From Sphingomonas sp. M1-B02 (GTDB lineage: Bacteria; Pseudomonadota; Alphaproteobacteria; Sphingomonadales; Sphingomonadaceae): a stretch of DNA of 64,000 nt. The translations under genes and the position numbers were made by a program. Shown here piece by piece: positions 1 to 64,000 of the stretch (position 1 is the first letter of the stretch; the number at the start of each line of letters is the position of its first letter). The notes beneath the pieces are model-generated. The model saw only the letters and a program-made list of their open reading frames with translations. It had not been told where the DNA came from and did not search any database. The stretch lies in contig NZ_CP110679.1 of assembly GCF_026167525.1 (NCBI RefSeq), positions 2,963,501 to 3,027,500 of the forward strand. Reading direction: 5' to 3'.

Positions 1-2
1 TC

Positions 3-1199
3 GGCTTTGGCGGGTTCGAGGCGTGGACGGAGACCGTCTATGCCGAGGAGGAGCGCAACGCGCAGAAGCTCGACGCCAAGCTCAAGCTGGAGGAGCATTG
101 GCTGCTCCGCGGCGTGACCGGGCGGCGCAAGCGCAACCAGGGCCGGCTGACCAAGCTGCACGAGATGCGCGCCGAACGCGCGTCGATGCTCGGCCCGGCG
201 GGTGCGGCCAAGCTCGCGATCGGATCCGACGGCGCGCAGACCAAGGTCGTGATCGACGTGAAGGGCGTGACCAAGCGCTTCGGGGCCGGAGAGACTGCGC
301 GCACGATCATCGACAACCTCACGCTGCGGGTAACCAAGGGCGACCGCGTCGGCATCGTCGGCGCGAACGGCGCGGGCAAGACGACCCTGCTCAAGCTGCT
401 CACCGGCGAGTTGGAACCCGACGCGGGCGGCATCCGCCTCGCCAAGACGCTCGACAAGATCTTCATCGACCAGCAGCGCAGCCTGATGGACCCTGCCAAG
501 ACCGTCCGCGACGTGCTGACCCAGGGCGGCGAGTGGATCGACGTGCTCGGCGCCAAGAAGCATATCCACGGCTATCTCAAGGAGTTCCTGTTCGAGCCGG
601 GCCTCGCCGACGCCAAGATCGGTACGCTTTCCGGCGGCGAGCGTTCGCGGCTGCTGCTCGCGCGCGAATTCGCCCGGCCGTCGAACCTGCTGGTGCTCGA
701 CGAGCCGACCAACGATCTGGATCTCGAGACGCTCGATCTGCTCCAGGAAGTCATCGCCGATTATGAAGGCACCGTGCTGATCGTCAGCCACGATCGCGAC
801 TTTCTCGATCGGACGGTCACGGTTACGCTGGGGCTCGACGGTTCGGGAAAGGTCGATGTCGTCGCGGGCGGCTATGCCGATTGGGAGCGCCAGCGCCAGC
901 CCCGGTCCGCGGCGCGCAAGGCCAAGCCCGCGCCCGCTGCCGTGGCCGCGCCCAAGCCCAAGGCGGCCAAGCTCAGCTACAAGGATCAGCGCGACTATGA
1001 TCTGCTGCCCAAGCGGATCGAGGAGATCGACGCCCAGATCGTCCGCGACGAGGCGACGCTGGCCGATCCGGCGCTCTACACGCGCGATCCCGCGAAGTTT
1101 GCGAGCCTGAGCGACGGGATCACCGCGTTGCGCGCCGAGAAGGATGCCGCCGAATTGCGCTGGCTCGAGCTGGCGGAACAGGTCGAGGCGCTGGGCTAA
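3..1199 (+). CDS. uup: ABC-F family ATPase, Uup-like (5' partial)
   Basis: The frame is open from the left edge, so the first ATPase domain lies mostly outside the window. About 398 residues are visible. They run from the interdomain linker into a second ABC domain with Walker A GANGAGKTT (near base 360), the signature LSGGERSRLL and the Walker B/D-loop LVLDEPTNDLD. A charged coiled-coil tail of about 75 residues follows, starting near KLSYKDQRDYDLL, as in Uup. ABC-F proteins are soluble and lack membrane domains. Family members act on ribosomes or, for Uup, on branched DNA and tandem-repeat deletion. The stop overlaps the stop of the convergent kinase gene by 4 bp. The family is clear; the Uup assignment rests on the C-terminal domain. 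Confidence 0.9.
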   Translation, partial: GFGGFEAWTETVYAEEERNAQKLDAKLKLEEHWLLRGVTGRRKRNQGRLTKLHEMRAERASMLGPAGAAKLAIGSDGAQTKVVIDVKGVTKRFGAGETARTIIDNLTLRVTKGDRVGIVGANGAGKTTLLKLLTGELEPDAGGIRLAKTLDKIFIDQQRSLMDPAKTVRDVLTQGGEWIDVLGAKKHIHGYLKEFLFEPGLADAKIGTLSGGERSRLLLAREFARPSNLLVLDEPTNDLDLETLDLLQEVIADYEGTVLIVSHDRDFLDRTVTVTLGLDGSGKVDVVAGGYADWERQRQPRSAARKAKPAPAAVAAPKPKAAKLSYKDQRDYDLLPKRIEEIDAQIVRDEATLADPALYTRDPAKFASLSDGITALRAEKDAAELRWLELAEQVEALG

Positions 1200-2215
1200 G
1201 CTTCGAGATCGACGACCACGGTGGTGCCGCCGGGGCCGCTCTTGGTGGTGACCTTGCCGCGGGCCTGGCGAGCGAAGCCGTCGATCAGGCGCCGTCCCAA
1301 TCCGCCCTCGCGACCCTTGGTCTGCGCGGGTGCCGGCGTGCCGCAGCCGTCGTCGCGCACCGTCAGCCGCCATCCCGGCGCATGGGCCTCGAGGCGGACG
1401 TGAATAGCCCCATGATCGCGCCCCGCGAAGGCGTGCTTCGCGGCGTTGGTCACCAGCTCGTTGATGATGAGCCCCACCGAGACCGCCCGGTCGCGCGGGA
1501 GCGCCGCCGGCTCGGACTCGCACTCCAGCGTGATCGCCCCGCGCAGGAACAGCGCCTCCGAAAGCGCCGTGCACAATTCGTGGAGATAAGCCGCCATGTC
1601 GACCGTGCCCGGCGCCGCCGCCCCGCGATAGAGATGGCGATGCGCGCGCGCGATGCTCTCGACCCGGGCGAGCGCGCCGGCCAGCGCATCGGCGGTCTCG
1701 CCATTGCCCGCGCGGCGCCGCTGCATTTCGAGCAGCGACGCGACCAGCGTGAAATTATTCTTCACCCGATGGTCGAATTCCTCGAGAAACAGGTCGCGCT
1801 CGGCAATTTCCACGTCGCGCTCGGCCGCCGCCTGGCGCACCGCGCGGCGGAACAGCTCGGCAATCAGGACGATGGTCAGCGCACAGCCCAGCGCCACCGC
1901 GATCGCCGCGCCGTCCTTCGACGTGCCGAGTCGAAAGCCGCCCATCGGGGTCAGCGCGAAGTACCAGAAATAGAGGATGCAGAGCGATGCGGTCATGATC
2001 CCGGCCGGCCAGCGTCCGAACAATGTGGCGATCAACACTGCGGGAAAGGTGAGCGCGAACGGCGCGGCGGTCGGCGCGATGATATCGATGCCGACACGGA
2101 TGATCGCTGCGCCCCCCGTGACGAGGAATGCCAGCAGTATCTGCGTCACCCAGGCCGGCGCATAGGGCGCCAGCCGTTCGGGCAGATCAAGTTCCCCAAT
2201 TCGCCCCATTACCAT
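1196..2215 (-). CDS. Membrane sensor histidine kinase (DUF4118, HisKA_2/HWE type)
   Basis: A 339-residue kinase. Residues 20-125 hold about four hydrophobic segments in the DUF4118 (KdpD-like) arrangement. A short coiled coil leads to the phosphoacceptor motif EEFDHRVKNNF with His149, followed by SLLEMQRRR, which is diagnostic of the HisKA_2/HWE group rather than classical HisKA. The ATPase domain shows an N-box (INELVTNAAKHAF) and a G1 box (VRDDGCG). The group often phosphorylates single-domain regulators or PhyR-type stress regulators, but no response regulator is adjacent, so the partner is unknown. It lies 73 bp downstream of the DUF815 gene on the same strand and may be co-transcribed. 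No clear Shine-Dalgarno sequence precedes the start; an ATG two codons later is an alternative. Confidence 0.87.
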   Translation of the reverse strand: MVMGRIGELDLPERLAPYAPAWVTQILLAFLVTGGAAIIRVGIDIIAPTAAPFALTFPAVLIATLFGRWPAGIMTASLCILYFWYFALTPMGGFRLGTSKDGAAIAVALGCALTIVLIAELFRRAVRQAAAERDVEIAERDLFLEEFDHRVKNNFTLVASLLEMQRRRAGNGETADALAGALARVESIARAHRHLYRGAAAPGTVDMAAYLHELCTALSEALFLRGAITLECESEPAALPRDRAVSVGLIINELVTNAAKHAFAGRDHGAIHVRLEAHAPGWRLTVRDDGCGTPAPAQTKGREGGLGRRLIDGFARQARGKVTTKSGPGGTTVVVDLEA

Positions 2216-2288
2216 CGAATGAGGCGCGCGTTACTGAACGCCTGTCAAGCGAAGGCTTTAGACGACTAACTTCGATCAACACGTTTTC

Positions 2289-3098
2289 TTACAAAGACTT
2301 ACCCGCGCGCCCCGCAAGGTCCACGACATATTGCCAGGCCACCCGCCCCGAGCGGCTGCCGCGCCGGGTTGCCCAGTTGATCGCTTCGGCGGGATCGAAG
2401 GCCAAACCGTGCGCGTCGGCATAGCCACGAACGATCTCGACATAGATATCCTGGTCGATCGCGTGGAAGCCCAGGCTGAGCCCGAAGCGATCGGCAAGCG
2501 CCAGCGAGTCGTCGACCGAATCGCGCGGATTGATGGCGCTGGCCTGTTCGGCAATGTCGCGGGGTACGAGGTGGCGGCGGTTCGAGGTCACGATCAGCCG
2601 GGCATTGGCTGGCCGCGCCTCGGCCCCGCCTTCGAGTAGCGAGCGCAGCGCACGGGCGTCGCCGGCGGCGTCGAAGCCGAGATCGTCGAGGAAGATCGCG
2701 AACGGACGATCGACCTTCGCCAGCGCGGCGAACAATTGGGGCAGAGTCTCGAGATGCTGCGTTACCGCCTCGACCAAGGCAAGATCGCCGCCGCGTGCCT
2801 GCACCGCGGCGACCGAACTCTTCACCAGCGCCGACTTGCCGGTGCCGCGCGCGCCCCACAGCAACACGTCCTGCGCTGCATGGCCGTGCGCCAGCCGATC
2901 GAGATTGGCGACCAACGCGTCGCGCTGGGCGTCGACCCCGTGGAGCATCGCGAGCGGCAGCGGCGCAAAGGCGCGAGCGGCGGCCAGGCTGTTGCCCCGC
3001 CACACATAAGCGGGATGCGCGCGCAGATCGGCGGGCGATGCTGGCGGCGGCGCGAGGCGATCGAGCGCGTCGGCGATGCGGGCGAGGGGGTCGGTCAT
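2289..3098 (-). CDS. DUF815-family AAA-type ATPase
   Basis: A 269-residue P-loop protein of the DUF815 family (AAA+-like, function poorly known). Walker A is WGARGTGKSAL and the Walker B-like segment is FAIFLDDLGF. Sensor-type Asn/Arg residues follow in LIVTSNRRHLVPRD, with a C-terminal helical lid. The frame stays open to base 3230, but the added 44 residues are translated from the intergenic repeat, so I place the start at the ATG at 3098, where the conserved N-terminus MTDPLARIADAL begins. The gene is single-copy in most alphaproteobacteria and is followed by the kinase gene. The substrate is unknown. Confidence 0.85.
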   Translation of the reverse strand: MTDPLARIADALDRLAPPPASPADLRAHPAYVWRGNSLAAARAFAPLPLAMLHGVDAQRDALVANLDRLAHGHAAQDVLLWGARGTGKSALVKSSVAAVQARGGDLALVEAVTQHLETLPQLFAALAKVDRPFAIFLDDLGFDAAGDARALRSLLEGGAEARPANARLIVTSNRRHLVPRDIAEQASAINPRDSVDDSLALADRFGLSLGFHAIDQDIYVEIVRGYADAHGLAFDPAEAINWATRRGSRSGRVAWQYVVDLAGRAGKSL

Positions 3099-3152
3099 GG
3101 GGGGGGTATAGATATTTTTGGAGGCGTGTGGGGAGGATTCAGGCGATTCGCC

Positions 3153-3299
3153 CTCTTCCCTCTCCCCTTGTGGGAGAGGGAGGGAGCCGATGAAATCGGC
3201 GGAAGGGTGAGGGGGAGTGTGTCTCACCATACGTCCCCCTCATCCTTCCCACTCGCTTCGCGAGCGGCCCCCTTCCTTCTCCCACAAGGGGAGAAGGAG
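3153..3299. repeat. Inverted pair of intergenic hairpin repeats
   Basis: Two related arms face each other (about 3153-3216 and 3234-3299). Each has a core hairpin (CCTCTCCCCTTGTGGGAGAG on the left; its equivalent CTTCTCCCACAAGGGGAGAA on the right), then a smaller hairpin with a variable stem (CCGATgaaATCGG; GCTCGcgaaGCGAG), then a GGAAGGxTGAGGGGG block. The variable stems differ in sequence but both pair, which suggests selection for structure. It lies between the DUF815 gene and a divergent small gene. It is a different family from the repeats at 24.8, 32.1 and 60.8 kb. Confidence 0.85.
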
Positions 3300-3351
3300 T
3301 TTCAGCATCGGCCTACTTTCGGACGTTTGATGCAGCGGGTAGGATGGCTTG

Positions 3352-3621
3352 ATGAGTGACGACACCGCCTTGCGAACAGTCCAAATCGTCCTGCACTGGG
3401 CTTGGGATCCGATTGGCGTGAGAGGCATCAAAGAGGCTGCCGACGAATACGATATGTACGCGACCCGAGTGCTTGAATTGCTGGAGGCCGATGCACCGGA
3501 CGAGCGGATCAGCGACTATCTCACAAGCGTCGTTCGGGATCGGATGGGGCTAGCCGAAGACACCGACCGGGATAAGGACGTGTCTTTGATGTTGCGGCAG
3601 CTTTACGCCATTGGCCGGTAA
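3352..3621 (+). CDS. Small protein of unknown function
   Basis: An 89-residue acidic soluble protein that I do not recognise. It has no signal peptide or membrane segment and is predicted largely helical (for example RVLELLEADAPDERISDYLTS and the C-terminal MLRQLYAIG). An in-frame TTG lies one codon upstream of the ATG; I chose the ATG (MSDDT). No strong Shine-Dalgarno sequence is visible. It sits alone between an inverted repeat pair and the convergent TPR gene, and its base composition is somewhat less GC-rich than its neighbours, so recent acquisition is possible. The open frame and coding-like composition support a real gene, but nothing identifies its job. Confidence 0.6.
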   Translation: MSDDTALRTVQIVLHWAWDPIGVRGIKEAADEYDMYATRVLELLEADAPDERISDYLTSVVRDRMGLAEDTDRDKDVSLMLRQLYAIGR

Positions 3622-3656
3622 GTAAATGTCCGCATAGCGCCACCTGCTGCCCCAAA

Positions 3657-5715
3657 TCAGCCAGTCCCCGCCACCAGCGCCGTCGCCGCCGCCCGCTCGG
3701 TAAAGCCCGGATCCGCCAGCGCCGCCTGTGCCTGCGTGCGCGCCTCGGCCTTGCGGTTGAGGTCGGCATAGACCTGCGCCAGATGCCAGCGCAGGCCGGG
3801 GTGGCGTGGCGCGAGGACGACGGCTTTCTGCAGCAGTTCCAGCGCGCCGGGCAGATCGCCGCTGCGATAGAGCGCCCAGCCGAAGGCGTCGGCTACCGCG
3901 GGGTTGGCCGGGGCGAGGCCATAGGCCGCTTCGCCGAACTCGATCGCGGTCGCGGTCTCACCCGCGCCGGTATAGGCCGCGGCGAGATCGGTGTTTAGCG
4001 CCGCGTCGCCGTCGCCGATCCGCGCGCGCAGTGTCTCGAGCGAGTCGATCGCGGCGTCATAGTCGCCGGCGACGAGCTGCCAGTGCGCGGAGAGGCGGAG
4101 TGCGGCGGTGTTGACCGGGTTTTGCGAGAGGAACAGCGCCAGGACATTGGCGGCGTCGCCGCGGCGGCCGGCGCGTTCGAGCGATTCGACCAGGCGGAGC
4201 ATCGTCGGCTCGTCGAAGCGGAGATCGGCCGCAGTGCGATAGGCAGTCGCAGCATCGCCGTAGCGATCGAGCAGCATCAGCGTGTCGCCGACCAGGATAT
4301 GCGCGGCGGGCGCGCCCCGATTGCCGGCGGCGATCTCCTGCGCCTTGGCGAGCGCGCCGGGCAGATTTCCCTGATCGATCAGCGCGCGGATCAGCGGCAC
4401 CGTCGCGCCCGGGTCGCCGGGGCGCAGCGCGGCGTCGCCGGCGAGTACCGCCACCGAATCGTCGGCGCTGAACGCACCGGGCTCGCCGATCGCGGGGTAA
4501 GCCGCACGATCCAGGAAACGCGCGGCATTGGCGCGATCACCGATCCGCTCGAAACCGCGTGCGACCAAAGTGAGCGCATAGCTGTCGGCATCGTTGCGGG
4601 CGACCACCGGGCGCAGCATGTCGATCGCGTTGCGCGCCGAATCGGTGCGGAGCAGCGCCACCGCGAGCAGCTTGCGCGCAGTGATGTTCATCGGCTGGTT
4701 GTTGACGAGGGTCCGCAATTTCTCGATCGCCTGCTGATAGTCGCCGGCCTGGATGTCGAGCGTGCTGCCCAGCAGCATCGCGCCCGGCAGCGACGCGACG
4801 CCGCCCCGTGTCTTCTCCATCAGGCTGCGGGCGAGATCGAATTTGCCGGCGCGGGCGGCGATCACCGCCTGGAGATAGAGCGCCTCGGGACTGCCGGGGC
4901 GTACCTCCAGCGCGCGGCGGGTGACCGCGAGCGCATCGACGGTGCGGCCGACATCGCCCAGCGTGGCGGCATATTCGATCAATATATCGTGGCGCGCGGG
5001 ATCGCGTTTGAGCGCGGATTCGAACCAGGGCAGCGACGCGACCAGGCCATATTGGCCGCGGACCAGCTCGCCGCGCAGCTGCAGCGCGTCGATATTGCCG
5101 GGCGCGAGCTTGACCGCCTGTTCGGACGCGGCGATCGCGCCGAGCAGGTCGCCGGCGGCATATTTGAAGCGCCCCATATCGGTCCAGACTTCGGAATCCT
5201 GCGGGGCGATCTGCATCGCCGCGTTGAGCGCGGCGAGCGCCCCGGGCAGATTGCCGAGCCCGGTGAGCGCGCGCGCGCGGATGCGCAGCGCATAGGTGCG
5301 GAAGCGCGGATCGGCCTTGTCGAGCTCGGCGAGCGCTTTCTCTTCCTCGCCCTGCAGCAACTGCGCGTGCGCGCGCAGATGCGGGACCAGCTTGGCGTCG
5401 TAGCCGGCCTCGACCGCGCGCTGCACCTCGGCCTCGGCGCCGACACCGTCGTCGAGCGCGAGCATCGCCAGCGTCAGCGCGATATGCGGCTCGGGGCTGC
5501 CGGGATCGCTGCGCACCGCGGCGAGCGCTTCGTCCCGCGCGGCGGTGGCATTGTCGGCCTTGAGCAAGGCGAGGCTGCGCTGGGTCGCCTGGCGCGCGCT
5601 CTCGGGATCCTGGCGCACCGGAGAGAGGGTGAACCAGGCGATCAGGGCGACCGCAAAGGCAAGCACGCAAAGCGCGATCACCAGGACCTTGCGAAAGACG
5701 CGTGGGCGGGGGGTG

Positions 5716-5732
<17 letters not shown>
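3657..5732 (-). CDS. Membrane-anchored TPR protein of the XrtA/PEP-CTERM locus
   Basis: 691 residues. A basic N-terminus (RPRVFRK) is followed by one membrane segment at about 15-37, then tetratricopeptide repeats to the C-terminus (for example ALAALNAAMQIAPQDSEVWTDMG and ALELLQKAVVLAPRHPGLRWHL), so the repeat domain is probably periplasmic. It is the last gene of a four-gene operon and starts 17 bp inside prsR. In XrtA/exosortase systems a TPR protein called PrsT accompanies PrsK and PrsR. This one is shorter than typical PrsT and lacks a lipobox, so I leave the symbol blank. A scaffold role in exopolysaccharide assembly or export is inferred from context. Confidence 0.8.
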
Positions 5733-7073
<1,341 letters not shown>

Positions 7074-7077
<4 letters not shown>

Positions 7078-9131
7078 GCCGCGCGCTCCACCGCGGTGCC
7101 CACGGCGTGCGCGCTCTTCAGGATCAGGCGGAAGCGGGTGCCCTGGCCTTCGCGCGAGACGACTTCGATTCGGCCCTGCATCGCATCGGCAAGCTGGCGC
7201 GCCTCGAACGCGCCGATGCCGAAGCCGCCGGGCTTCGACGAGACGAAGGGCTTGAACAATTTGTCGCGCACGAAGCCGGGCGACATGCCGCAGCCCTGAT
7301 CGATGACGTCGATCGCGATGTCGGCCCCGATCGGGCTGATGGCGATCGTCACCGGCTCGTTCGGCGGGCTGGCTTCGATCGCATTCTGGACGAGGTGGCC
7401 GAGCAATTGCTCGAGCGCGGCGGGATCGGCGAGCGCGATGGCGTTGCGCGCGCCGCTGCTCGTCACCGGATGCTGGGTGCGGCGCGCGGCGGCGATCCGC
7501 TCGACCAGCGGCACCAGTTCCACCGCGTGCGGCGCCTCTGTGCGGCTGCGATGATGCTGGGAGAGGCGGGCGAGCAGTCCATTCATCCGCTCGGCCGAAT
7601 CGTGGAGCGTCGCGACCATATCGGCCCGGAATTCGGGCTTGTCGGCATGCCGCTCGGCATTGCGCGCGGTCAGCGTGAGCTGGCTGACCAGGTTTTTGAT
7701 ATCATGCAGAATGAACGCGAACCGGCGGTTGAATTCGTCGAACCGCTGCGCATCGGCCAGGGCCTCCTGCGCCCGCGCCTCGCAGAGATAGGAGGCTACC
7801 TGCCGCCCTGCGACCTTGAGCAGATCGAAATCCTCCCAGTCGAGCGGGCGGCTGGCCGGCGGCCGTGCGAGCAGGATCGCGCCGGCCAATTTGCCGAGAT
7901 GCGGCAGCGGCACGAGCAGCCATGCCTCGGGCGCGTCGAGCATCCATTGCGGGATGGCGTGTGTATCGGGACTGTACGGCTCGTCGCGGCGGACCATGTC
8001 GAGATCGATGATCCGCCCGGTCGCGGCCAGATGCGTGGACAGGGCTGGATCGGCGGCGACGGGCAGTGTGCCGGGATCCCAGTTCCACTGCGCACTCGGG
8101 CACAGTCCGGCGCCGTCGGGCACCAGGAGGACGCCCGCCGGCGATACCATCAGATCGGCCATCGCCCGCACGATGCGCTGCTCGAGCGGCGCGGCGCCCT
8201 CGGGCGCGCCCAGCGTCTCGGTGAAACGCATCCATTCGGCGCGATAATCGTAGCGGTGGCGGAAGAAGTGCTTGGCGAGCTTGACCTTGATCCACCCGCG
8301 CAGCCAGCTGTTGGAGACCAGAGTGAGGATGGCTGCGGTCGAGCCGAGCACGAAGGCGGTCTGCAGAATGCGGGCGTTGCTCCCGCCAACGGTTGCGATC
8401 GCGCTGGTGGCAAGCGCCAGGAAAGCGAAATAGGCTCCGATCGCGACGAGCGACAGCGACTGATAGGTCACCGTGCGCGACACCCGGACGTTCCATTCCT
8501 CCTTGCGCTGCAGCGCGATGCCGAACGCCGAGCCGACGACGATCATCGCGAGGCCGCGCAACACCAGCGGCTCTAGCCGCCATTGCGCAGTCAGATAGGC
8601 GGTGCCGAAGAGGAGGAAATCGGTGAGCCAAAGCCCGGCGAGCGCGACCACGATCCAGCGCAGCGAACCGCCGGCTGCCGGGTTGAGCGCCGAATAGAGC
8701 GCCTGGACGAGCACGAGCGCCGCGACGGCGACCAGCATGCGCAGCAAGGGCAGGGCATTGCCGACCTGCACGGCCACATCGGGGGTGCCGGTGCTGCCGA
8801 TAAAGTGGGCGGTGAGCGATGCGATCGCGACGAGCGCGACGACGCCATAGACGGTGCCCAGCGCCAAAGGCGGCCGGACATTGCCGTCGCGCCGATGCAG
8901 CACGATCATGAAGCCGAGCCAGGCGAGATTGCGCAGCGTCTCGGCGATGTGGGTGACGATCTCGCCCGCCCCGATCCCCGCGACCGCCAGCGCCCAGAGC
9001 GCAGTCATTCCCAGCGCACTGACGAGCGGGCGACGCGGCAGGCTGCTCTCGGTCGACCGCCACGCCCACAGCGCCAGCGCCCCGAACAGCAAGGCCGCGA
9101 GCGCATGACTCCACAGGATCAGCGCAGTCAT
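7074..9131 (-). CDS. prsK: XrtA/PEP-CTERM system histidine kinase PrsK
   Basis: 685 residues. The N-terminal 290 or so are highly hydrophobic (about ten membrane segments), followed by a GAF-like region, a phosphoacceptor helix with LHDIKNLVSQL, and an HATPase domain (HLVQNAIEAS, DQGCGM, GGFGIGAFEARQLA). This matches the PrsK family, partner of PrsR just downstream (4-bp overlap). I use the ATG at 9131, which overlaps the stop of the upstream glycosyltransferase as TGATG; an in-frame TTG one codon earlier is less likely. The input signal is unknown; family context suggests control of exopolysaccharide and PEP-CTERM protein production. Confidence 0.92.
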
Positions 9132-10519
9132 CAACGCGCGCCTTCGGGGAACAGCACGACGCGGATCGTCTGCAGCAGGATCAATATATCGAGGAAGGGC
9201 GAATAATTCTTCGCGTAGAACAGGTCATATTCGAGCTTCTGGCGCGAATCCTCGATCGAGGCGCCATAGGGATAGTTGATCTGCGCCCAGCCGGTGATGC
9301 CGGGCTTCACCATGTGGCGCTCGGCATAATAAGGCAGCTTTTGCTCGAGGTCCTCGACGAACTGCGGCCGCTCGGGACGCGGGCCGACGAAACTCATCTC
9401 GCCCTTGAGCACGCTCCAGCATTGCGGCAGTTCGTCGATCCGGGTCTTGCGGATGATCCGGCCGACGCGGGTGATGCGCGGATCGTCTTTCTCCGCCCAG
9501 ACCGCCTTGCCGCCGATTTCCGCATCCTGGCGCATAGAGCGCAGCTTGATGACGTCGAACCCCTGCCCGAACAGGCCGACGCGTCGCTGGCGATAGAAAG
9601 CCGGGCCCTTGCTCTCGAGCCGGATCAAGACCGCGGTGACCAGGATCACCGGCAGCATCAGGACGAGAAGCAGCAGGCTGGCGCTGATGTCGAACAGCCG
9701 CTTGAACGCGCTGGAGACCATCCGGCCGGACGAGAAGCCGTCGGAGAAGATCAGCCAGCTGGGATTGACGCTGTCGAGATCGACGCGGCCGGTCTCGCGC
9801 TCGAGAAAGGTCGAGATTTCGTTGACATGCACGCCGGTCGTCTTGACCCGCAGCAGGTCCTTGAGTGGCAGCGCGTTGCGCCGTTCCTCGAGCGCCAGCA
9901 CCACTTCGCTGGCGTTGAGCAATACGACATGGTCGGCAAGATTGTAGATCGCGTCGCGCGCGATCGCTTCGGGGATCACGCGGTTGGCCTCGCTCATCGA
10001 GACATAGCCGACGACCGCGAAACCGGCGCCCGGCGTCTTGGCAAGCAGCTTGAGCCGCGCCGCGCGCGGGCCCGCGCCCAGCACGACGATCCGCCGCTTG
10101 AACGCCTGGCTGCCCAGCGTCTTGCCGAGCAGGATGCGCAGGAAGATCAGCAGGAGGATCGACGCGGTCATCGCGTAGAGCAGGTTCGATCGCCAGAAAC
10201 TGATTTCGGGGATCATGAAATAGAGCACGCTGAGGCCGATCACGCCGAGCGAAATCGCCACGATCAGCCGCGCCGTCGCATAGCGTAGCGATTGCAGCGA
10301 ATCCGCCCCGTACACCCCGACCGAGATCATCGCGACGTGGATGAAGATCGCGTAGCTTACCAGCTGCGGAAGCCGCGATACCATCGGCGAGGGCCCCATA
10401 TCGAGCTGATGCGCGCGAAACAGCCAGCCGAGCTCGCCCGCGACCAGCAACAGGACGACGTCCAGCAGACCGAGAAGCAGCACCGCGTTGGGCACATAAT
10501 GCTTGAACAGGCGTATCAT
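9131..10519 (-). CDS. XrtA-associated undecaprenyl-phosphate sugar transferase (TIGR03013-like)
   Basis: 462 residues. It has four or five N-terminal membrane segments, a central nucleotide-binding-like region (RIVVLGAGPRAARL), then a bacterial sugar transferase domain: FKRLFDISASLLLLV membrane helix, PAFYRQRRVG, KLRSM, and the catalytic tail DELPQCWSVLKGEMSFVGPRPE with KPGITGWAQI. Such enzymes transfer the first sugar-1-phosphate onto undecaprenyl phosphate to start exopolysaccharide repeat-unit synthesis at the inner membrane. It is the first gene of the operon with prsK, prsR and the TPR gene, all chained by overlaps, which fits the TIGR03013 family tied to exosortase systems. The exosortase itself is not in the window. 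Confidence 0.92.
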   Translation of the reverse strand: MIRLFKHYVPNAVLLLGLLDVVLLLVAGELGWLFRAHQLDMGPSPMVSRLPQLVSYAIFIHVAMISVGVYGADSLQSLRYATARLIVAISLGVIGLSVLYFMIPEISFWRSNLLYAMTASILLLIFLRILLGKTLGSQAFKRRIVVLGAGPRAARLKLLAKTPGAGFAVVGYVSMSEANRVIPEAIARDAIYNLADHVVLLNASEVVLALEERRNALPLKDLLRVKTTGVHVNEISTFLERETGRVDLDSVNPSWLIFSDGFSSGRMVSSAFKRLFDISASLLLLVLMLPVILVTAVLIRLESKGPAFYRQRRVGLFGQGFDVIKLRSMRQDAEIGGKAVWAEKDDPRITRVGRIIRKTRIDELPQCWSVLKGEMSFVGPRPERPQFVEDLEQKLPYYAERHMVKPGITGWAQINYPYGASIEDSRQKLEYDLFYAKNYSPFLDILILLQTIRVVLFPEGAR

Positions 10520-10672
10520 GACGGTGGAGACTTAGAAGAGAAGTGTAAACAAACCCGACACGCCTTCGAGCCGTTCGAAAATTTGGCGGAAGGAGCCGAA
10601 ACCGTTCCGGCTGCGCACCGTTTAATGCGCGGGGCGAACACCTATATTCGAGCGAACAGGGAGCGATTCTTC

Positions 10673-11728
10673 ATGCCGACAACGAAGCCGATCATTCCCG
10701 TTATCCTGTCGGGAGGGTCGGGTACGCGCTTGTGGCCGATGTCGCGTCCGGAAATGCCCAAACAGCTGCTGGCGCTGACCGCCGATGAGACGATGCTCCA
10801 GCTCACCGCGCGTCGCGCGGCCGGCGAGCGCTTCGCCAGCCCGATCGTGGTCGCCAACGCCTTTCACGCCGATCTGGTCGACGAGCAACTCGCGACGGTG
10901 GGCGCATCGGCACAAGCGCTGATCCTCGAGCCGATCGGGCGCAACACCGCGCCGGCGATCGCGGTAGCGGCGATCGCGGCCGGTGGCGGCAGCGAGCCGC
11001 TGCTGGTGATGCCCTCCGACCATGTCATCGCCGATGTCGAGGCATTCCATGCCGCGATCCACGCGGCGATGCCGCTGGTCGAGGAGGGCTGGCTGATCAC
11101 CTTCGGCATCGCGCCGGATGCCCCCGAGACCGGCTATGGCTGGATCAAGGTGGGCGAAAGCCTGGCCGCGGGGATCCACCGCGTCGAGCGATTCGTCGAG
11201 AAGCCCCCGCGCGACAAGGCGGCGGCGATGCTCGAATCGGGCGATCATGCCTGGAACGGCGGCATCTTCCTGTTCCGCGCCGACATGTATCTGGGCGCGC
11301 TCAGCGTCTATGCGCCCGACATGCTGGTCGCGGCACAGCGTGCGATGGAGCTGGCGCGGCGCGAAGGCACCCGGATCTGGCCCGACGCGGACGCCTTCGC
11401 TGCCTGCCCATCGGACTCGATCGACTATGCCGTGATGGAGAAGGCGCCGCGTGTTGCCGTGGTGCCGGTATCGATGGGCTGGAACGATGTCGGCAGCTGG
11501 GATGCGTTGCACCTGATCAGCGACCGCGATGACGACGGCAATGTCGCGCGCGGCGACGTCACTCTGCTCGACACGAGCCATTGCCTGGTGCGCGCCGATG
11601 CCGGCAAGCGCGTGGCGCTGGTCGGGGTACGCGATCTGATCGTCGTCGCCTCGGGCGACGATATCTTGGTGATGCCGCGCGGGCGAAGCCAGGACGTCAA
11701 GAAAGTGGTCGAGGCGCTCAACCGCTGA
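10673..11728 (+). CDS. manC: Mannose-1-phosphate guanylyltransferase
   Basis: 351 residues. The nucleotidyltransferase signature VILSGGSGTRLWPMSR with the following PKQLLAL is near the N-terminus. Also seen are the family motifs MPSDHVI, ETGYGWIKVG, RFVEKP and WNGGIFLF. It makes GDP-mannose from mannose-1-phosphate and GTP for exopolysaccharide or glycan synthesis. It is the short form, without the phosphomannose isomerase domain found in bifunctional ManC/AlgA. The frame is open to base 10292, but homology starts at the ATG at 10673, preceded by GGGAG. It is divergent from the sugar transferase operon (153 bp between), consistent with one exopolysaccharide locus. The last 11 bp overlap the convergent sulfotransferase gene. 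Confidence 0.92.
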   Translation: MPTTKPIIPVILSGGSGTRLWPMSRPEMPKQLLALTADETMLQLTARRAAGERFASPIVVANAFHADLVDEQLATVGASAQALILEPIGRNTAPAIAVAAIAAGGGSEPLLVMPSDHVIADVEAFHAAIHAAMPLVEEGWLITFGIAPDAPETGYGWIKVGESLAAGIHRVERFVEKPPRDKAAAMLESGDHAWNGGIFLFRADMYLGALSVYAPDMLVAAQRAMELARREGTRIWPDADAFAACPSDSIDYAVMEKAPRVAVVPVSMGWNDVGSWDALHLISDRDDDGNVARGDVTLLDTSHCLVRADAGKRVALVGVRDLIVVASGDDILVMPRGRSQDVKKVVEALNR

Positions 11729-12872
11729 TCGTGCGGAGCGCCTCCAGGCGATCATGTACGGGCGCGAGATAGCGGGCTGCCGCATCGCGGACCTCGGGCG
11801 AAGCTTCGCGCTTCTTCGTTTCCCCATCGGGGCTGAACGCCTCATGCGCAGCCTTTGCGTCGCGGCGGGACGCGGCTTGCATTGCCTTCCTCTCGGGCGC
11901 TGTCGGGACCATGGCGAAATGCGGGAGAATGTCGGCGAACAGGGCGTCGGGCAGCTGGCTATAATTGACCAACAGGCCGCCCCCGAGATGCCGATGATCG
12001 ATCGCTGCCTGGCAGCTGCGCTCCAGCACGCGGGCGATGAACGTCTCGGCCGGCAGGGCTGCATCGTCGGGCGACAGGCCGAGAAACGGAAAAGGGACCA
12101 TGCCGGGCACGGTCTGCATGCCGCGCTGGCGCATCTGCGAAGCCATCACCTCGACGGGCTCGCGGTATAGGAACAGCCAAGGCGTGGCGGGAAAGGCGCG
12201 GCGCAGCAGCGGCAGTGCGCGGCTGTGCCAGCTGTCGAGCTTGATGAAACAGCGCGGTGCGCCGCGGCTATAGGCCGCGACCATAGCGCGCAGCGCTGCA
12301 ATGCGGGTTCCGGAATCGATGTCGGGGAGCTGCAGGATCGTATCGATGGGTGCGGCTTCGGACAGGACGCGATGCTCCGGGATGGCTGCGAGCATCTGCG
12401 CCACGAGCGTCGATCCGCAGCGCGACATGTGGAAGATCAGCCCGTCCGGCGCAGGCGGCGCGGCGGGCGCGCCGCGGAGGAAATCCGGCCAAGGCGTGTG
12501 ATAACGGAACATCCGGTTGAACGGCCGGGCGGCGATGCGGCGCCGCGAATCCTCGAAGAAGGATTGGGTAAGTGGTTCGCCCGCGAAATGCTGCCAGTCC
12601 ACGCCAGGCGCGCCATGCTGCACGACCGCCACCGGAAGCCATCCCTCGCCGGGCCATTCGTGCGACTGGACGGGCGCGGGTGCGAAGCGGTCGATCCCGG
12701 CCGGATCGGGCCGGGTGGCGGCCTCCAGTGCGGCGCTTGATAGGGCGATCCCGTTCGCCGTGGCCCATAGCCTGGCCTGTTCGACGAACGAGGCGGGATC
12801 GACGATGGCGGCGAGCGCATGCTGGGCATCGGGGTCCGCCATTACCGCGGTACGGAACGCGTCGAGGCTCAT
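11718..12872 (-). CDS. Sulfotransferase-family protein with Nif11-like N-terminal domain
   Basis: 384 residues. The sulfotransferase fold is indicated by the PAPS-binding P-loop HMSRCGSTLVAQM (about 148-160) and a 3'-phosphate-type motif WLFLYREPVEVMASQM (about 232-247). Residues 1-55 look like a Nif11 domain: a short helix pair with LDAFRTAV, DPDAQHAL, a hydrophobic FVEQARLWA and GIALSSAALEA. Nif11 domains are leader-like regions of peptide natural-product precursors, so their presence on an enzyme is unusual. The start is the ATG at 12872; the frame extends 25 residues upstream without a better start or Shine-Dalgarno sequence. The neighbouring divergent gene is a hydroxylase-like oxygenase. 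The acceptor is unknown. Confidence 0.8.
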   Translation of the reverse strand: MSLDAFRTAVMADPDAQHALAAIVDPASFVEQARLWATANGIALSSAALEAATRPDPAGIDRFAPAPVQSHEWPGEGWLPVAVVQHGAPGVDWQHFAGEPLTQSFFEDSRRRIAARPFNRMFRYHTPWPDFLRGAPAAPPAPDGLIFHMSRCGSTLVAQMLAAIPEHRVLSEAAPIDTILQLPDIDSGTRIAALRAMVAAYSRGAPRCFIKLDSWHSRALPLLRRAFPATPWLFLYREPVEVMASQMRQRGMQTVPGMVPFPFLGLSPDDAALPAETFIARVLERSCQAAIDHRHLGGGLLVNYSQLPDALFADILPHFAMVPTAPERKAMQAASRRDAKAAHEAFSPDGETKKREASPEVRDAAARYLAPVHDRLEALRTISG

Positions 12873-12985
12873 GCAGACGGCTGCATTTGCAATGACGCCG
12901 TGATCCGATAGGCTCGCCCGACCGCTGCGGGGGACCCGGCATCGCAAGCGTCAGACAGCCAATTGAAGTACGCATCGCCGATCGC

Positions 12986-13543
12986 GTGCGGCTGCCGATC
13001 GCCTTTGACCCGGCGCCGCTCAGGGCGGATCTTGCACGGCTGGCCGGGCGCGAATGGACGCCGCATTTCGTGCCGCAACATTATGAGGGCGAGTGGAGTG
13101 CCCTGCCGTTGCGGGCCAAGCGCGGGGCGATCCATCCGATCCTGATGATCGCGCCGGACCCGGCTGCGACCGAGTTCGAGGATGCGCCGTTGCTGAGCGA
13201 GCTTCCCGCCATCGCCGCGGCGGTGGCTGCGTTCGAATGCCCGTTGCGCTGCGTGCGGCTGATGCGGCTGGCACCCGGCGCGTCGATCAAGCCGCATAGC
13301 GACTTCGATCTCGAGGCCGAATGCGGCCTGGCCCGGATCCGCGTCCCGATCGTCAGCAATCCGGGCGTCGAATTCATCCTCGACGGCACGCCAGTGGCGA
13401 TGGCGCCTGGCGAGGCATGGTATCTGCGCCTGTCCGAGACCCACAGCGCCGCGAACCGGGGGGAGAGCGACCGCATCCATCTGGTCATCGACGCACTGGT
13501 GAATGGCTGGCTGGCCGCGCTGCTTGCGGGGCCAGCCGGCTGA
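12986..13543 (+). CDS. Aspartyl/asparaginyl beta-hydroxylase-like Fe(II)/2-oxoglutarate oxygenase
   Basis: 185 residues of the Asp_Arg_Hydrox cupin fold. Visible key residues are His104 in IKPHSDFD, His153 in RLSETHSAANRG and Arg163 ten residues later followed by HLVID, a spacing like the iron-binding His and 2-oxoglutarate-binding Arg of the AspH family. The only canonical start in frame is the GTG at 12986. The reading frame before it (VRIADRV) still looks protein-like, so a non-standard start slightly upstream cannot be excluded. It is divergent from the Nif11-sulfotransferase gene across 113 bp and ends exactly adjacent to the convergent peptidase gene. Hydroxylation of a protein, peptide or amino acid is inferred from the family. 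Confidence 0.85.
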   Translation: MRLPIAFDPAPLRADLARLAGREWTPHFVPQHYEGEWSALPLRAKRGAIHPILMIAPDPAATEFEDAPLLSELPAIAAAVAAFECPLRCVRLMRLAPGASIKPHSDFDLEAECGLARIRVPIVSNPGVEFILDGTPVAMAPGEAWYLRLSETHSAANRGESDRIHLVIDALVNGWLAALLAGPAG

Positions 13544-15409
13544 TCATGCCAGCAGTGCCTCGGCCTGATCGAGCGTATCCTTCATCGTCGCGACCAGCGC
13601 CTGATAGGGGGCTGGCGTGGTCATATCGAGCCCGGCGCGCTTGAGAATCTCGACCGGATAGTCGGAGCCCCCGGCCTGCATCACCGACAGGAAATTGTCG
13701 CGCTCCCTGGCACCGCCCTTCAGGATCTGCTGGGCGAAGTAGGTCGCGGCGGCGATGCAGGTGGCATATTGGTAGACGTAGAAGCTGTTGTAGAAATGCG
13801 GGATGAAGGCCCATTCGTTCCCGTAGGCCGGATCGAGGCCCATCTTCGGCCCGTGATAGCGCCTGAGAAGGTCGAAATAGACGTCGGTGAACTTCTTGCC
13901 CGACAGGCCTTCGCCGGCCTCCGCCATGTCGTGCGCCTTGAGCTCGAACTCGGCGAACATCGTCTGGCGGTAGAAGGTGCCGCGGAAATTCTCCATCTGC
14001 TGGCCGAGGTAGAAGAGCTTCTCCTCCTTCGATTTTGCCTGCTTGAGCATGTGCGCGACGAGGAGCTGCTCGTTGATCGTCGAGGCGATCTCGGCGAGGA
14101 AGATCGGGTAATCGGCCTTCTCATAGGGCTGCGACGCGTTGGCGATCAGCGAGTGGAGGGCATGGCCCCATTCATGGGCGTAGGTGCTGAGCCCGTCATA
14201 TTTCTCGGACAGGTTGAGCAGCAGATAGGGGTGCACGTCGTAGGCGCCGGGCTGCATATAGGCGCCGGGGCGCTTGCCCGGGCGCGGCCACGGATCCATC
14301 CACTTCGCTGCGGAGGCCTTGGCGAGGCGGCTCTGATAATCGGGGCCGAGCGGCTTCACCGCCTCCAGCGTCAGCGTGCGCATCTGATCGAGCGTGAAGG
14401 TGCGGTCCAGCGACACGAGCGGCGGATAGATGTCGTAATAGGCGATGTCGGGCAGCTTGAGCATCCGCCGTCGCAGCTCGAAATAGCGGTGGAGCTCCGG
14501 CAGCCCCTTGTTCGCCTCCGCCACCAGCGTGCGATAGACTGCTTCGGGGACGTTGTTGCCCGATAGCGCGCGGGCGAGCGAAGTGGGATATTTGCGCGAC
14601 TTGGCGTAGAAGATGTCGCTCTTGACCTTGGCATTGTAGGTCGCGCCGAAGCTGTTCTGGAACTTGCCGTGCGCGGTCCAGAAGGCGTCGAACACCGCCT
14701 TGCGATCGGCGCGGTTGGGGGCGTCGCGGTGGAGCGTATAGCCCTGACTGTCGAGCCGGACCTGCTTGCCGTCGGAGAGGGTGATCGTCGGCCAGGGAAT
14801 GTCCGACGAGCGCAGCTGCCCGCTGATCTCGCTGGGACCGCTGAGCGGCGAGCCGGCGCTGGCAAGGATCGCCTCGCTCTCGGGCGAGAGGGTGTGCTCG
14901 GCCTGGCGGACGGTGTCGACGAGGTAGAAGTCGAAGCGGGTTTTCAGCGTCTTGTTGGCGGCGACATAGCCGTCGATCTTGGCCTTGCCGATCGTCAGGA
15001 TCTCGGGCGCGAACCAGGCGGTCGCTTCGCTCAAGGCAGTGTAGAGGTCCGAGGCCTGGGCCTGCTTTTCCTGATAGTTGGCGACGCGCACATCCTCGTC
15101 GCCCTTGAGCGCGACATAGACATAAACGCGCGAGACGGTCTTCACGAGATCGGACTGGAGCACCAGCGCTTCGGCGAGCGTGTCGGCGCTGCTGCCGAGG
15201 CGGCCCTTATATTTGGCTAGTGCTGGGATCGCCGCGAGCGCAGCTTTGCGGGCCTCGTCCCAGGCGGCATCGGTGGGGTAGATTTCGGTGAGGTCCCAGG
15301 CGGCCACGCCGGCAGCAGCGGCGGGATCCTGTGCCCAGGCGGGCATGGCCGTGGCGAGCGTGGTGAGCGCGGCGGCAGCGAGCGCCTGGCGGCGGGAGAG
15401 TTCGGTCAT
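13544..15409 (-). CDS. pepF: Tat-exported M3-family oligoendopeptidase (PepF-like)
   Basis: 621 residues. The N-terminus has a twin-arginine motif (SRRQALAAAAL) and a cleavage-type AWA-Q near residue 26, so the enzyme is probably exported folded to the periplasm by Tat. The M3 metallopeptidase signature HEWGH (412-416) gives the zinc ligands, with the third ligand expected in EIASTINE about 28 residues on. Oligoendopeptidase F enzymes degrade short peptides and are usually cytosolic, so the Tat signal is notable, although a periplasmic subgroup exists. It lies downstream of the RTX gene on the same strand, separated by 144 bp holding a hairpin and a palindrome, and has its own likely promoter. 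Confidence 0.9.
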   Translation of the reverse strand: MTELSRRQALAAAALTTLATAMPAWAQDPAAAAGVAAWDLTEIYPTDAAWDEARKAALAAIPALAKYKGRLGSSADTLAEALVLQSDLVKTVSRVYVYVALKGDEDVRVANYQEKQAQASDLYTALSEATAWFAPEILTIGKAKIDGYVAANKTLKTRFDFYLVDTVRQAEHTLSPESEAILASAGSPLSGPSEISGQLRSSDIPWPTITLSDGKQVRLDSQGYTLHRDAPNRADRKAVFDAFWTAHGKFQNSFGATYNAKVKSDIFYAKSRKYPTSLARALSGNNVPEAVYRTLVAEANKGLPELHRYFELRRRMLKLPDIAYYDIYPPLVSLDRTFTLDQMRTLTLEAVKPLGPDYQSRLAKASAAKWMDPWPRPGKRPGAYMQPGAYDVHPYLLLNLSEKYDGLSTYAHEWGHALHSLIANASQPYEKADYPIFLAEIASTINEQLLVAHMLKQAKSKEEKLFYLGQQMENFRGTFYRQTMFAEFELKAHDMAEAGEGLSGKKFTDVYFDLLRRYHGPKMGLDPAYGNEWAFIPHFYNSFYVYQYATCIAAATYFAQQILKGGARERDNFLSVMQAGGSDYPVEILKRAGLDMTTPAPYQALVATMKDTLDQAEALLA

Positions 15410-15500
15410 TGTAGGGTCCCCCGAAGAGGCGCCGGCAGGCGGTCAGCGCGTGATTTGGGCCGCCAATGTGTCGCGCGCCGGCGGAAAAGGGAAGCGGAAT

Positions 15501-15518
15501 GTGTTAGCGGGCTAACAC
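15501..15518. promoter_or_regulatory. Perfect palindrome upstream of pepF, operator-like
   Basis: GTGTTAGC and GCTAACAC are separated by two bases, an 8+2+8 perfect palindrome. Its core TGTTAGC/GCTAACA resembles operators of LacI-family regulators that control sugar uptake genes in alphaproteobacteria, usually with a directly abutting centre rather than a 2-bp spacer. It sits about 90 bp upstream of the pepF start. No LacI-type regulator is in the window, so the match is suggestive only. Confidence 0.45.
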
Positions 15519-15519
15519 G

Positions 15520-15547
15520 GCGGGGAGCGCCGGGATGGCTCCCCCGC
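15520..15547 (-). terminator. Hairpin just after the RTX gene, possible terminator
   Basis: GCGGGGAGC (15520-15528) pairs with GCTCCCCCGC (15538-15547) with one bulged base, forming a GC-rich hairpin a few bases beyond the stop of the RTX gene on the leftward strand. There is no T-tract, so it may be a weak or Rho-assisted terminator. Confidence 0.4.
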
Positions 15548-15553
15548 ACCGCA

Positions 15554-18202
15554 TCAGACCGCGACCAGAGTGAAGTTGTCCGCGGTCAAATGGAGCCCGG
15601 TCGGCAGCGTCGCAAACAGCGCCGGCGTCCCGAATGGACCGTTGACAGGATCGTTGTACGAGAGATTGCCGGTGGCCGGATCATAATAGATCCGCGTCGA
15701 CGACGAAGCCGGCGTAGCGCCCTCCGAAAATGCTGATGGCGCAAGCGCTCCGGGAGCGAGATCGGTCGGAATCCGGTTCAGCACCAGCTCGATCCGGTCG
15801 ATCGTGGGATCGAAGTCCATGACAAAGTTGGGCGTGATCCGCGGATTGGTGAAGGGCGTGCGCACGAAGGTGGGCAGCACGAAGATGTCCGCGCCGGCAT
15901 CGCCATACAGCCTGCTGCCAAGCCCGGCGACCAATCGATCGTTGCCTGCTCCCCCGTGCGCTACACCCGCACCGAGAATCGTGTCGTTCCCGGCGCCGCC
16001 GTTTACCGTCACCAAAGAGCCAACGACGATACCGGCGTAGTTCGAATCGCCCCTCCGGTCGATATGGTCATCGAACGACGTACCGGTCACTGTCGTCCAC
16101 GGAACGCCGGATGCGGTGGCGGGTGCGTATCGAGCGAGCAGATGCCCGTCCGCCGTCACTACATCCGAGCCGGATACCATCCGCACGCCGATGCCAAGCT
16201 GCGAGAAATCAAGCGCGCCGGCAAGGTATGGCTCGTTTGGATTCACTCGGACTTCCGGCTGGCTTGCCGACCCGCTATTGGGGCCGAAGACGAGCGTCTG
16301 TGCCCCGTTATAGGGTTCGCTGAAGCTTCGTTGCGCAAAGTAGACCGTCGTCACGCCCGGATAGGTCGATTCGAGCGGCGTGCCGGGGCCGGTCGCGCTC
16401 CCGATCAGGACGGTCCCACCGATGTTGAGATAGAGCGTGCCATCATCGTTGAGGATGGTACCGGTGCCCGTAGCGGGCGTCTGAAGCTGCGCACCGCTGA
16501 CCTGGACCTGCACGGTCTCGGCGAATTCGTAGAATGCGTCGCCGTTCATCGCGACGTTGAAGGTGCCGGTTCGCTGGCCCGCGGCGATGGAAACCGTGCC
16601 GGTGGCCGCGGCAAAGTCGTCGCTCGCGGCGGTGCCGGTGGTCAGTGTGGTGAAATTGAGCAGTATGTCGGTGCTGGCGGCGCGATCGAGCGTAACGGTG
16701 AAGGCGAGCGGCGTGGTGCCGGCATTGCCCTCCGCGCCCTGTGCCCCCGTCACCGTGGCGGTGTAGCCCGATTCGACGCGAACCTGGATCGCCGACTGCG
16801 CAATCCCGGCCGAGAGCTGGGCGAACTGGACGGCGGCGCCCGCGCCATTGCCGTCGGCGTCGAACAGCAGCGCGCCGTTTGCGGCGTTGTATACGATGCG
16901 ATCGTCGGCATCCGCCGCCGCAGCGCCATAGGCGATCGCGCCGGGCGCGAGCGTCCCGCCGGCCAGGCCCGCGAAAATCGCCGAATCGAGCACGATCACA
17001 TCGGCGCCGTTCCCGAAATCGGTGATCGTATCGACGCCGGCGCCGAGCGGCGAGGAGAAGCGGAAGCTGTCCGCGCCGACGAGCCCGGTCAGCGTATCGT
17101 TGCCGGCGCCGCCGTCGAGGACGTTGTCGCCGTAATTGCCGATCAGCCGGTTGGCGAGGTTGTTGCCGGCGAGGTTGATCGCGGTGGTCGCGCCGTGCTC
17201 GGCGGTCGAAAGCGTCTCGATCGAATTGCCGGCGCCCAGCGTGTAGCTTGCGCTCGTGTAGATGGAGTCGTTGCCGCTTTCGCCATATTCGATCACGACG
17301 TCATTCACGCTGTAAACACGGTAGATGTCATCGCCGGTAAGTCCGACCAGCGTGTCGGCCCCGCCGCCGCCGCCGTTCAGGATGTTGTTGCCGAACGTGC
17401 CGCTGATACGCTGGTTGAACTCGTTACCCATCAGGTTGAGCGGGTCGGCGCTACCTTCGTTGAAGCTGACAAGAAGCTCGATCGCGTTGCCGGCGACGAG
17501 GGCGTAGCTGACATCGGTCAGGATGGTGTCGGTCCCGCCACCGCCCGCTTCGATCACCACCTCGCGGCCGTTCATCACGCGATAGGTGTCGGCGCCGCCC
17601 AGGCCGATCAGCGTGTCGTCGCCCCCGAAGCCGATCAGCGTGTTGGTGCCCATATTGCCGATGATGAGCTGGTTGAGCTCGTTGCCGATCAGGCTCTGCT
17701 CATACGTGCTAACATGCTCGAGTGCGCTGATCGTTTCGACTGCCGATCCAGCCGCAAGTACGATAGTAGCATTCCCATCGGCATAGACGATGTCATTGCC
17801 GTGGCCCGTCTGTTCGATGATATTATCGCCGCCGCCCTTCGAGACATAGATGTCGTCGCCTGCGAGCCCGATCAGTATGTCGCGGCCGCCGTTGCTGCGG
17901 ATCGTGTTGTTGCCGTAATTGCCGATGATCGTCTGGGTGAGCTCGTTGCCGATCAACACCAGCGGATCGGTGCTCGCATGCACCGCGGCGGAGAGCGTGT
18001 TGACCGAATTGCGGGCGCCGAGATCGTACGAGCCGAAGGTGTAGACCGTGTCCGCAAGCCCGCCGCCGCCGACTTCCTCCTCCACTACGCGATCGTCGTT
18101 GGTGTAGACAATATAGGTGTCTTCGCCCTGGCCACCGATAAGGGTATCGGGCCCGCCGCCGTACAGTGTGTCGTTTCCGCCAGTTCCGCGCTTGATCGGC
18201 AT
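15554..18202 (-). CDS. RTX-type calcium-binding repeat protein with Calx-beta domain
   Basis: 882 residues, strongly acidic, without a Sec signal, as expected for a type I secreted protein. The first half has about five degenerate units of roughly 80-90 residues, each with an RTX-like turn (GGDDTLIGLGGADTY, GLTGDDIYRV, GGAGNDTLTG), then IETL/NxLNQxIIGN. A Calx-beta domain (TVTGAQGAEGN to GTILNDD) is in the middle, with further RTX turns (GGAGNDTILGAG, GGAGNDRLVAG) near the C-terminus. I use the ATG at 18202, preceded by GGAGAGG; the frame extends 25 codons upstream through the groEL terminator region. No type I secretion genes are nearby. Adhesion or a surface role is inference. Confidence 0.85.
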   Translation of the reverse strand: MPIKRGTGGNDTLYGGGPDTLIGGQGEDTYIVYTNDDRVVEEEVGGGGLADTVYTFGSYDLGARNSVNTLSAAVHASTDPLVLIGNELTQTIIGNYGNNTIRSNGGRDILIGLAGDDIYVSKGGGDNIIEQTGHGNDIVYADGNATIVLAAGSAVETISALEHVSTYEQSLIGNELNQLIIGNMGTNTLIGFGGDDTLIGLGGADTYRVMNGREVVIEAGGGGTDTILTDVSYALVAGNAIELLVSFNEGSADPLNLMGNEFNQRISGTFGNNILNGGGGGADTLVGLTGDDIYRVYSVNDVVIEYGESGNDSIYTSASYTLGAGNSIETLSTAEHGATTAINLAGNNLANRLIGNYGDNVLDGGAGNDTLTGLVGADSFRFSSPLGAGVDTITDFGNGADVIVLDSAIFAGLAGGTLAPGAIAYGAAAADADDRIVYNAANGALLFDADGNGAGAAVQFAQLSAGIAQSAIQVRVESGYTATVTGAQGAEGNAGTTPLAFTVTLDRAASTDILLNFTTLTTGTAASDDFAAATGTVSIAAGQRTGTFNVAMNGDAFYEFAETVQVQVSGAQLQTPATGTGTILNDDGTLYLNIGGTVLIGSATGPGTPLESTYPGVTTVYFAQRSFSEPYNGAQTLVFGPNSGSASQPEVRVNPNEPYLAGALDFSQLGIGVRMVSGSDVVTADGHLLARYAPATASGVPWTTVTGTSFDDHIDRRGDSNYAGIVVGSLVTVNGGAGNDTILGAGVAHGGAGNDRLVAGLGSRLYGDAGADIFVLPTFVRTPFTNPRITPNFVMDFDPTIDRIELVLNRIPTDLAPGALAPSAFSEGATPASSSTRIYYDPATGNLSYNDPVNGPFGTPALFATLPTGLHLTADNFTLVAV

Positions 18203-18242
18203 GGGACTATCCTCTCCTTCAGCGCCACCAGCCCGTTTCACG

Positions 18243-18273
18243 AAAAAGGGCCAGGAGCTTCCTCCTGACCCTT
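18243..18273 (-). terminator. Rho-independent terminator after groEL
   Basis: On the leftward strand, AAAGGGTCAGGAG pairs with CTCCTGGCCCTTT across a short loop, followed by TTTTT. The stem is about 13 bp with one mismatch. It lies 30 bp past the groEL stop and upstream of the RTX gene start, so it separates the two transcription units. Confidence 0.9.
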
Positions 18274-18302
18274 TCATCTCATTGTGACGAAGAGATTTCT
18301 AC

Positions 18303-19952
<1,650 letters not shown>

Positions 19953-20044
19953 CTACCCTTTCCAATTGCAGGCGATTACGCCTTAGCTTCTCACTTTTCC
20001 CGCGAATCGCGCATATAAGTTGCGCGCACGGGGTCGAAAATTGC

Positions 20045-20332
20045 TCAGCCAACGATCCCAAGGATGTCGGATTCCTTCATGATGAGCAGATCCTCACCAT
20101 CGACCTTGACCTCGGTGCCCGACCACTTGCCGAACAGGATCTTGTCGCCGGCCTTTACGTCGAGCGGGGTGATCGTGCCGTTCTCGGCGCGGGTGCCGGT
20201 GCCGATGGCGACGACTTCGCCTTCCTGCGGCTTTTCCTTGGCGGTGTCGGGGATGATGATCCCGCCTGCGGTCTTTTCCTCGGCCTCGACACGGCGGACG
20301 AGCACGCGGTCATGCAACGGACGAAAGTTCAT
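20045..20332 (-). CDS. groES: Co-chaperonin GroES
   Basis: 95 residues, the usual length. It has the N-terminal [14 protein letters not shown], the mobile loop [16 protein letters not shown] that contacts GroEL, and the C-terminal [13 protein letters not shown]. It caps the GroEL ring as a heptamer. It is the first gene of groES-groEL. The start is 31 bp from a perfect CIRCE operator on the upstream side, with the promoter beyond, so the operator lies in the 5' untranslated region. Confidence 0.99.
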
Positions 20333-20362
20333 TGCGGTGGATCCTCTTATGGTTGAATGGTC

Positions 20363-20389
20363 TTAGCACTCAATCTGATCGAGTGCTAA
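20363..20389. promoter_or_regulatory. CIRCE operator for HrcA
   Basis: TTAGCACTC, nine bases, then GAGTGCTAA: a perfect match to the CIRCE inverted repeat. HrcA binds this and represses groESL until heat stress titrates it. It lies between the predicted promoter and the groES start. hrcA itself is not in the window. Confidence 0.98.
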
Positions 20390-20396
20390 CGACCCG

Positions 20397-20425
20397 GATA
20401 TGCGCAGCCCGGGCAGATTCGTCAA
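20397..20425 (-). promoter_or_regulatory. Predicted housekeeping promoter of groESL
   Basis: Read leftward, TTGACG (20425-20420), 17 bases, then CATATC (20402-20397). The -35 box is near consensus and the -10 box is weak. The expected transcription start falls at the edge of the CIRCE element, the usual arrangement for HrcA-controlled groESL operons. Confidence 0.6.
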
Positions 20426-20531
20426 CGGGCAAGCGCAAAGATGTTTCGCTACTGTATTGGTTTCCTAGCACAGCGTTTACTCGCCGGGGCCGATCCGGTA
20501 GCAGGGGCGCGCAATTGGATGGAGCAGGCAG

Positions 20532-22421
20532 TTGAAGCTGGTTCGGGGCGCCTGGAAATTACTCGTCGGGATCAAGGATTTTCTGGTCCTGGTCTTCATG
20601 CTGCTGTTCTTCGCGGCCTTGTTTGCAGTGCTTTCCTACAAGCCCAACGCCGCGGCAGTGCATGACGGCGCGCTGGTGGTGGCGCTGGACGGCACGCTGG
20701 CGGAGCAGCCCGAGGATGCCGATCCGTTCGCCGAGCTGAGCGGCAGCCGCGCGCTGCGTCAGCATCGGCTGCGCGACGTGGTGCGCTCGCTCGACACGGC
20801 GCGGAGCGATGCGCGGGTGAAGGCGGTGGTGCTCGATCTCGATCGCTTCATGGGGGGCTATCCCGCCGCGATCAGCGAAGTGGCGGAGGCCGTCGGCCGG
20901 GTGCGGGCAAGTGGCAAGCCCGTGCTGGCTTATGCCACCGGCTATACCGACGACAGTTATGCGCTCGCCGCCAATGCCAGCGAAGTCTGGGTCAATCCAC
21001 AGGGCGGCACGCTGTTCGCCGGGCCGGGTGGCACGCAAATCTATTATAAGGGCTTGCTCGACAAGCTCGGCGTCAATGCGCACATCTACAAGGTCGGCAA
21101 GTTCAAGTCGGCGGTCGAGCCCTATATGCGCGCGGACATGTCGCCCGAGGCGCGCGAGGCGAGCCAAGCGCTGTATGGCGCGATCTTCGAGCAATGGCGC
21201 CAGGCCGTCGCGAAGGCACGGCCCAAGGCGCGGATCGCCGATTATCTGACCAAGCCCGACGAAGTGATCGCAGCGGCACAGGGCGATATCGCGGCGTCGA
21301 ACCTTCGCTACGGGCTGGTCGACAAGGTCGGCGATCGGCTCGCGTTCGGCAAGCGAGTCGCCGAGATTGCCGGCGCGCCGGGCGGCAGGCCGGCTGGCAC
21401 GTTCAAGGCGATCAAGCTGGCCGACTGGATCGCGGCGCACCCGTTGCCGACCGGCGGCGATGAGATCGGGGTGATCACCGTCGCGGGCGAGATCGTCGAC
21501 GGCAAGGCCGGGGCGGGATCGGCGGCCGGCGATACGGTGAGCGGGTTGCTGCTGAAGGGCCTCGCCCGGAACAAGCTCAAGGCGCTGGTGGTACGGATCG
21601 ATTCGCCGGGCGGATCGGCGATGGCGTCCGAGCAGATCCGCCAGGCGGTGCTGCAGGCAAAGGCACAGGGCCTGCCGGTGGTCGTCTCGATGGGCAGCCT
21701 GGCCGCGAGTGGCGGCTATTGGGTGGCGACCGCGGGCGACACGATCTTCGCCGAGCCCAACACGATCACGGGATCGATCGGCATTTTCGGCGTGCTGCCT
21801 TCGTTCGAGAACAGCCTGGCCAAGATCGGCGTCACCACCGACGGGGTGCAGACAACGCCGCTCTCGGGCCAGCCCGACGTTTTGGGCGGGATCAACCCGG
21901 TGACCGACCGCATCCTGCAATCGGCGATCGAGAGCGGCTATATGCGTTTCGTCAATCTGGTGGCGACATCGCGCAAGCTGACTCCCCAGCGGGTGGACGA
22001 GATCGGCCAGGGCCGGGTCTGGATCGGCGGCGTGGCGCACCAGCTCAAGCTGGTCGATCGCTTCGGCGGGCTGCAGGCGGCGATCGACGAGGCGGCGCGG
22101 CGGGCGAAGCTCGATCCGGCGAAGGTGCATCCGCTCTATCTGGAAAAGGAACCCGGCGCCTGGGTGAGCTTCCTCAACGGCTTTGCCGGTGGCGACGACG
22201 AGGAGGAGTGGGCCGATCAGCCCGCGGGCGCCGATCTCTATGGCCGCATCGCGATGGAGCAGCGGGCGCTGGTGGCGCAGGCGCTGGGTGATGCGCGGCG
22301 GCTCGCCAGCGGTGGATCGGTGCAGGCGCGCTGCCTCGAATGCATGGGTCTGGGGCCGGCGGTGGCGCGGACCGGGGACCAGAGCCTGTTCGACCTGCTG
22401 CTCGCGAGGCTGGGGCTGTGA
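20532..22421 (+). CDS. sppA: Signal peptide peptidase SppA, 67K type
   Basis: 629 residues, the long double-domain form. An N-terminal membrane anchor (about 15-36) is followed by two S49 domains. The catalytic lysine is Lys192 in VGKFKSAVEPY of the first domain and the nucleophile is Ser393 in SLAASGGYW of the second, as in E. coli SppA. The enzyme degrades cleaved signal peptides at the inner membrane from the periplasmic side. The start is a TTG with GGAG seven bases upstream; no better start is in frame. It is divergent from groESL and its stop overlaps the start of the acetyltransferase gene (GTGA), suggesting an operon. Confidence 0.93.
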   Translation: MKLVRGAWKLLVGIKDFLVLVFMLLFFAALFAVLSYKPNAAAVHDGALVVALDGTLAEQPEDADPFAELSGSRALRQHRLRDVVRSLDTARSDARVKAVVLDLDRFMGGYPAAISEVAEAVGRVRASGKPVLAYATGYTDDSYALAANASEVWVNPQGGTLFAGPGGTQIYYKGLLDKLGVNAHIYKVGKFKSAVEPYMRADMSPEAREASQALYGAIFEQWRQAVAKARPKARIADYLTKPDEVIAAAQGDIAASNLRYGLVDKVGDRLAFGKRVAEIAGAPGGRPAGTFKAIKLADWIAAHPLPTGGDEIGVITVAGEIVDGKAGAGSAAGDTVSGLLLKGLARNKLKALVVRIDSPGGSAMASEQIRQAVLQAKAQGLPVVVSMGSLAASGGYWVATAGDTIFAEPNTITGSIGIFGVLPSFENSLAKIGVTTDGVQTTPLSGQPDVLGGINPVTDRILQSAIESGYMRFVNLVATSRKLTPQRVDEIGQGRVWIGGVAHQLKLVDRFGGLQAAIDEAARRAKLDPAKVHPLYLEKEPGAWVSFLNGFAGGDDEEEWADQPAGADLYGRIAMEQRALVAQALGDARRLASGGSVQARCLECMGLGPAVARTGDQSLFDLLLARLGL

Positions 22422-22990
22422 TCGCGATCCGGGGCGCTGCCGCCGCAGACGCGGCGGCGATCGCGGCGATCTATGCGCCGCACGTGCTGAGCGGCACCGC
22501 GTCGTTCGAGATCGAGCCGCCCGACACGCGGATGATGCGTTCGCGCATGGCGGCGAGCGAAGGGCTCTATCCCTGGCTTGTCGCCACCAATGGCGAGCAT
22601 AGCGCCGAGGGCGGCGGCGGGGTGATCGGCTATGCCTATGCCACCCAGTTCCGCGAGCGGCCGGCCTATCGCTATGTGGTCGAGACGACGATCTACATGG
22701 CCGATGTCGCGCAGCGTTCGGGCATGGGGCGGCTGCTGTACGAGGCGTTGATCGACACGTTGCGCGAGCAGGGCTTCGTCCATGCGGTCGGCCGGATCGC
22801 GCTTCCCAACGAGGCGTCGATCCGCGTGCACGAATCGGTCGGCTTCCGCCGGGCGGGGGTCTACCGCGAAGTCGGCTACAAGCATGGCCAGTGGATCGAC
22901 GTCGGCATCTGGCAATGCCAGCTCAACGAGCCGCGGGTGCCGCCGGTCGAACCGCGGAAGTTCAGCGATGTAGGAGTCGTGCGCGTCTAG
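22418..22990 (+). CDS. GNAT N-acetyltransferase, phosphinothricin-acetyltransferase type
   Basis: 190 residues of the GNAT fold. The pattern IRGAAAADAAAIAAIYAPHVLSGTASFE at the N-terminus, then acetyl-CoA loop RSGMGRLLYEALI and the tail SIRVHESVGFRRAGVYREVGYKHGQW are typical of the PAT/Pat-like group, which acetylates small amines such as methionine sulfone or phosphinothricin. The start is the GTG overlapping the sppA stop; translation of the earlier part of the frame has no homology. The natural substrate is unknown. Confidence 0.88.
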   Translation: MIAIRGAAAADAAAIAAIYAPHVLSGTASFEIEPPDTRMMRSRMAASEGLYPWLVATNGEHSAEGGGGVIGYAYATQFRERPAYRYVVETTIYMADVAQRSGMGRLLYEALIDTLREQGFVHAVGRIALPNEASIRVHESVGFRRAGVYREVGYKHGQWIDVGIWQCQLNEPRVPPVEPRKFSDVGVVRV

Positions 22991-22996
22991 CGTGCG

Positions 22997-23020
22997 GGAA
23001 CTCCTTTCGCGCCGGGCGTT
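22997..23020 (+). promoter_or_regulatory. Candidate EcfG general-stress promoter
   Basis: GGAAC (22997-23001), 16 bases, then GTT (23018-23020), within CGTTTT. This matches the alphaproteobacterial EcfG/ECF15 promoter pattern (GGAAC, 16-17 bases, then C/GTT). It lies 35 bp before the start of the 122-residue gene, at the right distance for a promoter. Confidence 0.6.
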
Positions 23021-23054
23021 TTACCTTCCGGCAAGCGGCCGTGGAGCGTGAGCA

Positions 23055-23423
23055 TTGCAGACCATCAATGTGGACAGGGCGAGGAAGCTGGTCGACGTCC
23101 GACTCACGGGCTTCCTGTCACCCGAGGACGTGGCATGGACGGGCGAAGAGGTCCGCGCCGCGATCCGCACGCTGGGCGACGATGTCGGCAAGCATGTCAC
23201 ACTCTATGACGTGAGCGAGATCCAGGTGGCGCCAGCGGCGACCGTGGAGGCGCTGCAGCGAACCTTCACCAACCCGACGGTGCGTACGATGTGGGCGCGC
23301 AAGGTGGCGTTCGTCACGCCTTCGGCGCTGACCCGGCTGCAGGTCCAGCGCCTGCGCGAGGCGCGCGAAGATATCGGCATCTTCGAGAACCGGGCCCAGG
23401 CGATAGAATGGCTGCTCGACTGA
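23055..23423 (+). CDS. Small cytosolic protein, STAS/SpoIIAA-like fold suspected
   Basis: 122 residues. Alternating strands and helices (TINVDRARKLVDVRLTG, then KHVTLYDVSEIQVAP, then KVAFVTPSALTRLQ, ending QAIEWL) resemble the SpoIIAA/STAS-like proteins that hold a Pfam DUF in many proteobacteria. No signal or membrane segment. The start is a TTG with GGAG eight bases upstream; no ATG fits. A candidate EcfG promoter is directly upstream, so expression in the general stress response is a reasonable inference. The exact family is uncertain. Confidence 0.7.
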   Translation: MQTINVDRARKLVDVRLTGFLSPEDVAWTGEEVRAAIRTLGDDVGKHVTLYDVSEIQVAPAATVEALQRTFTNPTVRTMWARKVAFVTPSALTRLQVQRLREAREDIGIFENRAQAIEWLLD

Positions 23424-23427
23424 GGCT

Positions 23428-24060
23428 TCAGCGCCCCCCGCGATAGGCGGGCAGCCCCAGCTTCCAGACGATCGCCGCGGCGCGCAACCCGAAGCCGGCG
23501 CTGGCGGCGAGCAGCCCCGCGGGTAGCGGCGCGAGTCCCGCGAGGCTCAGCCCGACATAGACCGACGATGCGAGCGCGGCTGCGGTGACATAGAGCTCTG
23601 GGCGCATCAGGATCGACGGCTCGTTGGCGAGCACGTCGCGGATGATTCCCCCGACACAGGCAGTGACCACGCCCATGATCGCGGCGGGCACGGGCGGGAT
23701 GCCAAAGTTCATCGCCTTGGCCGCGCCGAACGCGGCATAAGCGGCGAGGCCGAGCGCGTCGAGCCAGGCGAAGGTCGCGTCGCTCCACCAGCGCTGGGGC
23801 GTGAGCCAGATAGCAGCGGCGACGAAGAGGCAGATCGCCCCTACCGCCGAACCCTGGACCCAGAAGACCGGCGCTCCGATCAGCAGATCGCGAACCGTGC
23901 CGCCGCCCACCCCGGTGATCAGCGCGAAGAAAGCGGCGGTGACGAAGGTCTGCGAGCGTCGAGTGGCGGAAAGCGCGCCGGTCGCCGCGAACACGGCGAT
24001 GCCGAAGAGATCGAGCCAGGGCAGGAAGGTGCCGATCTGGGCTGTGGCGGGGATGGGCAT
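23428..24060 (-). CDS. TRIC-family (UPF0126/YicG-like) cation channel protein
   Basis: 210 residues with about seven membrane segments arranged as two repeats. Each repeat carries a glycine-rich motif: GVGGGTVRDLLIG in the first and CVGGIIRDVLANEPS in the second. These are diagnostic for the UPF0126/TRIC family, homologous to trimeric intracellular cation channels. Bacterial members form homotrimeric potassium or sodium channels; YicG has also been linked to glycine uptake. The gene converges on the stress-type gene with a 4-bp gap and is divergent from the DUF1275 gene. Confidence 0.9.
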   Translation of the reverse strand: MPIPATAQIGTFLPWLDLFGIAVFAATGALSATRRSQTFVTAAFFALITGVGGGTVRDLLIGAPVFWVQGSAVGAICLFVAAAIWLTPQRWWSDATFAWLDALGLAAYAAFGAAKAMNFGIPPVPAAIMGVVTACVGGIIRDVLANEPSILMRPELYVTAAALASSVYVGLSLAGLAPLPAGLLAASAGFGLRAAAIVWKLGLPAYRGGR

Positions 24061-24137
24061 TGCCCTCTCTCCCTCGTCCAGGCGGTCAGGTCAAACATGG
24101 GGTGGCGAGCGCGGCTGGCCTGCGGCATTAGGGGCGC

Positions 24138-24785
24138 ATGCACCGCACCGAACCGCCGATGATCGTGATCGCCGTCTGCCTCGCCGGGCTGGCGGGCTTT
24201 GTCGACGCGCTGGCCTTCACCAGCCTGGGCGGCTTCTTCGCTTCGTTCATGAGCGGCAATACCACCCGGCTCGGCGTCGGGCTCGGCACGGGCAATGGCG
24301 GCGTGGCGATGACCGCGGGCGCGCTGATCCTTAGCTTCGTCAGCGGAGTGATCCTGGCGAGTGTCGTCGCGCGCATGGCGGGCCGGCGCTATCCCGCGGC
24401 CGTGATGACGGTGGTGACGCTGCTGCTGTTCCTCGCCGCGATCGTTGCGGCGGTGGCGCCCGGACCGATCGTGTTGCTGCTTCTGGCATCGGCGATGGGT
24501 GTCGAGAATGGCGTGTTCAACCGCGACGGCGAAGTCTCGATCGGGCTGACCTATATGACCGGATCGCTGGTGCGGATGGGGCAGAAACTGGGCAACGCGC
24601 TGATGGGCGATGCCGATCGCTGGGATTGGGTGCCGTATCTGGCCTTGTGGCTGGGCTTTGCCGCGGGGGTGGTGTTCGGCGCCGCGAGCCAGTTGCGCTG
24701 GGGTTGGGATGCGTTGTGGCTGGCGGGAGCCGTATCGACTGCGCTGACCGTGGCGCTGGCGCGGCTGGGACGGCGCGCCGCTTGA
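24138..24785 (+). CDS. DUF1275 (YoaK-like) membrane protein
   Basis: 215 residues with about six membrane segments. The N-terminal AGFVDALAFTSLGGFFASFMSGN is the DUF1275 signature, and ENGVFNRDGEVSIGLTYMTGSLVRMGQ is the second conserved block. The function of the family is unknown; it is predicted to be an inner-membrane transporter-like protein. It is followed immediately by an inverted repeat pair (24790-24894) before lpd. Confidence 0.88.
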   Translation: MHRTEPPMIVIAVCLAGLAGFVDALAFTSLGGFFASFMSGNTTRLGVGLGTGNGGVAMTAGALILSFVSGVILASVVARMAGRRYPAAVMTVVTLLLFLAAIVAAVAPGPIVLLLLASAMGVENGVFNRDGEVSIGLTYMTGSLVRMGQKLGNALMGDADRWDWVPYLALWLGFAAGVVFGAASQLRWGWDALWLAGAVSTALTVALARLGRRAA

Positions 24786-24789
24786 AACC

Positions 24790-24894
24790 GTCATCCCCGC
24801 GAAAGCGGGGACCCATCTCCCTCACAAGATTTGTGCTGAAGCTGCCGTGAGATGCGCGGCCGAAGGAGACGGGCCCCCGCTTTCGCGGGGGTGA
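24790..24894. repeat. Inverted pair of REP-like hairpins, no gene inside
   Basis: Two 30-31 bp arms (24790-24820 and 24865-24894) are inverted copies differing at about four positions. Each contains a hairpin CCCCGCgaaaGCGGGG followed by CCCAT or CCGT and CTCC. The layout (hairpin with a GAAA/GAAG loop, then a CCCA-type tail pointing inward) matches the ends of the GIY-YIG unit at 32051-32426 and the pair at 60791-60875. The spacer of about 44 bp has no gene. Confidence 0.9.
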
Positions 24895-24904
24895 CCAACG
24901 TAGC

Positions 24905-26299
24905 TCAGACGTGGATCGGCTTACCCAGCACGGCCATCGCCGCTTCCTTGATCGCTTCGCTGTGCGTGGGATGCGCATGGCAGGTGTAGGCGATGTCTTC
25001 GGACGTCGCGCCGAATTCCATCGCCTGGGCGACCTGGGCGATCATCGTGCCGGCAGGCGCGGTGATGATCCAAGCGCCGAGCACGCGATCGGTCTTGGCG
25101 TCGGCGATGACCTTCACCCAGCCGGTGGTGTCGTCGATCGCCTTGGCGCGGCTGTTGCCCGCCATCGGAAATTTGCCGACCTTCACCTCGCCCTTCTCGC
25201 GCGCCTGCTCCTCGGTCAGGCCGACGCCGGCGATTTCGGGGTGGGTGTAGACCACGCTCGGGATGACATCGTGGTTCACGATGCCGGTGAGGCCGGCGAT
25301 ATTCTCGGCGACGGCAATGCCTTCATCCTCGGCCTTGTGCGCGAGCATCGGGCCGGGGATGACGTCGCCGATCGCCCAGACGCCGGCGACCGCGGTGCGG
25401 AAGCTGTGGTCGGTCTCGATCTGGCCGCGCTGGTTGGTGGCGAGGCCGATCTTGTCGAGGCCGAGGCCTTCGGTATTGGGACGGCGCCCGATCGAAACGA
25501 GCACGGCATCGGCTTCGATCGTCTCGCCGGCGCCGCCGGCGGCGGGCTCGACGGTGACGGTCGCCTTGTCGCCGTTGACCGTAACCCCGGTGACCTTGGT
25601 GCTGAGCTTGAGCTCCATGCCCTGCTTCTTGAAGATCTTGGCGGCTTCCTTACGGACTTCGCCGTCCATGCCGGGGAGCAATTGATCGAGATATTCGACG
25701 ACGGTGACCTTGGCGCCCAGCCGCATCCAGACCGAGCCCAGCTCGAGGCCGATCACGCCGCCGCCGATCACGACCATATGGGCGGGGACCTTCTCCAGTG
25801 CGATCGCGCCGGTGGAGTCGACGACCACTTTCTGGTCGATCTCTACGCCGGGGAGCGGGGTTACCGACGAGCCGGTGGCGATGACGATGTCCTTGGCGGT
25901 TACGGTGCGCTCACCAACCTGCACGGTATGGGCATCGACGAAGCTGCCGAGGCCCTTGATCCACTCGATCTTGTTCTTCTTGAACAGGAATTCGATGCCG
26001 CCGGTGAGGCCGCTGACGGCCTTGGCCTTGTCGGCCATCATCGCCGGCAGATCGAGCTCGACCGAGCCGAGCTTGACGCCATGCTTGGCGAGCGAGCCCG
26101 AGGCCGCCTCGTGGAATTTCTCCGAGGCGTTGAGTAGCGTCTTGGAGGGGATGCAGCCGACATTGAGGCAGGTCCCGCCCAGCGTCTCGCGGCTTTCGAC
26201 GCATGCGGTGCGCAGCCCGAGCTGCGCGGCGCGGATCGCGGCGACATAGCCGCCGGGGCCGGAGCCGATGATCAGGACGTCGAAATCATAGTCAGCCAT
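24905..26299 (-). CDS. lpd: Dihydrolipoyl dehydrogenase (E3)
   Basis: 464 residues, normal length. FAD-binding GSGPGGYVAAIRAAQLG is at the N-terminus, the redox disulfide motif is GGTCLNVGCIPSK, the NAD-binding motif is VIGGGVIGLELGSVW, and the C-terminal interface carries the catalytic His in HAHPTHSE. It reoxidises the lipoyl groups of 2-oxoglutarate dehydrogenase (and possibly pyruvate dehydrogenase). It is the last gene of the leftward TCA cluster, separated from sucB by a DUF433/DUF5615 pair. Its start lies 8 bp inside the DUF5615 gene, so its translation may depend on reading that gene. Confidence 0.98.
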   Translation of the reverse strand: MADYDFDVLIIGSGPGGYVAAIRAAQLGLRTACVESRETLGGTCLNVGCIPSKTLLNASEKFHEAASGSLAKHGVKLGSVELDLPAMMADKAKAVSGLTGGIEFLFKKNKIEWIKGLGSFVDAHTVQVGERTVTAKDIVIATGSSVTPLPGVEIDQKVVVDSTGAIALEKVPAHMVVIGGGVIGLELGSVWMRLGAKVTVVEYLDQLLPGMDGEVRKEAAKIFKKQGMELKLSTKVTGVTVNGDKATVTVEPAAGGAGETIEADAVLVSIGRRPNTEGLGLDKIGLATNQRGQIETDHSFRTAVAGVWAIGDVIPGPMLAHKAEDEGIAVAENIAGLTGIVNHDVIPSVVYTHPEIAGVGLTEEQAREKGEVKVGKFPMAGNSRAKAIDDTTGWVKVIADAKTDRVLGAWIITAPAGTMIAQVAQAMEFGATSEDIAYTCHAHPTHSEAIKEAAMAVLGKPIHV

Positions 26300-26666
26300 G
26301 TTGTTGGTGCTCCAGCGGCATCGAGCGGACGATGCCTCCCGTTTCGATAGTGATAAAGTGCGACATAGGATCGATCAGCCCCTCGCGGAACAGATCGAGG
26401 AAAGATTCAGCGACGATCCGGGCATGTTCCGGACGACTGCGCATATAAACGACGCCCAAGGGCGGCGGACTTAGCGCTCCGAAGATCTGGCGGCTGAAGT
26501 CGCTATCGAACGTCACCAGCACCCGGTCCTCGCGGCGCGCTTGCGCCATGATGTCCGGCTCGAGCGCGCTCGGACTGGACTCCGCTACGACGAAACAGTA
26601 ATGGCCAAGCGACCTGAGTGCCGTTGCCACCAGCAAGGGCACATTCTCGTCGATCAGAAAACGCAC
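26292..26666 (-). CDS. DUF5615 PIN-like protein, putative toxin
   Basis: 124 residues of the DUF5615 family, PIN-like nucleases. The N-terminal acidic motif FLIDENVP and the second acidic cluster VTFDSDFSRQIFG are visible, matching the pattern of acidic residues in PIN-type RNases (toxins of VapC style). It follows the DUF433 gene by 2 bp, the usual antitoxin-toxin order, and its 3' end overlaps the lpd start by 8 bp. Toxicity and RNase activity are inferred from the family. The pair is inserted inside the 2-oxoglutarate dehydrogenase operon. Confidence 0.85.
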   Translation of the reverse strand: MRFLIDENVPLLVATALRSLGHYCFVVAESSPSALEPDIMAQARREDRVLVTFDSDFSRQIFGALSPPPLGVVYMRSRPEHARIVAESFLDLFREGLIDPMSHFITIETGGIVRSMPLEHQQHG

Positions 26667-26668
26667 TC

Positions 26669-26905
26669 TCAGGCAGCCCGCGGCACCAGATCATAATGCT
26701 GCCGCCCGACAATTTCGCGCGACATTGCGAACACGGCTTTGAGATTGTCGGGTGTCAGACGCGGATAGTTCTCGAACAATTCGGCTTCGGACCAGCCGGC
26801 GGCGAGCCAATCGAGAATGATCTCGACGGTGATACGGGTGCCCTTGATCACGGGCTTTCCGCCCATGATGTCGGGGTTGACCTCGATATGCTCGCGCCAG
26901 TCCAT
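26669..26905 (-). CDS. DUF433 protein, putative antitoxin
   Basis: 78 residues. It starts near HIEVNPDIMGGKPVIKGTRI, the DUF433 signature, with a winged/helix-turn-helix-like region ILDWLAAGWSEAELFENYP. DUF433 proteins are commonly paired with DUF5615 partners as antitoxins that also bind DNA. The start is an ATG preceded by a purine-rich GGGGCGGAAG. It lies 10 bp after sucB, so it is almost certainly co-transcribed with the TCA operon. Confidence 0.85.
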   Translation of the reverse strand: MDWREHIEVNPDIMGGKPVIKGTRITVEIILDWLAAGWSEAELFENYPRLTPDNLKAVFAMSREIVGRQHYDLVPRAA

Positions 26906-26915
26906 CTTCCGCCCC

Positions 26916-28148
26916 TCACAGGTCGATCAGCAGCCTCGTCGGGTCCTCGATAGCATTTTTCAGCGCCACCAGGAACGTCACGGCTTCGCGGCCGTCGATC
27001 AGGCGGTGGTCGTAGCTGAGCGCGAGATACATCATCGGGCGGATGACGATCTGGCCGTCGCGGACCACGGCGCGGTCCTCAATGCGGTGGAGGCCCAGGA
27101 CCGCGCTCTGCGGCGGGTTGATGATCGGAGTCGACATCAGCGAACCGAACACGCCGCCGTTGGAGATGGTAAAGGTGCCGCCCTTCATCTCTTCCATCTT
27201 GAGCGTGCCGTCCTTGGCGCGCTTGCCGAAGTCGCCGATCGTCTTTTCGATGCCGGCGACCGACAGGTCCTGCGCATCGCGGATCACGGGGACGACGAGG
27301 CCCTGGGGCGCGCTGACCGCGACCGAGATGTCGGCATAGTCGCGATAGACGATCTCCTCGCCCTCGATCGAGGCGTTGACCGACGGGATGTCGCGCAGCG
27401 CCTGGACCGCGGCCTTCACGAAGAAGCCCATGAAGCCGAGCCGGACGCCATGCTTCTTCTCGAACAGGTCCTTATACTTCGCGCGCGCAGCCATGACTTC
27501 GGTCATGTCGACATCGTTGAAGGTGGTGAGGATCGCGGCGGTGTTCTGCGCTTCCTTGAGCCGCTTGGCGACGGTCTGGCGCAGGCGGGTCATGCGGACG
27601 CGCTCTTCGCGGCGCTCGCCGGGGGCGGCGGCCGGAGCGGGGGCAGGCGTAGCGGTGGGCGCGGGCGCAGCGGCCGCCGGCTTGCTGCTTGCGGCGGCGA
27701 CGACATCGTCCTTGGTCAGGCGGCCGTCGCGGCCGGTGCCCTGCACCGTGGAAGGATCGACGCCATGTTCGAGCACGGCGCGGCGGACCGACGGCGAAAG
27801 CGCGGCGGCGGCGTCTGCGTCGCGCTTTTCGACGGGAGCGGCTTCGGGGGCGACGGCGGGTGCCGCTTCTGGCGCCGGAGCCGGCGACGCAGCAGGCGCG
27901 GCGGCGGCGGCACCGCCCTCGCCGATGTTCGCGATCACGCCGCCGACCTGGACGGTGTCGCCGACCTTGACCAACTGATCGCCCATCACGCCGGCGACCG
28001 GCGAGGGAACCTCGACCGAGACCTTGTCGGTCTCGAGGCTGGCAATGGGCTCGTCGGCCTGCACCGGGTCACCGGGATTCTTGAGCCACTCGCCCAGCGT
28101 CGCTTCGGTGATCGATTCGCCCAATACGGGTACTTTTACTTCGGTCAT
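26916..28148 (-). CDS. sucB: 2-oxoglutarate dehydrogenase E2, dihydrolipoyl succinyltransferase
   Basis: 410 residues. An N-terminal lipoyl domain with the lipoylation site ETDKVSVEV, an Ala/Pro-rich linker, a peripheral subunit-binding domain ([14 protein letters not shown]), a second long Ala/Pro linker, and the catalytic domain with the C-terminal [12 protein letters not shown]. It transfers succinyl from lipoamide to CoA. I place the start at the ATG at 28148, one base after the sucA stop; the 13-residue upstream extension is inside sucA. It is also called odhB. Confidence 0.98.
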
Positions 28149-28149
28149 G

Positions 28150-31083
28150 TCAGGCCTTCCGGGTACGGCGGATTTCTTCGCGGACACTATGGCCGAGCGC
28201 GTCGGCGACGAGCGCGGCCTGTTCCATCTGGTGGCGCTTCATCAGCCCGGTGGCGGGCGAAGCGGCGGCGGCGCGGCCGGCATAGCGCGGACGCTTCGGG
28301 GCGATGCCGGCATCGACCATCGCGCATTCGACGAACGGTTCGACGAAGCTCCAATAGCCGTTATTCTTCGGTTCTTCCTGCGCCCAGACCACTTCCTCGA
28401 GTTTGGGCATGCGCTTGAGACGCGCGGTGAGCGGCTCGCCGGGGAAGGGATAGAGCTGCTCGATGCGGATGATCGCGGTGTTGCGATCGCCCGCGGCATC
28501 GCGCGCCTCGATCAGATCATAGGCGACCTTGCCCGAGCAGAGCACGACGCGCTTCACGTCGGCGTCTGCCGGCGCCGAGGGGTCCGAGAGGATGCGCATG
28601 AAATGCGTATTGCCCTGGAATTCCTCGGCGCTCGAGACCGCCAGCTTGTGGCGCAGGAGCGACTTGGGGGTCATCTGCACCAGCGGCTTGCGGAAATTGC
28701 GGTGCATCTGGCGGCGCAGCAGGTGGAAATAATTGGCCGGGGTCGTGATGTTGACCACCTGCATATTGTCCTGCGCGCAGAGCTGGAGGAAGCGCTCGGG
28801 GCGCGCCGAACTATGCTCGGGGCCCTGGCCTTCATAGCCGTGCGGCAGCAGCATCACGAGGCCGTTGGCGCGCAGCCATTTGGCTTCGCCGCTGGCGATG
28901 AACTGATCGATCATGATCTGCGCACCGTTGGCGAAATCGCCGAACTGCGCCTCCCACAGCACCAGGGTGCGCGGATCGGCCGAGGCATAGCCATATTCGA
29001 AGCCGAGCACGCCATATTCGGAGAGCGGCGAATCGAGCACTTCGAAATTGCCGTGCGGGATCGTCTGCAGCGGCACATATTTGGACTCGGTCTTCTGATC
29101 GACCCAGACCGCATGGCGCTGGCTGAAGGTGCCACGACCCGAATCCTGGCCCGAGAGACGAACCCCGAAGCCTTCGGAAAGCAGCGAGCCGAACGCCAGC
29201 GCCTCGCCGGTGGCCCAATCGAAATTGGCGCCCGATCGGAACATCTCGCGCTTCGCCTCGAGCACGCGGCCGAGCGTCTTGTGGATCTCGACGCCCTCGG
29301 GAACCTCGGTCAGCGTGCGGCCGAGGCTGTCGAACAATTTCTTCTCGATGCCGGTATCGACGCTGCGCCGCGCATTTTCGGCATCGACGGGCGCGCCGAG
29401 GCCCGACCAGCGGCCCGCGAACCAATCGGCGCGGTTGGGCAGATAGGATTTGCCCGCCTCGAACTCGCCTTCGAGCAGGGTCGTGAACTGGTGGACCTGC
29501 TGGTCGATGAAGCCCTGATCGACCACGCCTTCGGCCGCGAGCCGCTTGGCATAGACTTCGCTCACCGGCGGATGCTGCTTGATCTTCGCGTACATCAGCG
29601 GCTGGGTGAAGCTCGGCTCGTCGCCTTCGTTATGGCCGAAGCGGCGATAGCACCACATGTCGATGACGACGTCGCGCTTGAACTTCTGGCGATATTCGAT
29701 CGCGATCTTGCAGGCGAAGGTGACCGCTTCGGGATCGTCGCCGTTGACGTGGAGGATCGGCGCCATCACGCCCTTCGCCACGTCGCTCGGATAAGGCGAG
29801 GAACGCGCGAATTGCGGGCTCGTCGTGAAGCCGATCTGGTTGTTGATGACGAAATGGATGCAGCCGCCGGTATTATAGCCGCGGATGCCCGAGAAGCCGA
29901 GGCACTCCCAGACGATGCCCTGGCCCGCCATCGCGGCGTCGCCGTGGATCAGGACGGGCAGGACCTGATCATGCTCGCCAAGATCGGCGCGCACCGTCTG
30001 CAGCGCGCGGACCTTGCCCAGGACGACCGGGTCGACGGCTTCGAGATGCGAGGGGTTCGCGACCAGCGACATATGGACGCTGACGCCGTCGAACTCGCGA
30101 TCGGTGCTGGTGCCGAGATGATATTTGACGTCGCCCGAACCGCCGACATCCTCGGGGTTGGCCGAGCCGCCGCCGAATTCGTGGAAGATCACCCGGAACG
30201 GCTTCGACATCACGTTGGCGAGCATGTTGAGCCGGCCGCGATGCGCCATGCCGTAGACGATCTCGCGCACGCCCATCGCGCCGCCATATTTGATGATCGA
30301 TTCCATCGCCGGAATCATCGCTTCGCCGCCGTCGAGGCCGAAGCGCTTGGTGCCGACATATTTGCGGCCGAGGAACTTCTCCCACTGCTCGGCCTGGATC
30401 ACCTTGGAGAGGATCGCCTTCTTGCCGTCGGGCGTGAAGGTGATCGCCTTGTCCTTGCCTTCCATCCGCTCCTGGAGGAAGCGGCGCTCCTCGACATCGG
30501 CGATGTGCATATATTCGAGGCCGACCGGCCCGCAATAATTGGCGCGCAATATGTCGACGATCTCGCGCACGGTAGCCCATTGCAGGCCGAGCACGCCGCC
30601 AAGATAGATCGGCGTATCGATCTGATCGTCGGTGAAGCCGTGATATTCGGTCTTGAGATCCTCGGGCAGATGCTGGCGGGCGAGCCCCAGCGGATCGAGA
30701 TTGGCGGCAAGGTGGCCGCGCACCCGATAGGTGCGGATCAGCAGCATCGCGCGGATCGAATCGCCGGCCGCCTTGGCGATCGCATCCTGCGAAGGCGCGG
30801 GGGCAGGGGCCGGGGCGGCGGCGGGAGCCGCCTTGGCGGGCTTGGCGGCGGGCTCCATCTGGGTAGGATCGAGCGCCGCGGTGAGCGCATCGGTCTCGGT
30901 CAGCGGCCAGCGCGGATTGGCCCAGCTCGGGCCCTGCGCGCCATTTTCCAGCCCCTCGAACCACTGGCGCCAGCCGGGTTCGATGCTGTCGGGGTCCGCC
31001 TTGAAGCGGCGGTACAGCGTTTCGACGAAGGCGGGGCTCACGCCGCCGGCGATGTCGTCGAAGTCGAGGCCCTCATAGCCCAT
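28150..31083 (-). CDS. sucA: 2-oxoglutarate dehydrogenase E1
   Basis: 977 residues, typical for SucA/OdhA. Domains in order: an N-terminal region ending in an Ala/Pro-rich linker, the thiamine diphosphate region with [14 protein letters not shown] and [15 protein letters not shown], and the C-terminal half with [16 protein letters not shown] and [17 protein letters not shown]. It decarboxylates 2-oxoglutarate and passes succinyl to the SucB lipoyl domain. It is followed by sucB one base later and preceded by sucD with a 61-bp gap, so all are in one leftward operon. A long open frame on the opposite strand is a compositional shadow. Confidence 0.98.
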
Positions 31084-31144
31084 GGTCAGTTCCGTTCATG
31101 GTAGCGCTCACATATACCCCAATATAGAGCGCAATCGTTGCAAA

Positions 31145-32029
31145 TCAGCCCTTGAGGCGTTCGACCAGCGTCGAGCCGAGCTCGGAGGGGCTGGCCGCGA
31201 CCTTGATCCCGGCGGCTTCCATCGCCGCGATCTTGCTCTCGGCATCGCCCTTGCCGCCCGATACGATCGCCCCGGCATGGCCCATGCGACGGCCCGGAGG
31301 CGCGGTGCGGCCGGCGATGAAGCCCGCCATCGGCTTCGAGCGGCCGCGCTTGGCTTCGTCCATCAGGAACTGCGCCGCCTGCTCCTCGGCGTCGCCGCCG
31401 ATCTCACCGATCATGATGATCGACTGGGTGGCGTCGTCGGCGAGGAACAGTTCGAGCACGTCGATGAAATTGGTGCCGTTGACCGGATCGCCGCCGATGC
31501 CGACCGCGGTGGTCTGGCCGAGGCCGGCATTCGTGGTCTGGAACACCGCCTCATAAGTGAGCGTGCCCGAGCGCGAGACGACGCCGACCGAACCCTTGGA
31601 GAAGATGCTGCCGGGCATGATGCCGATCTTGCACTCGCCGGGGGTGAGCACGCCGGGACAATTGGGGCCGATCAGCCGCGATTTGCTGCCCGACAGCGCG
31701 CGCTTGACCTTGACCATGTCGAGCACCGGAATGCCCTCCGTGATGCAGACGATCAGCGGCACTTCGGCGTCGATCGCCTCGAGGATCGAATCCGCCGCGA
31801 AGGGGGGCGGGACGTAGATCACGCTGGCAGTCGCGCCGGTGCGGGCCACGGCTTCCTCGACGGTGTCGAACACCGGCAGGCCGATATGCTCGGTCCCGCC
31901 CTTGCCGGGGGTGACGCCGCCGACCATCTGCGAGCCATATTCGAGCGCGGCGAGGGTGTGGAATTCCCCCGTCTTGCCGGTCATGCCCTGGGTGATGACC
32001 TTGGTATTCTTGTCGACGAGGATGCTCAT
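31145..32029 (-). CDS. sucD: Succinyl-CoA synthetase alpha subunit
   Basis: 294 residues. The N-terminal [18 protein letters not shown], CoA-binding [10 protein letters not shown], and the phospho-His loop near [20 protein letters not shown] are all present. It converts succinyl-CoA to succinate with SucC, the beta subunit. The start is the ATG at 32029; an extension upstream would run into the flanking repeat. SucC would normally be just upstream but the position is occupied by the GIY-YIG unit and mdh, so sucC must be elsewhere in the genome. Confidence 0.97.
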
Positions 32030-32050
32030 TGGCTTGACCGTTTCCTTATC

Positions 32051-32081
32051 CCACCCCGGCGAAGGCCGGGGCCCAGTTGCG
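32051..32081. repeat. Left terminal inverted repeat of the GIY-YIG unit
   Basis: A 31-bp sequence ending in CCCAGTTGCG toward the gene, with an internal 7-bp-stem hairpin CCCCGGC/GCCGGGG and GAAG loop. It matches the right repeat at all 31 positions in inverted orientation. Confidence 0.93.
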
Positions 32082-32087
32082 ATGCAC

Positions 32088-32384
32088 TCAGGGGTGCGCG
32101 ATCGCGTCGTACAAATCATTCCACTCGGGATTCAGGCCTTCGATTTCCCTGATCTTCCAGACCCGCTTCCATTCCTTCATCTGCCGCTCGCGCTGCCGCG
32201 CCGATTCCAAGCTGCCGTGCGGTTCGTACCAGACCAGCAACTTGCAACCGTATTTCCTAGTGAACCCTTCGACGACGCCTTCGCGATGTTCCCAGACTCG
32301 TTTTGCCAGATCGAATGCCGAGCCGAGATATAGCGTTCCGTTCCGCTCGCTCGCCATGATGTAGACATAGCCCTTGTCTTCCAT
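32088..32384 (-). CDS. Small GIY-YIG domain endonuclease
   Basis: 98 residues of the small COG2827/UPF0213-type GIY-YIG family. The motif pair appears as GYVYIM and TLYLGS, followed by the catalytic-type Arg in [10 protein letters not shown], and a Glu in [14 protein letters not shown]; the tail NPEWNDLYD is typical. It probably nicks or cuts DNA using one metal ion; related small proteins have been reported to act on single-stranded DNA in repeats. The start is the ATG at 32384 with GGAG twelve bases upstream, at the edge of the right repeat. It lies alone between two inverted repeats inside the mdh-sucD interval. Confidence 0.9.
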
Positions 32385-32395
32385 CGCAGATGCTC

Positions 32396-32426
32396 CGCAA
32401 CTGGGCCCCGGCCTTCGCCGGGGTGG
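32396..32426. repeat. Right terminal inverted repeat of the GIY-YIG unit
   Basis: Exact inverted copy of 32051-32081. Its inner edge overlaps the GGAG that probably serves as the ribosome-binding site of the nuclease gene, so transcription entering from mdh would form a large stem pairing both ends. Confidence 0.93.
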
Positions 32427-32442
32427 TTCAATTCCTCTTCGA

Positions 32443-33519
<1,077 letters not shown>

Positions 33520-33525
33520 TTATCT

Positions 33526-33542
33526 TTGCGACTGTTTCGCAA
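33526..33542. promoter_or_regulatory. Palindrome upstream of mdh
   Basis: TTGCGA, five bases, TCGCAA: a perfect 6-bp inverted repeat about 120 bp before the mdh start and downstream of zapE. It could be an operator for the TCA unit, but no matching regulator is known to me. Confidence 0.35.
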
Positions 33543-33566
33543 GTGCAATAAGGGTTGTGCGCCCTG

Positions 33567-34679
33567 TCATCGCTCGCCATGGCCCTCGGCCAGATATTCG
33601 TCGGACGCCATTTCGTGGAGGCGCGATGCGGTGCGCTCGAATTCGAAAGCGCCGTCGCCCGTGACATATAGTTCATCGGGCGTGGCATCCGCGGCGGCGA
33701 GCAGCTTGACGCGATTCTCGTAGAGCGCGTCGATCAGCGTGACGAAGCGCGCCGCTTCGTTGCGGTTGTCGGGGCCCAGGCGGGGGATGCCGACGAGGAT
33801 GATCGTGTGGAAGCGCCGCGCGATCGCGAGATAGTCCGCGGCGCCGCGCGCCTCGCCGCACAGCCGCTTGAACGAGAAGACCGCGACACCCTTCACGCAT
33901 TTGGGGACGTGGATCGATCTGCCGCCGGGCACGGCAAGGTCGCAGGCGGGGACACGCGCGCGATCTTCGACCGGATAGTCGGTGAGGCGGAAGAAGGCGG
34001 CGGAAAGCTCGGCGGTGGCTTCGGGGCCGTTGGGGACGAGCCAGGTCTGCATGCTGCCGAGCCGATCGAGCCGATAGTCGACCGGCCCGTTGAGGGGGCG
34101 CACGTCGAGCCGGGCTTCGATCAGGTCGATGAAGGGCAAGAACAGCGCGCGGTTGAGCCCATCCTTGTAGAGGTCGCGCGGCGGGCGGTTCGAGGTGGCG
34201 ACGACGGTGAGCCCGTGCGTCATCATCTCGGTGAACAGCCGCGAGAGGATCATCGCATCGGCGGGGTTGTTGATCACCATCTCGTCGAACGCGAGCAGCC
34301 GGACATCCTCGACCAGCGCCTCGGCGACCGCGACGATCGGGTCCTCGGTCTCCTTCTGGCGCTCGACGTTGAGGCGCTGATGCACCTCCATCATGAATTC
34401 GTGGAAATGGACGCGGCGCTTGCGGCGGATCGCGACATGCTCGAACAGCAAGTCCATCAGCATCGATTTGCCGCGGCCGACTCCGCCCCACAGATAGACG
34501 CCGCGCGGCGGCTCGGGCCGGCGGCCGAGCGCGCGCCAGAGGATGCTGCCTTTCTTGGGGACGGCTTCGAGTTGCTCGGCGAGCTGATCGAGCCGTTCGG
34601 CGGCGGCGGCCTGTTCGGGGTCGGGGCGCAATTCGCCGGCGGCGATGAGCTCGCGGTAGCGGGTGAGGACGTGGCTCAC
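33567..34679 (-). CDS. zapE: Cell division-associated ATPase ZapE (AFG1 family)
   Basis: 370 residues. Walker A GGVGRGKSMLMDLL, Walker B LLAFDEMVI and the AFG1 family motifs HFHEFM and VATSNRPPRDLYKDGLNR are clear. ZapE associates with the division ring in E. coli; its mitochondrial homologue assists respiratory-chain assembly, which fits the position beside the sdh and TCA genes. Its start overlaps the stop of the thioesterase gene (ATGA). The stop is 161 bp before the mdh start. Confidence 0.95.
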   Translation of the reverse strand: MSHVLTRYRELIAAGELRPDPEQAAAAERLDQLAEQLEAVPKKGSILWRALGRRPEPPRGVYLWGGVGRGKSMLMDLLFEHVAIRRKRRVHFHEFMMEVHQRLNVERQKETEDPIVAVAEALVEDVRLLAFDEMVINNPADAMILSRLFTEMMTHGLTVVATSNRPPRDLYKDGLNRALFLPFIDLIEARLDVRPLNGPVDYRLDRLGSMQTWLVPNGPEATAELSAAFFRLTDYPVEDRARVPACDLAVPGGRSIHVPKCVKGVAVFSFKRLCGEARGAADYLAIARRFHTIILVGIPRLGPDNRNEAARFVTLIDALYENRVKLLAAADATPDELYVTGDGAFEFERTASRLHEMASDEYLAEGHGER

Positions 34680-35128
34680 TTGATCGACGGTTTCCGCACC
34701 GTGCCGAGGAAGCTGGCGACCATCACGTCCTCCTGCACCACCGTGCCGCGCAGAAAGAGCAGGCGCCCGGTCTCGCGCAGCAGCTCGACATGCGCCTCGG
34801 TCGGCACATCGATCGCGCCGCCGCTGATGAACTGGACCGACAGGTCGAGCGTCGAGGCCGGGCCGCTGAGCACGCCGAAGCCGCGCCCGGCGGCGAACAG
34901 CGCCATATCGATGAAGCCGGTCAGCGCGCCGCCGTGGATATGATCGCGCAGATTGGAGTGCTGACGGCCGAAGGTCGTGCGGACGCGCGCGACCTTGCCC
35001 TCTTGCCTGACCGACAGCGCGCCGATGAAGGCGTTGAACCGCCCTTCCTCGAGCATCTCCCAGCGCTTCCAGCCCGGCAGGTCCGGATCGTCGTCGTAGC
35101 GGAAATGCGCGTCGGCGAATGCGCTCAA
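34676..35128 (-). CDS. Hotdog-fold thioesterase (PaaI-like)
   Basis: 150 residues. The hotdog thioesterase pattern is visible: [24 protein letters not shown], with the HGG motif in the active-site loop, then a long strand [13 protein letters not shown]. Such enzymes hydrolyse acyl-CoA thioesters. The start is a TTG overlapping the sdhB stop (TTGA), with the end overlapping zapE, so it is tightly embedded in sdhB-thioesterase-zapE. The frame is open far upstream inside sdhB on the same strand, which is not coding in that frame. Confidence 0.85.
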
Positions 35129-35907
35129 AGCGTGCGCTCGGCTTCCATCTTCTTGACCTCGGCGATCGCCTTGGCGGGGTTCAGCCCCTTGGGGCAGACG
35201 TTCGCGCAGTTCATGATCGTGTGGCAGCGATAGAGGCGGAACGGATCCTCGAGCTCGTCGAGCCGCTCGCCGGTATTTTCGTCGCGGCTGTCCGCCAGCC
35301 ACCGATAGGCCTGAAGCAGGATCGCGGGGCCCAGGAACTTGTCGCTGTTCCACCAATAGCTCGGGCAGGCGGTCGAGCAGCAGGCGCACAGGATGCACTC
35401 GTAGAGGCCGTCGAGCTTCTCGCGATCCTCCGGAGTCTGCAGCCTTTCCTTGCCCGAGGGGGGCGGAGTCACCGTCTGCAGCCAGGGCTTGATCGAGCTG
35501 TACTGCGCATAGAAATGGGTGAAATCGGGGACGAGGTCCTTGATCACATCCATGTGCGGCAGCGGCGTGATGCGAATCTCGCCCTTGATATCCTCGATCG
35601 CGGTGGTGCAGGCCAGGCCGTTGCGACCGTCCATGTTCATCGAGCAGGAGCCGCAGATGCCCTCGCGGCACGAGCGGCGGAAGGTGAGCGAGGAATCGTC
35701 CTCGGCCTTGATCTTGATGAGCGCGTCGAGAACCATCGGACCGCATTCGTCGAGATCGACCTCGAACTGGTCGTAGCGCGGATTCTCGCCGCTATCGGGA
35801 TCGTAGCGATAGATTTTGAACTTCTTGACCCGGACCGCGCTCGGATCAGCCTTGTGCTCCTTGCCTTTGCTGATCTTGCTGTTCTTGGGCAGGAGAAAGT
35901 CGGCCAT
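35125..35907 (-). CDS. sdhB: Succinate dehydrogenase iron-sulfur subunit
   Basis: 260 residues. It has the [2Fe-2S] cysteines in [15 protein letters not shown] with a fourth in NGLACTT, and the [4Fe-4S]/[3Fe-4S] cysteines in [16 protein letters not shown] and [17 protein letters not shown]. It carries electrons from SdhA to ubiquinone in complex II. I start at the ATG at 35907; the upstream extension of 28 residues has no homology. It is separated from sdhCDA by about 2.4 kb (C13 peptidase, ClpP-like gene, brnTA), which is unusual, and has its own 108-bp upstream gap. Confidence 0.97.
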
Positions 35908-36015
35908 TCGGGTAGAGTCCTTGCGCGGCACAGATAGTGAGGGGCGAGCTATGCCTTTCGCAATCGCAGCGCAACCCCGCAGGCACGCCAAAGCGCGGCC
36001 TTTGTCGCCGCCCGC

Positions 36016-36624
36016 TCAGATCACGTCGAGGACGAGGCCGAGGTCGCGGGCTTCGTCCGCCTCGATATACCAGTTTGCGGGCGCGCGCTGCTGGACGTCT
36101 TCGAAGGGGATTTTCGAGCCCCTGACCAAGGCGCGGAAGCCCTCTTCCTCGATCCGTATCGAATGCTCGATCTCATGGAGATTGGCCTGGAGCCCGGCGA
36201 TCACCGACTTGAGCGGGCCCGAGAGGTTGATCGTCTTAGTGAGGATCCGCTCATGCACCATGATCCGAGTGCCGCGGGTCAGGAAGCGCTTGTCGACCGG
36301 GAAGCTCGCCATGAAGGTGGCGCCTGCCGAATAGACCGCCACCTTGCCGAGGAAGAGCGTTTCGCGGCTGGTATATTCCCGCAGCAGGCGGAGCTCTTCG
36401 CCCATCAGCCGCGCGACTTCGGGATCGCCGCCCAGCGTGGAGATGGCGACGACGATCGGGCCGGTTTCGGGCGCGGCGGCGAGCTGGGTGCGGAAATTGG
36501 CGTACATGCTGTGATCGACGGTGCCGTGGAGCACGACATGGGGCTCGCTGAGCAACGGGTAGCGCTGGGCGCGGCTTTCGGCGCTATCGTCCTGCGGTGT
36601 GGCGGTCTGGGTTGGTTCGGTCAT
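36016..36624 (-). CDS. ClpP/crotonase-fold serine protease-like protein
   Basis: 202 residues with the ClpP-like fold. Visible are an ISTLGGDPEVA loop (equivalent to the ClpP SPGG loop), the nucleophile candidate Ser99 in VYSAGATFMAS and His124 in RIMVHER. An acidic, disordered N-terminus of about 25 residues precedes the domain. It has no signal peptide. It is 49 bp downstream of the C13 peptidase gene and 108 bp upstream of sdhB, same strand. The frame extends 160 codons upstream across the C13 gene, which is spurious; I use the ATG at 36624. Partner ATPase and substrates are unknown. Confidence 0.82.
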   Translation of the reverse strand: MTEPTQTATPQDDSAESRAQRYPLLSEPHVVLHGTVDHSMYANFRTQLAAAPETGPIVVAISTLGGDPEVARLMGEELRLLREYTSRETLFLGKVAVYSAGATFMASFPVDKRFLTRGTRIMVHERILTKTINLSGPLKSVIAGLQANLHEIEHSIRIEEEGFRALVRGSKIPFEDVQQRAPANWYIEADEARDLGLVLDVI

Positions 36625-36673
36625 GGCCTGCCAACTTCCTTTCCGGACTGTGGTTCCACTGCCGTCGCCGGGG

Positions 36674-37642
36674 TCAGGGCTTGAGGGCATCCGTCGCCGG
36701 CGCGCCGACGGGCGCAGTGGCGCCCTTCGGCATGCGCGCTTCGAGCGGCGCGAGCCACGCCGCCACGCCGTCGCCGATCGCCACCTGCGGATCGGAAGGC
36801 TGCAGGTTGTGGGTCGATTCCCACCGGCCGATCGTGTCGCGCGCCTCGACGATCGCGGTATCGAGCGGCTGGGGCTTGCGCAGCGCATGGTTGACCAGCG
36901 CGTCGCCGAAGAAGGTCCAGTCATTCTCCGCCTGGCAGCCGAACGAGGTCCGCTCGGACGAAGCGGCGGTGATGAGCGCGGTCGTCTCGTTGGCGAGCAG
37001 CGGCACGAAGATGCCCGAATAGCAGGCGGAGAGCAGCAACATCCGGTTCTTGATGCCAAGCTCGTCGAGGATCGCGGCGAGCCGCACCGGGCCGAGGAGG
37101 CCATAGCCTTCGTCGCCGTCGTGATAAGCGAGCCCGACCTTGGCGCCGTGGCTGGTGCTGAACAGGATGAGCACGTCGCGCTCCTTGTCCATCAGCTCGG
37201 CGACGCGGGCGAGCGCGAGGGTCAGCGATTCGATGCTGCCGCTGGCCAGGTCGCCGGGGGCGTTGCCGGTGGTGCTGGCCAGCACCAGGGTCCGACCCGC
37301 GGCGTCGTAGCGGCGCGACAGGACCTTGCCTGCCTCGCGCGCCTCGCGGCCGAACACCGGATCGCTGTCGAGCGCGATCGACACGACATAGGCGTCGACC
37401 AGATTCTTGCGCTGCGGCTGGAGCGCCTCGAGCATGCGGAGCAGCTTGCGGCGATCGGCGAGTAGCCATTTGGCCGAGCGCCCGCGTTCGAGCTGCGGGC
37501 CCGTGGCGAGCGATTCGGCGATGTCGGACGGGTTCGCGCCGGAGAGGATCTGCGGCCATTCCTTGGTATGGCGGATCTGGGCGGTGGCACTGGGAGCGGC
37601 GAGCATCGCCGCGGCGAGGGCAGCGAAAAAAGCGATACGCAT
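36674..37642 (-). CDS. C13-family (legumain-like) cysteine peptidase, exported
   Basis: 322 residues. A signal peptide (MRIAFFAALAAAMLAAPSATA) precedes a caspase-like domain with the dyad His165 in LFSTSHGAK and Cys207 in LLLSACYSGIF, as in peptidase family C13/CD clan. The predicted site is the periplasm. Bacterial members are little studied; the eukaryotic relatives are legumain and the GPI transamidase. It is followed by the ClpP-like gene, also protease-like, and is divergent from brnTA (135 bp between). The ATG at 37642 is the start; longer versions lack a signal peptide. Confidence 0.85.
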   Translation of the reverse strand: MRIAFFAALAAAMLAAPSATAQIRHTKEWPQILSGANPSDIAESLATGPQLERGRSAKWLLADRRKLLRMLEALQPQRKNLVDAYVVSIALDSDPVFGREAREAGKVLSRRYDAAGRTLVLASTTGNAPGDLASGSIESLTLALARVAELMDKERDVLILFSTSHGAKVGLAYHDGDEGYGLLGPVRLAAILDELGIKNRMLLLSACYSGIFVPLLANETTALITAASSERTSFGCQAENDWTFFGDALVNHALRKPQPLDTAIVEARDTIGRWESTHNLQPSDPQVAIGDGVAAWLAPLEARMPKGATAPVGAPATDALKP

Positions 37643-37741
37643 CGAATACGAAACCCCGGCCTCTGGTTGGGGCAGTCTCGCTTCGCCCGAGTGGGAGTCA
37701 AGCGTCTCGGATGATGGGCCACACATGCATAAGCGTGAAGC

Positions 37742-37771
37742 GTATATTTTATATCTAAACTACCCTATATT
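37742..37771 (+). promoter_or_regulatory. AT-rich promoter/operator region of brnTA
   Basis: A 30-bp A/T-rich tract in an otherwise GC-rich region, with near-palindromic ATAT-TTT-ATAT (about 37743-37753) and TATATT at 37766-37771, only 6 bp before the brnT ATG. Such a position makes TATATT a possible -10 box of a near-leaderless transcript. BrnA-type antitoxins bind palindromes here to repress their operon; this site is a plausible target. Confidence 0.5.
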
Positions 37772-37777
37772 GCGCGC

Positions 37778-38038
37778 ATGTTCGAATTCGATCCGGCGAA
37801 GAGCGCGGCCAATCTGGCCAAGCATGGGATCGACTTCGAGGCTGCCCGCGCGCTTTGGCTCGACGATCGGCGGCAGACGCCGAAGTCCGAGCGACCGGGC
37901 GAGGAAACGCGTTGGCTGGTGATCGGAATGATCCAGGATGTTGGCTGGACGGCAATCGTGACGCATCGAGGCGACAGAGTGCCCATCATCTCGGTGCGGC
38001 GGGCACGCAAGGAAGAGATGGCGCTTTATGGAAATTGA
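37778..38038 (+). CDS. brnT: BrnT-family toxin
   Basis: 86 residues. The start FEFDPAKSAANLAKHGIDFEAARALW is the BrnT signature, and the end VPIISVRRARKEEMALY is characteristic. BrnT is a RelE-fold ribonuclease that blocks translation. The ATG has no Shine-Dalgarno sequence. The 3' end overlaps brnA by 11 bp (toxin-first order, as usual for brnTA). It sits on the + strand between sdhA (leftward) and the C13 peptidase (leftward), splitting the sdh operon. Confidence 0.93.
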   Translation: MFEFDPAKSAANLAKHGIDFEAARALWLDDRRQTPKSERPGEETRWLVIGMIQDVGWTAIVTHRGDRVPIISVRRARKEEMALYGN

Positions 38039-38267
38039 GAAGATCAGCTCCGAGGAACTGGACCGCCGCTTCGATGACGGCGAGGAGGTCTTGCAATATT
38101 TCGATCTGAGCTCGGCTCGCCGCCCTGGTCTGGAGGTCCGTCGCGTGAACGTCGATTTTCCGGACTGGATGATCCGCAACCTGGACGAGCATGCCAAGAA
38201 GCGCGGCGTCACGCGCCAGGCGCTGATCAAGATGTGGCTGGCGGACCGGCTGGAAGCCGCGGGCTGA
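38028..38267 (+). CDS. brnA: BrnA-family antitoxin
   Basis: 79 residues. The C-terminal ribbon-helix-helix region (RRVNVDFPDWMIRNLDEHAKKRGVTRQALIKMWLADRL) is typical of BrnA, which binds BrnT and represses the operon. It overlaps the brnT end, so the two are translated together. A GC-rich hairpin follows 14 bp after the stop. Confidence 0.92.
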   Translation: MEIEKISSEELDRRFDDGEEVLQYFDLSSARRPGLEVRRVNVDFPDWMIRNLDEHAKKRGVTRQALIKMWLADRLEAAG

Positions 38268-38281
38268 GCCAGCCGGACGTT

Positions 38282-38301
38282 GCCGGGGCCGAAGCCCCGG
38301 C
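38282..38301. terminator. Bidirectional hairpin between brnA and sdhA
   Basis: GCCGGGGC, CGAA loop, GCCCCGGC: a perfect 8-bp stem between the convergent brnA (stop at 38267) and sdhA (stop at 38310). No T-tract on either side, so it may act only weakly or as a half of the REP-like family (the stem and loop resemble those ends). Confidence 0.5.
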
Positions 38302-38309
38302 GATGCGGA

Positions 38310-40124
38310 TCAATATACCCGCTTCTTCGGCTTGATATAGTCGATGTCGTCGGTGAGCGTGTAGTCGTGGACCGGGCGGTAATCGATGCGGCTCGCGCCA
38401 TCCTTGCCGCCCCAGCCGTCGAACCAGGTGACGGTATGCTTCATCCACTCGTCGTCGTGGCGATCGGGGAAATCCTCGTGCATGTGCGCGCCGCGGCTTT
38501 CCTTGCGGTTCACCGCCGAGCGGATCGTCACCTGCGCCTGGCTCAGCAGATTGTCGAGCTCGAGCGTCTCGATCAGATCGGTGTTCCAGATCAGCGAGCG
38601 ATCGCTGACCGATACGTCCTGCATCGAGGCATAGACGCCGTCCATCAGCGCGATGCCTTCGCGCATCAGCTCGTCGGTGCGGAACACCGCGCAGTGGCGC
38701 TGCATGGTCTTCTGCATCTCGCGGCGGATCGTCGCGGTGCCGGTGCTGCCGGCGGCGTTGCGGAAATGGTCGAGCCGGCCGAGCGCCATCGCTTCGGAAT
38801 TGGCGGGCAGCGGCTTGTGCGGGGTGCCGGGCTTCAGGATTTCCTTGATGCGCAGGCCGGTGGCGCGGCCGAACACGACCAGGTCGATCAGCGAGTTCGA
38901 GCCCAGGCGGTTCGCGCCATGGACCGAGACGCAGGCCGCCTCGCCGACCGCGAACAGGCCGGGGACGACCGTGTCGGGGCCGTCGGCGCCGAGGGTGACG
39001 ACTTCGCCATGATAATTGGTCGGGATGCCGCCCATATTATAATGGACGGTCGGCACCACCGGCAGCGGCTGGCGGGTCAGGTCGACGCCCGCGAAGACCT
39101 TGCCGGTCTCGGTGATGCCGGGCAGGCGCTCGTGGAGGATCTTGGGATCGATATGGTTGAGGTGGAGGAAGATATGATCCTTCTCCTTGCCGACGCCGCG
39201 GCCCTCGCGGATTTCCATCGCCATCGAGCGTGACACCACGTCGCGGCTGGCGAGGTCCTTCGCGCTGGGCGCATAGCGCTCCATGAAGCGCTCGCCCTCG
39301 GAGTTGGTCAGGTAGCCGCCTTCGCCGCGCGCGCCCTCGGTGATCAGCACGCCGGCGCCGTAGATGCCGGTCGGGTGGAACTGGACGAACTCCATGTCCT
39401 GCAGCGGGAGGCCGGCGCGCAGCACCATCGCGTTACCGTCACCGGTGCAGGTGTGCGCCGAGGTGGCGGACTGGTAGACGCGGCCATAGCCGCCGGTCGC
39501 CAGCACGGTGGTGTGGCTGCGGAAGCGGTGGATGCTGCCATCGTCCATGCACAAGGCGATGACGCCGCGGCATTCGGGCCCGTTGGGGCCGTCTTCCATG
39601 ATCAGATCGAGCGCGAAATATTCGACGAAGAAGTCCGCGTCATATTTCAGGCTCTGCTGATAGAGCGTGTGGAGCATCGCATGGCCGGTGCGGTCGGCGG
39701 CGGCGCAGGTGCGCTGCGCGGGCGGGCCTTCGCCCATATTCTGCATCATGCCGCCGAACGGGCGCTGGTAGATCTTGCCCTCTTCGGTGCGGCTGAACGG
39801 CATGCCGGCATGTTCGAGCTCATAGACCGCGGCGGGGGCCTCGCGCGTCAGATATTCGATCGCGTCCTGATCGCCCAACCAGTCCGACCCCTTGACGGTG
39901 TCGTACATGTGCCAGGTCCAATGGTCCGCGCCCATATTGCCGAGACTCGCGGCGATGCCGCCCTGCGCCGCGACGGTGTGGCTGCGGGTCGGGAACACCT
40001 TGGTGATGCAGGCGGTCTTGAGGCCGCTCTCGGCGATACCCATCGTCGCGCGCAGGCCGGCGCCGCCGGCGCCGACGACCACGGCGTCATAGGTGTGATC
40101 GATGATCTTGTAGGCGGCGGGCAT
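38310..40124 (-). CDS. sdhA: Succinate dehydrogenase flavoprotein subunit
   Basis: 604 residues, normal for SdhA. FAD-binding [14 protein letters not shown], the covalent FAD His in [10 protein letters not shown], the active-site region [21 protein letters not shown], and [13 protein letters not shown] near the C-terminal third. It oxidises succinate to fumarate. Its ATG overlaps the sdhD stop by one base (TGATG), so sdhC-sdhD-sdhA form one unit; sdhB, normally next, is displaced by 2.4 kb. Confidence 0.98.
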
Positions 40125-40513
40125 CAGGCGATGGTTCCCGTGGTGAAGGCGACCTTGAGGATCGAGAAGATCGCGAGTGTGGCGACCGAGATGGTGAAAT
40201 ATTTGAGCAGGATCAGCAGCACGAAGCGCGTGTGATCATGCTGATAATCCTCGATCACCACGGTCAGGCCGTGATGGAAATGATAGCAGACGCTGACCAC
40301 CAGCAGGATCATCGGCACCGCCGCCCAGGGCTGGGCAAGCCACAGCGTCACCGTCTCATGGTCATAGGCCGGAAGCAAAGCGATCGAGAGGATCAGCCAC
40401 AGGACCAGGATCAGGTTCGATCCGGCGCTGAGCTTGTGGTGCCACCAGCCTTCGGCGCCTTCCTTGGCGGAGCCCAGCCCGCGTACTCGGCCGATTTCGG
40501 TGCCATTACCCAT
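40124..40513 (-). CDS. sdhD: Succinate dehydrogenase membrane anchor subunit
   Basis: 129 residues with three membrane segments (about 35-50, 62-80, 100-125). The conserved His of heme b ligation lies in [16 protein letters not shown], and the ubiquinone-side Tyr in EDYQHDHTR is also present. It anchors complex II and helps reduce ubiquinone. It overlaps sdhC by 8 bp and sdhA by one base. Confidence 0.95.
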
Positions 40514-40928
40514 TGCTCTTCTCCAGCAGGACGACCCAGAAGGCCGCGGTGGCGAGGACCGAAAAGACGAAGGTCGCCAGCGCGCTGCGCTTGTTGGCGC
40601 CCAGCTCGAAATTGGCGCCGGCGTCCATGAAGAAGTGGCGCACGCCCGATGCCATATGCTGGAAGAAGGACAGGCTCAGGCCGATGCCGAGGATGTAGCC
40701 GGCGATGTTGAGCGCGCCCGATTCCAGCGTGAACAGGTCGACGAAGCCGGCATAAGCCGAGGGGCCGGCAGCCAGTGCCGCGAGCCACCAGACGAACAGG
40801 AACATGCCGACCGTGGCCATCCCGCTGCCCGTCGCGCGATGGACGATCGAGACAAGCATATGCGGCCCCCATTTCCAGATCGACAGATGGGGCGACAAGG
40901 GTCGCGCTTCGTTGCGGGGGTTGGCCAA
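40506..40928 (-). CDS. sdhC: Succinate dehydrogenase cytochrome b556 subunit
   Basis: 140 residues with three membrane segments. SdhC signatures are RPLSPHLSIWKW, SIVHRATGSGM at the quinone site, and the heme ligand His in FFQHMASGVRHFFMD. The start is a TTG with AAGGA eight bases upstream (MANPRNE); the frame's ATG 18 codons earlier gives a non-homologous extension. It is the first gene of sdhCDA, 160 bp from the divergent chemoreceptor gene. Confidence 0.93.
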   Translation of the reverse strand: MANPRNEARPLSPHLSIWKWGPHMLVSIVHRATGSGMATVGMFLFVWWLAALAAGPSAYAGFVDLFTLESGALNIAGYILGIGLSLSFFQHMASGVRHFFMDAGANFELGANKRSALATFVFSVLATAAFWVVLLEKSNG

Positions 40929-41088
40929 GGACGTTCCTTTCGGGTCGAGCCGTCTCCTTAGTCCGGCGTCCGGTGGATGCAAGCCGGAACACCCGCGCGA
41001 CCCTTGGCTAACCCCGCCTTAACCAGTTGCGCGCATAGCTGCCGGCACGAGCGGCCTGCTCCCTATCCTGCCGCTCAAGGGGACAAGC

Positions 41089-42450
41089 GTGACTGTGGTA
41101 TCGAGCAACGATCAGCCTACCGGCCAGATGAGCGCGCGGATCGACGTGCGCGCGCGGCTGCGCATCTTCGATTTCGAAGGATCGCTGATCCGCTCTGGAC
41201 GCGAAGTGTGGGAAGCGCTCGAGCCCGAGATCGATGCGGTCTCCGAAGCCTATTGGCAGCAATGGCAGCGCTGTTTCGCCGAAGAGCGGGGCGAACCGGA
41301 GGATACCGGCAAGATGATCGCGCTGGGCGTGGTCTTCCTGCGCAATCGCTTTCTCGACACTGCAGGCAGTGCCTGGATCGAATCGATCGAGCGCTCGGTC
41401 GCCGCCGCTTATGCGCGCGACGTGCCGCCGATGGCGCTCCTGTCGATGATCAGCGCGAGCGATCGGGTTGCGCTCGAAGTGCTGATGCGGCGCATGGGCG
41501 CCGACGGTTCGCGCCTTCCCGGCCAGATCGACACGCTGATGCGGCTGTCGGCGCTCGAGAGCGACATCACGGTCGAAATCTACAACATGTATCGCGAGCA
41601 TAGCTCGCAGACTGCGCGCGACCGGCTCGCGACCGATTTCCGCGATTCGATCGGGGCCACCGTCGAGCGGGCGTCGCGCGAAGGCGACCAGCTGCGCGTC
41701 CAGGCAGTCCGCACCTCAGCTTCGGCGCGGGGGATGTTGGGCAAGGCGAGCGAAGTCGCGGCGGCGGCCGAACAGTCCGCAGTGGCGATGCGCGAGGCGG
41801 CGCAGACCGCGGCGGGGCTGATCCGGGCGATCGAGGATGCCCGCACCGAAGTCGAGGCCGCGGCGGACATCGCCACGCGTGCTTCGGGGCAGGCGGGCGC
41901 GGCGGTCGGCATGTCCGAGACGCTGTCCGACCACGCCAAGTCGATCGAATCGATCCTGGGGCTGATCCGCGACATTGCCGGGCAGACGAACCTCCTCGCG
42001 CTCAACGCGACGATCGAGGCGGCGCGCGCCGGCGACGCGGGGCGTGGCTTCGCCGTCGTCGCGCAGGAAGTGAAGAGCCTTGCCAACCAGACCGCGCGGG
42101 CGACCGACGATATCGCCGCCAAGATCGCCGCGATCCAGTCGGCGACCAAATCCACGGTCGAGACCAATGCCTCGATCCGCTCGACCGTCAGCGAGGTCCA
42201 GGAAAGCGCGAACCGCATCCGCAGCGCAATGGAGATCCAGGCGCAGACGGTGACGGCGATCACCGCCGCGGTGGACGAGACCGCGCTCGCTGCCGATTCG
42301 ATGTCGGCGACGATCGGCACGATCCGCGAGGATACCGAGGCGGTGGCATCGGAAATCGATCGGGTGGGCCAGGGCTTCACCGCGCTGGAAAGCCAGCTTG
42401 ATAACTTGAAGGGCAGTGCCAGCGACTTCATTGCGAAAGTCGCGGCGTAG
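41089..42450 (+). CDS. Soluble globin-like chemoreceptor (methyl-accepting protein), first copy
   Basis: 453 residues, no membrane segment. The N-terminal ~165 residues resemble the globin-like sensor of globin-coupled chemoreceptors ([22 protein letters not shown]), followed by a methyl-accepting signalling domain whose tip is [37 protein letters not shown]. Notably, no histidine occurs in the first ~165 residues, so the usual proximal heme ligand is missing; the aligned position holds a Ser. The start is a GTG preceded by AAGGGGAC. The signalling domain is nearly identical to that of the next gene. The real input may not be oxygen. Confidence 0.88.
41725..42336 (+). repeat. 612-bp direct repeat, copy 1 (MCP signalling domain)
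   Basis: This 612-bp segment encoding the signalling domain aligns with 43091-43702 without any gap (offset 1366 bp) at very high identity, with long stretches exactly the same. Flanking sensor domains are unrelated at the DNA level, so the repeat is a recent duplication or is kept uniform by gene conversion. Confidence 0.92.
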
Positions 42451-42460
42451 GAGAGATGCC

Positions 42461-43816
42461 TTGGAGGAAATGACACGCATCGCCGCCGATCCGCGCGCAC
42501 TCGTCGGGGATCTTTCCCATTATGACTGGGACGGCGCGATTGCGCGCCACTGTTCTGAGATCGCCGAACTGCTCGCCGCCGAGCATCCCCGCATTTCGGG
42601 CGCGTTCTGGACGCACTTCCTGGGCCTGCCGGCGATGGAGAAGCTGCGCCCCAATTTCGACGAGGAGCGTATCGCCGCCGTCCAGGGGATGAGTGCGCGC
42701 TATAGCCAGATCCGCTACGAAAAGCCGTTCAGCGACGAGTGGATCCAGATGGCGGTTTTCCACGCCGACTATGCGTTCCGGATGCGCGTGCCGGGGACTG
42801 CTCTGATCTCGGGCTTTGCCGCGACGCAGAGCGTCGTGATGGAAATATTGGCCGAGAAAATGCCTGGCGACACCGATCGGCTGCGGTGCCTGTGCGACGT
42901 GGTCAACCGTATCGGGCTGGTCGAGACCGACCTGATGGCCCGGCATATCGGCTCGAAGAGCGCCGAGCGTGGCATGACCAAGCGCAAGGAACGGTCGGAC
43001 GCGTTCCGCGAGACGATCTCGCAATCGATTACCAGCGCGACCGAGGCAGGGAACCGCATCCGAGTCCAGGCGCAGGGGGCATCGAGCTCGGCGCGGGGGA
43101 TGTTGGGCAAGGCCAGCGAAGTCGCGGCGGCGGCCGAACAGTCCGCAGTGGCGATGCGCGAGGCGGCGCAGACCGCGGCGGGGCTGATCCGGGCGATCGA
43201 GGATGCCCGCACCGAAGTCGAGGCTGCCGCTGACATCGCCACGCGTGCTTCGGGGCAGGCGGGCGCGGCGGTCGGCATGTCCGAGACGCTGTCCGACCAT
43301 GCCAAGTCGATCGAATCGATCCTGGGGCTGATCCGCGACATTGCCGGGCAGACGAACCTGCTCGCGCTCAACGCGACGATCGAGGCGGCGCGCGCCGGCG
43401 ACGCGGGGCGTGGCTTCGCCGTCGTCGCGCAGGAAGTGAAGAGCCTCGCCAACCAGACCGCGCGGGCGACCGACGATATCGCCGCCAAGATCGCCGCGAT
43501 CCAGTCGGCGACGCGCAGTACGGTCGACACCAACGCCTCGATCCGCTCGACGGTGGACGAGGTTCAGGAATCGGCGCAGCGCATCCGCAGCGCAATGGAG
43601 ATCCAGGCGCAGACGGTGACCGCGATCACCGCCGCGGTGGACGAGACCGCGCTTGCGGCCGATTCGATGTCGGCGACGATCGGTGCGATCCGCGAGGATA
43701 CCAAGACCGTGACGAGCGAGATCGACACGCTCCAGCGCGATGTCGCCGAAGTCGACGATCGGCTCCACCAGTTGCGCGACGCCGCAGAGACTTTCTCCCA
43801 CTCCGCCGCCGCCTGA
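42461..43816 (+). CDS. Soluble globin-like chemoreceptor (methyl-accepting protein), second copy
   Basis: 451 residues. The N-terminal sensor ([51 protein letters not shown]) looks like a globin-coupled domain and, unlike its neighbour, retains a candidate proximal His (FHADYAF). A nearly identical signalling domain follows. No membrane segment, so it is cytosolic, probably signalling to CheA/CheW complexes; none of those genes is here. I prefer the TTG at 42461 (GGAGAG five bases upstream); the ATG at 42470 has its GGAGG only 2 bp upstream. It follows copy 1 with a 10-bp gap. Confidence 0.88.
43091..43702 (+). repeat. 612-bp direct repeat, copy 2 (MCP signalling domain)
   Basis: Second copy of the segment at 41725-42336, gap-free alignment. 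Substitutions cluster near the 3' end (for example around the region encoding ATKSTVET versus ATRSTVDT). Confidence 0.92.
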
Positions 43817-43854
43817 CGCTTCCGCCTCTCCGGGGTTCGGGCTAGGGGCGAGGG

Positions 43855-44553
43855 ATGACCAACATTCTTCTCACCGGCAGCAGCCGGGGCATCGGCGCCG
43901 CGATCGCGACCAGTCTAACCGGCGAAGGCCTACGGCTCGTGGGGCAAGGCACGCGCAGCGGGATCGCCTCCGACTTCGCCGATCCGGCCGCACCGCAAGC
44001 GTTGTGGACGCAGGCGCTGGACGCGCTCGACGGGCGCATCGACGTGCTGGTCAACAATGCCGGGGTGTTCGAAGCGACGCCCCTCGATCTCGATCATGAC
44101 GATTGGGTCGCGGGCTGGGAGCGGACCATGCGGATCAACCTCACCGCCTCGGCCGAGTTGTGCCGGCTGGCGGTGCGCCACTGGCAGGCCGAGGGACGGC
44201 CGGGCCGGATCGTCAACGTCGCGAGCCGCGCCGCCTATCGCGGCGATTCTCCCGCGCACTGGCATTATGCCGCGTCCAAGGCGGGGATGGTGGCCATGAC
44301 CAAGACGATCGCGCGTGCCTATGCCAGCCAGGGCATCCTCGCCTTCGCGATCTGCCCCGGTTTCACGATGACGGGCATGGCCGAGGATTATCTGGCGAGC
44401 CGTGGCGGCGACAAGTTGCTCGCGGATATTCCGCTGGGGCGCGTCGCCGATCCGGAGGAAGTCGCGGTGCTCGCGCGCTTCTGCGCGCTCGAGGCGCCGG
44501 CGTCGATGACGGGCGCAGTGCTCGACATCAACGGGGCGAGCTATGTCCGCTGA
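43855..44553 (+). CDS. SDR-family oxidoreductase
   Basis: 232 residues of the short-chain dehydrogenase family. NAD(P)-binding TGSSRGIGAAIAT, the NNAG motif in VNNAGVF, and the catalytic triad-type pattern: Ser in NVASRAA, Tyr and Lys in HYAASKAGM. The substrate is unknown. It overlaps prmA by 11 bp, so the two are co-translated. It is 38 bp after the second chemoreceptor. Confidence 0.9.
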   Translation: MTNILLTGSSRGIGAAIATSLTGEGLRLVGQGTRSGIASDFADPAAPQALWTQALDALDGRIDVLVNNAGVFEATPLDLDHDDWVAGWERTMRINLTASAELCRLAVRHWQAEGRPGRIVNVASRAAYRGDSPAHWHYAASKAGMVAMTKTIARAYASQGILAFAICPGFTMTGMAEDYLASRGGDKLLADIPLGRVADPEEVAVLARFCALEAPASMTGAVLDINGASYVR

Positions 44554-45529
44554 GCGTCCGCCAGCGCCAGCGTCCGGCGGCGCGACCAACGAGAAAGCGG
44601 TCGACAGCTGGAAGACGAGTTTCCCCTGCACGCGCGCCGAGGCCGAGGCGATCGACGCAAGCGAGTTGGCGATCGACGCGGTGCTGATGACGACAGAGGA
44701 AGTCGAGGACGATGTCGAGCATTGGCGGCTCGACGCCTATAGCGAGGACGAGCCCGACGCGGCGATGATCGCGGTGCTGCGAACCCTGGTGCCGAGCGCT
44801 GCCGCGATCGAGCCGCTGATCGAGCCGCTGAGCCCTGAGGATTGGGTTACGATGAGCCAGCAGGGGCTCGAGCCGATCCGGGAGGGGCGCTTCGTGGTGC
44901 ACACCAGCGCGCATCCGGTGGCGGCCGAGGCGGGGAAGCGCGCCTTCCTGATCGACGCGGGCCGCGCCTTCGGCACCGGGCATCATGCCACGACCTCGGG
45001 CTGCCTGGCGATGCTGGACGGGATGGCCGTGCGCGATTTTGCGAATATCATCGATATCGGCACGGGCACCGGCGTGCTGGCCTTCGCCGCGGCCCATCTG
45101 TGGCCGGACGCAGCGGTGATGGCGACCGACATCGACGCGATGGCGGTGGAAGTCACGCGCGAAAATGCCGCGCTGAACGGGGTCGAGGGCATCGCGCTGA
45201 TCGTCGCGGACGGTGCGCTCGAGGCCGGGATTACCGCCCGCGCGCCCTATGACCTGCTGATCGCCAATATCCTGGCCGGGCCGCTGGTATCGATGGCGCC
45301 GGAGATCGCGGCGATCGCGGATCGCGAAGCCACCATCCTGCTCGCCGGCTTGCTCGAGACCCAGCGCGAACAGGTCGTCACGGCCTTTGCGGCATGCGGC
45401 TGCACGCTGGAGACGATGGACCGGCGCGGCGACTGGACGATCCTGCGGCTCGCTGCAGGCGCCGAGCGCTTCGTGCCCGCGTCGCCGCCCGATCCCAAGG
45501 GCCGCGACGGTTGGGCGCTGGATATCTAA
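44543..45529 (+). CDS. prmA: Ribosomal protein L11 methyltransferase
   Basis: 328 residues. The C-terminal class I methyltransferase domain has FGTGHHATTSGCL, the PrmA-type SAM motif IDIGTGTGVLAFAAA and the NPF-like ANILAGPLV. PrmA trimethylates ribosomal protein L11. It starts 11 bp inside the SDR gene and converges on phhA with a 7-bp gap. Confidence 0.93.
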   Translation: MSAERPPAPASGGATNEKAVDSWKTSFPCTRAEAEAIDASELAIDAVLMTTEEVEDDVEHWRLDAYSEDEPDAAMIAVLRTLVPSAAAIEPLIEPLSPEDWVTMSQQGLEPIREGRFVVHTSAHPVAAEAGKRAFLIDAGRAFGTGHHATTSGCLAMLDGMAVRDFANIIDIGTGTGVLAFAAAHLWPDAAVMATDIDAMAVEVTRENAALNGVEGIALIVADGALEAGITARAPYDLLIANILAGPLVSMAPEIAAIADREATILLAGLLETQREQVVTAFAACGCTLETMDRRGDWTILRLAAGAERFVPASPPDPKGRDGWALDI

Positions 45530-45536
45530 CGGTCCG

Positions 45537-46403
45537 TCAAACCTTCGCCTCGGCATATTCCTGCGTGCCGCGCGTGATCATCACATCCTCGGGCAAGATC
45601 GTCCCAACCGGCACGTCCGGCTGCGCGAGGAGCGTGCCGTAGAGCGGCGCGAAATCCGTCTCCAGCGTCAGCCGCAACAACTCGTCGAAGCTGGGGATCA
45701 CGAAATAATTCTGCTGGAAATCGTCGATCCGATACTCGGTGCGCATCACCCGCTCGAGATCGAAGCGGATCCGGTTCGGACTCGGATCCTCCAGCGCGAA
45801 GCGCGTTTCGGCGAAGCTGGAGACGATGCCCGAGCCATAGATGCGCAGATTGCCCGCTTCCTCGACCAGCCCGAATTCGACGGTGTACCAGTAAAGCCGC
45901 CCGAACTGCTTGAGAGCGCCCAGTTCGAGCGCGCGATTGCCGCCGCGGCCATAGGCTTCGAGATAGTCGGCGAAGACCGGATCGGCGAGCATCGGCACAT
46001 GGCCGAACACGTCGTGGAAGACGTCGGGCTCCTGGATGTAATCGAGCTGATCGGGGCGACGGATGAAATTGCCCGCGACGAAGCGGCGATTGGCCATATG
46101 ATCGAAGAAGACGTCGTCGGGGACGAGCCCGGGGACCGCGATCACCTGCCAGCCGGTCAGCTTCATCAGCCGCTCGGACAATTCCTCGAAATGGGGGATG
46201 CCGCCGTCGGACAGGCGCAGCGCGTCGAGCCCCTTGAGATAGGCCTCCGACGCGCGCCCGGGCAGGAGCTTCGCCTGCCGCGCGAACAGCCGGTCCCAGG
46301 TGGCATGCTCCTCGGGCGTGTAGGCGTCCCAATTCTGCGGTATCGTCCAGTCGGCCGACGCGCCCTCGGGCGGGCGATCCAGCACATGCGTATCTTCTGC
46401 CAT
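45537..46403 (-). CDS. phhA: Phenylalanine 4-monooxygenase
   Basis: 288 residues of the aromatic amino acid hydroxylase family. The Fe(II) ligands His130 and His135 in DVFHDVFGHVPML, and Glu176 in YWYTVEFGL, are all visible. It makes tyrosine from phenylalanine using tetrahydropterin and oxygen. I use the ATG at 46403; an ATG four codons upstream is also possible, neither with a clear Shine-Dalgarno sequence. It is divergent from a lipase-like gene. Confidence 0.96.
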   Translation of the reverse strand: MAEDTHVLDRPPEGASADWTIPQNWDAYTPEEHATWDRLFARQAKLLPGRASEAYLKGLDALRLSDGGIPHFEELSERLMKLTGWQVIAVPGLVPDDVFFDHMANRRFVAGNFIRRPDQLDYIQEPDVFHDVFGHVPMLADPVFADYLEAYGRGGNRALELGALKQFGRLYWYTVEFGLVEEAGNLRIYGSGIVSSFAETRFALEDPSPNRIRFDLERVMRTEYRIDDFQQNYFVIPSFDELLRLTLETDFAPLYGTLLAQPDVPVGTILPEDVMITRGTQEYAEAKV

Positions 46404-46503
46404 GTCCGAGAGCATAGCATGCCGCAGGCCCGTAACAAATGAGACCGATTGTTCGGCGTCGGATAGTCTGGCTACTTATCCGCTCACGGTTTGGAGCGCT
46501 GCA

Positions 46504-47244
46504 ATGGCATTAGTCCCGCGGGGACGCGCGGAGCCGCCGCCCAGGCTGGCAGTGGCGCGCGAGTGGCCACGGGCCTTCTGGACGCTGGCGCGGCTGGGTC
46601 TGGGCTGGAGCGATCTCCAGAAGTTGCCGCGCGGCGACGGGCGACCGGTGCTGCTGCTGCCCGGGCTGTTCAACAGCGACCGATCGAACCTGGCGATGCG
46701 GGCATTGCTGATCCGGCTCGGCTATCGCGCGTTCGGATGGGAGCTGGGGCGCAATTTCGGCGCACGCACGGTCGGCGTCGAGGCCGAGCGGCTGTTCGCG
46801 CGCGTGGCGGCGATTCATGCCGAGACGGGCGAAAAGGTGACGCTGATCGGCGTTTCCCTCGGCGGGATCATGGCGCGGCTGGCGGCGCACCGGCATCCCG
46901 AGATGGTGCGCGAAGTCATTACCGTCAGCGCGCCCTTTGCCGGGCCGCCGACCGCGACCAACGTCTGGCGGCAGTTCGAATGGCTGACCGGCGAGAAGAT
47001 AGGCGATCCGGCGGTGGTCGCGCGGCTGGAGGAAGCGGCCCGACCGTTGCCGGTGCCGGCCACGGCGATCTGGAGCCGAAGCGACGGGCTGGTCAACGGC
47101 CTCATCTGCCGCGAGGAAGACGGCCCGCAGGCGCGCGCGATTGAAGTCAGCAGCAGCCATCTGTTCGTGCAGATGAAGCCCGAAGTGCTGCGGGCGGTAG
47201 CGTGCGTCCTGGCGGGTCAGTCGCCGTCGGGGCCGGCGCGATAG
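46504..47244 (+). CDS. Alpha/beta hydrolase, lipase-like
   Basis: 246 residues. The nucleophile elbow GVSLGGIMARLAA, an acid residue near SRSDGLVNG, and the C-terminal His in SSSHLFVQMKP give a complete Ser-Asp-His arrangement, as in esterase/lipase proteins with an LLLPGLFNSD oxyanion loop. No signal peptide. I use the ATG at 46504; the upstream part of the frame covers the phhA promoter. Its last 28 bp overlap, tail-to-tail, the small lipoprotein gene on the other strand. Confidence 0.85.
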   Translation: MALVPRGRAEPPPRLAVAREWPRAFWTLARLGLGWSDLQKLPRGDGRPVLLLPGLFNSDRSNLAMRALLIRLGYRAFGWELGRNFGARTVGVEAERLFARVAAIHAETGEKVTLIGVSLGGIMARLAAHRHPEMVREVITVSAPFAGPPTATNVWRQFEWLTGEKIGDPAVVARLEEAARPLPVPATAIWSRSDGLVNGLICREEDGPQARAIEVSSSHLFVQMKPEVLRAVACVLAGQSPSGPAR

Positions 47245-47504
47245 CCGTCATAGGCTTCGCATTTATGGGGGTTCTTGCGGCATTCCTTGTCGCGCTTCTT
47301 GCGCTCCTTGCCCTCGCGCGCTTCCCGCTCGCGCATCTTGCGGCCGTAATTGCGGTCCGATTCTTCCTGGCTGGTGGTCGACCAGTCGACGACCTGCCCC
47401 GTCGCCCGCACCGGCAAGGTGGCGACATCGACGATCGTCTTGGCGATGCAGCCGCCCGAGAGCAGAGGCAGCCCTGCGGCGGCGAGGATCAACAATCTAC
47501 GCAT
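47217..47504 (-). CDS. Small lipoprotein of unknown function
   Basis: 95 residues. A signal peptide with a lipobox LLSGGC gives a lipidated Cys after about 19 residues. The mature part is very rich in charged residues (RKMREREAREGKERKKRDKECRK). I use the inner ATG (MRRLLILAAA), preceded by AAGAGG; a start 5 codons upstream is possible. It begins 11 bp after the GDPD gene on the same strand. Similar small basic-acidic lipoproteins occur in sphingomonads without known function. Confidence 0.72.
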   Translation of the reverse strand: MRRLLILAAAGLPLLSGGCIAKTIVDVATLPVRATGQVVDWSTTSQEESDRNYGRKMREREAREGKERKKRDKECRKNPHKCEAYDGYRAGPDGD

Positions 47505-47515
47505 GGGAAACCTCT

Positions 47516-48589
47516 TCATGGTGCGGGCCGGGCCGAAGTCGAAGCGCGCGCGGTCGCCCCGATATGGGGGAAATCGGTGAAAAATCCGTCGACGCCGAGG
47601 GCGAGGAAGAAGCCGATCTCGTCGGCGATCCGGCCATGATCGGCGAGGCTGCCGGCGCTGCGAAAGGCGGGGGTCAGAAAGAAATTCTCGGCGCGGAAGG
47701 TCCAGGGGTGGACCTTCAGCCCGGCGGCATGCGCATCGGCCACGAGCGGGGTTGCACTGCCCGATGCGGGCAGGATCATCGCCCGTTCGGGGCCGATGCC
47801 CGCTGCGTAGGTGGCGATCGCCTTCAGTCCTTCGGGCGTTGCCATGGCGGCATAGGTCGGCGTCGCGCCGTCGGCCGGGCCGCCGCTCGCGCTGAGCAAT
47901 TGGATGAGCGGTACGCGCGTCATGGAGTGGAGCTGCTTCAGATTGGCGACTTCGAACGACTGGATAAAGACCGGCGCGTCGGCGCGGTCCCAGCCCGCAG
48001 TCTTGAGCGCGGCGACGAGGCGCGCTTCAAGCGGCAGGCCGATCGTGGCGAAATAGGTGGGATGCTTGGTCTCGGGATAGATGCCGATCGTGCGGCCGGT
48101 TTCCTGCGACGCGCGCTTGGCGAGCGCGATGATCTCCTCCAACGTCGGAATCTCTGCCTGGCCGTCATAGCGCATGTTGCCCGGGCGGAACTGCGGCAGC
48201 CGCTCCTTGGCGCGCAGGGTCTTCAGCTCGGCTAGGGTGAAATCCTCGGTGAACCAGCCGGTCGTGGCGATGCCGTCGATCGTCTTGCTCGTCTTGCGAT
48301 CCGCAAATTCGGGATGCGCGGCGACGTCGGTCGTGCCGGAAATCTCATTCTCGTGCCGCGCGACCAGCGCACCGTCTTTGGTCGGAACCAGATCGGGCTC
48401 GATAAAGTCCGCGCCCTGTTCGATCGCAAGCTCATAGGCGAGCAACGTATGTTCGGGGCGCTCGCCGCTGGCGCCGCGATGGGCGATGAGGATCGGCTGG
48501 GCGGTCACCCCGCGATCCTGCACCGCCGCGCACCCCTGCGCCAGCAGTAGTGCGGCCAACAGTATCGATCTCGCCACGAAACTTTCCAT
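47516..48589 (-). CDS. Glycerophosphodiester phosphodiesterase lipoprotein (GlpQ-like)
   Basis: 357 residues. A lipobox LLLAQGC near residue 20 suggests a lipid-anchored periplasmic enzyme. The GDPD core is clear: IAHRGASGERPEHTLLAYE with catalytic His-Arg, ADFIEPDLVPTKDGALVARHE with the metal ligands, and PETKHPTY. It hydrolyses glycerophosphodiesters to glycerol-3-phosphate and an alcohol. It is divergent from the XdhC gene (24 bp between), which is unusually tight. Confidence 0.9.
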   Translation of the reverse strand: MESFVARSILLAALLLAQGCAAVQDRGVTAQPILIAHRGASGERPEHTLLAYELAIEQGADFIEPDLVPTKDGALVARHENEISGTTDVAAHPEFADRKTSKTIDGIATTGWFTEDFTLAELKTLRAKERLPQFRPGNMRYDGQAEIPTLEEIIALAKRASQETGRTIGIYPETKHPTYFATIGLPLEARLVAALKTAGWDRADAPVFIQSFEVANLKQLHSMTRVPLIQLLSASGGPADGATPTYAAMATPEGLKAIATYAAGIGPERAMILPASGSATPLVADAHAAGLKVHPWTFRAENFFLTPAFRSAGSLADHGRIADEIGFFLALGVDGFFTDFPHIGATARASTSARPAP

Positions 48590-48612
48590 TGGCTACGCGT
48601 TAGGCAGCGGAT

Positions 48613-49548
48613 GTGACGGTAACGAGGCGAAGCGTGGCGGAAAACGATTCGGTGATGGCGGCGGCGCGGGCGTGGAGGGGTAGCCCGATGGCGCTCGCCA
48701 CGGTGGTCTCGACCTGGGGCTCGGCGCCGCGGCCCCGCGGCAGCCATATGCTGGTCCATGCCGACGGGCGCTTCGAGGGGTCGGTCTCGGGCGGCTGCGT
48801 CGAAACCGACATCTTGGCGACTGCGGCGGAAGTGATCGCGGGGGCACCGCCGGTGGTGAAGTCCTATGGCGTGGCGGACGCTGCGGCGTGGGAAGTCGGA
48901 CTGCCGTGCGGGGGCGAGATTGCGGTGCTGGTCCAGCCGGTCTCCCCCGATGGCTTTGACCCCGGATTGTTCGATGCGATCGGCGCGGCGCAGGTTGACG
49001 GCACGGGCTTCGACGTGGCGACCGACCTCGCCAGCGGACGTAGCGCGCCCGGTTCCGTGGGGGATTTCGTCAATCGCTACGATCCGCCGCGCCGGCTGCT
49101 GATCGTCGGCGCGGTGCAGATCGCGCAGTCGCTGGCCGGGCTCGCGCGCGAACTCGGCATCCGCACCTTCGTGATCGATCCGCGCGGGCGCTTCCTCACC
49201 GAGGAACGCTTCCCCGGCGTGATGCTCGACGATCGCTGGCCCGACGAGGCGGTCACCGCTCTCAAGCCCGATCGCGCCACGGCGGTGGTAACGCTGAGCC
49301 ACGATCCCAAGATCGACGACGACGCGCTGATCGCGGCGCTCGCGCATCCGACGCGCTACGTCGCGGCGCTGGGCTCTCGCAAGAGCCAGGCCGCGCGGCT
49401 CGCGCGGTTGGCGGCGGCGGGCGTTTCGCCGCACGATCTGGCGCGGATCGAGGGGCCTGCGGGAATCGACATCCGCGCGATCGGGCCCTCCGAAATCGCA
49501 CTTTCGATCGCTGCGGCGATGGTACGGAGTTTTCATGTTGAAGCCTGA
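48613..49548 (+). CDS. XdhC/CoxI-family molybdenum enzyme maturation protein
   Basis: 311 residues. The N-terminal XdhC/CoxI motif GSAPRPRGSHMLVHADGRFEG and SVSGGCVETDI, then a Rossmann-like domain (RRLLIVGAVQIAQSLAGLA) and C-terminal VAALGSRKSQAARL. XdhC binds and sulfurates the molybdenum cofactor before insertion into molybdenum hydroxylases. The GTG at 48613 is used; a second GTG at 48634 with GAGG is an alternative. It overlaps the following MocA-like gene by 14 bp. No hydroxylase gene is in the window. Confidence 0.88.
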   Translation: MTVTRRSVAENDSVMAAARAWRGSPMALATVVSTWGSAPRPRGSHMLVHADGRFEGSVSGGCVETDILATAAEVIAGAPPVVKSYGVADAAAWEVGLPCGGEIAVLVQPVSPDGFDPGLFDAIGAAQVDGTGFDVATDLASGRSAPGSVGDFVNRYDPPRRLLIVGAVQIAQSLAGLARELGIRTFVIDPRGRFLTEERFPGVMLDDRWPDEAVTALKPDRATAVVTLSHDPKIDDDALIAALAHPTRYVAALGSRKSQAARLARLAAAGVSPHDLARIEGPAGIDIRAIGPSEIALSIAAAMVRSFHVEA

Positions 49549-50131
49549 GCAGGTTGCCCTGATTTTGCTGGCCGCGGGCCGGTCGCATCGTTTCACCGAC
49601 GCCGACAAGCTGGCCGAACCCTTTCTCGACAAGCCGCTCGCTTATCATGTCGTGACGGCGCTCGAGAATGTGCCGTTCATGACCCGGATTGCGGTCGTCT
49701 CGGGCACCAGCCTCGATTTTGCCGCGCGCGGCTATCGGGTGGCGATGAACCCCGATCCAGCGCTCGGCCAGGCTCGTTCGCTGTCGCAAGGAATATTGGC
49801 TGCACGCGAGGCGGGGGCAGAGGCGGTGCTGGTCGCGCTGGCCGATATGCCGCGGGTGACCGCGACGCATATCCATCGCCTGCTCGATGCCGCCGATGGC
49901 CCCGCCACGATCGTCGCCTCGAGCGACGGTGTGCGGCCGCTGCCGCCCGCCTTGTTTGGTCGCGACCAGTTCGATGCGTTGCTTGCGCTGCGCGGCGACG
50001 AGGGCGGCCGCGAACTGATCAAGCGCGGCCACCATGTCGTGACGACCCCCGCCGAGCTGGTGGATATCGACACGCGCGAGGATCTCGAGGAACTGCGCGC
50101 GCTCTATGGACTGCCGACCGACGGGAAGTGA
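49535..50131 (+). CDS. MobA/MocA-like nucleotidyltransferase
   Basis: 198 residues. LILLAAGRSHRFTDADKL is the nucleotide-binding signature, with ALADMPRVT holding the metal-binding Asp. It probably adds a cytidine (MocA) or guanine (MobA) nucleotide to molybdopterin; the pairing with XdhC favours MocA, the cytidylyl form used by hydroxylases. It converges on the efflux permease gene, the two stops being one base apart. Confidence 0.85.
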   Translation: MLKPEQVALILLAAGRSHRFTDADKLAEPFLDKPLAYHVVTALENVPFMTRIAVVSGTSLDFAARGYRVAMNPDPALGQARSLSQGILAAREAGAEAVLVALADMPRVTATHIHRLLDAADGPATIVASSDGVRPLPPALFGRDQFDALLALRGDEGGRELIKRGHHVVTTPAELVDIDTREDLEELRALYGLPTDGK

Positions 50132-50132
50132 A

Positions 50133-51341
50133 TCACTCGTGCCGGAGCGCGTCGATCGGGTTGAGGCTTGCCGCGCGCCTGGCCGGGAAATAGCCGAAGA
50201 CGACGCCGATGATCGCCGAAATCGCAAAGGCGATGACGTTGATCTGCACGTCGAACAGGAAGGGAAGGCTGCCGAGATAGGACATCAGCCCCACCGCCAG
50301 CTGCGCCAGCACCAGCCCGATCACCCCGCCGAGCATCGACAATACCACCGCTTCGACCAGGAACTGCATCAGCACTTCGCTGGCAACCGCGCCGATCGCC
50401 AGCCGGATGCCGATCTCGCGCGTTCGTTCGGTGACCGATACCAGCATGATGTTCATGATGCCGATCCCGCCGACGATCAGGCTGATTCCCGCCACCGCCG
50501 CGACGATCTGGGTTAGCAGGGTCGTCGTGCCGGTCAGCGTCGCGCTGATTTGCGCCGTGTCGAAGATGTTGAAATCGTCCTGCTTGCCCCCGGTGATCGC
50601 GCGGCGCTCGCGCAAAAGATCGCTGATCCCGGCCTGGACCTGCGCGGTCTCGTAATCGGGATCGGTGCCGACCAGCATCAGCCTGATGTCGCGGTTGCCG
50701 GTGAAGCGGCGCTGGACCTGCTTGATCGGCATGATCACGACATCGTCCTGATCGCCGCCGAACCCGGCCTGGCCGCGCGCCGAGAGCACGCCGATGATGT
50801 CGCACGAGACGCCGTTGAGCCGCAGCCGCTCGCCGACGGCGCTGCCGCCGCGGAACAGGTTGGTGCGGATCGTGTTGCCGATGATGCAGACGCCCTTGCC
50901 GGCCTGCTCCTCGGCATTGTTCCAGATGCGGCCCTCGACCAGCGGCCAGGGCTGGACCTTGAAGAAATCGGCGGTGGTGCCGTTAATCGTGGTCGACCAG
51001 TTCGAGCCTTCATAGACTGCGGTCGCAGTGGTGCTCGCCTGGGGCGCGACGGCGAGGATGCCGGCGACCTGGCTGCGGATCGCCTGGACGTCCTCTTCCT
51101 CGAAATCGGGTGGACGCGGCCCGCCGCCGCCGCGGCCGAAGCCCTGGCCGGGGCGGATCTGGAGGATGTTGGTGCCGAGCGACGAGATCTGCTGCTGGAC
51201 CGCGGCGGTGGTCGCCTTGCCGAGCGTGACCATCGTCACGACCGCGGCGACGCCGATGATGATGCCGAGCGCGGTGAGGATCGAGCGGAGCTTGTGGCGC
51301 AGGATCGATCGGATCGCGAGGGTAAGGGTGGTGCCGAACAT
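50133..51341 (-). CDS. MacB-type ABC transporter permease
   Basis: 402 residues. An N-terminal membrane helix (ILTALGIIIGVAAVVTMVTLG), a large MacB periplasmic core domain, and three C-terminal membrane helices of the FtsX fold. Unlike E. coli MacB, the ATPase is a separate polypeptide encoded directly upstream. It forms the inner-membrane part of a tripartite efflux machine with the genes at 51341-54903. Its ATG overlaps the ATPase stop by one base. Confidence 0.93.
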   Translation of the reverse strand: MFGTTLTLAIRSILRHKLRSILTALGIIIGVAAVVTMVTLGKATTAAVQQQISSLGTNILQIRPGQGFGRGGGGPRPPDFEEEDVQAIRSQVAGILAVAPQASTTATAVYEGSNWSTTINGTTADFFKVQPWPLVEGRIWNNAEEQAGKGVCIIGNTIRTNLFRGGSAVGERLRLNGVSCDIIGVLSARGQAGFGGDQDDVVIMPIKQVQRRFTGNRDIRLMLVGTDPDYETAQVQAGISDLLRERRAITGGKQDDFNIFDTAQISATLTGTTTLLTQIVAAVAGISLIVGGIGIMNIMLVSVTERTREIGIRLAIGAVASEVLMQFLVEAVVLSMLGGVIGLVLAQLAVGLMSYLGSLPFLFDVQINVIAFAISAIIGVVFGYFPARRAASLNPIDALRHE

Positions 51342-52051
51342 CAGGCGTGGACCTTCGCATTCTTCTCGATGCGCTCGATCAGCCCGTCCTTGAAATGCAC
51401 CAAGGTCCGCGCGAAGGCGGCCATGTCGGGCTCGTGCGTCACCATCAGCACCGTGATGCCGCTATTCTGATTGAGATCGGTCAGCAGCTCCATAATCTCG
51501 ACCGAACGCTCGGAATCGAGATTGCCGGTCGGCTCGTCGGCAAGCAGGACGGCGGGGCTGGTGACGATCGCGCGGGCGATGGCGACGCGCTGCTGCTGGC
51601 CGCCGGACAGCTCGGCGGGGGTATGGTCCCACCATCGGTCGAGACCGACCTTTTCGAGAGCGGCCATCGCCGTCTCGCGCCGGACCTTCTTCTCGTCGCC
51701 GCGATAGACCAGGGGCAACTCCACATTCTCGAGCGCCGAGGTGCGCGCGAGCAGGTTAAAGCCCTGGAAGACGAAGCCGAGATATTTGCGGCGCATCAGC
51801 GCGCGCTGATCGCGGCCCAGTTGCTCGACATGGAAGCCCTCGAACAGGAACTGGCCCGCACTCGGCACGTCGAGGCAGCCGAGGATGTTCATCGTCGTCG
51901 ACTTGCCCGAGCCCGACGGGCCCATCACCGCGACGAAATCGCCGGCTTCGATGTCGAGGTCGATGCCCTTCAGCGCCTGGAACTGGGTCGCGCCTTCGCC
52001 ATAGACTTTGGTGACGCCGCGCAGCTGGATGAGCGGGGCGTCACTGGGCAC
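51341..52051 (-). CDS. MacB-type ABC transporter ATPase
   Basis: 236 residues. Walker [13 protein letters not shown], signature [14 protein letters not shown] and Walker [14 protein letters not shown] show a LolD/MacB-type ATPase. I start at the GTG at 52051 with GGAGG five bases upstream; the frame is open much further upstream inside the adaptor gene. It overlaps the adaptor gene by 11 bp and the permease by one base, so the four efflux genes form a coupled operon. Confidence 0.93.
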
Positions 52052-53441
52052 GCTGGCCTCCGCCCTGCGCGCCGCCGCCCGATCCGCCGCCCTGGCGCCG
52101 CTGGCCCGAGCCCTTGCGCTGCGCGCCGCTCGAGGAGAGCTGGCCGGTGATGACCACATCGCCGGGCTTGAGACCGCCGCTGGTGATTTCGGTGACGGTG
52201 CCGTTGGTGTCGCCGGTGGTGACCTGGACCGCCTGGGGCTTGCCGTCGGCGCCCTGGATATAGACGGTCTGGGTCGCGCCGCGCGTGACGGTAGCGGTCT
52301 TCTCGGCGGCGTTGCCGCGCCGCGGACGGCTTGGCACCAGCGCACCGGTGATCCCGCCCCCCGAACCGCCGGCAGCGGGCGCGGCGGTGGGCGTGAAGCG
52401 CAGCGCCGCATTCGGCGCGAGCAACACGTTGGGACGCGCCTTGGTGACGATCTCCGCCGTCGCGGTCATGCCGGGTCGCAGCTGGAGATCGGGGTTCGAG
52501 ACGCTGAGCGTCGCGGCATAGGAGACGACCTGCGCGGCGGTGGTGGTGCTGGTGGTCGACGCCGCCTCGCTTGCGGTCAGATTGGAACCGAGATCGACTC
52601 GCGTGATCGTCGCCGGGAAGGTCTTGCCCGGGAAGGCGTCTACCGTGAAGCTCGCGGTCTGGCCCTGCTGGACCGAACCGACATCGGCCTCGTCGATCGA
52701 GACCTGCAGCTCCATCGTCGAGAGGTCCTCGGCGATGACGAACAGGACGGGCGCCGTGAAGGACGCGGCGACCGTCTGCCCCGGCTCGATCTGGCGGGCG
52801 AGGACGACGCCGTTGACCGGCGAGCGGATGACGGCGCGCGAGCGCTGGGTCTGGTTCGATGACAGCGAGGCGCGGGCTGCGGCGACATTCGCCTCGGCGG
52901 CGCGGCGGGTGGCGACGGCGCGCTGGACCGCGGCGCGGGCCTGGTCAAGCTCGACCTTGGCGGGAACCCGCCCGCCCGAGAGCCGGCTGACTTCCTCCAG
53001 CCGTTGGAGTTGCGCCTGCGATTCGCTCACGGTCGCCGCCGCCTGCGAAACCTGGGCGATGTTGGCGTTGAGCGTGGCGACGCTCTGGGCGATCGCGTCG
53101 TCGAGCCGTTCGGTGTCGATCAATGCGATCGCCTGGCCCTTGGTGACGCGATCGTTGACGTCGGCGGTCACGCTGGTGACCAGGCCCGACAATTCGGAGC
53201 CGACCGTGACCTGATTGTTCGGCGCGAGCTTACCGGTCGCCGACACGGTGACCGTGAGGTTGCCGCGCTCGACCGGGGCGGTCGCATAATTGACTTCGTC
53301 CGAGCCGCCGAAGATCCGCCAGACGAGCAAGAGGAGCAGCAGCATGCCGACCGCGATCGCGATCCATTTGAGATAGCGCCGCCACCAGGGCACCGCCGGC
53401 GTGCCGAGGAATTCGTCGAGCTGCTTGGTGTCAGTTGCCAT
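52041..53441 (-). CDS. MacA-type periplasmic adaptor (HlyD family)
   Basis: 466 residues. One N-terminal membrane segment (about 23-43), a lipoyl-like half (APVERGNLTVTVSATGKLAPN), a long coiled-coil hairpin, the other lipoyl half (AVIRSPVNGVVLARQIEPGQT), then beta-barrel and a Gly/Gln-rich disordered C-terminus. It links the MacB-type pump to an outer-membrane channel. It overlaps the outer-membrane gene by 11 bp and the ATPase by 11 bp. Confidence 0.93.
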   Translation of the reverse strand: MATDTKQLDEFLGTPAVPWWRRYLKWIAIAVGMLLLLLLVWRIFGGSDEVNYATAPVERGNLTVTVSATGKLAPNNQVTVGSELSGLVTSVTADVNDRVTKGQAIALIDTERLDDAIAQSVATLNANIAQVSQAAATVSESQAQLQRLEEVSRLSGGRVPAKVELDQARAAVQRAVATRRAAEANVAAARASLSSNQTQRSRAVIRSPVNGVVLARQIEPGQTVAASFTAPVLFVIAEDLSTMELQVSIDEADVGSVQQGQTASFTVDAFPGKTFPATITRVDLGSNLTASEAASTTSTTTAAQVVSYAATLSVSNPDLQLRPGMTATAEIVTKARPNVLLAPNAALRFTPTAAPAAGGSGGGITGALVPSRPRRGNAAEKTATVTRGATQTVYIQGADGKPQAVQVTTGDTNGTVTEITSGGLKPGDVVITGQLSSSGAQRKGSGQRRQGGGSGGGAQGGGQRAQ

Positions 53442-54903
53442 CGGTGCGTGCCTGTTCGGGTGCCTGGGGGGTGGTGGTGCTGTCCCATCCGCCGCCCAGT
53501 GCGAGATAGAGTGCGATGAGAGCCGTCGCCTGATCGGATTGGGCGGTGACCAGCCCGTTGCGTGCCGAAAGCAGTTGGCTTTCGGCCTGGTTGAGTGTGG
53601 TGAAGTCGCTCAACCCCGAGCGATATTGGAGCCGCGCCAGCAGCGCCTGGTTGCTCGCGGCCTCCTCGGCGATGCGGAACTCGACTTCGCGGCGCTGCGC
53701 CGACTGGAGTGCGACCGCGGCATTCTCGATATCCTCGAGCGAGGTCAGCACGGTCTGCTTGTACGAAAGAAAGGCGCCGTCGGCCGCGGCCTGGGTCGCG
53801 CGTACCTGGCTTCGCCCGCGGCCGGCGTCGAAGATCGTCTGGGCGATATTGGCGAACAGGCGCCCGGTGATCACGTCGAAGATCGAGGTGATCGCGCTGC
53901 TCCCGCCGTCGATGCTGCCGCCGATCGCGAGGGAGGGATAGAGCTGCGCCTGGGCGACGCCGATCTGCGCGGTGGCGGCGGCGAGATTGCGCTCGGCGGC
54001 GCGGATGTCGGGACGTTGGCGCAGCGCCTCGGCGGGAATGCCGGCGGCGACCTCGGCCGGGCCGCGGGGAATGGGGCGCGCCGCCTCCAGCTCCGCCTTG
54101 AGCGCGCCGGGCGCCTGGCCGGTAAGCACGCCGATCCGCGAGACGAAACTGTTATAGTTCGCCTCCAGGCTGGGGATCGTCGCCGCGGTCTGGGCGCGCT
54201 GCGCACGTGCCTGCTCCTGGTCGATCGTCGAGACCAGCCCCGCCTGGACCCGCCACTGCGCGATCTGGAGATTGTCCTCCTGCAGCGCGAGCGAGTTGCG
54301 GGCGTTGGCGAGCTGCGCCTGCGCGGCGCGGGCGAGGACATAGTTGCGCGCGGTCTCGGCCTGGATCGAGATCAGCACGGTCGCATAGTCGAATCCCGCC
54401 GCCTCATAGCTTGCGCGCGCCGATTCGACCCCGCGGCGCACGCCGCCGAACAGGTCGACCTGATAGCTGGCGTCGGCCCCGAGCGAGAAGCTCGTGCCGC
54501 CGCCCTGCGAGAAGGATGTGACGGTGCCGTCGGGAAGGGTCGTCGTGGTCGTGCCGCCGCGAAGCGATTCGCTGCGCGAAGCCCCGCCCGATGCGCCAAG
54601 CGTCGGGAACAAGGAGGCGCGCTGCTGTACCAGCGATTCGCGCGCCTGGCGCAGCCGCGTCACGGCCAGCGCGATGTCGAGATTCGAAGTGCGGGCGCGC
54701 TCGACCAGCGAGCCCAGCGTCGGATCGTCGAACTTGCCCCACCAGCGCTGCAGATCCTCGCGCGACTGCTGGTCGACCGGCACCGAATAGGCATCGGGAA
54801 CGCCGAGTTCGGGGGCGGTGCGGGGGCGATAATCGGGGCCGGTCGCGCAGGCCGCGAGCGGCAGCGCAAAGGCGATCGTCAAGGCAAGGCGGCGTTGAAC
54901 CAT
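53431..54903 (-). CDS. NodT-family outer-membrane efflux lipoprotein (TolC-like)
   Basis: 490 residues. A signal peptide with lipobox [15 protein letters not shown], typical of NodT/OprM channels, then two repeats of the TolC fold ([22 protein letters not shown] and [29 protein letters not shown]). It is the outer-membrane channel of the efflux complex. The start is the ATG at 54903. It heads the operon, divergent from acs with 147 bp up to the acs leader ORF. Confidence 0.93.
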
Positions 54904-54946
54904 CGCCGCTAGATGGCTGGCGGGCCTGCGATATTCTACCGAAATA

Positions 54947-54964
54947 TTGTCGCAGTTTGTCGCA
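54947..54964. promoter_or_regulatory. TTGTCGCA direct repeats between efflux operon and acs
   Basis: TTGTCGCA occurs twice (54947-54954 and 54957-54964), exactly 10 bp apart (one helical turn), about 90-105 bp before the acs leader ORF. It is a candidate binding site for a regulator of acetate metabolism or of the efflux operon. The identity of the factor is unknown. Confidence 0.4.
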
Positions 54965-55050
54965 AGTGGCGGAAAACCGCGCTTTGGAGCGCTGCCGCAA
55001 CAAGATCTGCGACTTGCGCAGCGATGCCGCTTCGCCACAAGGAGGACCAA

Positions 55051-55076
55051 ATGCAGATCGTGGAGCGGACCCCGTA

Positions 55077-55077
<1 letters not shown>
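55051..55077 (+). CDS. Eight-residue leader ORF coupled to acs
   Basis: A tiny ORF (MQIVERTP) with the strongest ribosome-binding site seen here, AAGGAGGACCAA, just before its ATG. Its stop TAA overlaps the acs ATG as TAATG. The acs ATG's own possible site (GGAG at 55062) is 11 bp away, weaker. So ribosomes probably load at the leader and re-initiate at acs. The peptide has no obvious codon run of one amino acid, so a classic attenuator is not indicated. Confidence 0.5.
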
Positions 55078-57014
<1,937 letters not shown>

Positions 57015-57297
57015 GCCTCACCTTCCTGGATTTCGCCTGGACATGGCGGAGATTGCTGCATCGCAGCAGGCCTCGATCGCTTTCCGTCATCGATCACCGT
57101 GTTACGCCCCCGCCCAAGCGGTGCGCCGGTGCACGCGCCGATCGGGAATGCAAAGGCGGCGTGGCTTTGGTCCCTGTTAACCGGGATGCTGTAAAGGGGG
57201 GACCGGTCCCGGGTTGACGACCGTTAAATGCATACTTACCTCTGGCGACCGACCGCCGGGGGGGCATGGAGGACGCGTTGCGTAACAAGGAAATCGA
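57015..57297. other. Gene-free interval after acs
   Basis: 283 bp without a convincing gene, the longest such stretch here. It contains a perfect 12-bp palindrome GGGACCGGTCCC at 57199-57210 and, just after, a promoter-like TTGACG with AT-rich sequence, then a short frame (11 codons, about 57267-57300) that I do not think is a gene. It may hold the 3' end of acs and a terminator or small RNA, but nothing is conclusive. Confidence 0.4.
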
Positions 57298-57954
57298 TTA
57301 GCGCTTCCAATCGACCAGCGAACGGGCCGGTCGACGTGGCAGCTTCTCTTCGCGCATGGCCTTGTAGCCGGTAGCCTTTGAGCAAAGCGCAAGCGCGTTT
57401 TCCAAATAGCGGCTATTGGCTCCGCGTTCCGCACGCAGCGCGATATGAGCTTGCAAATTGCCGATGACATTGATCACGAGTTGGTCGTAAAGATCGAGTA
57501 CGTCATCCTCGGGCAGCAGATTGCGCTCGCACAGGTGACCGACAGTCTCACACCACAACGCTACCCGCATCAGCAGCTTGTATTCGTCAGATGCAGAATC
57601 CTTGTCTGCCGACGGATCGCCGTCATAGGTCCGGGATCTTGTCCACACTTCGTCGGCATATTTGGAGATTTTCTCCGCGACGATACGGTCTTTCTCCTCC
57701 TTGGTCACCGGCGGCTCCCGTTTCTCCACTTCGCTTTCAAACCGGTTGCGTAAAGCGCCCATCTTCTGACGCGACTGGGAGACCTCGGAAGATTCAAATT
57801 CACGATCTATTTCAAGCAACAGCTTGCCGCGCTCGAACTGGGCGCTGCGATGTTCTTCGCGGCGGATCAGATTCAATTGCCACAATCCGGCAACCACGCC
57901 GACGACCGCGGTGATTGCAACTATCCAGTCCGGAACCGAGCCCCAGTCCATCAT
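57298..57954 (-). CDS. Single-pass membrane protein, DUF4760-like
   Basis: 218 residues. One N-terminal membrane helix (IVAITAVVGVVAGLWQL) is followed by a long charged helical domain (EHRSAQFERGKLLLEIDREF, LLMRVALWCETVGHLCERNLL). This resembles DUF4760-type proteins of unknown function. Base composition is less GC-rich than the neighbours, suggesting acquisition. It stands alone between acs and the peptide transporter, on the opposite strand to acs. Confidence 0.7.
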   Translation of the reverse strand: MMDWGSVPDWIVAITAVVGVVAGLWQLNLIRREEHRSAQFERGKLLLEIDREFESSEVSQSRQKMGALRNRFESEVEKREPPVTKEEKDRIVAEKISKYADEVWTRSRTYDGDPSADKDSASDEYKLLMRVALWCETVGHLCERNLLPEDDVLDLYDQLVINVIGNLQAHIALRAERGANSRYLENALALCSKATGYKAMREEKLPRRPARSLVDWKR

Positions 57955-58054
57955 CCTCTTCCCCCCGCACTGATGCTAACGCAGCTATTCTCGCGGTGCC
58001 AGCCTCCAGCCTGTGGGATCGGAGCGAAATTCTACGATCGTACTGACGACATCT

Positions 58055-59650
58055 TCAGCGCGCCTCGCCGTCGGGACGGGTCCCCGCCGCGGCCGGCTCG
58101 GCAAGTTGCGATTCGCCCGCCAGGCCGTGGCCAGCGCCGTCCTCGCCCAGCGTATCGAGATGCATGAGCTTCTTGATCAGCCAGCTGACCGGAATCGCGA
58201 TCACGCCGATGATGATGATGTACCAGCCGATCGACCAATAGACTTCGAGCACGCGATCGGGACCTGCGCCTTCGCCGCCGGTCGCCTGGGCGATCTTGGC
58301 AGCGAGGAAATTGCCCGCCGCGGTCGACAGGAACCAGGTGCCCATCATCAGCCCGACCATCGAGCCGACCGACAGCCGGGTCATGCTGGAGAGGCCGACC
58401 GGCGAGAAGCAGAGCTCGGCCATCGAGTGGAGCAGATAGAGCAGGATCACGAAGATCATCGGGGTCATCGCGCCGTCGGTGCCCGCGCCGGCGACGAGGA
58501 TCAGGAAGCCCAGCCCGATCTGGATGAAGCCGAACGCGAATTTGAGCGGGGCGCTCGGCTCAAGCCCGCGCTTGCCGAGCCAGGTCCATAGCACCGCGAA
58601 CACCGGGGCGAGGGTGATGATCCAGAAGCTGTTGACCGACTGGAACCAGGAGGCCGGCATTTCCCAGCCGAACAGATGGCGATCGACTCGCTCGTCGGTG
58701 AAGACGTTGAGCGACGAACCGGCCTGCTCGAACAAGGCCCAGAAGAGCGGGCAGAGCGCGATCAGATAGAGTGCCGCGAAGATCCGGTCGCGTTCGCGCT
58801 TCGGCAGGGTGAACACCGCGCGATAGAGGATGAAGCCGACAACAAGCAGCCAGAAGATGCTGAGCAAGCCGCCGACGATGTCGCGATCGCGCAGCAACAG
58901 GAAAGACACGCCGACCGCGGCGACGGCGCCCAGATAGATCAGCCATTCACGCGAGACGCCGATCGGGGTGCGCGTTGCCAGCAAGGCGGGATCGGTCGGC
59001 GCGCCGGCATGGTAGAGCTCCTTGCGGAACAGCACGAAGACGACGAGCCCGAGCAGCATGCCGATCCCCGCCGCGCCGAAGCCATAGCCCCAGCCGACGC
59101 GCTCGCCGAGATAGCCGACCAGGATCGGCCCGGTGAAGGCGCCGAGATTAATGCCCATGTAGAAGATCGAGAAGGCGCCGTCGCGGCGGACATCCTCGCG
59201 CGGGTAAAGCTGGCCCACCAGCACCGAGATATTGGCCTTGAGGAATCCGGTGCCGACGATGATGAAGGCGAGGCCCAGATAGAAGCCGTTGAGATAGAAG
59301 CCCTGTTGCCCCTGCGGCCCTTCGACCAAAGCGATCAGCAGATGGCCGATCGCGATGAAGACGCCGCCCGCCAGCACCGCCTTCCTGGCACCCAGGTAGC
59401 GATCGGCGAGATAGCCGCCGATCACCGGGGTGATATACACCATCGAGGTGTAGGCGCCGTAGACTGCGTAGGCCGGATCAGTGTCGAACAGGAAGTGCTT
59501 GGTCAGGTAGAAGATCAGGATGGCGCGCATGCCGTAATAAGAGAAACGCTCCCACATCTCGGCGAAAAACAGCATGTAGAGCCCGCGCGGGTGCCCCAGA
59601 AAAGTCTTTGCCGTCGCGGGTACGCCCCCGCTGGCCGCAGCTGTCGCCAT
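58055..59650 (-). CDS. Proton-dependent peptide transporter (POT/PTR2 family)
   Basis: 531 residues with about 14 membrane segments. The family signature EMWERFSYYGMRAIL near residue 33, the loop YTSMVYITPVIGGYLADRYLGARKA, and ALFEQAGSSLNVF are clear. It imports di- and tripeptides with protons across the inner membrane. The start is the ATG at 59650, 125 bp from the divergent nitroreductase. Confidence 0.95.
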   Translation of the reverse strand: MATAAASGGVPATAKTFLGHPRGLYMLFFAEMWERFSYYGMRAILIFYLTKHFLFDTDPAYAVYGAYTSMVYITPVIGGYLADRYLGARKAVLAGGVFIAIGHLLIALVEGPQGQQGFYLNGFYLGLAFIIVGTGFLKANISVLVGQLYPREDVRRDGAFSIFYMGINLGAFTGPILVGYLGERVGWGYGFGAAGIGMLLGLVVFVLFRKELYHAGAPTDPALLATRTPIGVSREWLIYLGAVAAVGVSFLLLRDRDIVGGLLSIFWLLVVGFILYRAVFTLPKRERDRIFAALYLIALCPLFWALFEQAGSSLNVFTDERVDRHLFGWEMPASWFQSVNSFWIITLAPVFAVLWTWLGKRGLEPSAPLKFAFGFIQIGLGFLILVAGAGTDGAMTPMIFVILLYLLHSMAELCFSPVGLSSMTRLSVGSMVGLMMGTWFLSTAAGNFLAAKIAQATGGEGAGPDRVLEVYWSIGWYIIIIGVIAIPVSWLIKKLMHLDTLGEDGAGHGLAGESQLAEPAAAGTRPDGEAR

Positions 59651-59775
59651 GCGTGCTCAGGTCCCTTTGAAATTTGCCTTTCCCCAAAAGGGGATATGGC
59701 GGCACAGACTAGCGGCGAAACGGCGGCTGTGAAGCCCGGTTGTTGCCGCGGCACCCAGTTGCTAGGCGGTCGGGC

Positions 59776-60375
59776 ATGGCCTTCAACGACCGCTCGACTC
59801 CGCTCTCGCTGCTCCAGACCCGCCGCTCGGGCAAGCCGCGCGACATGATCGCACCGGGTCCGAGCCCCGAGCAACTGCGCGCGATGGTGGCGATCGCCGC
59901 GCGGACGCCCGATCATGGTAAGCTGGCCCCGTGGCGCTTCGTGACCGTGCCCGAGGCGGCGCGTGTGGCGCTGTCGGAGCGCATGCAGCAGATCTTCGCC
60001 GAGGAGCGGCCCGACGCGACATCGCGCGACCTGGAGTCGGTCGAGCAGTTCGTGCTGCAGGCGCCTGCGCTGGTCGTGGTGCTCTCGGCGCCGATCGTCG
60101 GGCACAAGATCCCGCTGTGGGAACAGGAGCTTTCGGCGGGCGCGGCGTGCATGAATTTGCTCCACGCCGCGCATGCGATGCGCTTCGTCGGCTCGTGGCT
60201 GACCGGCTGGGCGGCCTATTCGGACAAGGTGCGCGATCTGTTCGGCGCGGCGCCGCAGCGGATCGCCGGCTTCGTCTTCATCGGCACGCCGGGGCGCGAT
60301 CTGGAGGAACGGCCGCGTGGGCAATTGTCCGAGATCGCAAGGATTTGGGACCCCGCCACTGGACCCCGCGCATAA
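59776..60375 (+). CDS. Nitroreductase family flavoprotein (YdjA-like)
   Basis: 199 residues. Typical features are TRRSGKPRDMIAPGPS with FMN-binding Arg residues, ARTPDHGKLAPWRFV, and the Gly-rich C-terminal FVFIGTPGRDLEERPR. It is a single-domain NAD(P)H-dependent flavin reductase of unknown substrate. The ATG at 59776 is chosen; an earlier start gives non-homologous sequence. The GntR gene follows 18 bp later. Confidence 0.87.
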   Translation: MAFNDRSTPLSLLQTRRSGKPRDMIAPGPSPEQLRAMVAIAARTPDHGKLAPWRFVTVPEAARVALSERMQQIFAEERPDATSRDLESVEQFVLQAPALVVVLSAPIVGHKIPLWEQELSAGAACMNLLHAAHAMRFVGSWLTGWAAYSDKVRDLFGAAPQRIAGFVFIGTPGRDLEERPRGQLSEIARIWDPATGPRA

Positions 60376-60393
60376 TTGGTGTATTAAGGCAGC

Positions 60394-60750
60394 ATGACAG
60401 CTTTAGAGCATGACGACTCACCCGTATACCTCAAGCTTCGCGCCACGATCTCCGCGGCGATCCTGCGCGGGGAGTATAAGGCAGGGGACCAGCTTCCGTC
60501 GGTGCGCGCGCTTGCGGCGGAGCATGGCGCCAATCCGCTGACCGTGGCGAAGGCCTATCAGAGCTTCCAGGACGACGATTATGTCGAGGTCCGCCGCGGC
60601 GTCGGCATGTTCGTGCTTCCGGGCGCGGTCGAGCGGCTACGTGTGGCCGAGCGCGAACGCTTCCTGACCGGACATTGGCCGCGGGTGCGCGAACATATCG
60701 CGCTGCTCGGGCTCGACGTGCGCGAATTGCTGGACCGCGAACTGGCCTGA
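60394..60750 (+). CDS. GntR-family regulator (YtrA-type)
   Basis: 118 residues. The winged-helix domain (VYLKLRATISAAILRGEYKAGDQLPSVRALAAEHGANPLTVAKAY) is clear and the C-terminal extension is short and helical, as in the YtrA subfamily that often controls ABC transporters. It may regulate the adjacent nitroreductase or itself. No ABC transporter is next to it. Confidence 0.88.
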   Translation: MTALEHDDSPVYLKLRATISAAILRGEYKAGDQLPSVRALAAEHGANPLTVAKAYQSFQDDDYVEVRRGVGMFVLPGAVERLRVAERERFLTGHWPRVREHIALLGLDVRELLDRELA

Positions 60751-60790
60751 AGCGCCGGCCCAAGCCCCCGCGGGGGCCGCACCCACTGTC

Positions 60791-60875
60791 GTCATCCCCG
60801 CGAAGGCGGGGATCCAGAGCCAAGCAGGACTGGACGGGCAGAGTCACCCTGGATCCCCGCCTTCGCGGGGATGAC
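60791..60875. repeat. Inverted pair of REP-like hairpins, no gene inside
   Basis: Two perfect 27-bp inverted arms (60791-60817 and 60849-60875), each with hairpin CCCCGCgaagGCGGGG, a TCAT outer edge, and inner tail ATCCAG. The spacer is 31 bp. It lies between convergent genes and could end both transcripts. Same family as 24790-24894 and the ends of the GIY-YIG unit (shared GAAG/GAAA loop and CCAG/CCCA tail). Confidence 0.92.
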
Positions 60876-60930
60876 GGGTAAAAGGCGGGATGGCGATTCT
60901 AGGTGGATTGACGGTCCATAGGGTCGCGTC

Positions 60931-62139
60931 TCAGCCCGCCTTCACGCTCGGCGTATTGACCCCCATCGACTGCAGATATTTCCGCACGTTGCGCGCCGCC
61001 TGGCGCAGGCGCTGCTCGTTTTCGACCATCGCGATCCGGACGAAACCCTCGCCATTCTCGCCGTACCCGACGCCCGGCGCCACCGCGACCTTGGCGTGGC
61101 TGAGCAGTTGCTTCGAGAACTCGAGCGAACCCAGATGCGCCAGCGCCGGCGGCAGGGGCGCCCAGGCAAACATGCTCGCGGCAGGGCTGGGAATGTCCCA
61201 GCCGGCGCGGGCGAAGCTCTCGACCATCACGTCGCGGCGCTTGTGATAGAGCATGCGGTTCTTCTCGACGATGTCCTGCGGCCCGTTGAGCGCGGCGCAG
61301 GCGGCGGCCTGGACGGGCGTGAAGGCGCCATAGTCGAGATAGGATTTCACCCGCGTCATCGCGCCGATCAGCTTACGGTTGCCTACTGCGAAGCCGATCC
61401 GCCAGCCCGCCATCGAATAGGTTTTCGATAGCGACGTAAACTCGACCGCTACGTCCTTGGCGCCCTTCACCTGCAGGATCGAGGGCGTCGGCTTCCCATC
61501 AAAGTAAAGCTCCGAATAAGCCAGGTCGGAGATGATCCAGACCTGATTCTCCTTCGCCCAGGCAACCAGCCGCTCGTAGAAAGCGAGGTCCACCGCCTCC
61601 GCGGTCGGATTCGACGGATAATTGACCACCAGGATCGAAGGCCGCGGCACGGTGAAGTTCATCGCCCGCTCGAGGCTCTCGAAATAGGCCTCGTCGGGGG
61701 TCGTCGGCACCGCCCGGATCGTCGCGCCTGCGATGATGAAGCCGAAGGTGTGGATCGGGTAGCTCGGGTTCGGCGCGAGCACGACGTCGCCGGGCGCGGT
61801 GATCGCGGTGGCGAGGCTGGCCAGCCCCTCCTTCGATCCCATCGTCACGACGACTTCGGTCTCGGGATCGATGTCCACCCCGAAGCGGCGGCCGTAATAA
61901 TTTGCCTGTGCCTTGCGGAGCCCGGGAATGCCCTTCGACTGCGAATAGCCGTGGGCGTCGGGCTTGCGCGCGACTTCGCACAGCTTGTCGATCACATGCG
62001 CCGGGGGCGGCAGATCGGGGTTGCCCATCCCCAGGTCGATGATGTCCTCGCCGCCCGCGCGCGCCGCGGCCCGCATCGCGTTCACTTCGGCGATGACATA
62101 AGGGGGCAGGCGCTTGATGCGGTAGAACTCTTCGGACAT
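60931..62139 (-). CDS. PLP-dependent aminotransferase, AlaC-like
   Basis: 402 residues of class I/II. The PLP Lys is Lys239 in SLSKTYSMAGWR, with NYPSNPT and the Asp in WIISDLAYSEL. Sequence style matches the AlaC (alanine-synthesising) / LL-diaminopimelate aminotransferase-like group. I use the ATG at 62139 with GGAGG eight bases upstream. It is divergent from phaC (98 bp between). Confidence 0.92.
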   Translation of the reverse strand: MSEEFYRIKRLPPYVIAEVNAMRAAARAGGEDIIDLGMGNPDLPPPAHVIDKLCEVARKPDAHGYSQSKGIPGLRKAQANYYGRRFGVDIDPETEVVVTMGSKEGLASLATAITAPGDVVLAPNPSYPIHTFGFIIAGATIRAVPTTPDEAYFESLERAMNFTVPRPSILVVNYPSNPTAEAVDLAFYERLVAWAKENQVWIISDLAYSELYFDGKPTPSILQVKGAKDVAVEFTSLSKTYSMAGWRIGFAVGNRKLIGAMTRVKSYLDYGAFTPVQAAACAALNGPQDIVEKNRMLYHKRRDVMVESFARAGWDIPSPAASMFAWAPLPPALAHLGSLEFSKQLLSHAKVAVAPGVGYGENGEGFVRIAMVENEQRLRQAARNVRKYLQSMGVNTPSVKAG

Positions 62140-62237
62140 GGTCGGACCTCCAGGCGTTGTCCTAGCCTTGTCGTCCCGCGCGCGAAACCCAGGGACTGCA
62201 GAAGCGCGCAGAAAGCGCATTAACTGGAGAGACGGCG

Positions 62238-63977
62238 ATGGCCGAAACCAAAGAGAGCAATCAATCGCTTCCCAGCCTGGAGGAGCTGCAGCACTGGACC
62301 TGGGTGCTGGGACGCGCGCAGCAGATGATGCTGGAGAACGGGCTCGACGCCGTGAAGGCGACCCCGGCCACGCCTGCGTTCAGCGCCTTGCTCGATCCCA
62401 CCGTGGCGGTGCGCGCGACCGCGGGCTTCTGGGCCGATACGATGCAATTGTGGCAGCGCTTCCTCGATCCGGTGCACGCCCAGCCCTTCGAGGAGACGCC
62501 CGAGCAGGCGCGCGACAAGCGCTTCAAGGCGCCGCAATGGCGCGAGGAGCCGCTGTTCGATTTCCTGCGCCAGAGCTATTTCGTCATCGCGGACAATATG
62601 TTGAAGGGCGTCGACGCGATCGAAGGCGTCGACGAGAAGCAGAAGGAGCAGATTCGCTTCGCGACCAAGGGCTTCATCGACGCGCTGAGCCCCAGCAATT
62701 TCCCCGCGACCAACCCCCAGGTGATCGAGCGGATGGTGGAGACCAAAGGCGAGAGCCTGCTCAAGGGGCTCCAGCATATGATGAGCGACCTCCAGAAGGG
62801 GCAGATGACGCAGACCGCCGAGGGCGCGTTCGAGCTCGGCCGCAATCTGGCGATGACTCCGGGCAAGGTCGTCAAGCGCACCCCGCTCTACGAGCTGATC
62901 CAATATTCGCCGGCGACCGAAGACGTCTACGCGACCCCGCTGCTGATCTTCCCGCCCTGGATCAATCGCTTCTACATCCTCGATCTCACCCCCGAGAAAA
63001 GCTTCATCGCCTGGGCGGTGGCGCAGGGGCTGACCGTGTTCGTCGTCTCGTGGAAGTCCGCCGACGCGTCGATGAAGGACGTGATGTGGGACGATTATGT
63101 CGAGCGCGGGCAGATCGACGCGATCGACACGGTGCGCGATCTGCTCGGCGTCGAGGGAGTCCACACGATCGGCTATTGCGTGGCGGGCACGACGCTGGCG
63201 GCGACGCTGGCGGTGCTTGCTGCGCGCGGCGAGGCGGAGAAGGTCAGGAGCGCGACCTTCTTCACCGCGCAGGTCGATTTCTCGGAAGCCGGCGAGCTTT
63301 CGGTGTTCGTCAACGACGACCAGCTCGCGATGATCAAGAGCCTGGGGACCGAGGGATTCCTCGACGGGCGCTATATGGCGACGACCTTCAACCTGCTGCG
63401 CGGGCGCGACCTGATCTGGAACTATGTCACCAACAATTATCTGATGGGGCAGGATTATGCGCCGTTCGACCTGCTCCACTGGAATTCGGACGTCACCAAT
63501 CTGCCGTCGGCCTGGCATCTGAGCTACCTGACCGATCTCTATCGCGACAACAAGCTCGTCGCCGGCACGCTGAAGATCGGCGAGACCCCGATCGACCTGA
63601 CCACCGTGAAGACCCCCGTCTACGTCCAGGCCGGGCGTGAGGATCACATCGCACCGGCGCCCAGCGTGTGGAAGCTCACCCACTATTTCCAGGGCCCGCT
63701 CAAATTCGTGCTCGCCGGATCGGGGCACATCGCCGGGGTGGTGAACCCGCCGGCTGCCGGCAAATATCAATATTGGACCAACGATGCGCAGGTGGAAACG
63801 CTCGACGATTTCGTCGCCGGCGCCACTGAAACCAAGGGCAGCTGGTGGCCCGATTGGGCGAAGTGGATCGAGGCGGTGGATCCCGGGAAGGTGCGTGCAA
63901 AAGCTGCACGTGTTCCCGGAAAGGGCAAGCTCAAGCCGCTCGAGGACGCCCCCGGAAGCTATGTTCGGACCCGCTGA
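62238..63977 (+). CDS. phaC: Class I polyhydroxyalkanoate synthase
   Basis: 579 residues, normal for class I PhaC. The lipase-like box GYCVAG places the catalytic Cys314, with Asp469 in AGREDHIAP and His497 in GSGHIAG completing the triad. The N-terminal domain (VLGRAQQMMLENG) and FPPWINRFYILDL are conserved in the family. It polymerises 3-hydroxyacyl-CoA into storage granules. The ATG is preceded by GGAGAG. phaA, phaB and phaP are not in the window. Confidence 0.96.
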   Translation: MAETKESNQSLPSLEELQHWTWVLGRAQQMMLENGLDAVKATPATPAFSALLDPTVAVRATAGFWADTMQLWQRFLDPVHAQPFEETPEQARDKRFKAPQWREEPLFDFLRQSYFVIADNMLKGVDAIEGVDEKQKEQIRFATKGFIDALSPSNFPATNPQVIERMVETKGESLLKGLQHMMSDLQKGQMTQTAEGAFELGRNLAMTPGKVVKRTPLYELIQYSPATEDVYATPLLIFPPWINRFYILDLTPEKSFIAWAVAQGLTVFVVSWKSADASMKDVMWDDYVERGQIDAIDTVRDLLGVEGVHTIGYCVAGTTLAATLAVLAARGEAEKVRSATFFTAQVDFSEAGELSVFVNDDQLAMIKSLGTEGFLDGRYMATTFNLLRGRDLIWNYVTNNYLMGQDYAPFDLLHWNSDVTNLPSAWHLSYLTDLYRDNKLVAGTLKIGETPIDLTTVKTPVYVQAGREDHIAPAPSVWKLTHYFQGPLKFVLAGSGHIAGVVNPPAAGKYQYWTNDAQVETLDDFVAGATETKGSWWPDWAKWIEAVDPGKVRAKAARVPGKGKLKPLEDAPGSYVRTR

Positions 63978-64000
63978 AGGCCAGGTTTCCCTAGCGTAAA

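Follow-up and report, generated by a model that had tools for sequence, protein, structure and literature searches.

A REPIN-like pair of hairpins holds a GIY-YIG nuclease gene between mdh and sucD in Sphingomonas sp. M1-B02

In the 64,000-nucleotide stretch of Sphingomonas sp. M1-B02 DNA analyzed here (the window), a small gene for a GIY-YIG nuclease lies between mdh and sucD and is enclosed by two hairpin-forming repeats (Table 1). As the original prediction had it, the two flanks are exact reverse complements over 31 bp. The match can be extended to 36 nt at 94%. Also given correctly were the gaps of 6 and 11 bp between flanks and gene and the 37 bp of mdh-sucD spacer that remain. Moreover, each flank does fold alone as single-stranded DNA, into a stem of 7 bp and a loop of 4 nt, leaving a tail of 10 nt unpaired (-10.1 kcal/mol), and an equally good fold was obtained in 2 of 200 shuffles of the arm. 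The tail side of the repeat includes GGGG-CCCAGTTGCG, the CCA-type tail being unpaired in the fold, and the unpaired tails of both arms point toward the gene. The two copies start 352 bp apart, and the possible ribosome-binding site shares one base with the inner end of the start-side repeat. When a body of the same size was placed every 100 bp along the window, one of 628 positions was framed, and this position is the unit itself; the framing of the nuclease gene in the window is more than chance.

Table 1. Coordinates of the unit, its neighbors, and the sucB-lpd reading frames in the window.
Feature	Position	Strand	Basis or remark
Two small ORFs between sucB and lpd	26292-26666 and 26669-26905	-	
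sucD, downstream neighbor	31145-32029	-	Start codon set at 32029; listed frame extends to 32119
Spacer between unit and sucD	32030-32050	.	21 bp
REP hairpin, stop side of gene	32051-32081	+	Exact inverted copy of 32396-32426; on the + strand the order toward the gene is head, stem-loop, tail; the 36-nt match at 94% reaches 32086
GIY-YIG nuclease gene, 98 aa	32088-32384	-	ORF and PF01541 match
GGAG, possible ribosome-binding site	32393-32396	-	8 bases 5′ of the ATG, read from the sequence
REP hairpin, start side of gene	32396-32426	-	Exact inverted copy of the stop-side hairpin; the 36-nt match at 94% begins at 32391
Spacer between mdh and unit	32427-32442	.	16 bp
mdh, upstream neighbor	32443-33495	-	Frame is an upper bound; true start probably further in

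The window protein matches the GIY-YIG model PF01541 with 46.9 bits (cut-off 22.6). This is its only Pfam match, and the HUH Y1 domain PF01797 is absent. An alignment of 66 homologues, in which the window protein is the first row and hence carries every invariant residue, is invariant at G16, Y19, G21, R29, H33, L50, E66, K70, N85, and D90; Y8, Y19, R29, H33, E66, and N85 of the window protein are conserved positions of the family, and some of the invariant residues we take to be those of the catalytic GIY-YIG active site. With a domain above the curated cut-off and conserved residues of catalytic type, the protein belongs to the GIY-YIG superfamily. Its confident AlphaFold2 model (mean pLDDT 94.1, pTM 0.86) finds UPF0213 (1zg2) as the closest fold by Foldseek (E 2.7e-4, 26% identity), with Slx1 chains next, and the closest named relatives among the matches listed are Sphingomonas proteins, 84% identical at best. 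A phage origin is rejected, as none of 50,697 phage records matches the nuclease. The same applies to a plasmid origin: 33 of 72,556 plasmid records match, all below 60% identity, and the 15 matches listed are all on records of at least 304 kb, two of them being chromosome-sized 2.17-Mb records of Neisseria gonorrhoeae.

Is the arrangement particular to this window? Nuclease homologues occur in 44 of 61 related genomes, and 92 loci were examined, corresponding to 97 of the 123 search rows; the 26 rows excluded are weaker matches (E 5e-10 or worse). A locus was counted as framed when an inverted repeat scoring at least 16 (match +1, mismatch -2, no gaps) was present within 250 bp on both sides. 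By this measure 69 of the 92 homologues are framed (58 of 73 within the genus), compared with 0 of 357 shifted controls. An independent sample of the phylum covered 398 genomes, with matches in 155 at E ≤ 1e-8, from which 70 loci were taken, namely 30 returned by the search and the next 40 by E-value outside the own family. Four were discarded, as two duplicated loci already counted, one gave no usable hit, and one lay at the end of a contig; 42 of the other 66 are framed (own family, 5 of 7; same class, 26 of 33; other classes, 11 of 26), while the controls gave 1 of 253; L370 and L399 overlap and are alike unframed, apparently a single gene entered twice, which would make the fraction 42 of 65. 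A clear frame is absent at 23 of the 92 loci in relatives and at 24 of the 66 in the phylum sample. As a stricter background, 200 kb of each of two REP-rich relatives was scanned every 100 bp, and 5 and 4 of 1988 positions were framed, one position in each being the unit itself. Where the orientation of the tail could be read, 53 of 69 arms point toward the gene, 10 are reversed, and 6 are ambiguous. Unlike this family, other GIY-YIG hits (UvrC, UPF0213-like proteins, and one in a long frame) are framed by repeats in 0 of 10 cases. The repeated framing of GIY-YIG genes for which the original prediction called was thus found both in relatives and phylum-wide, and the contrary outcome, in which other copies of the gene stand without repeats, was not. 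The framing is no accident and is more general than can be seen from the window alone.

The 92 genes fall into 42 clusters of genomic context and, judged by comparing repeats and proteins, nuclease lineages keep their hairpin type at different genomic sites. On a nuclease tree built by a quick method from few columns, with 36 of 88 inner forks weakly supported, the REP class changes 13 times, against a mean of 34.2 and never fewer than 29 in 300 shuffles; this count rests on 52 framed genes in 11 shared classes, 17 genes with a class of their own being excluded. Reduction to one gene per class and site (28 rows) leaves 13 changes against 19.5 in shuffles, never fewer than 16. REP similarity also rises with protein identity over 2153 pairs from different genomes and different sites (r = 0.196; 0 of 2000 permutations as high). 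The REP is shared by 69% of 13 pairs at 70% identity or more, by 14% of 123 pairs at 60 to 70%, and by 0 to 3% below. Of 55 comparisons, 38 found a gene's REP to be more similar to the REP of the closest homologue elsewhere than to the REP of a different nuclease in the same genome, 15 found the reverse, and 2 found no difference. The nucleases of one genome are distinct, in that 1 of 70 within-genome pairs reaches 70% identity; the many near-identical gene copies per genome expected of an insertion sequence were not found.

The hairpin core is itself a dispersed repeat, with 42 matches in the 3,605,070-bp genome and none for the reversed control pattern. Besides the unit, the genome (G000) holds nine inverted pairs with starts 46 to 81 bp apart and tails inward. 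At least two subfamilies share the core, according to the 30 of 42 places that were read. The first resembles the unit, combining a CCA head with a CCCAGTTGCGA-like tail; in the second, a CGTCA head goes with a CCCATCTC tail, the combination seen around another nuclease locus, at 554 kb. In all, the genome carries three small genes of this GIY-YIG type, and no two of them are framed by the same hairpin. The third copy (L001, ~554.0 kb) has an in-frame TAA, and its CGTCA...CCCATCTC repeats are also dispersed. In relative G024, 12 of 14 dispersed pairs in a 200-kb stretch around the unit start 75 to 77 bp apart, in the orientation of the unit. Two inverted REPs with a short spacer, dispersed over the genome, are what a REPIN consists of, and such pairs are found in both G000 and G024. 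Repeats without a gene are the more variable: at three sites mapped in G024 and G034, one genome has a pair of the hairpin family that we label A and the other has another repeat family or other sequence. The unit is a REPIN-like pair holding a gene, and the scattered, many-copy form is the short gene-less repeat pair. Orthologous sites with pairs of different families (L301-L310 in G024, L311-L320 in G034) look as if sites had been reused.

Dispersal was also compared with framing across Sphingomonas genomes, with copies near nucleases removed and a gene counted as framed when at least one side carried the hairpin. In these one-sided tests, which ignore kinship between genomes, three hairpin families are commoner in genomes whose nuclease they frame, that is, family A (p = 0.0017), TGCTGAA hairpins (p = 0.00015), and CCTTG hairpins (p = 0.0018). 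For dRS3-like hairpins the claim is not supported (p = 0.064). The predicted enrichment failed for the TGTCCCC type, which frames the G017 copy: its one framed genome has no dispersed copy, and the counts are one in G017 (the framing one), none in G019, and 13 in G007. The claim is therefore supported by three of the five families tested and unsupported by two. Family-A repeats are abundant in several genomes although they do not frame a nuclease there (G035, 102; G029, 82; G020, 46; G017, 40; G031, 38). The copies read from G031 (eleven) and G033 (three) mostly have a different head and tail, and these resemble the head and tail at a second clade-A gene of G022 (L037), a likeness that is suggestive only. 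In samples of 12 to 27 copies per genome, the dispersed head and tail are those of the unit in G000, G009, G024, and G034, partly in G018, and not in G005. In G018 (L045 and L321-L330), dispersed family-A copies mostly have a CACCA head and often a CCCAATTGG tail, whereas at the unit ends the head is TGTT and the tail CCCAGTTGGG; here the enzyme and its repeat may be mismatched.

The first 110 residues of sucD find a match in 59 of 61 genomes, and the nuclease stands at mdh-sucD in 15 of 37 Sphingomonas genomes, a shared site from which we conclude that the gene is mainly inherited in place. Thirty mdh-sucD junctions were read, 13 with the nuclease and 17 without the unit. The original prediction was therefore right that orthologous junctions lacking the unit exist, and the outcome that would have spoken against it, with the gene at mdh-sucD in all relatives and no empty sites, did not occur. 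Eight of the 30 junctions are short and empty (23 to 94 bp), and seven hold longer other sequence (547 to 943 bp). One junction (L137, G007) holds a REP pair without a gene, and another (L134, G033) appears on reading to hold a decayed 3′ end of the nuclease. Other sequence of several hundred bp, gene-like in several cases, is present at L131, L132, L133, L138, L140, L148, and L150 and in G002 and G023. The site seems to accept insertions often. The nucleases at mdh-sucD in G019 (L126) and G017 (L143) have a different stem (TCCCGC type), which in G019 occurs in REP pairs flanking the gene on either side and in G017 in an upstream pair only; dispersal of this hairpin in these two genomes was not supported by the one pattern tried.

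In G002, G023, and G029 the mdh-sucD junction lacks the nuclease and the gene lies ~5 kb away, between sucB and lpd, where REP pairs were read base by base on both sides of it in G002 and G029. The sucB-lpd junction of the window has no nuclease and instead holds two small ORFs (Table 1), presumably a DUF5615/DUF433-like pair. Genome G005 has nuclease genes at both junctions, 52% identical to each other. Hence, the unit has been gained, lost, or relocated, but rarely. The original prediction went further and proposed that the protein moves or maintains its own unit; movement of the unit is, as stated, unsupported, the gene being mostly resident, and relocation has left few signs, namely the sucB-lpd position in three genomes and the two genes of G005. 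What emerges looks like a mostly resident enzyme that serves mobile repeats.

Short palindromic repeats are common in bacterial genomes, and for the GTAG class of REPs a partner enzyme is known. The CGTC superfamily, which occurs mainly in Alphaproteobacteria and includes dRS3 of Neisseria, was said in 2013 to 'lack a dedicated transposase', and the term GIY-YIG does not occur in the main text of that paper (Di Nocera et al., PMC3733652). By a loose pattern, 83 of the 111 framing arms (69 + 42) have a CGTC-like head, and the remaining 28 come largely from the clade of the window. The window repeat has the unpaired CCA-type tail of the superfamily and begins with CCA in place of a CGTC (or TGTC, CCTC) head. 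This clade stands out because its hairpins have no CGTC head, which is still present in L046, a relative at the same junction.

The parallel with Neisseria drawn in the original prediction turns out to be a real homology. Two homologues in N. viridiae, 51% identical to the window protein, lie among dRS3 repeats (L290, E 4e-32). The other one (L298) has an in-frame stop. Their nearest relatives in the set examined are mostly Sphingomonas proteins, 62 to 70% identical, which mostly carry the same or nearly the same CGTCATTCCCGCG hairpin as N. viridiae in spite of the different host class. Among the PF01541 hits of N. bergeri, N. polysaccharea, and N. weixii, no close homologue was seen. Ssn proteins are reportedly site-specific single-strand nucleases of the GIY-YIG superfamily (Chenal et al., Nature Communications, 2025). 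The Ssn of Neisseria is said to cut single strands at such repeats and to affect transformation, and to have many homologues with other specificities, each with its own repeat. By these features, the window nuclease is probably an Ssn-type member: it is homologous to a Neisseria nuclease among dRS3-type repeats, and its presumed cognate sequence is repeated in the genome (42 core matches, control 0) and flanks the gene on both sides.

On balance, we consider it reasonably probable that the unit is a REPIN, two REPs with tails inward, enclosing the gene for its own enzyme. That enzyme would be a REP-associated nuclease of the GIY-YIG superfamily, probably of the Ssn kind, and RAYT-like for its repeats. 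This explanation starts from what is observed, that is, the framing, the lineage-specific hairpin, the dispersal as short inverted pairs, the variable presence of the unit at one junction and its appearance at a second, and the absence of RAYT-type domains from most carriers. The main rival is a purely regulatory role. The enzyme-repeat pair would be real and would mobilize nothing; cutting of single-stranded DNA would tune uptake, recombination, or the entry of foreign single strands, the framing would serve autoregulation or mark the unit as self, and the repeats would have spread by other means. The residence of the gene mostly at one site (15 of 37 genomes), the homology to Neisseria genes, and the reported effect of Ssn on transformation are all in keeping with such a role, which we regard as unlikely yet worth serious consideration. 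It leaves unexplained why G024 and G034 differ in where they have REPIN-sized pairs, whose length is nearly constant, and why three REP families are commoner where their nuclease is.

The hairpins could also be RNA or transcription elements, acting in mRNA stability or termination, that surround the gene by chance of its position in an operon. REPs are intergenic and probably transcribed here, and RNA roles have been proposed for many of them (PMC3733652). However, the stems are not followed by a T-run, Rfam gave only two sub-threshold matches, and the framing recurs with the nuclease at other sites; a terminator or other RNA element is rejected on the first two grounds, and this explanation as a whole is very improbable. 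GIY-YIG domains occur in homing enzymes, and the unit might be a free-standing homing element in which the nuclease cleaves an empty mdh-sucD junction and repair then copies its gene into it, with the repeats as passengers. The coexistence of occupied and unoccupied junctions would fit, as would a weak match to TIGR01453, a model of group I intron endonucleases (20.5 bits, cut-off 56.05), but homologues in 42 context clusters that nevertheless have lineage-specific end repeats, together with repeats present genome-wide without the gene, make homing slightly less credible still. Least likely of all is the capture of the nuclease gene between two REPs dispersed by a RAYT or other transposase, as RAYTs are thought to do for GTAG REPs (PMC3116915; PMC8266576), since many repeated captures, with a matching repeat each time, would be needed. 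PF01797 was found in 3 of the 37 Sphingomonas genomes; G000 and the REP-richest genomes (G018, G022, G024, and G034) are not among them, and a RAYT is unlikely as the general driver.

To return to the REPIN with its own enzyme, the following sequence of events can be envisaged. A REP would fold when its DNA strand becomes single during replication, repair, or uptake. The nuclease would read the stem, loop, and tail of its own REP family and nick beside the hairpin. Through repair or strand exchange at the nicks, the short pairs of REPs with their spacer would be copied into new intergenic sites, with the gene mostly staying put and evolving together with its repeat. The most likely first step is that the protein recognizes its own REP in folded, single-stranded form and makes a nick next to it; the homology and the co-variation of enzyme and hairpin point to this. 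The conversion of nicks into new REPIN copies by host repair or strand exchange is suggested by the layout and by the parallel with RAYTs. The whole system would work like a REPtron with an unrelated enzyme.

The recurrence of the arrangement in many bacteria points to this family of enzymes as the partner that a large class of bacterial repeats has been lacking, and the pairing provides a candidate partner for the CGTC class in several classes of Pseudomonadota. We see about an even chance that these GIY-YIG proteins are the general missing partners of CGTC REPs. They would then form a second, independently evolved REPtron in which no HUH transposase takes part: REPINs would be dispersed by a mostly resident nuclease whose specificity co-evolves with the hairpin, a switch to CGTC-less hairpins in Sphingomonas included. 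Matched sets of enzymes and hairpins with putatively different specificities may be useful for understanding how a nuclease of ~98 residues reads a folded single strand. Among the papers that searches of the open literature listed, no title or abstract links GIY-YIG proteins to REPs, and the terms 'GIY-YIG' and 'repetitive extragenic palindrom' co-occur in one paper (PMC9465073).

How does the unit compare with known systems? UPF0213 (1zg2) and Slx1 have a similar fold. The window repeat resembles CGTC REPs in being a hairpin with a CCA-type tail that forms dimers and occurs mainly in Alphaproteobacteria, and differs from them in its CCA head and in a 7-bp stem without an A-T start. Like Ssn, the nuclease is a small single-domain GIY-YIG protein, it is homologous (51%) to the N. 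viridiae proteins among dRS3 repeats, and in both cases the many homologues have their own repeats; unlike the Ssn of Neisseria, it resides in Sphingomonas, and the hairpins of its clade lack the CGTC head. The likeness to RAYTs and REPs raised in the original prediction is close in layout. As in REPtrons (RAYT/TnpA-REP), the enzyme genes are mostly single, distinct, and flanked by REPs, the repeats form inverted pairs (REPINs), and enzyme and repeat co-vary; RAYTs within a genome are likewise distinct (Bertels and Rainey, PMC3116915). The systems differ in the enzyme, here a GIY-YIG protein and not an HUH Y1 transposase, and in the repeats, which here belong to or descend from the CGTC type and not the GTAG type.
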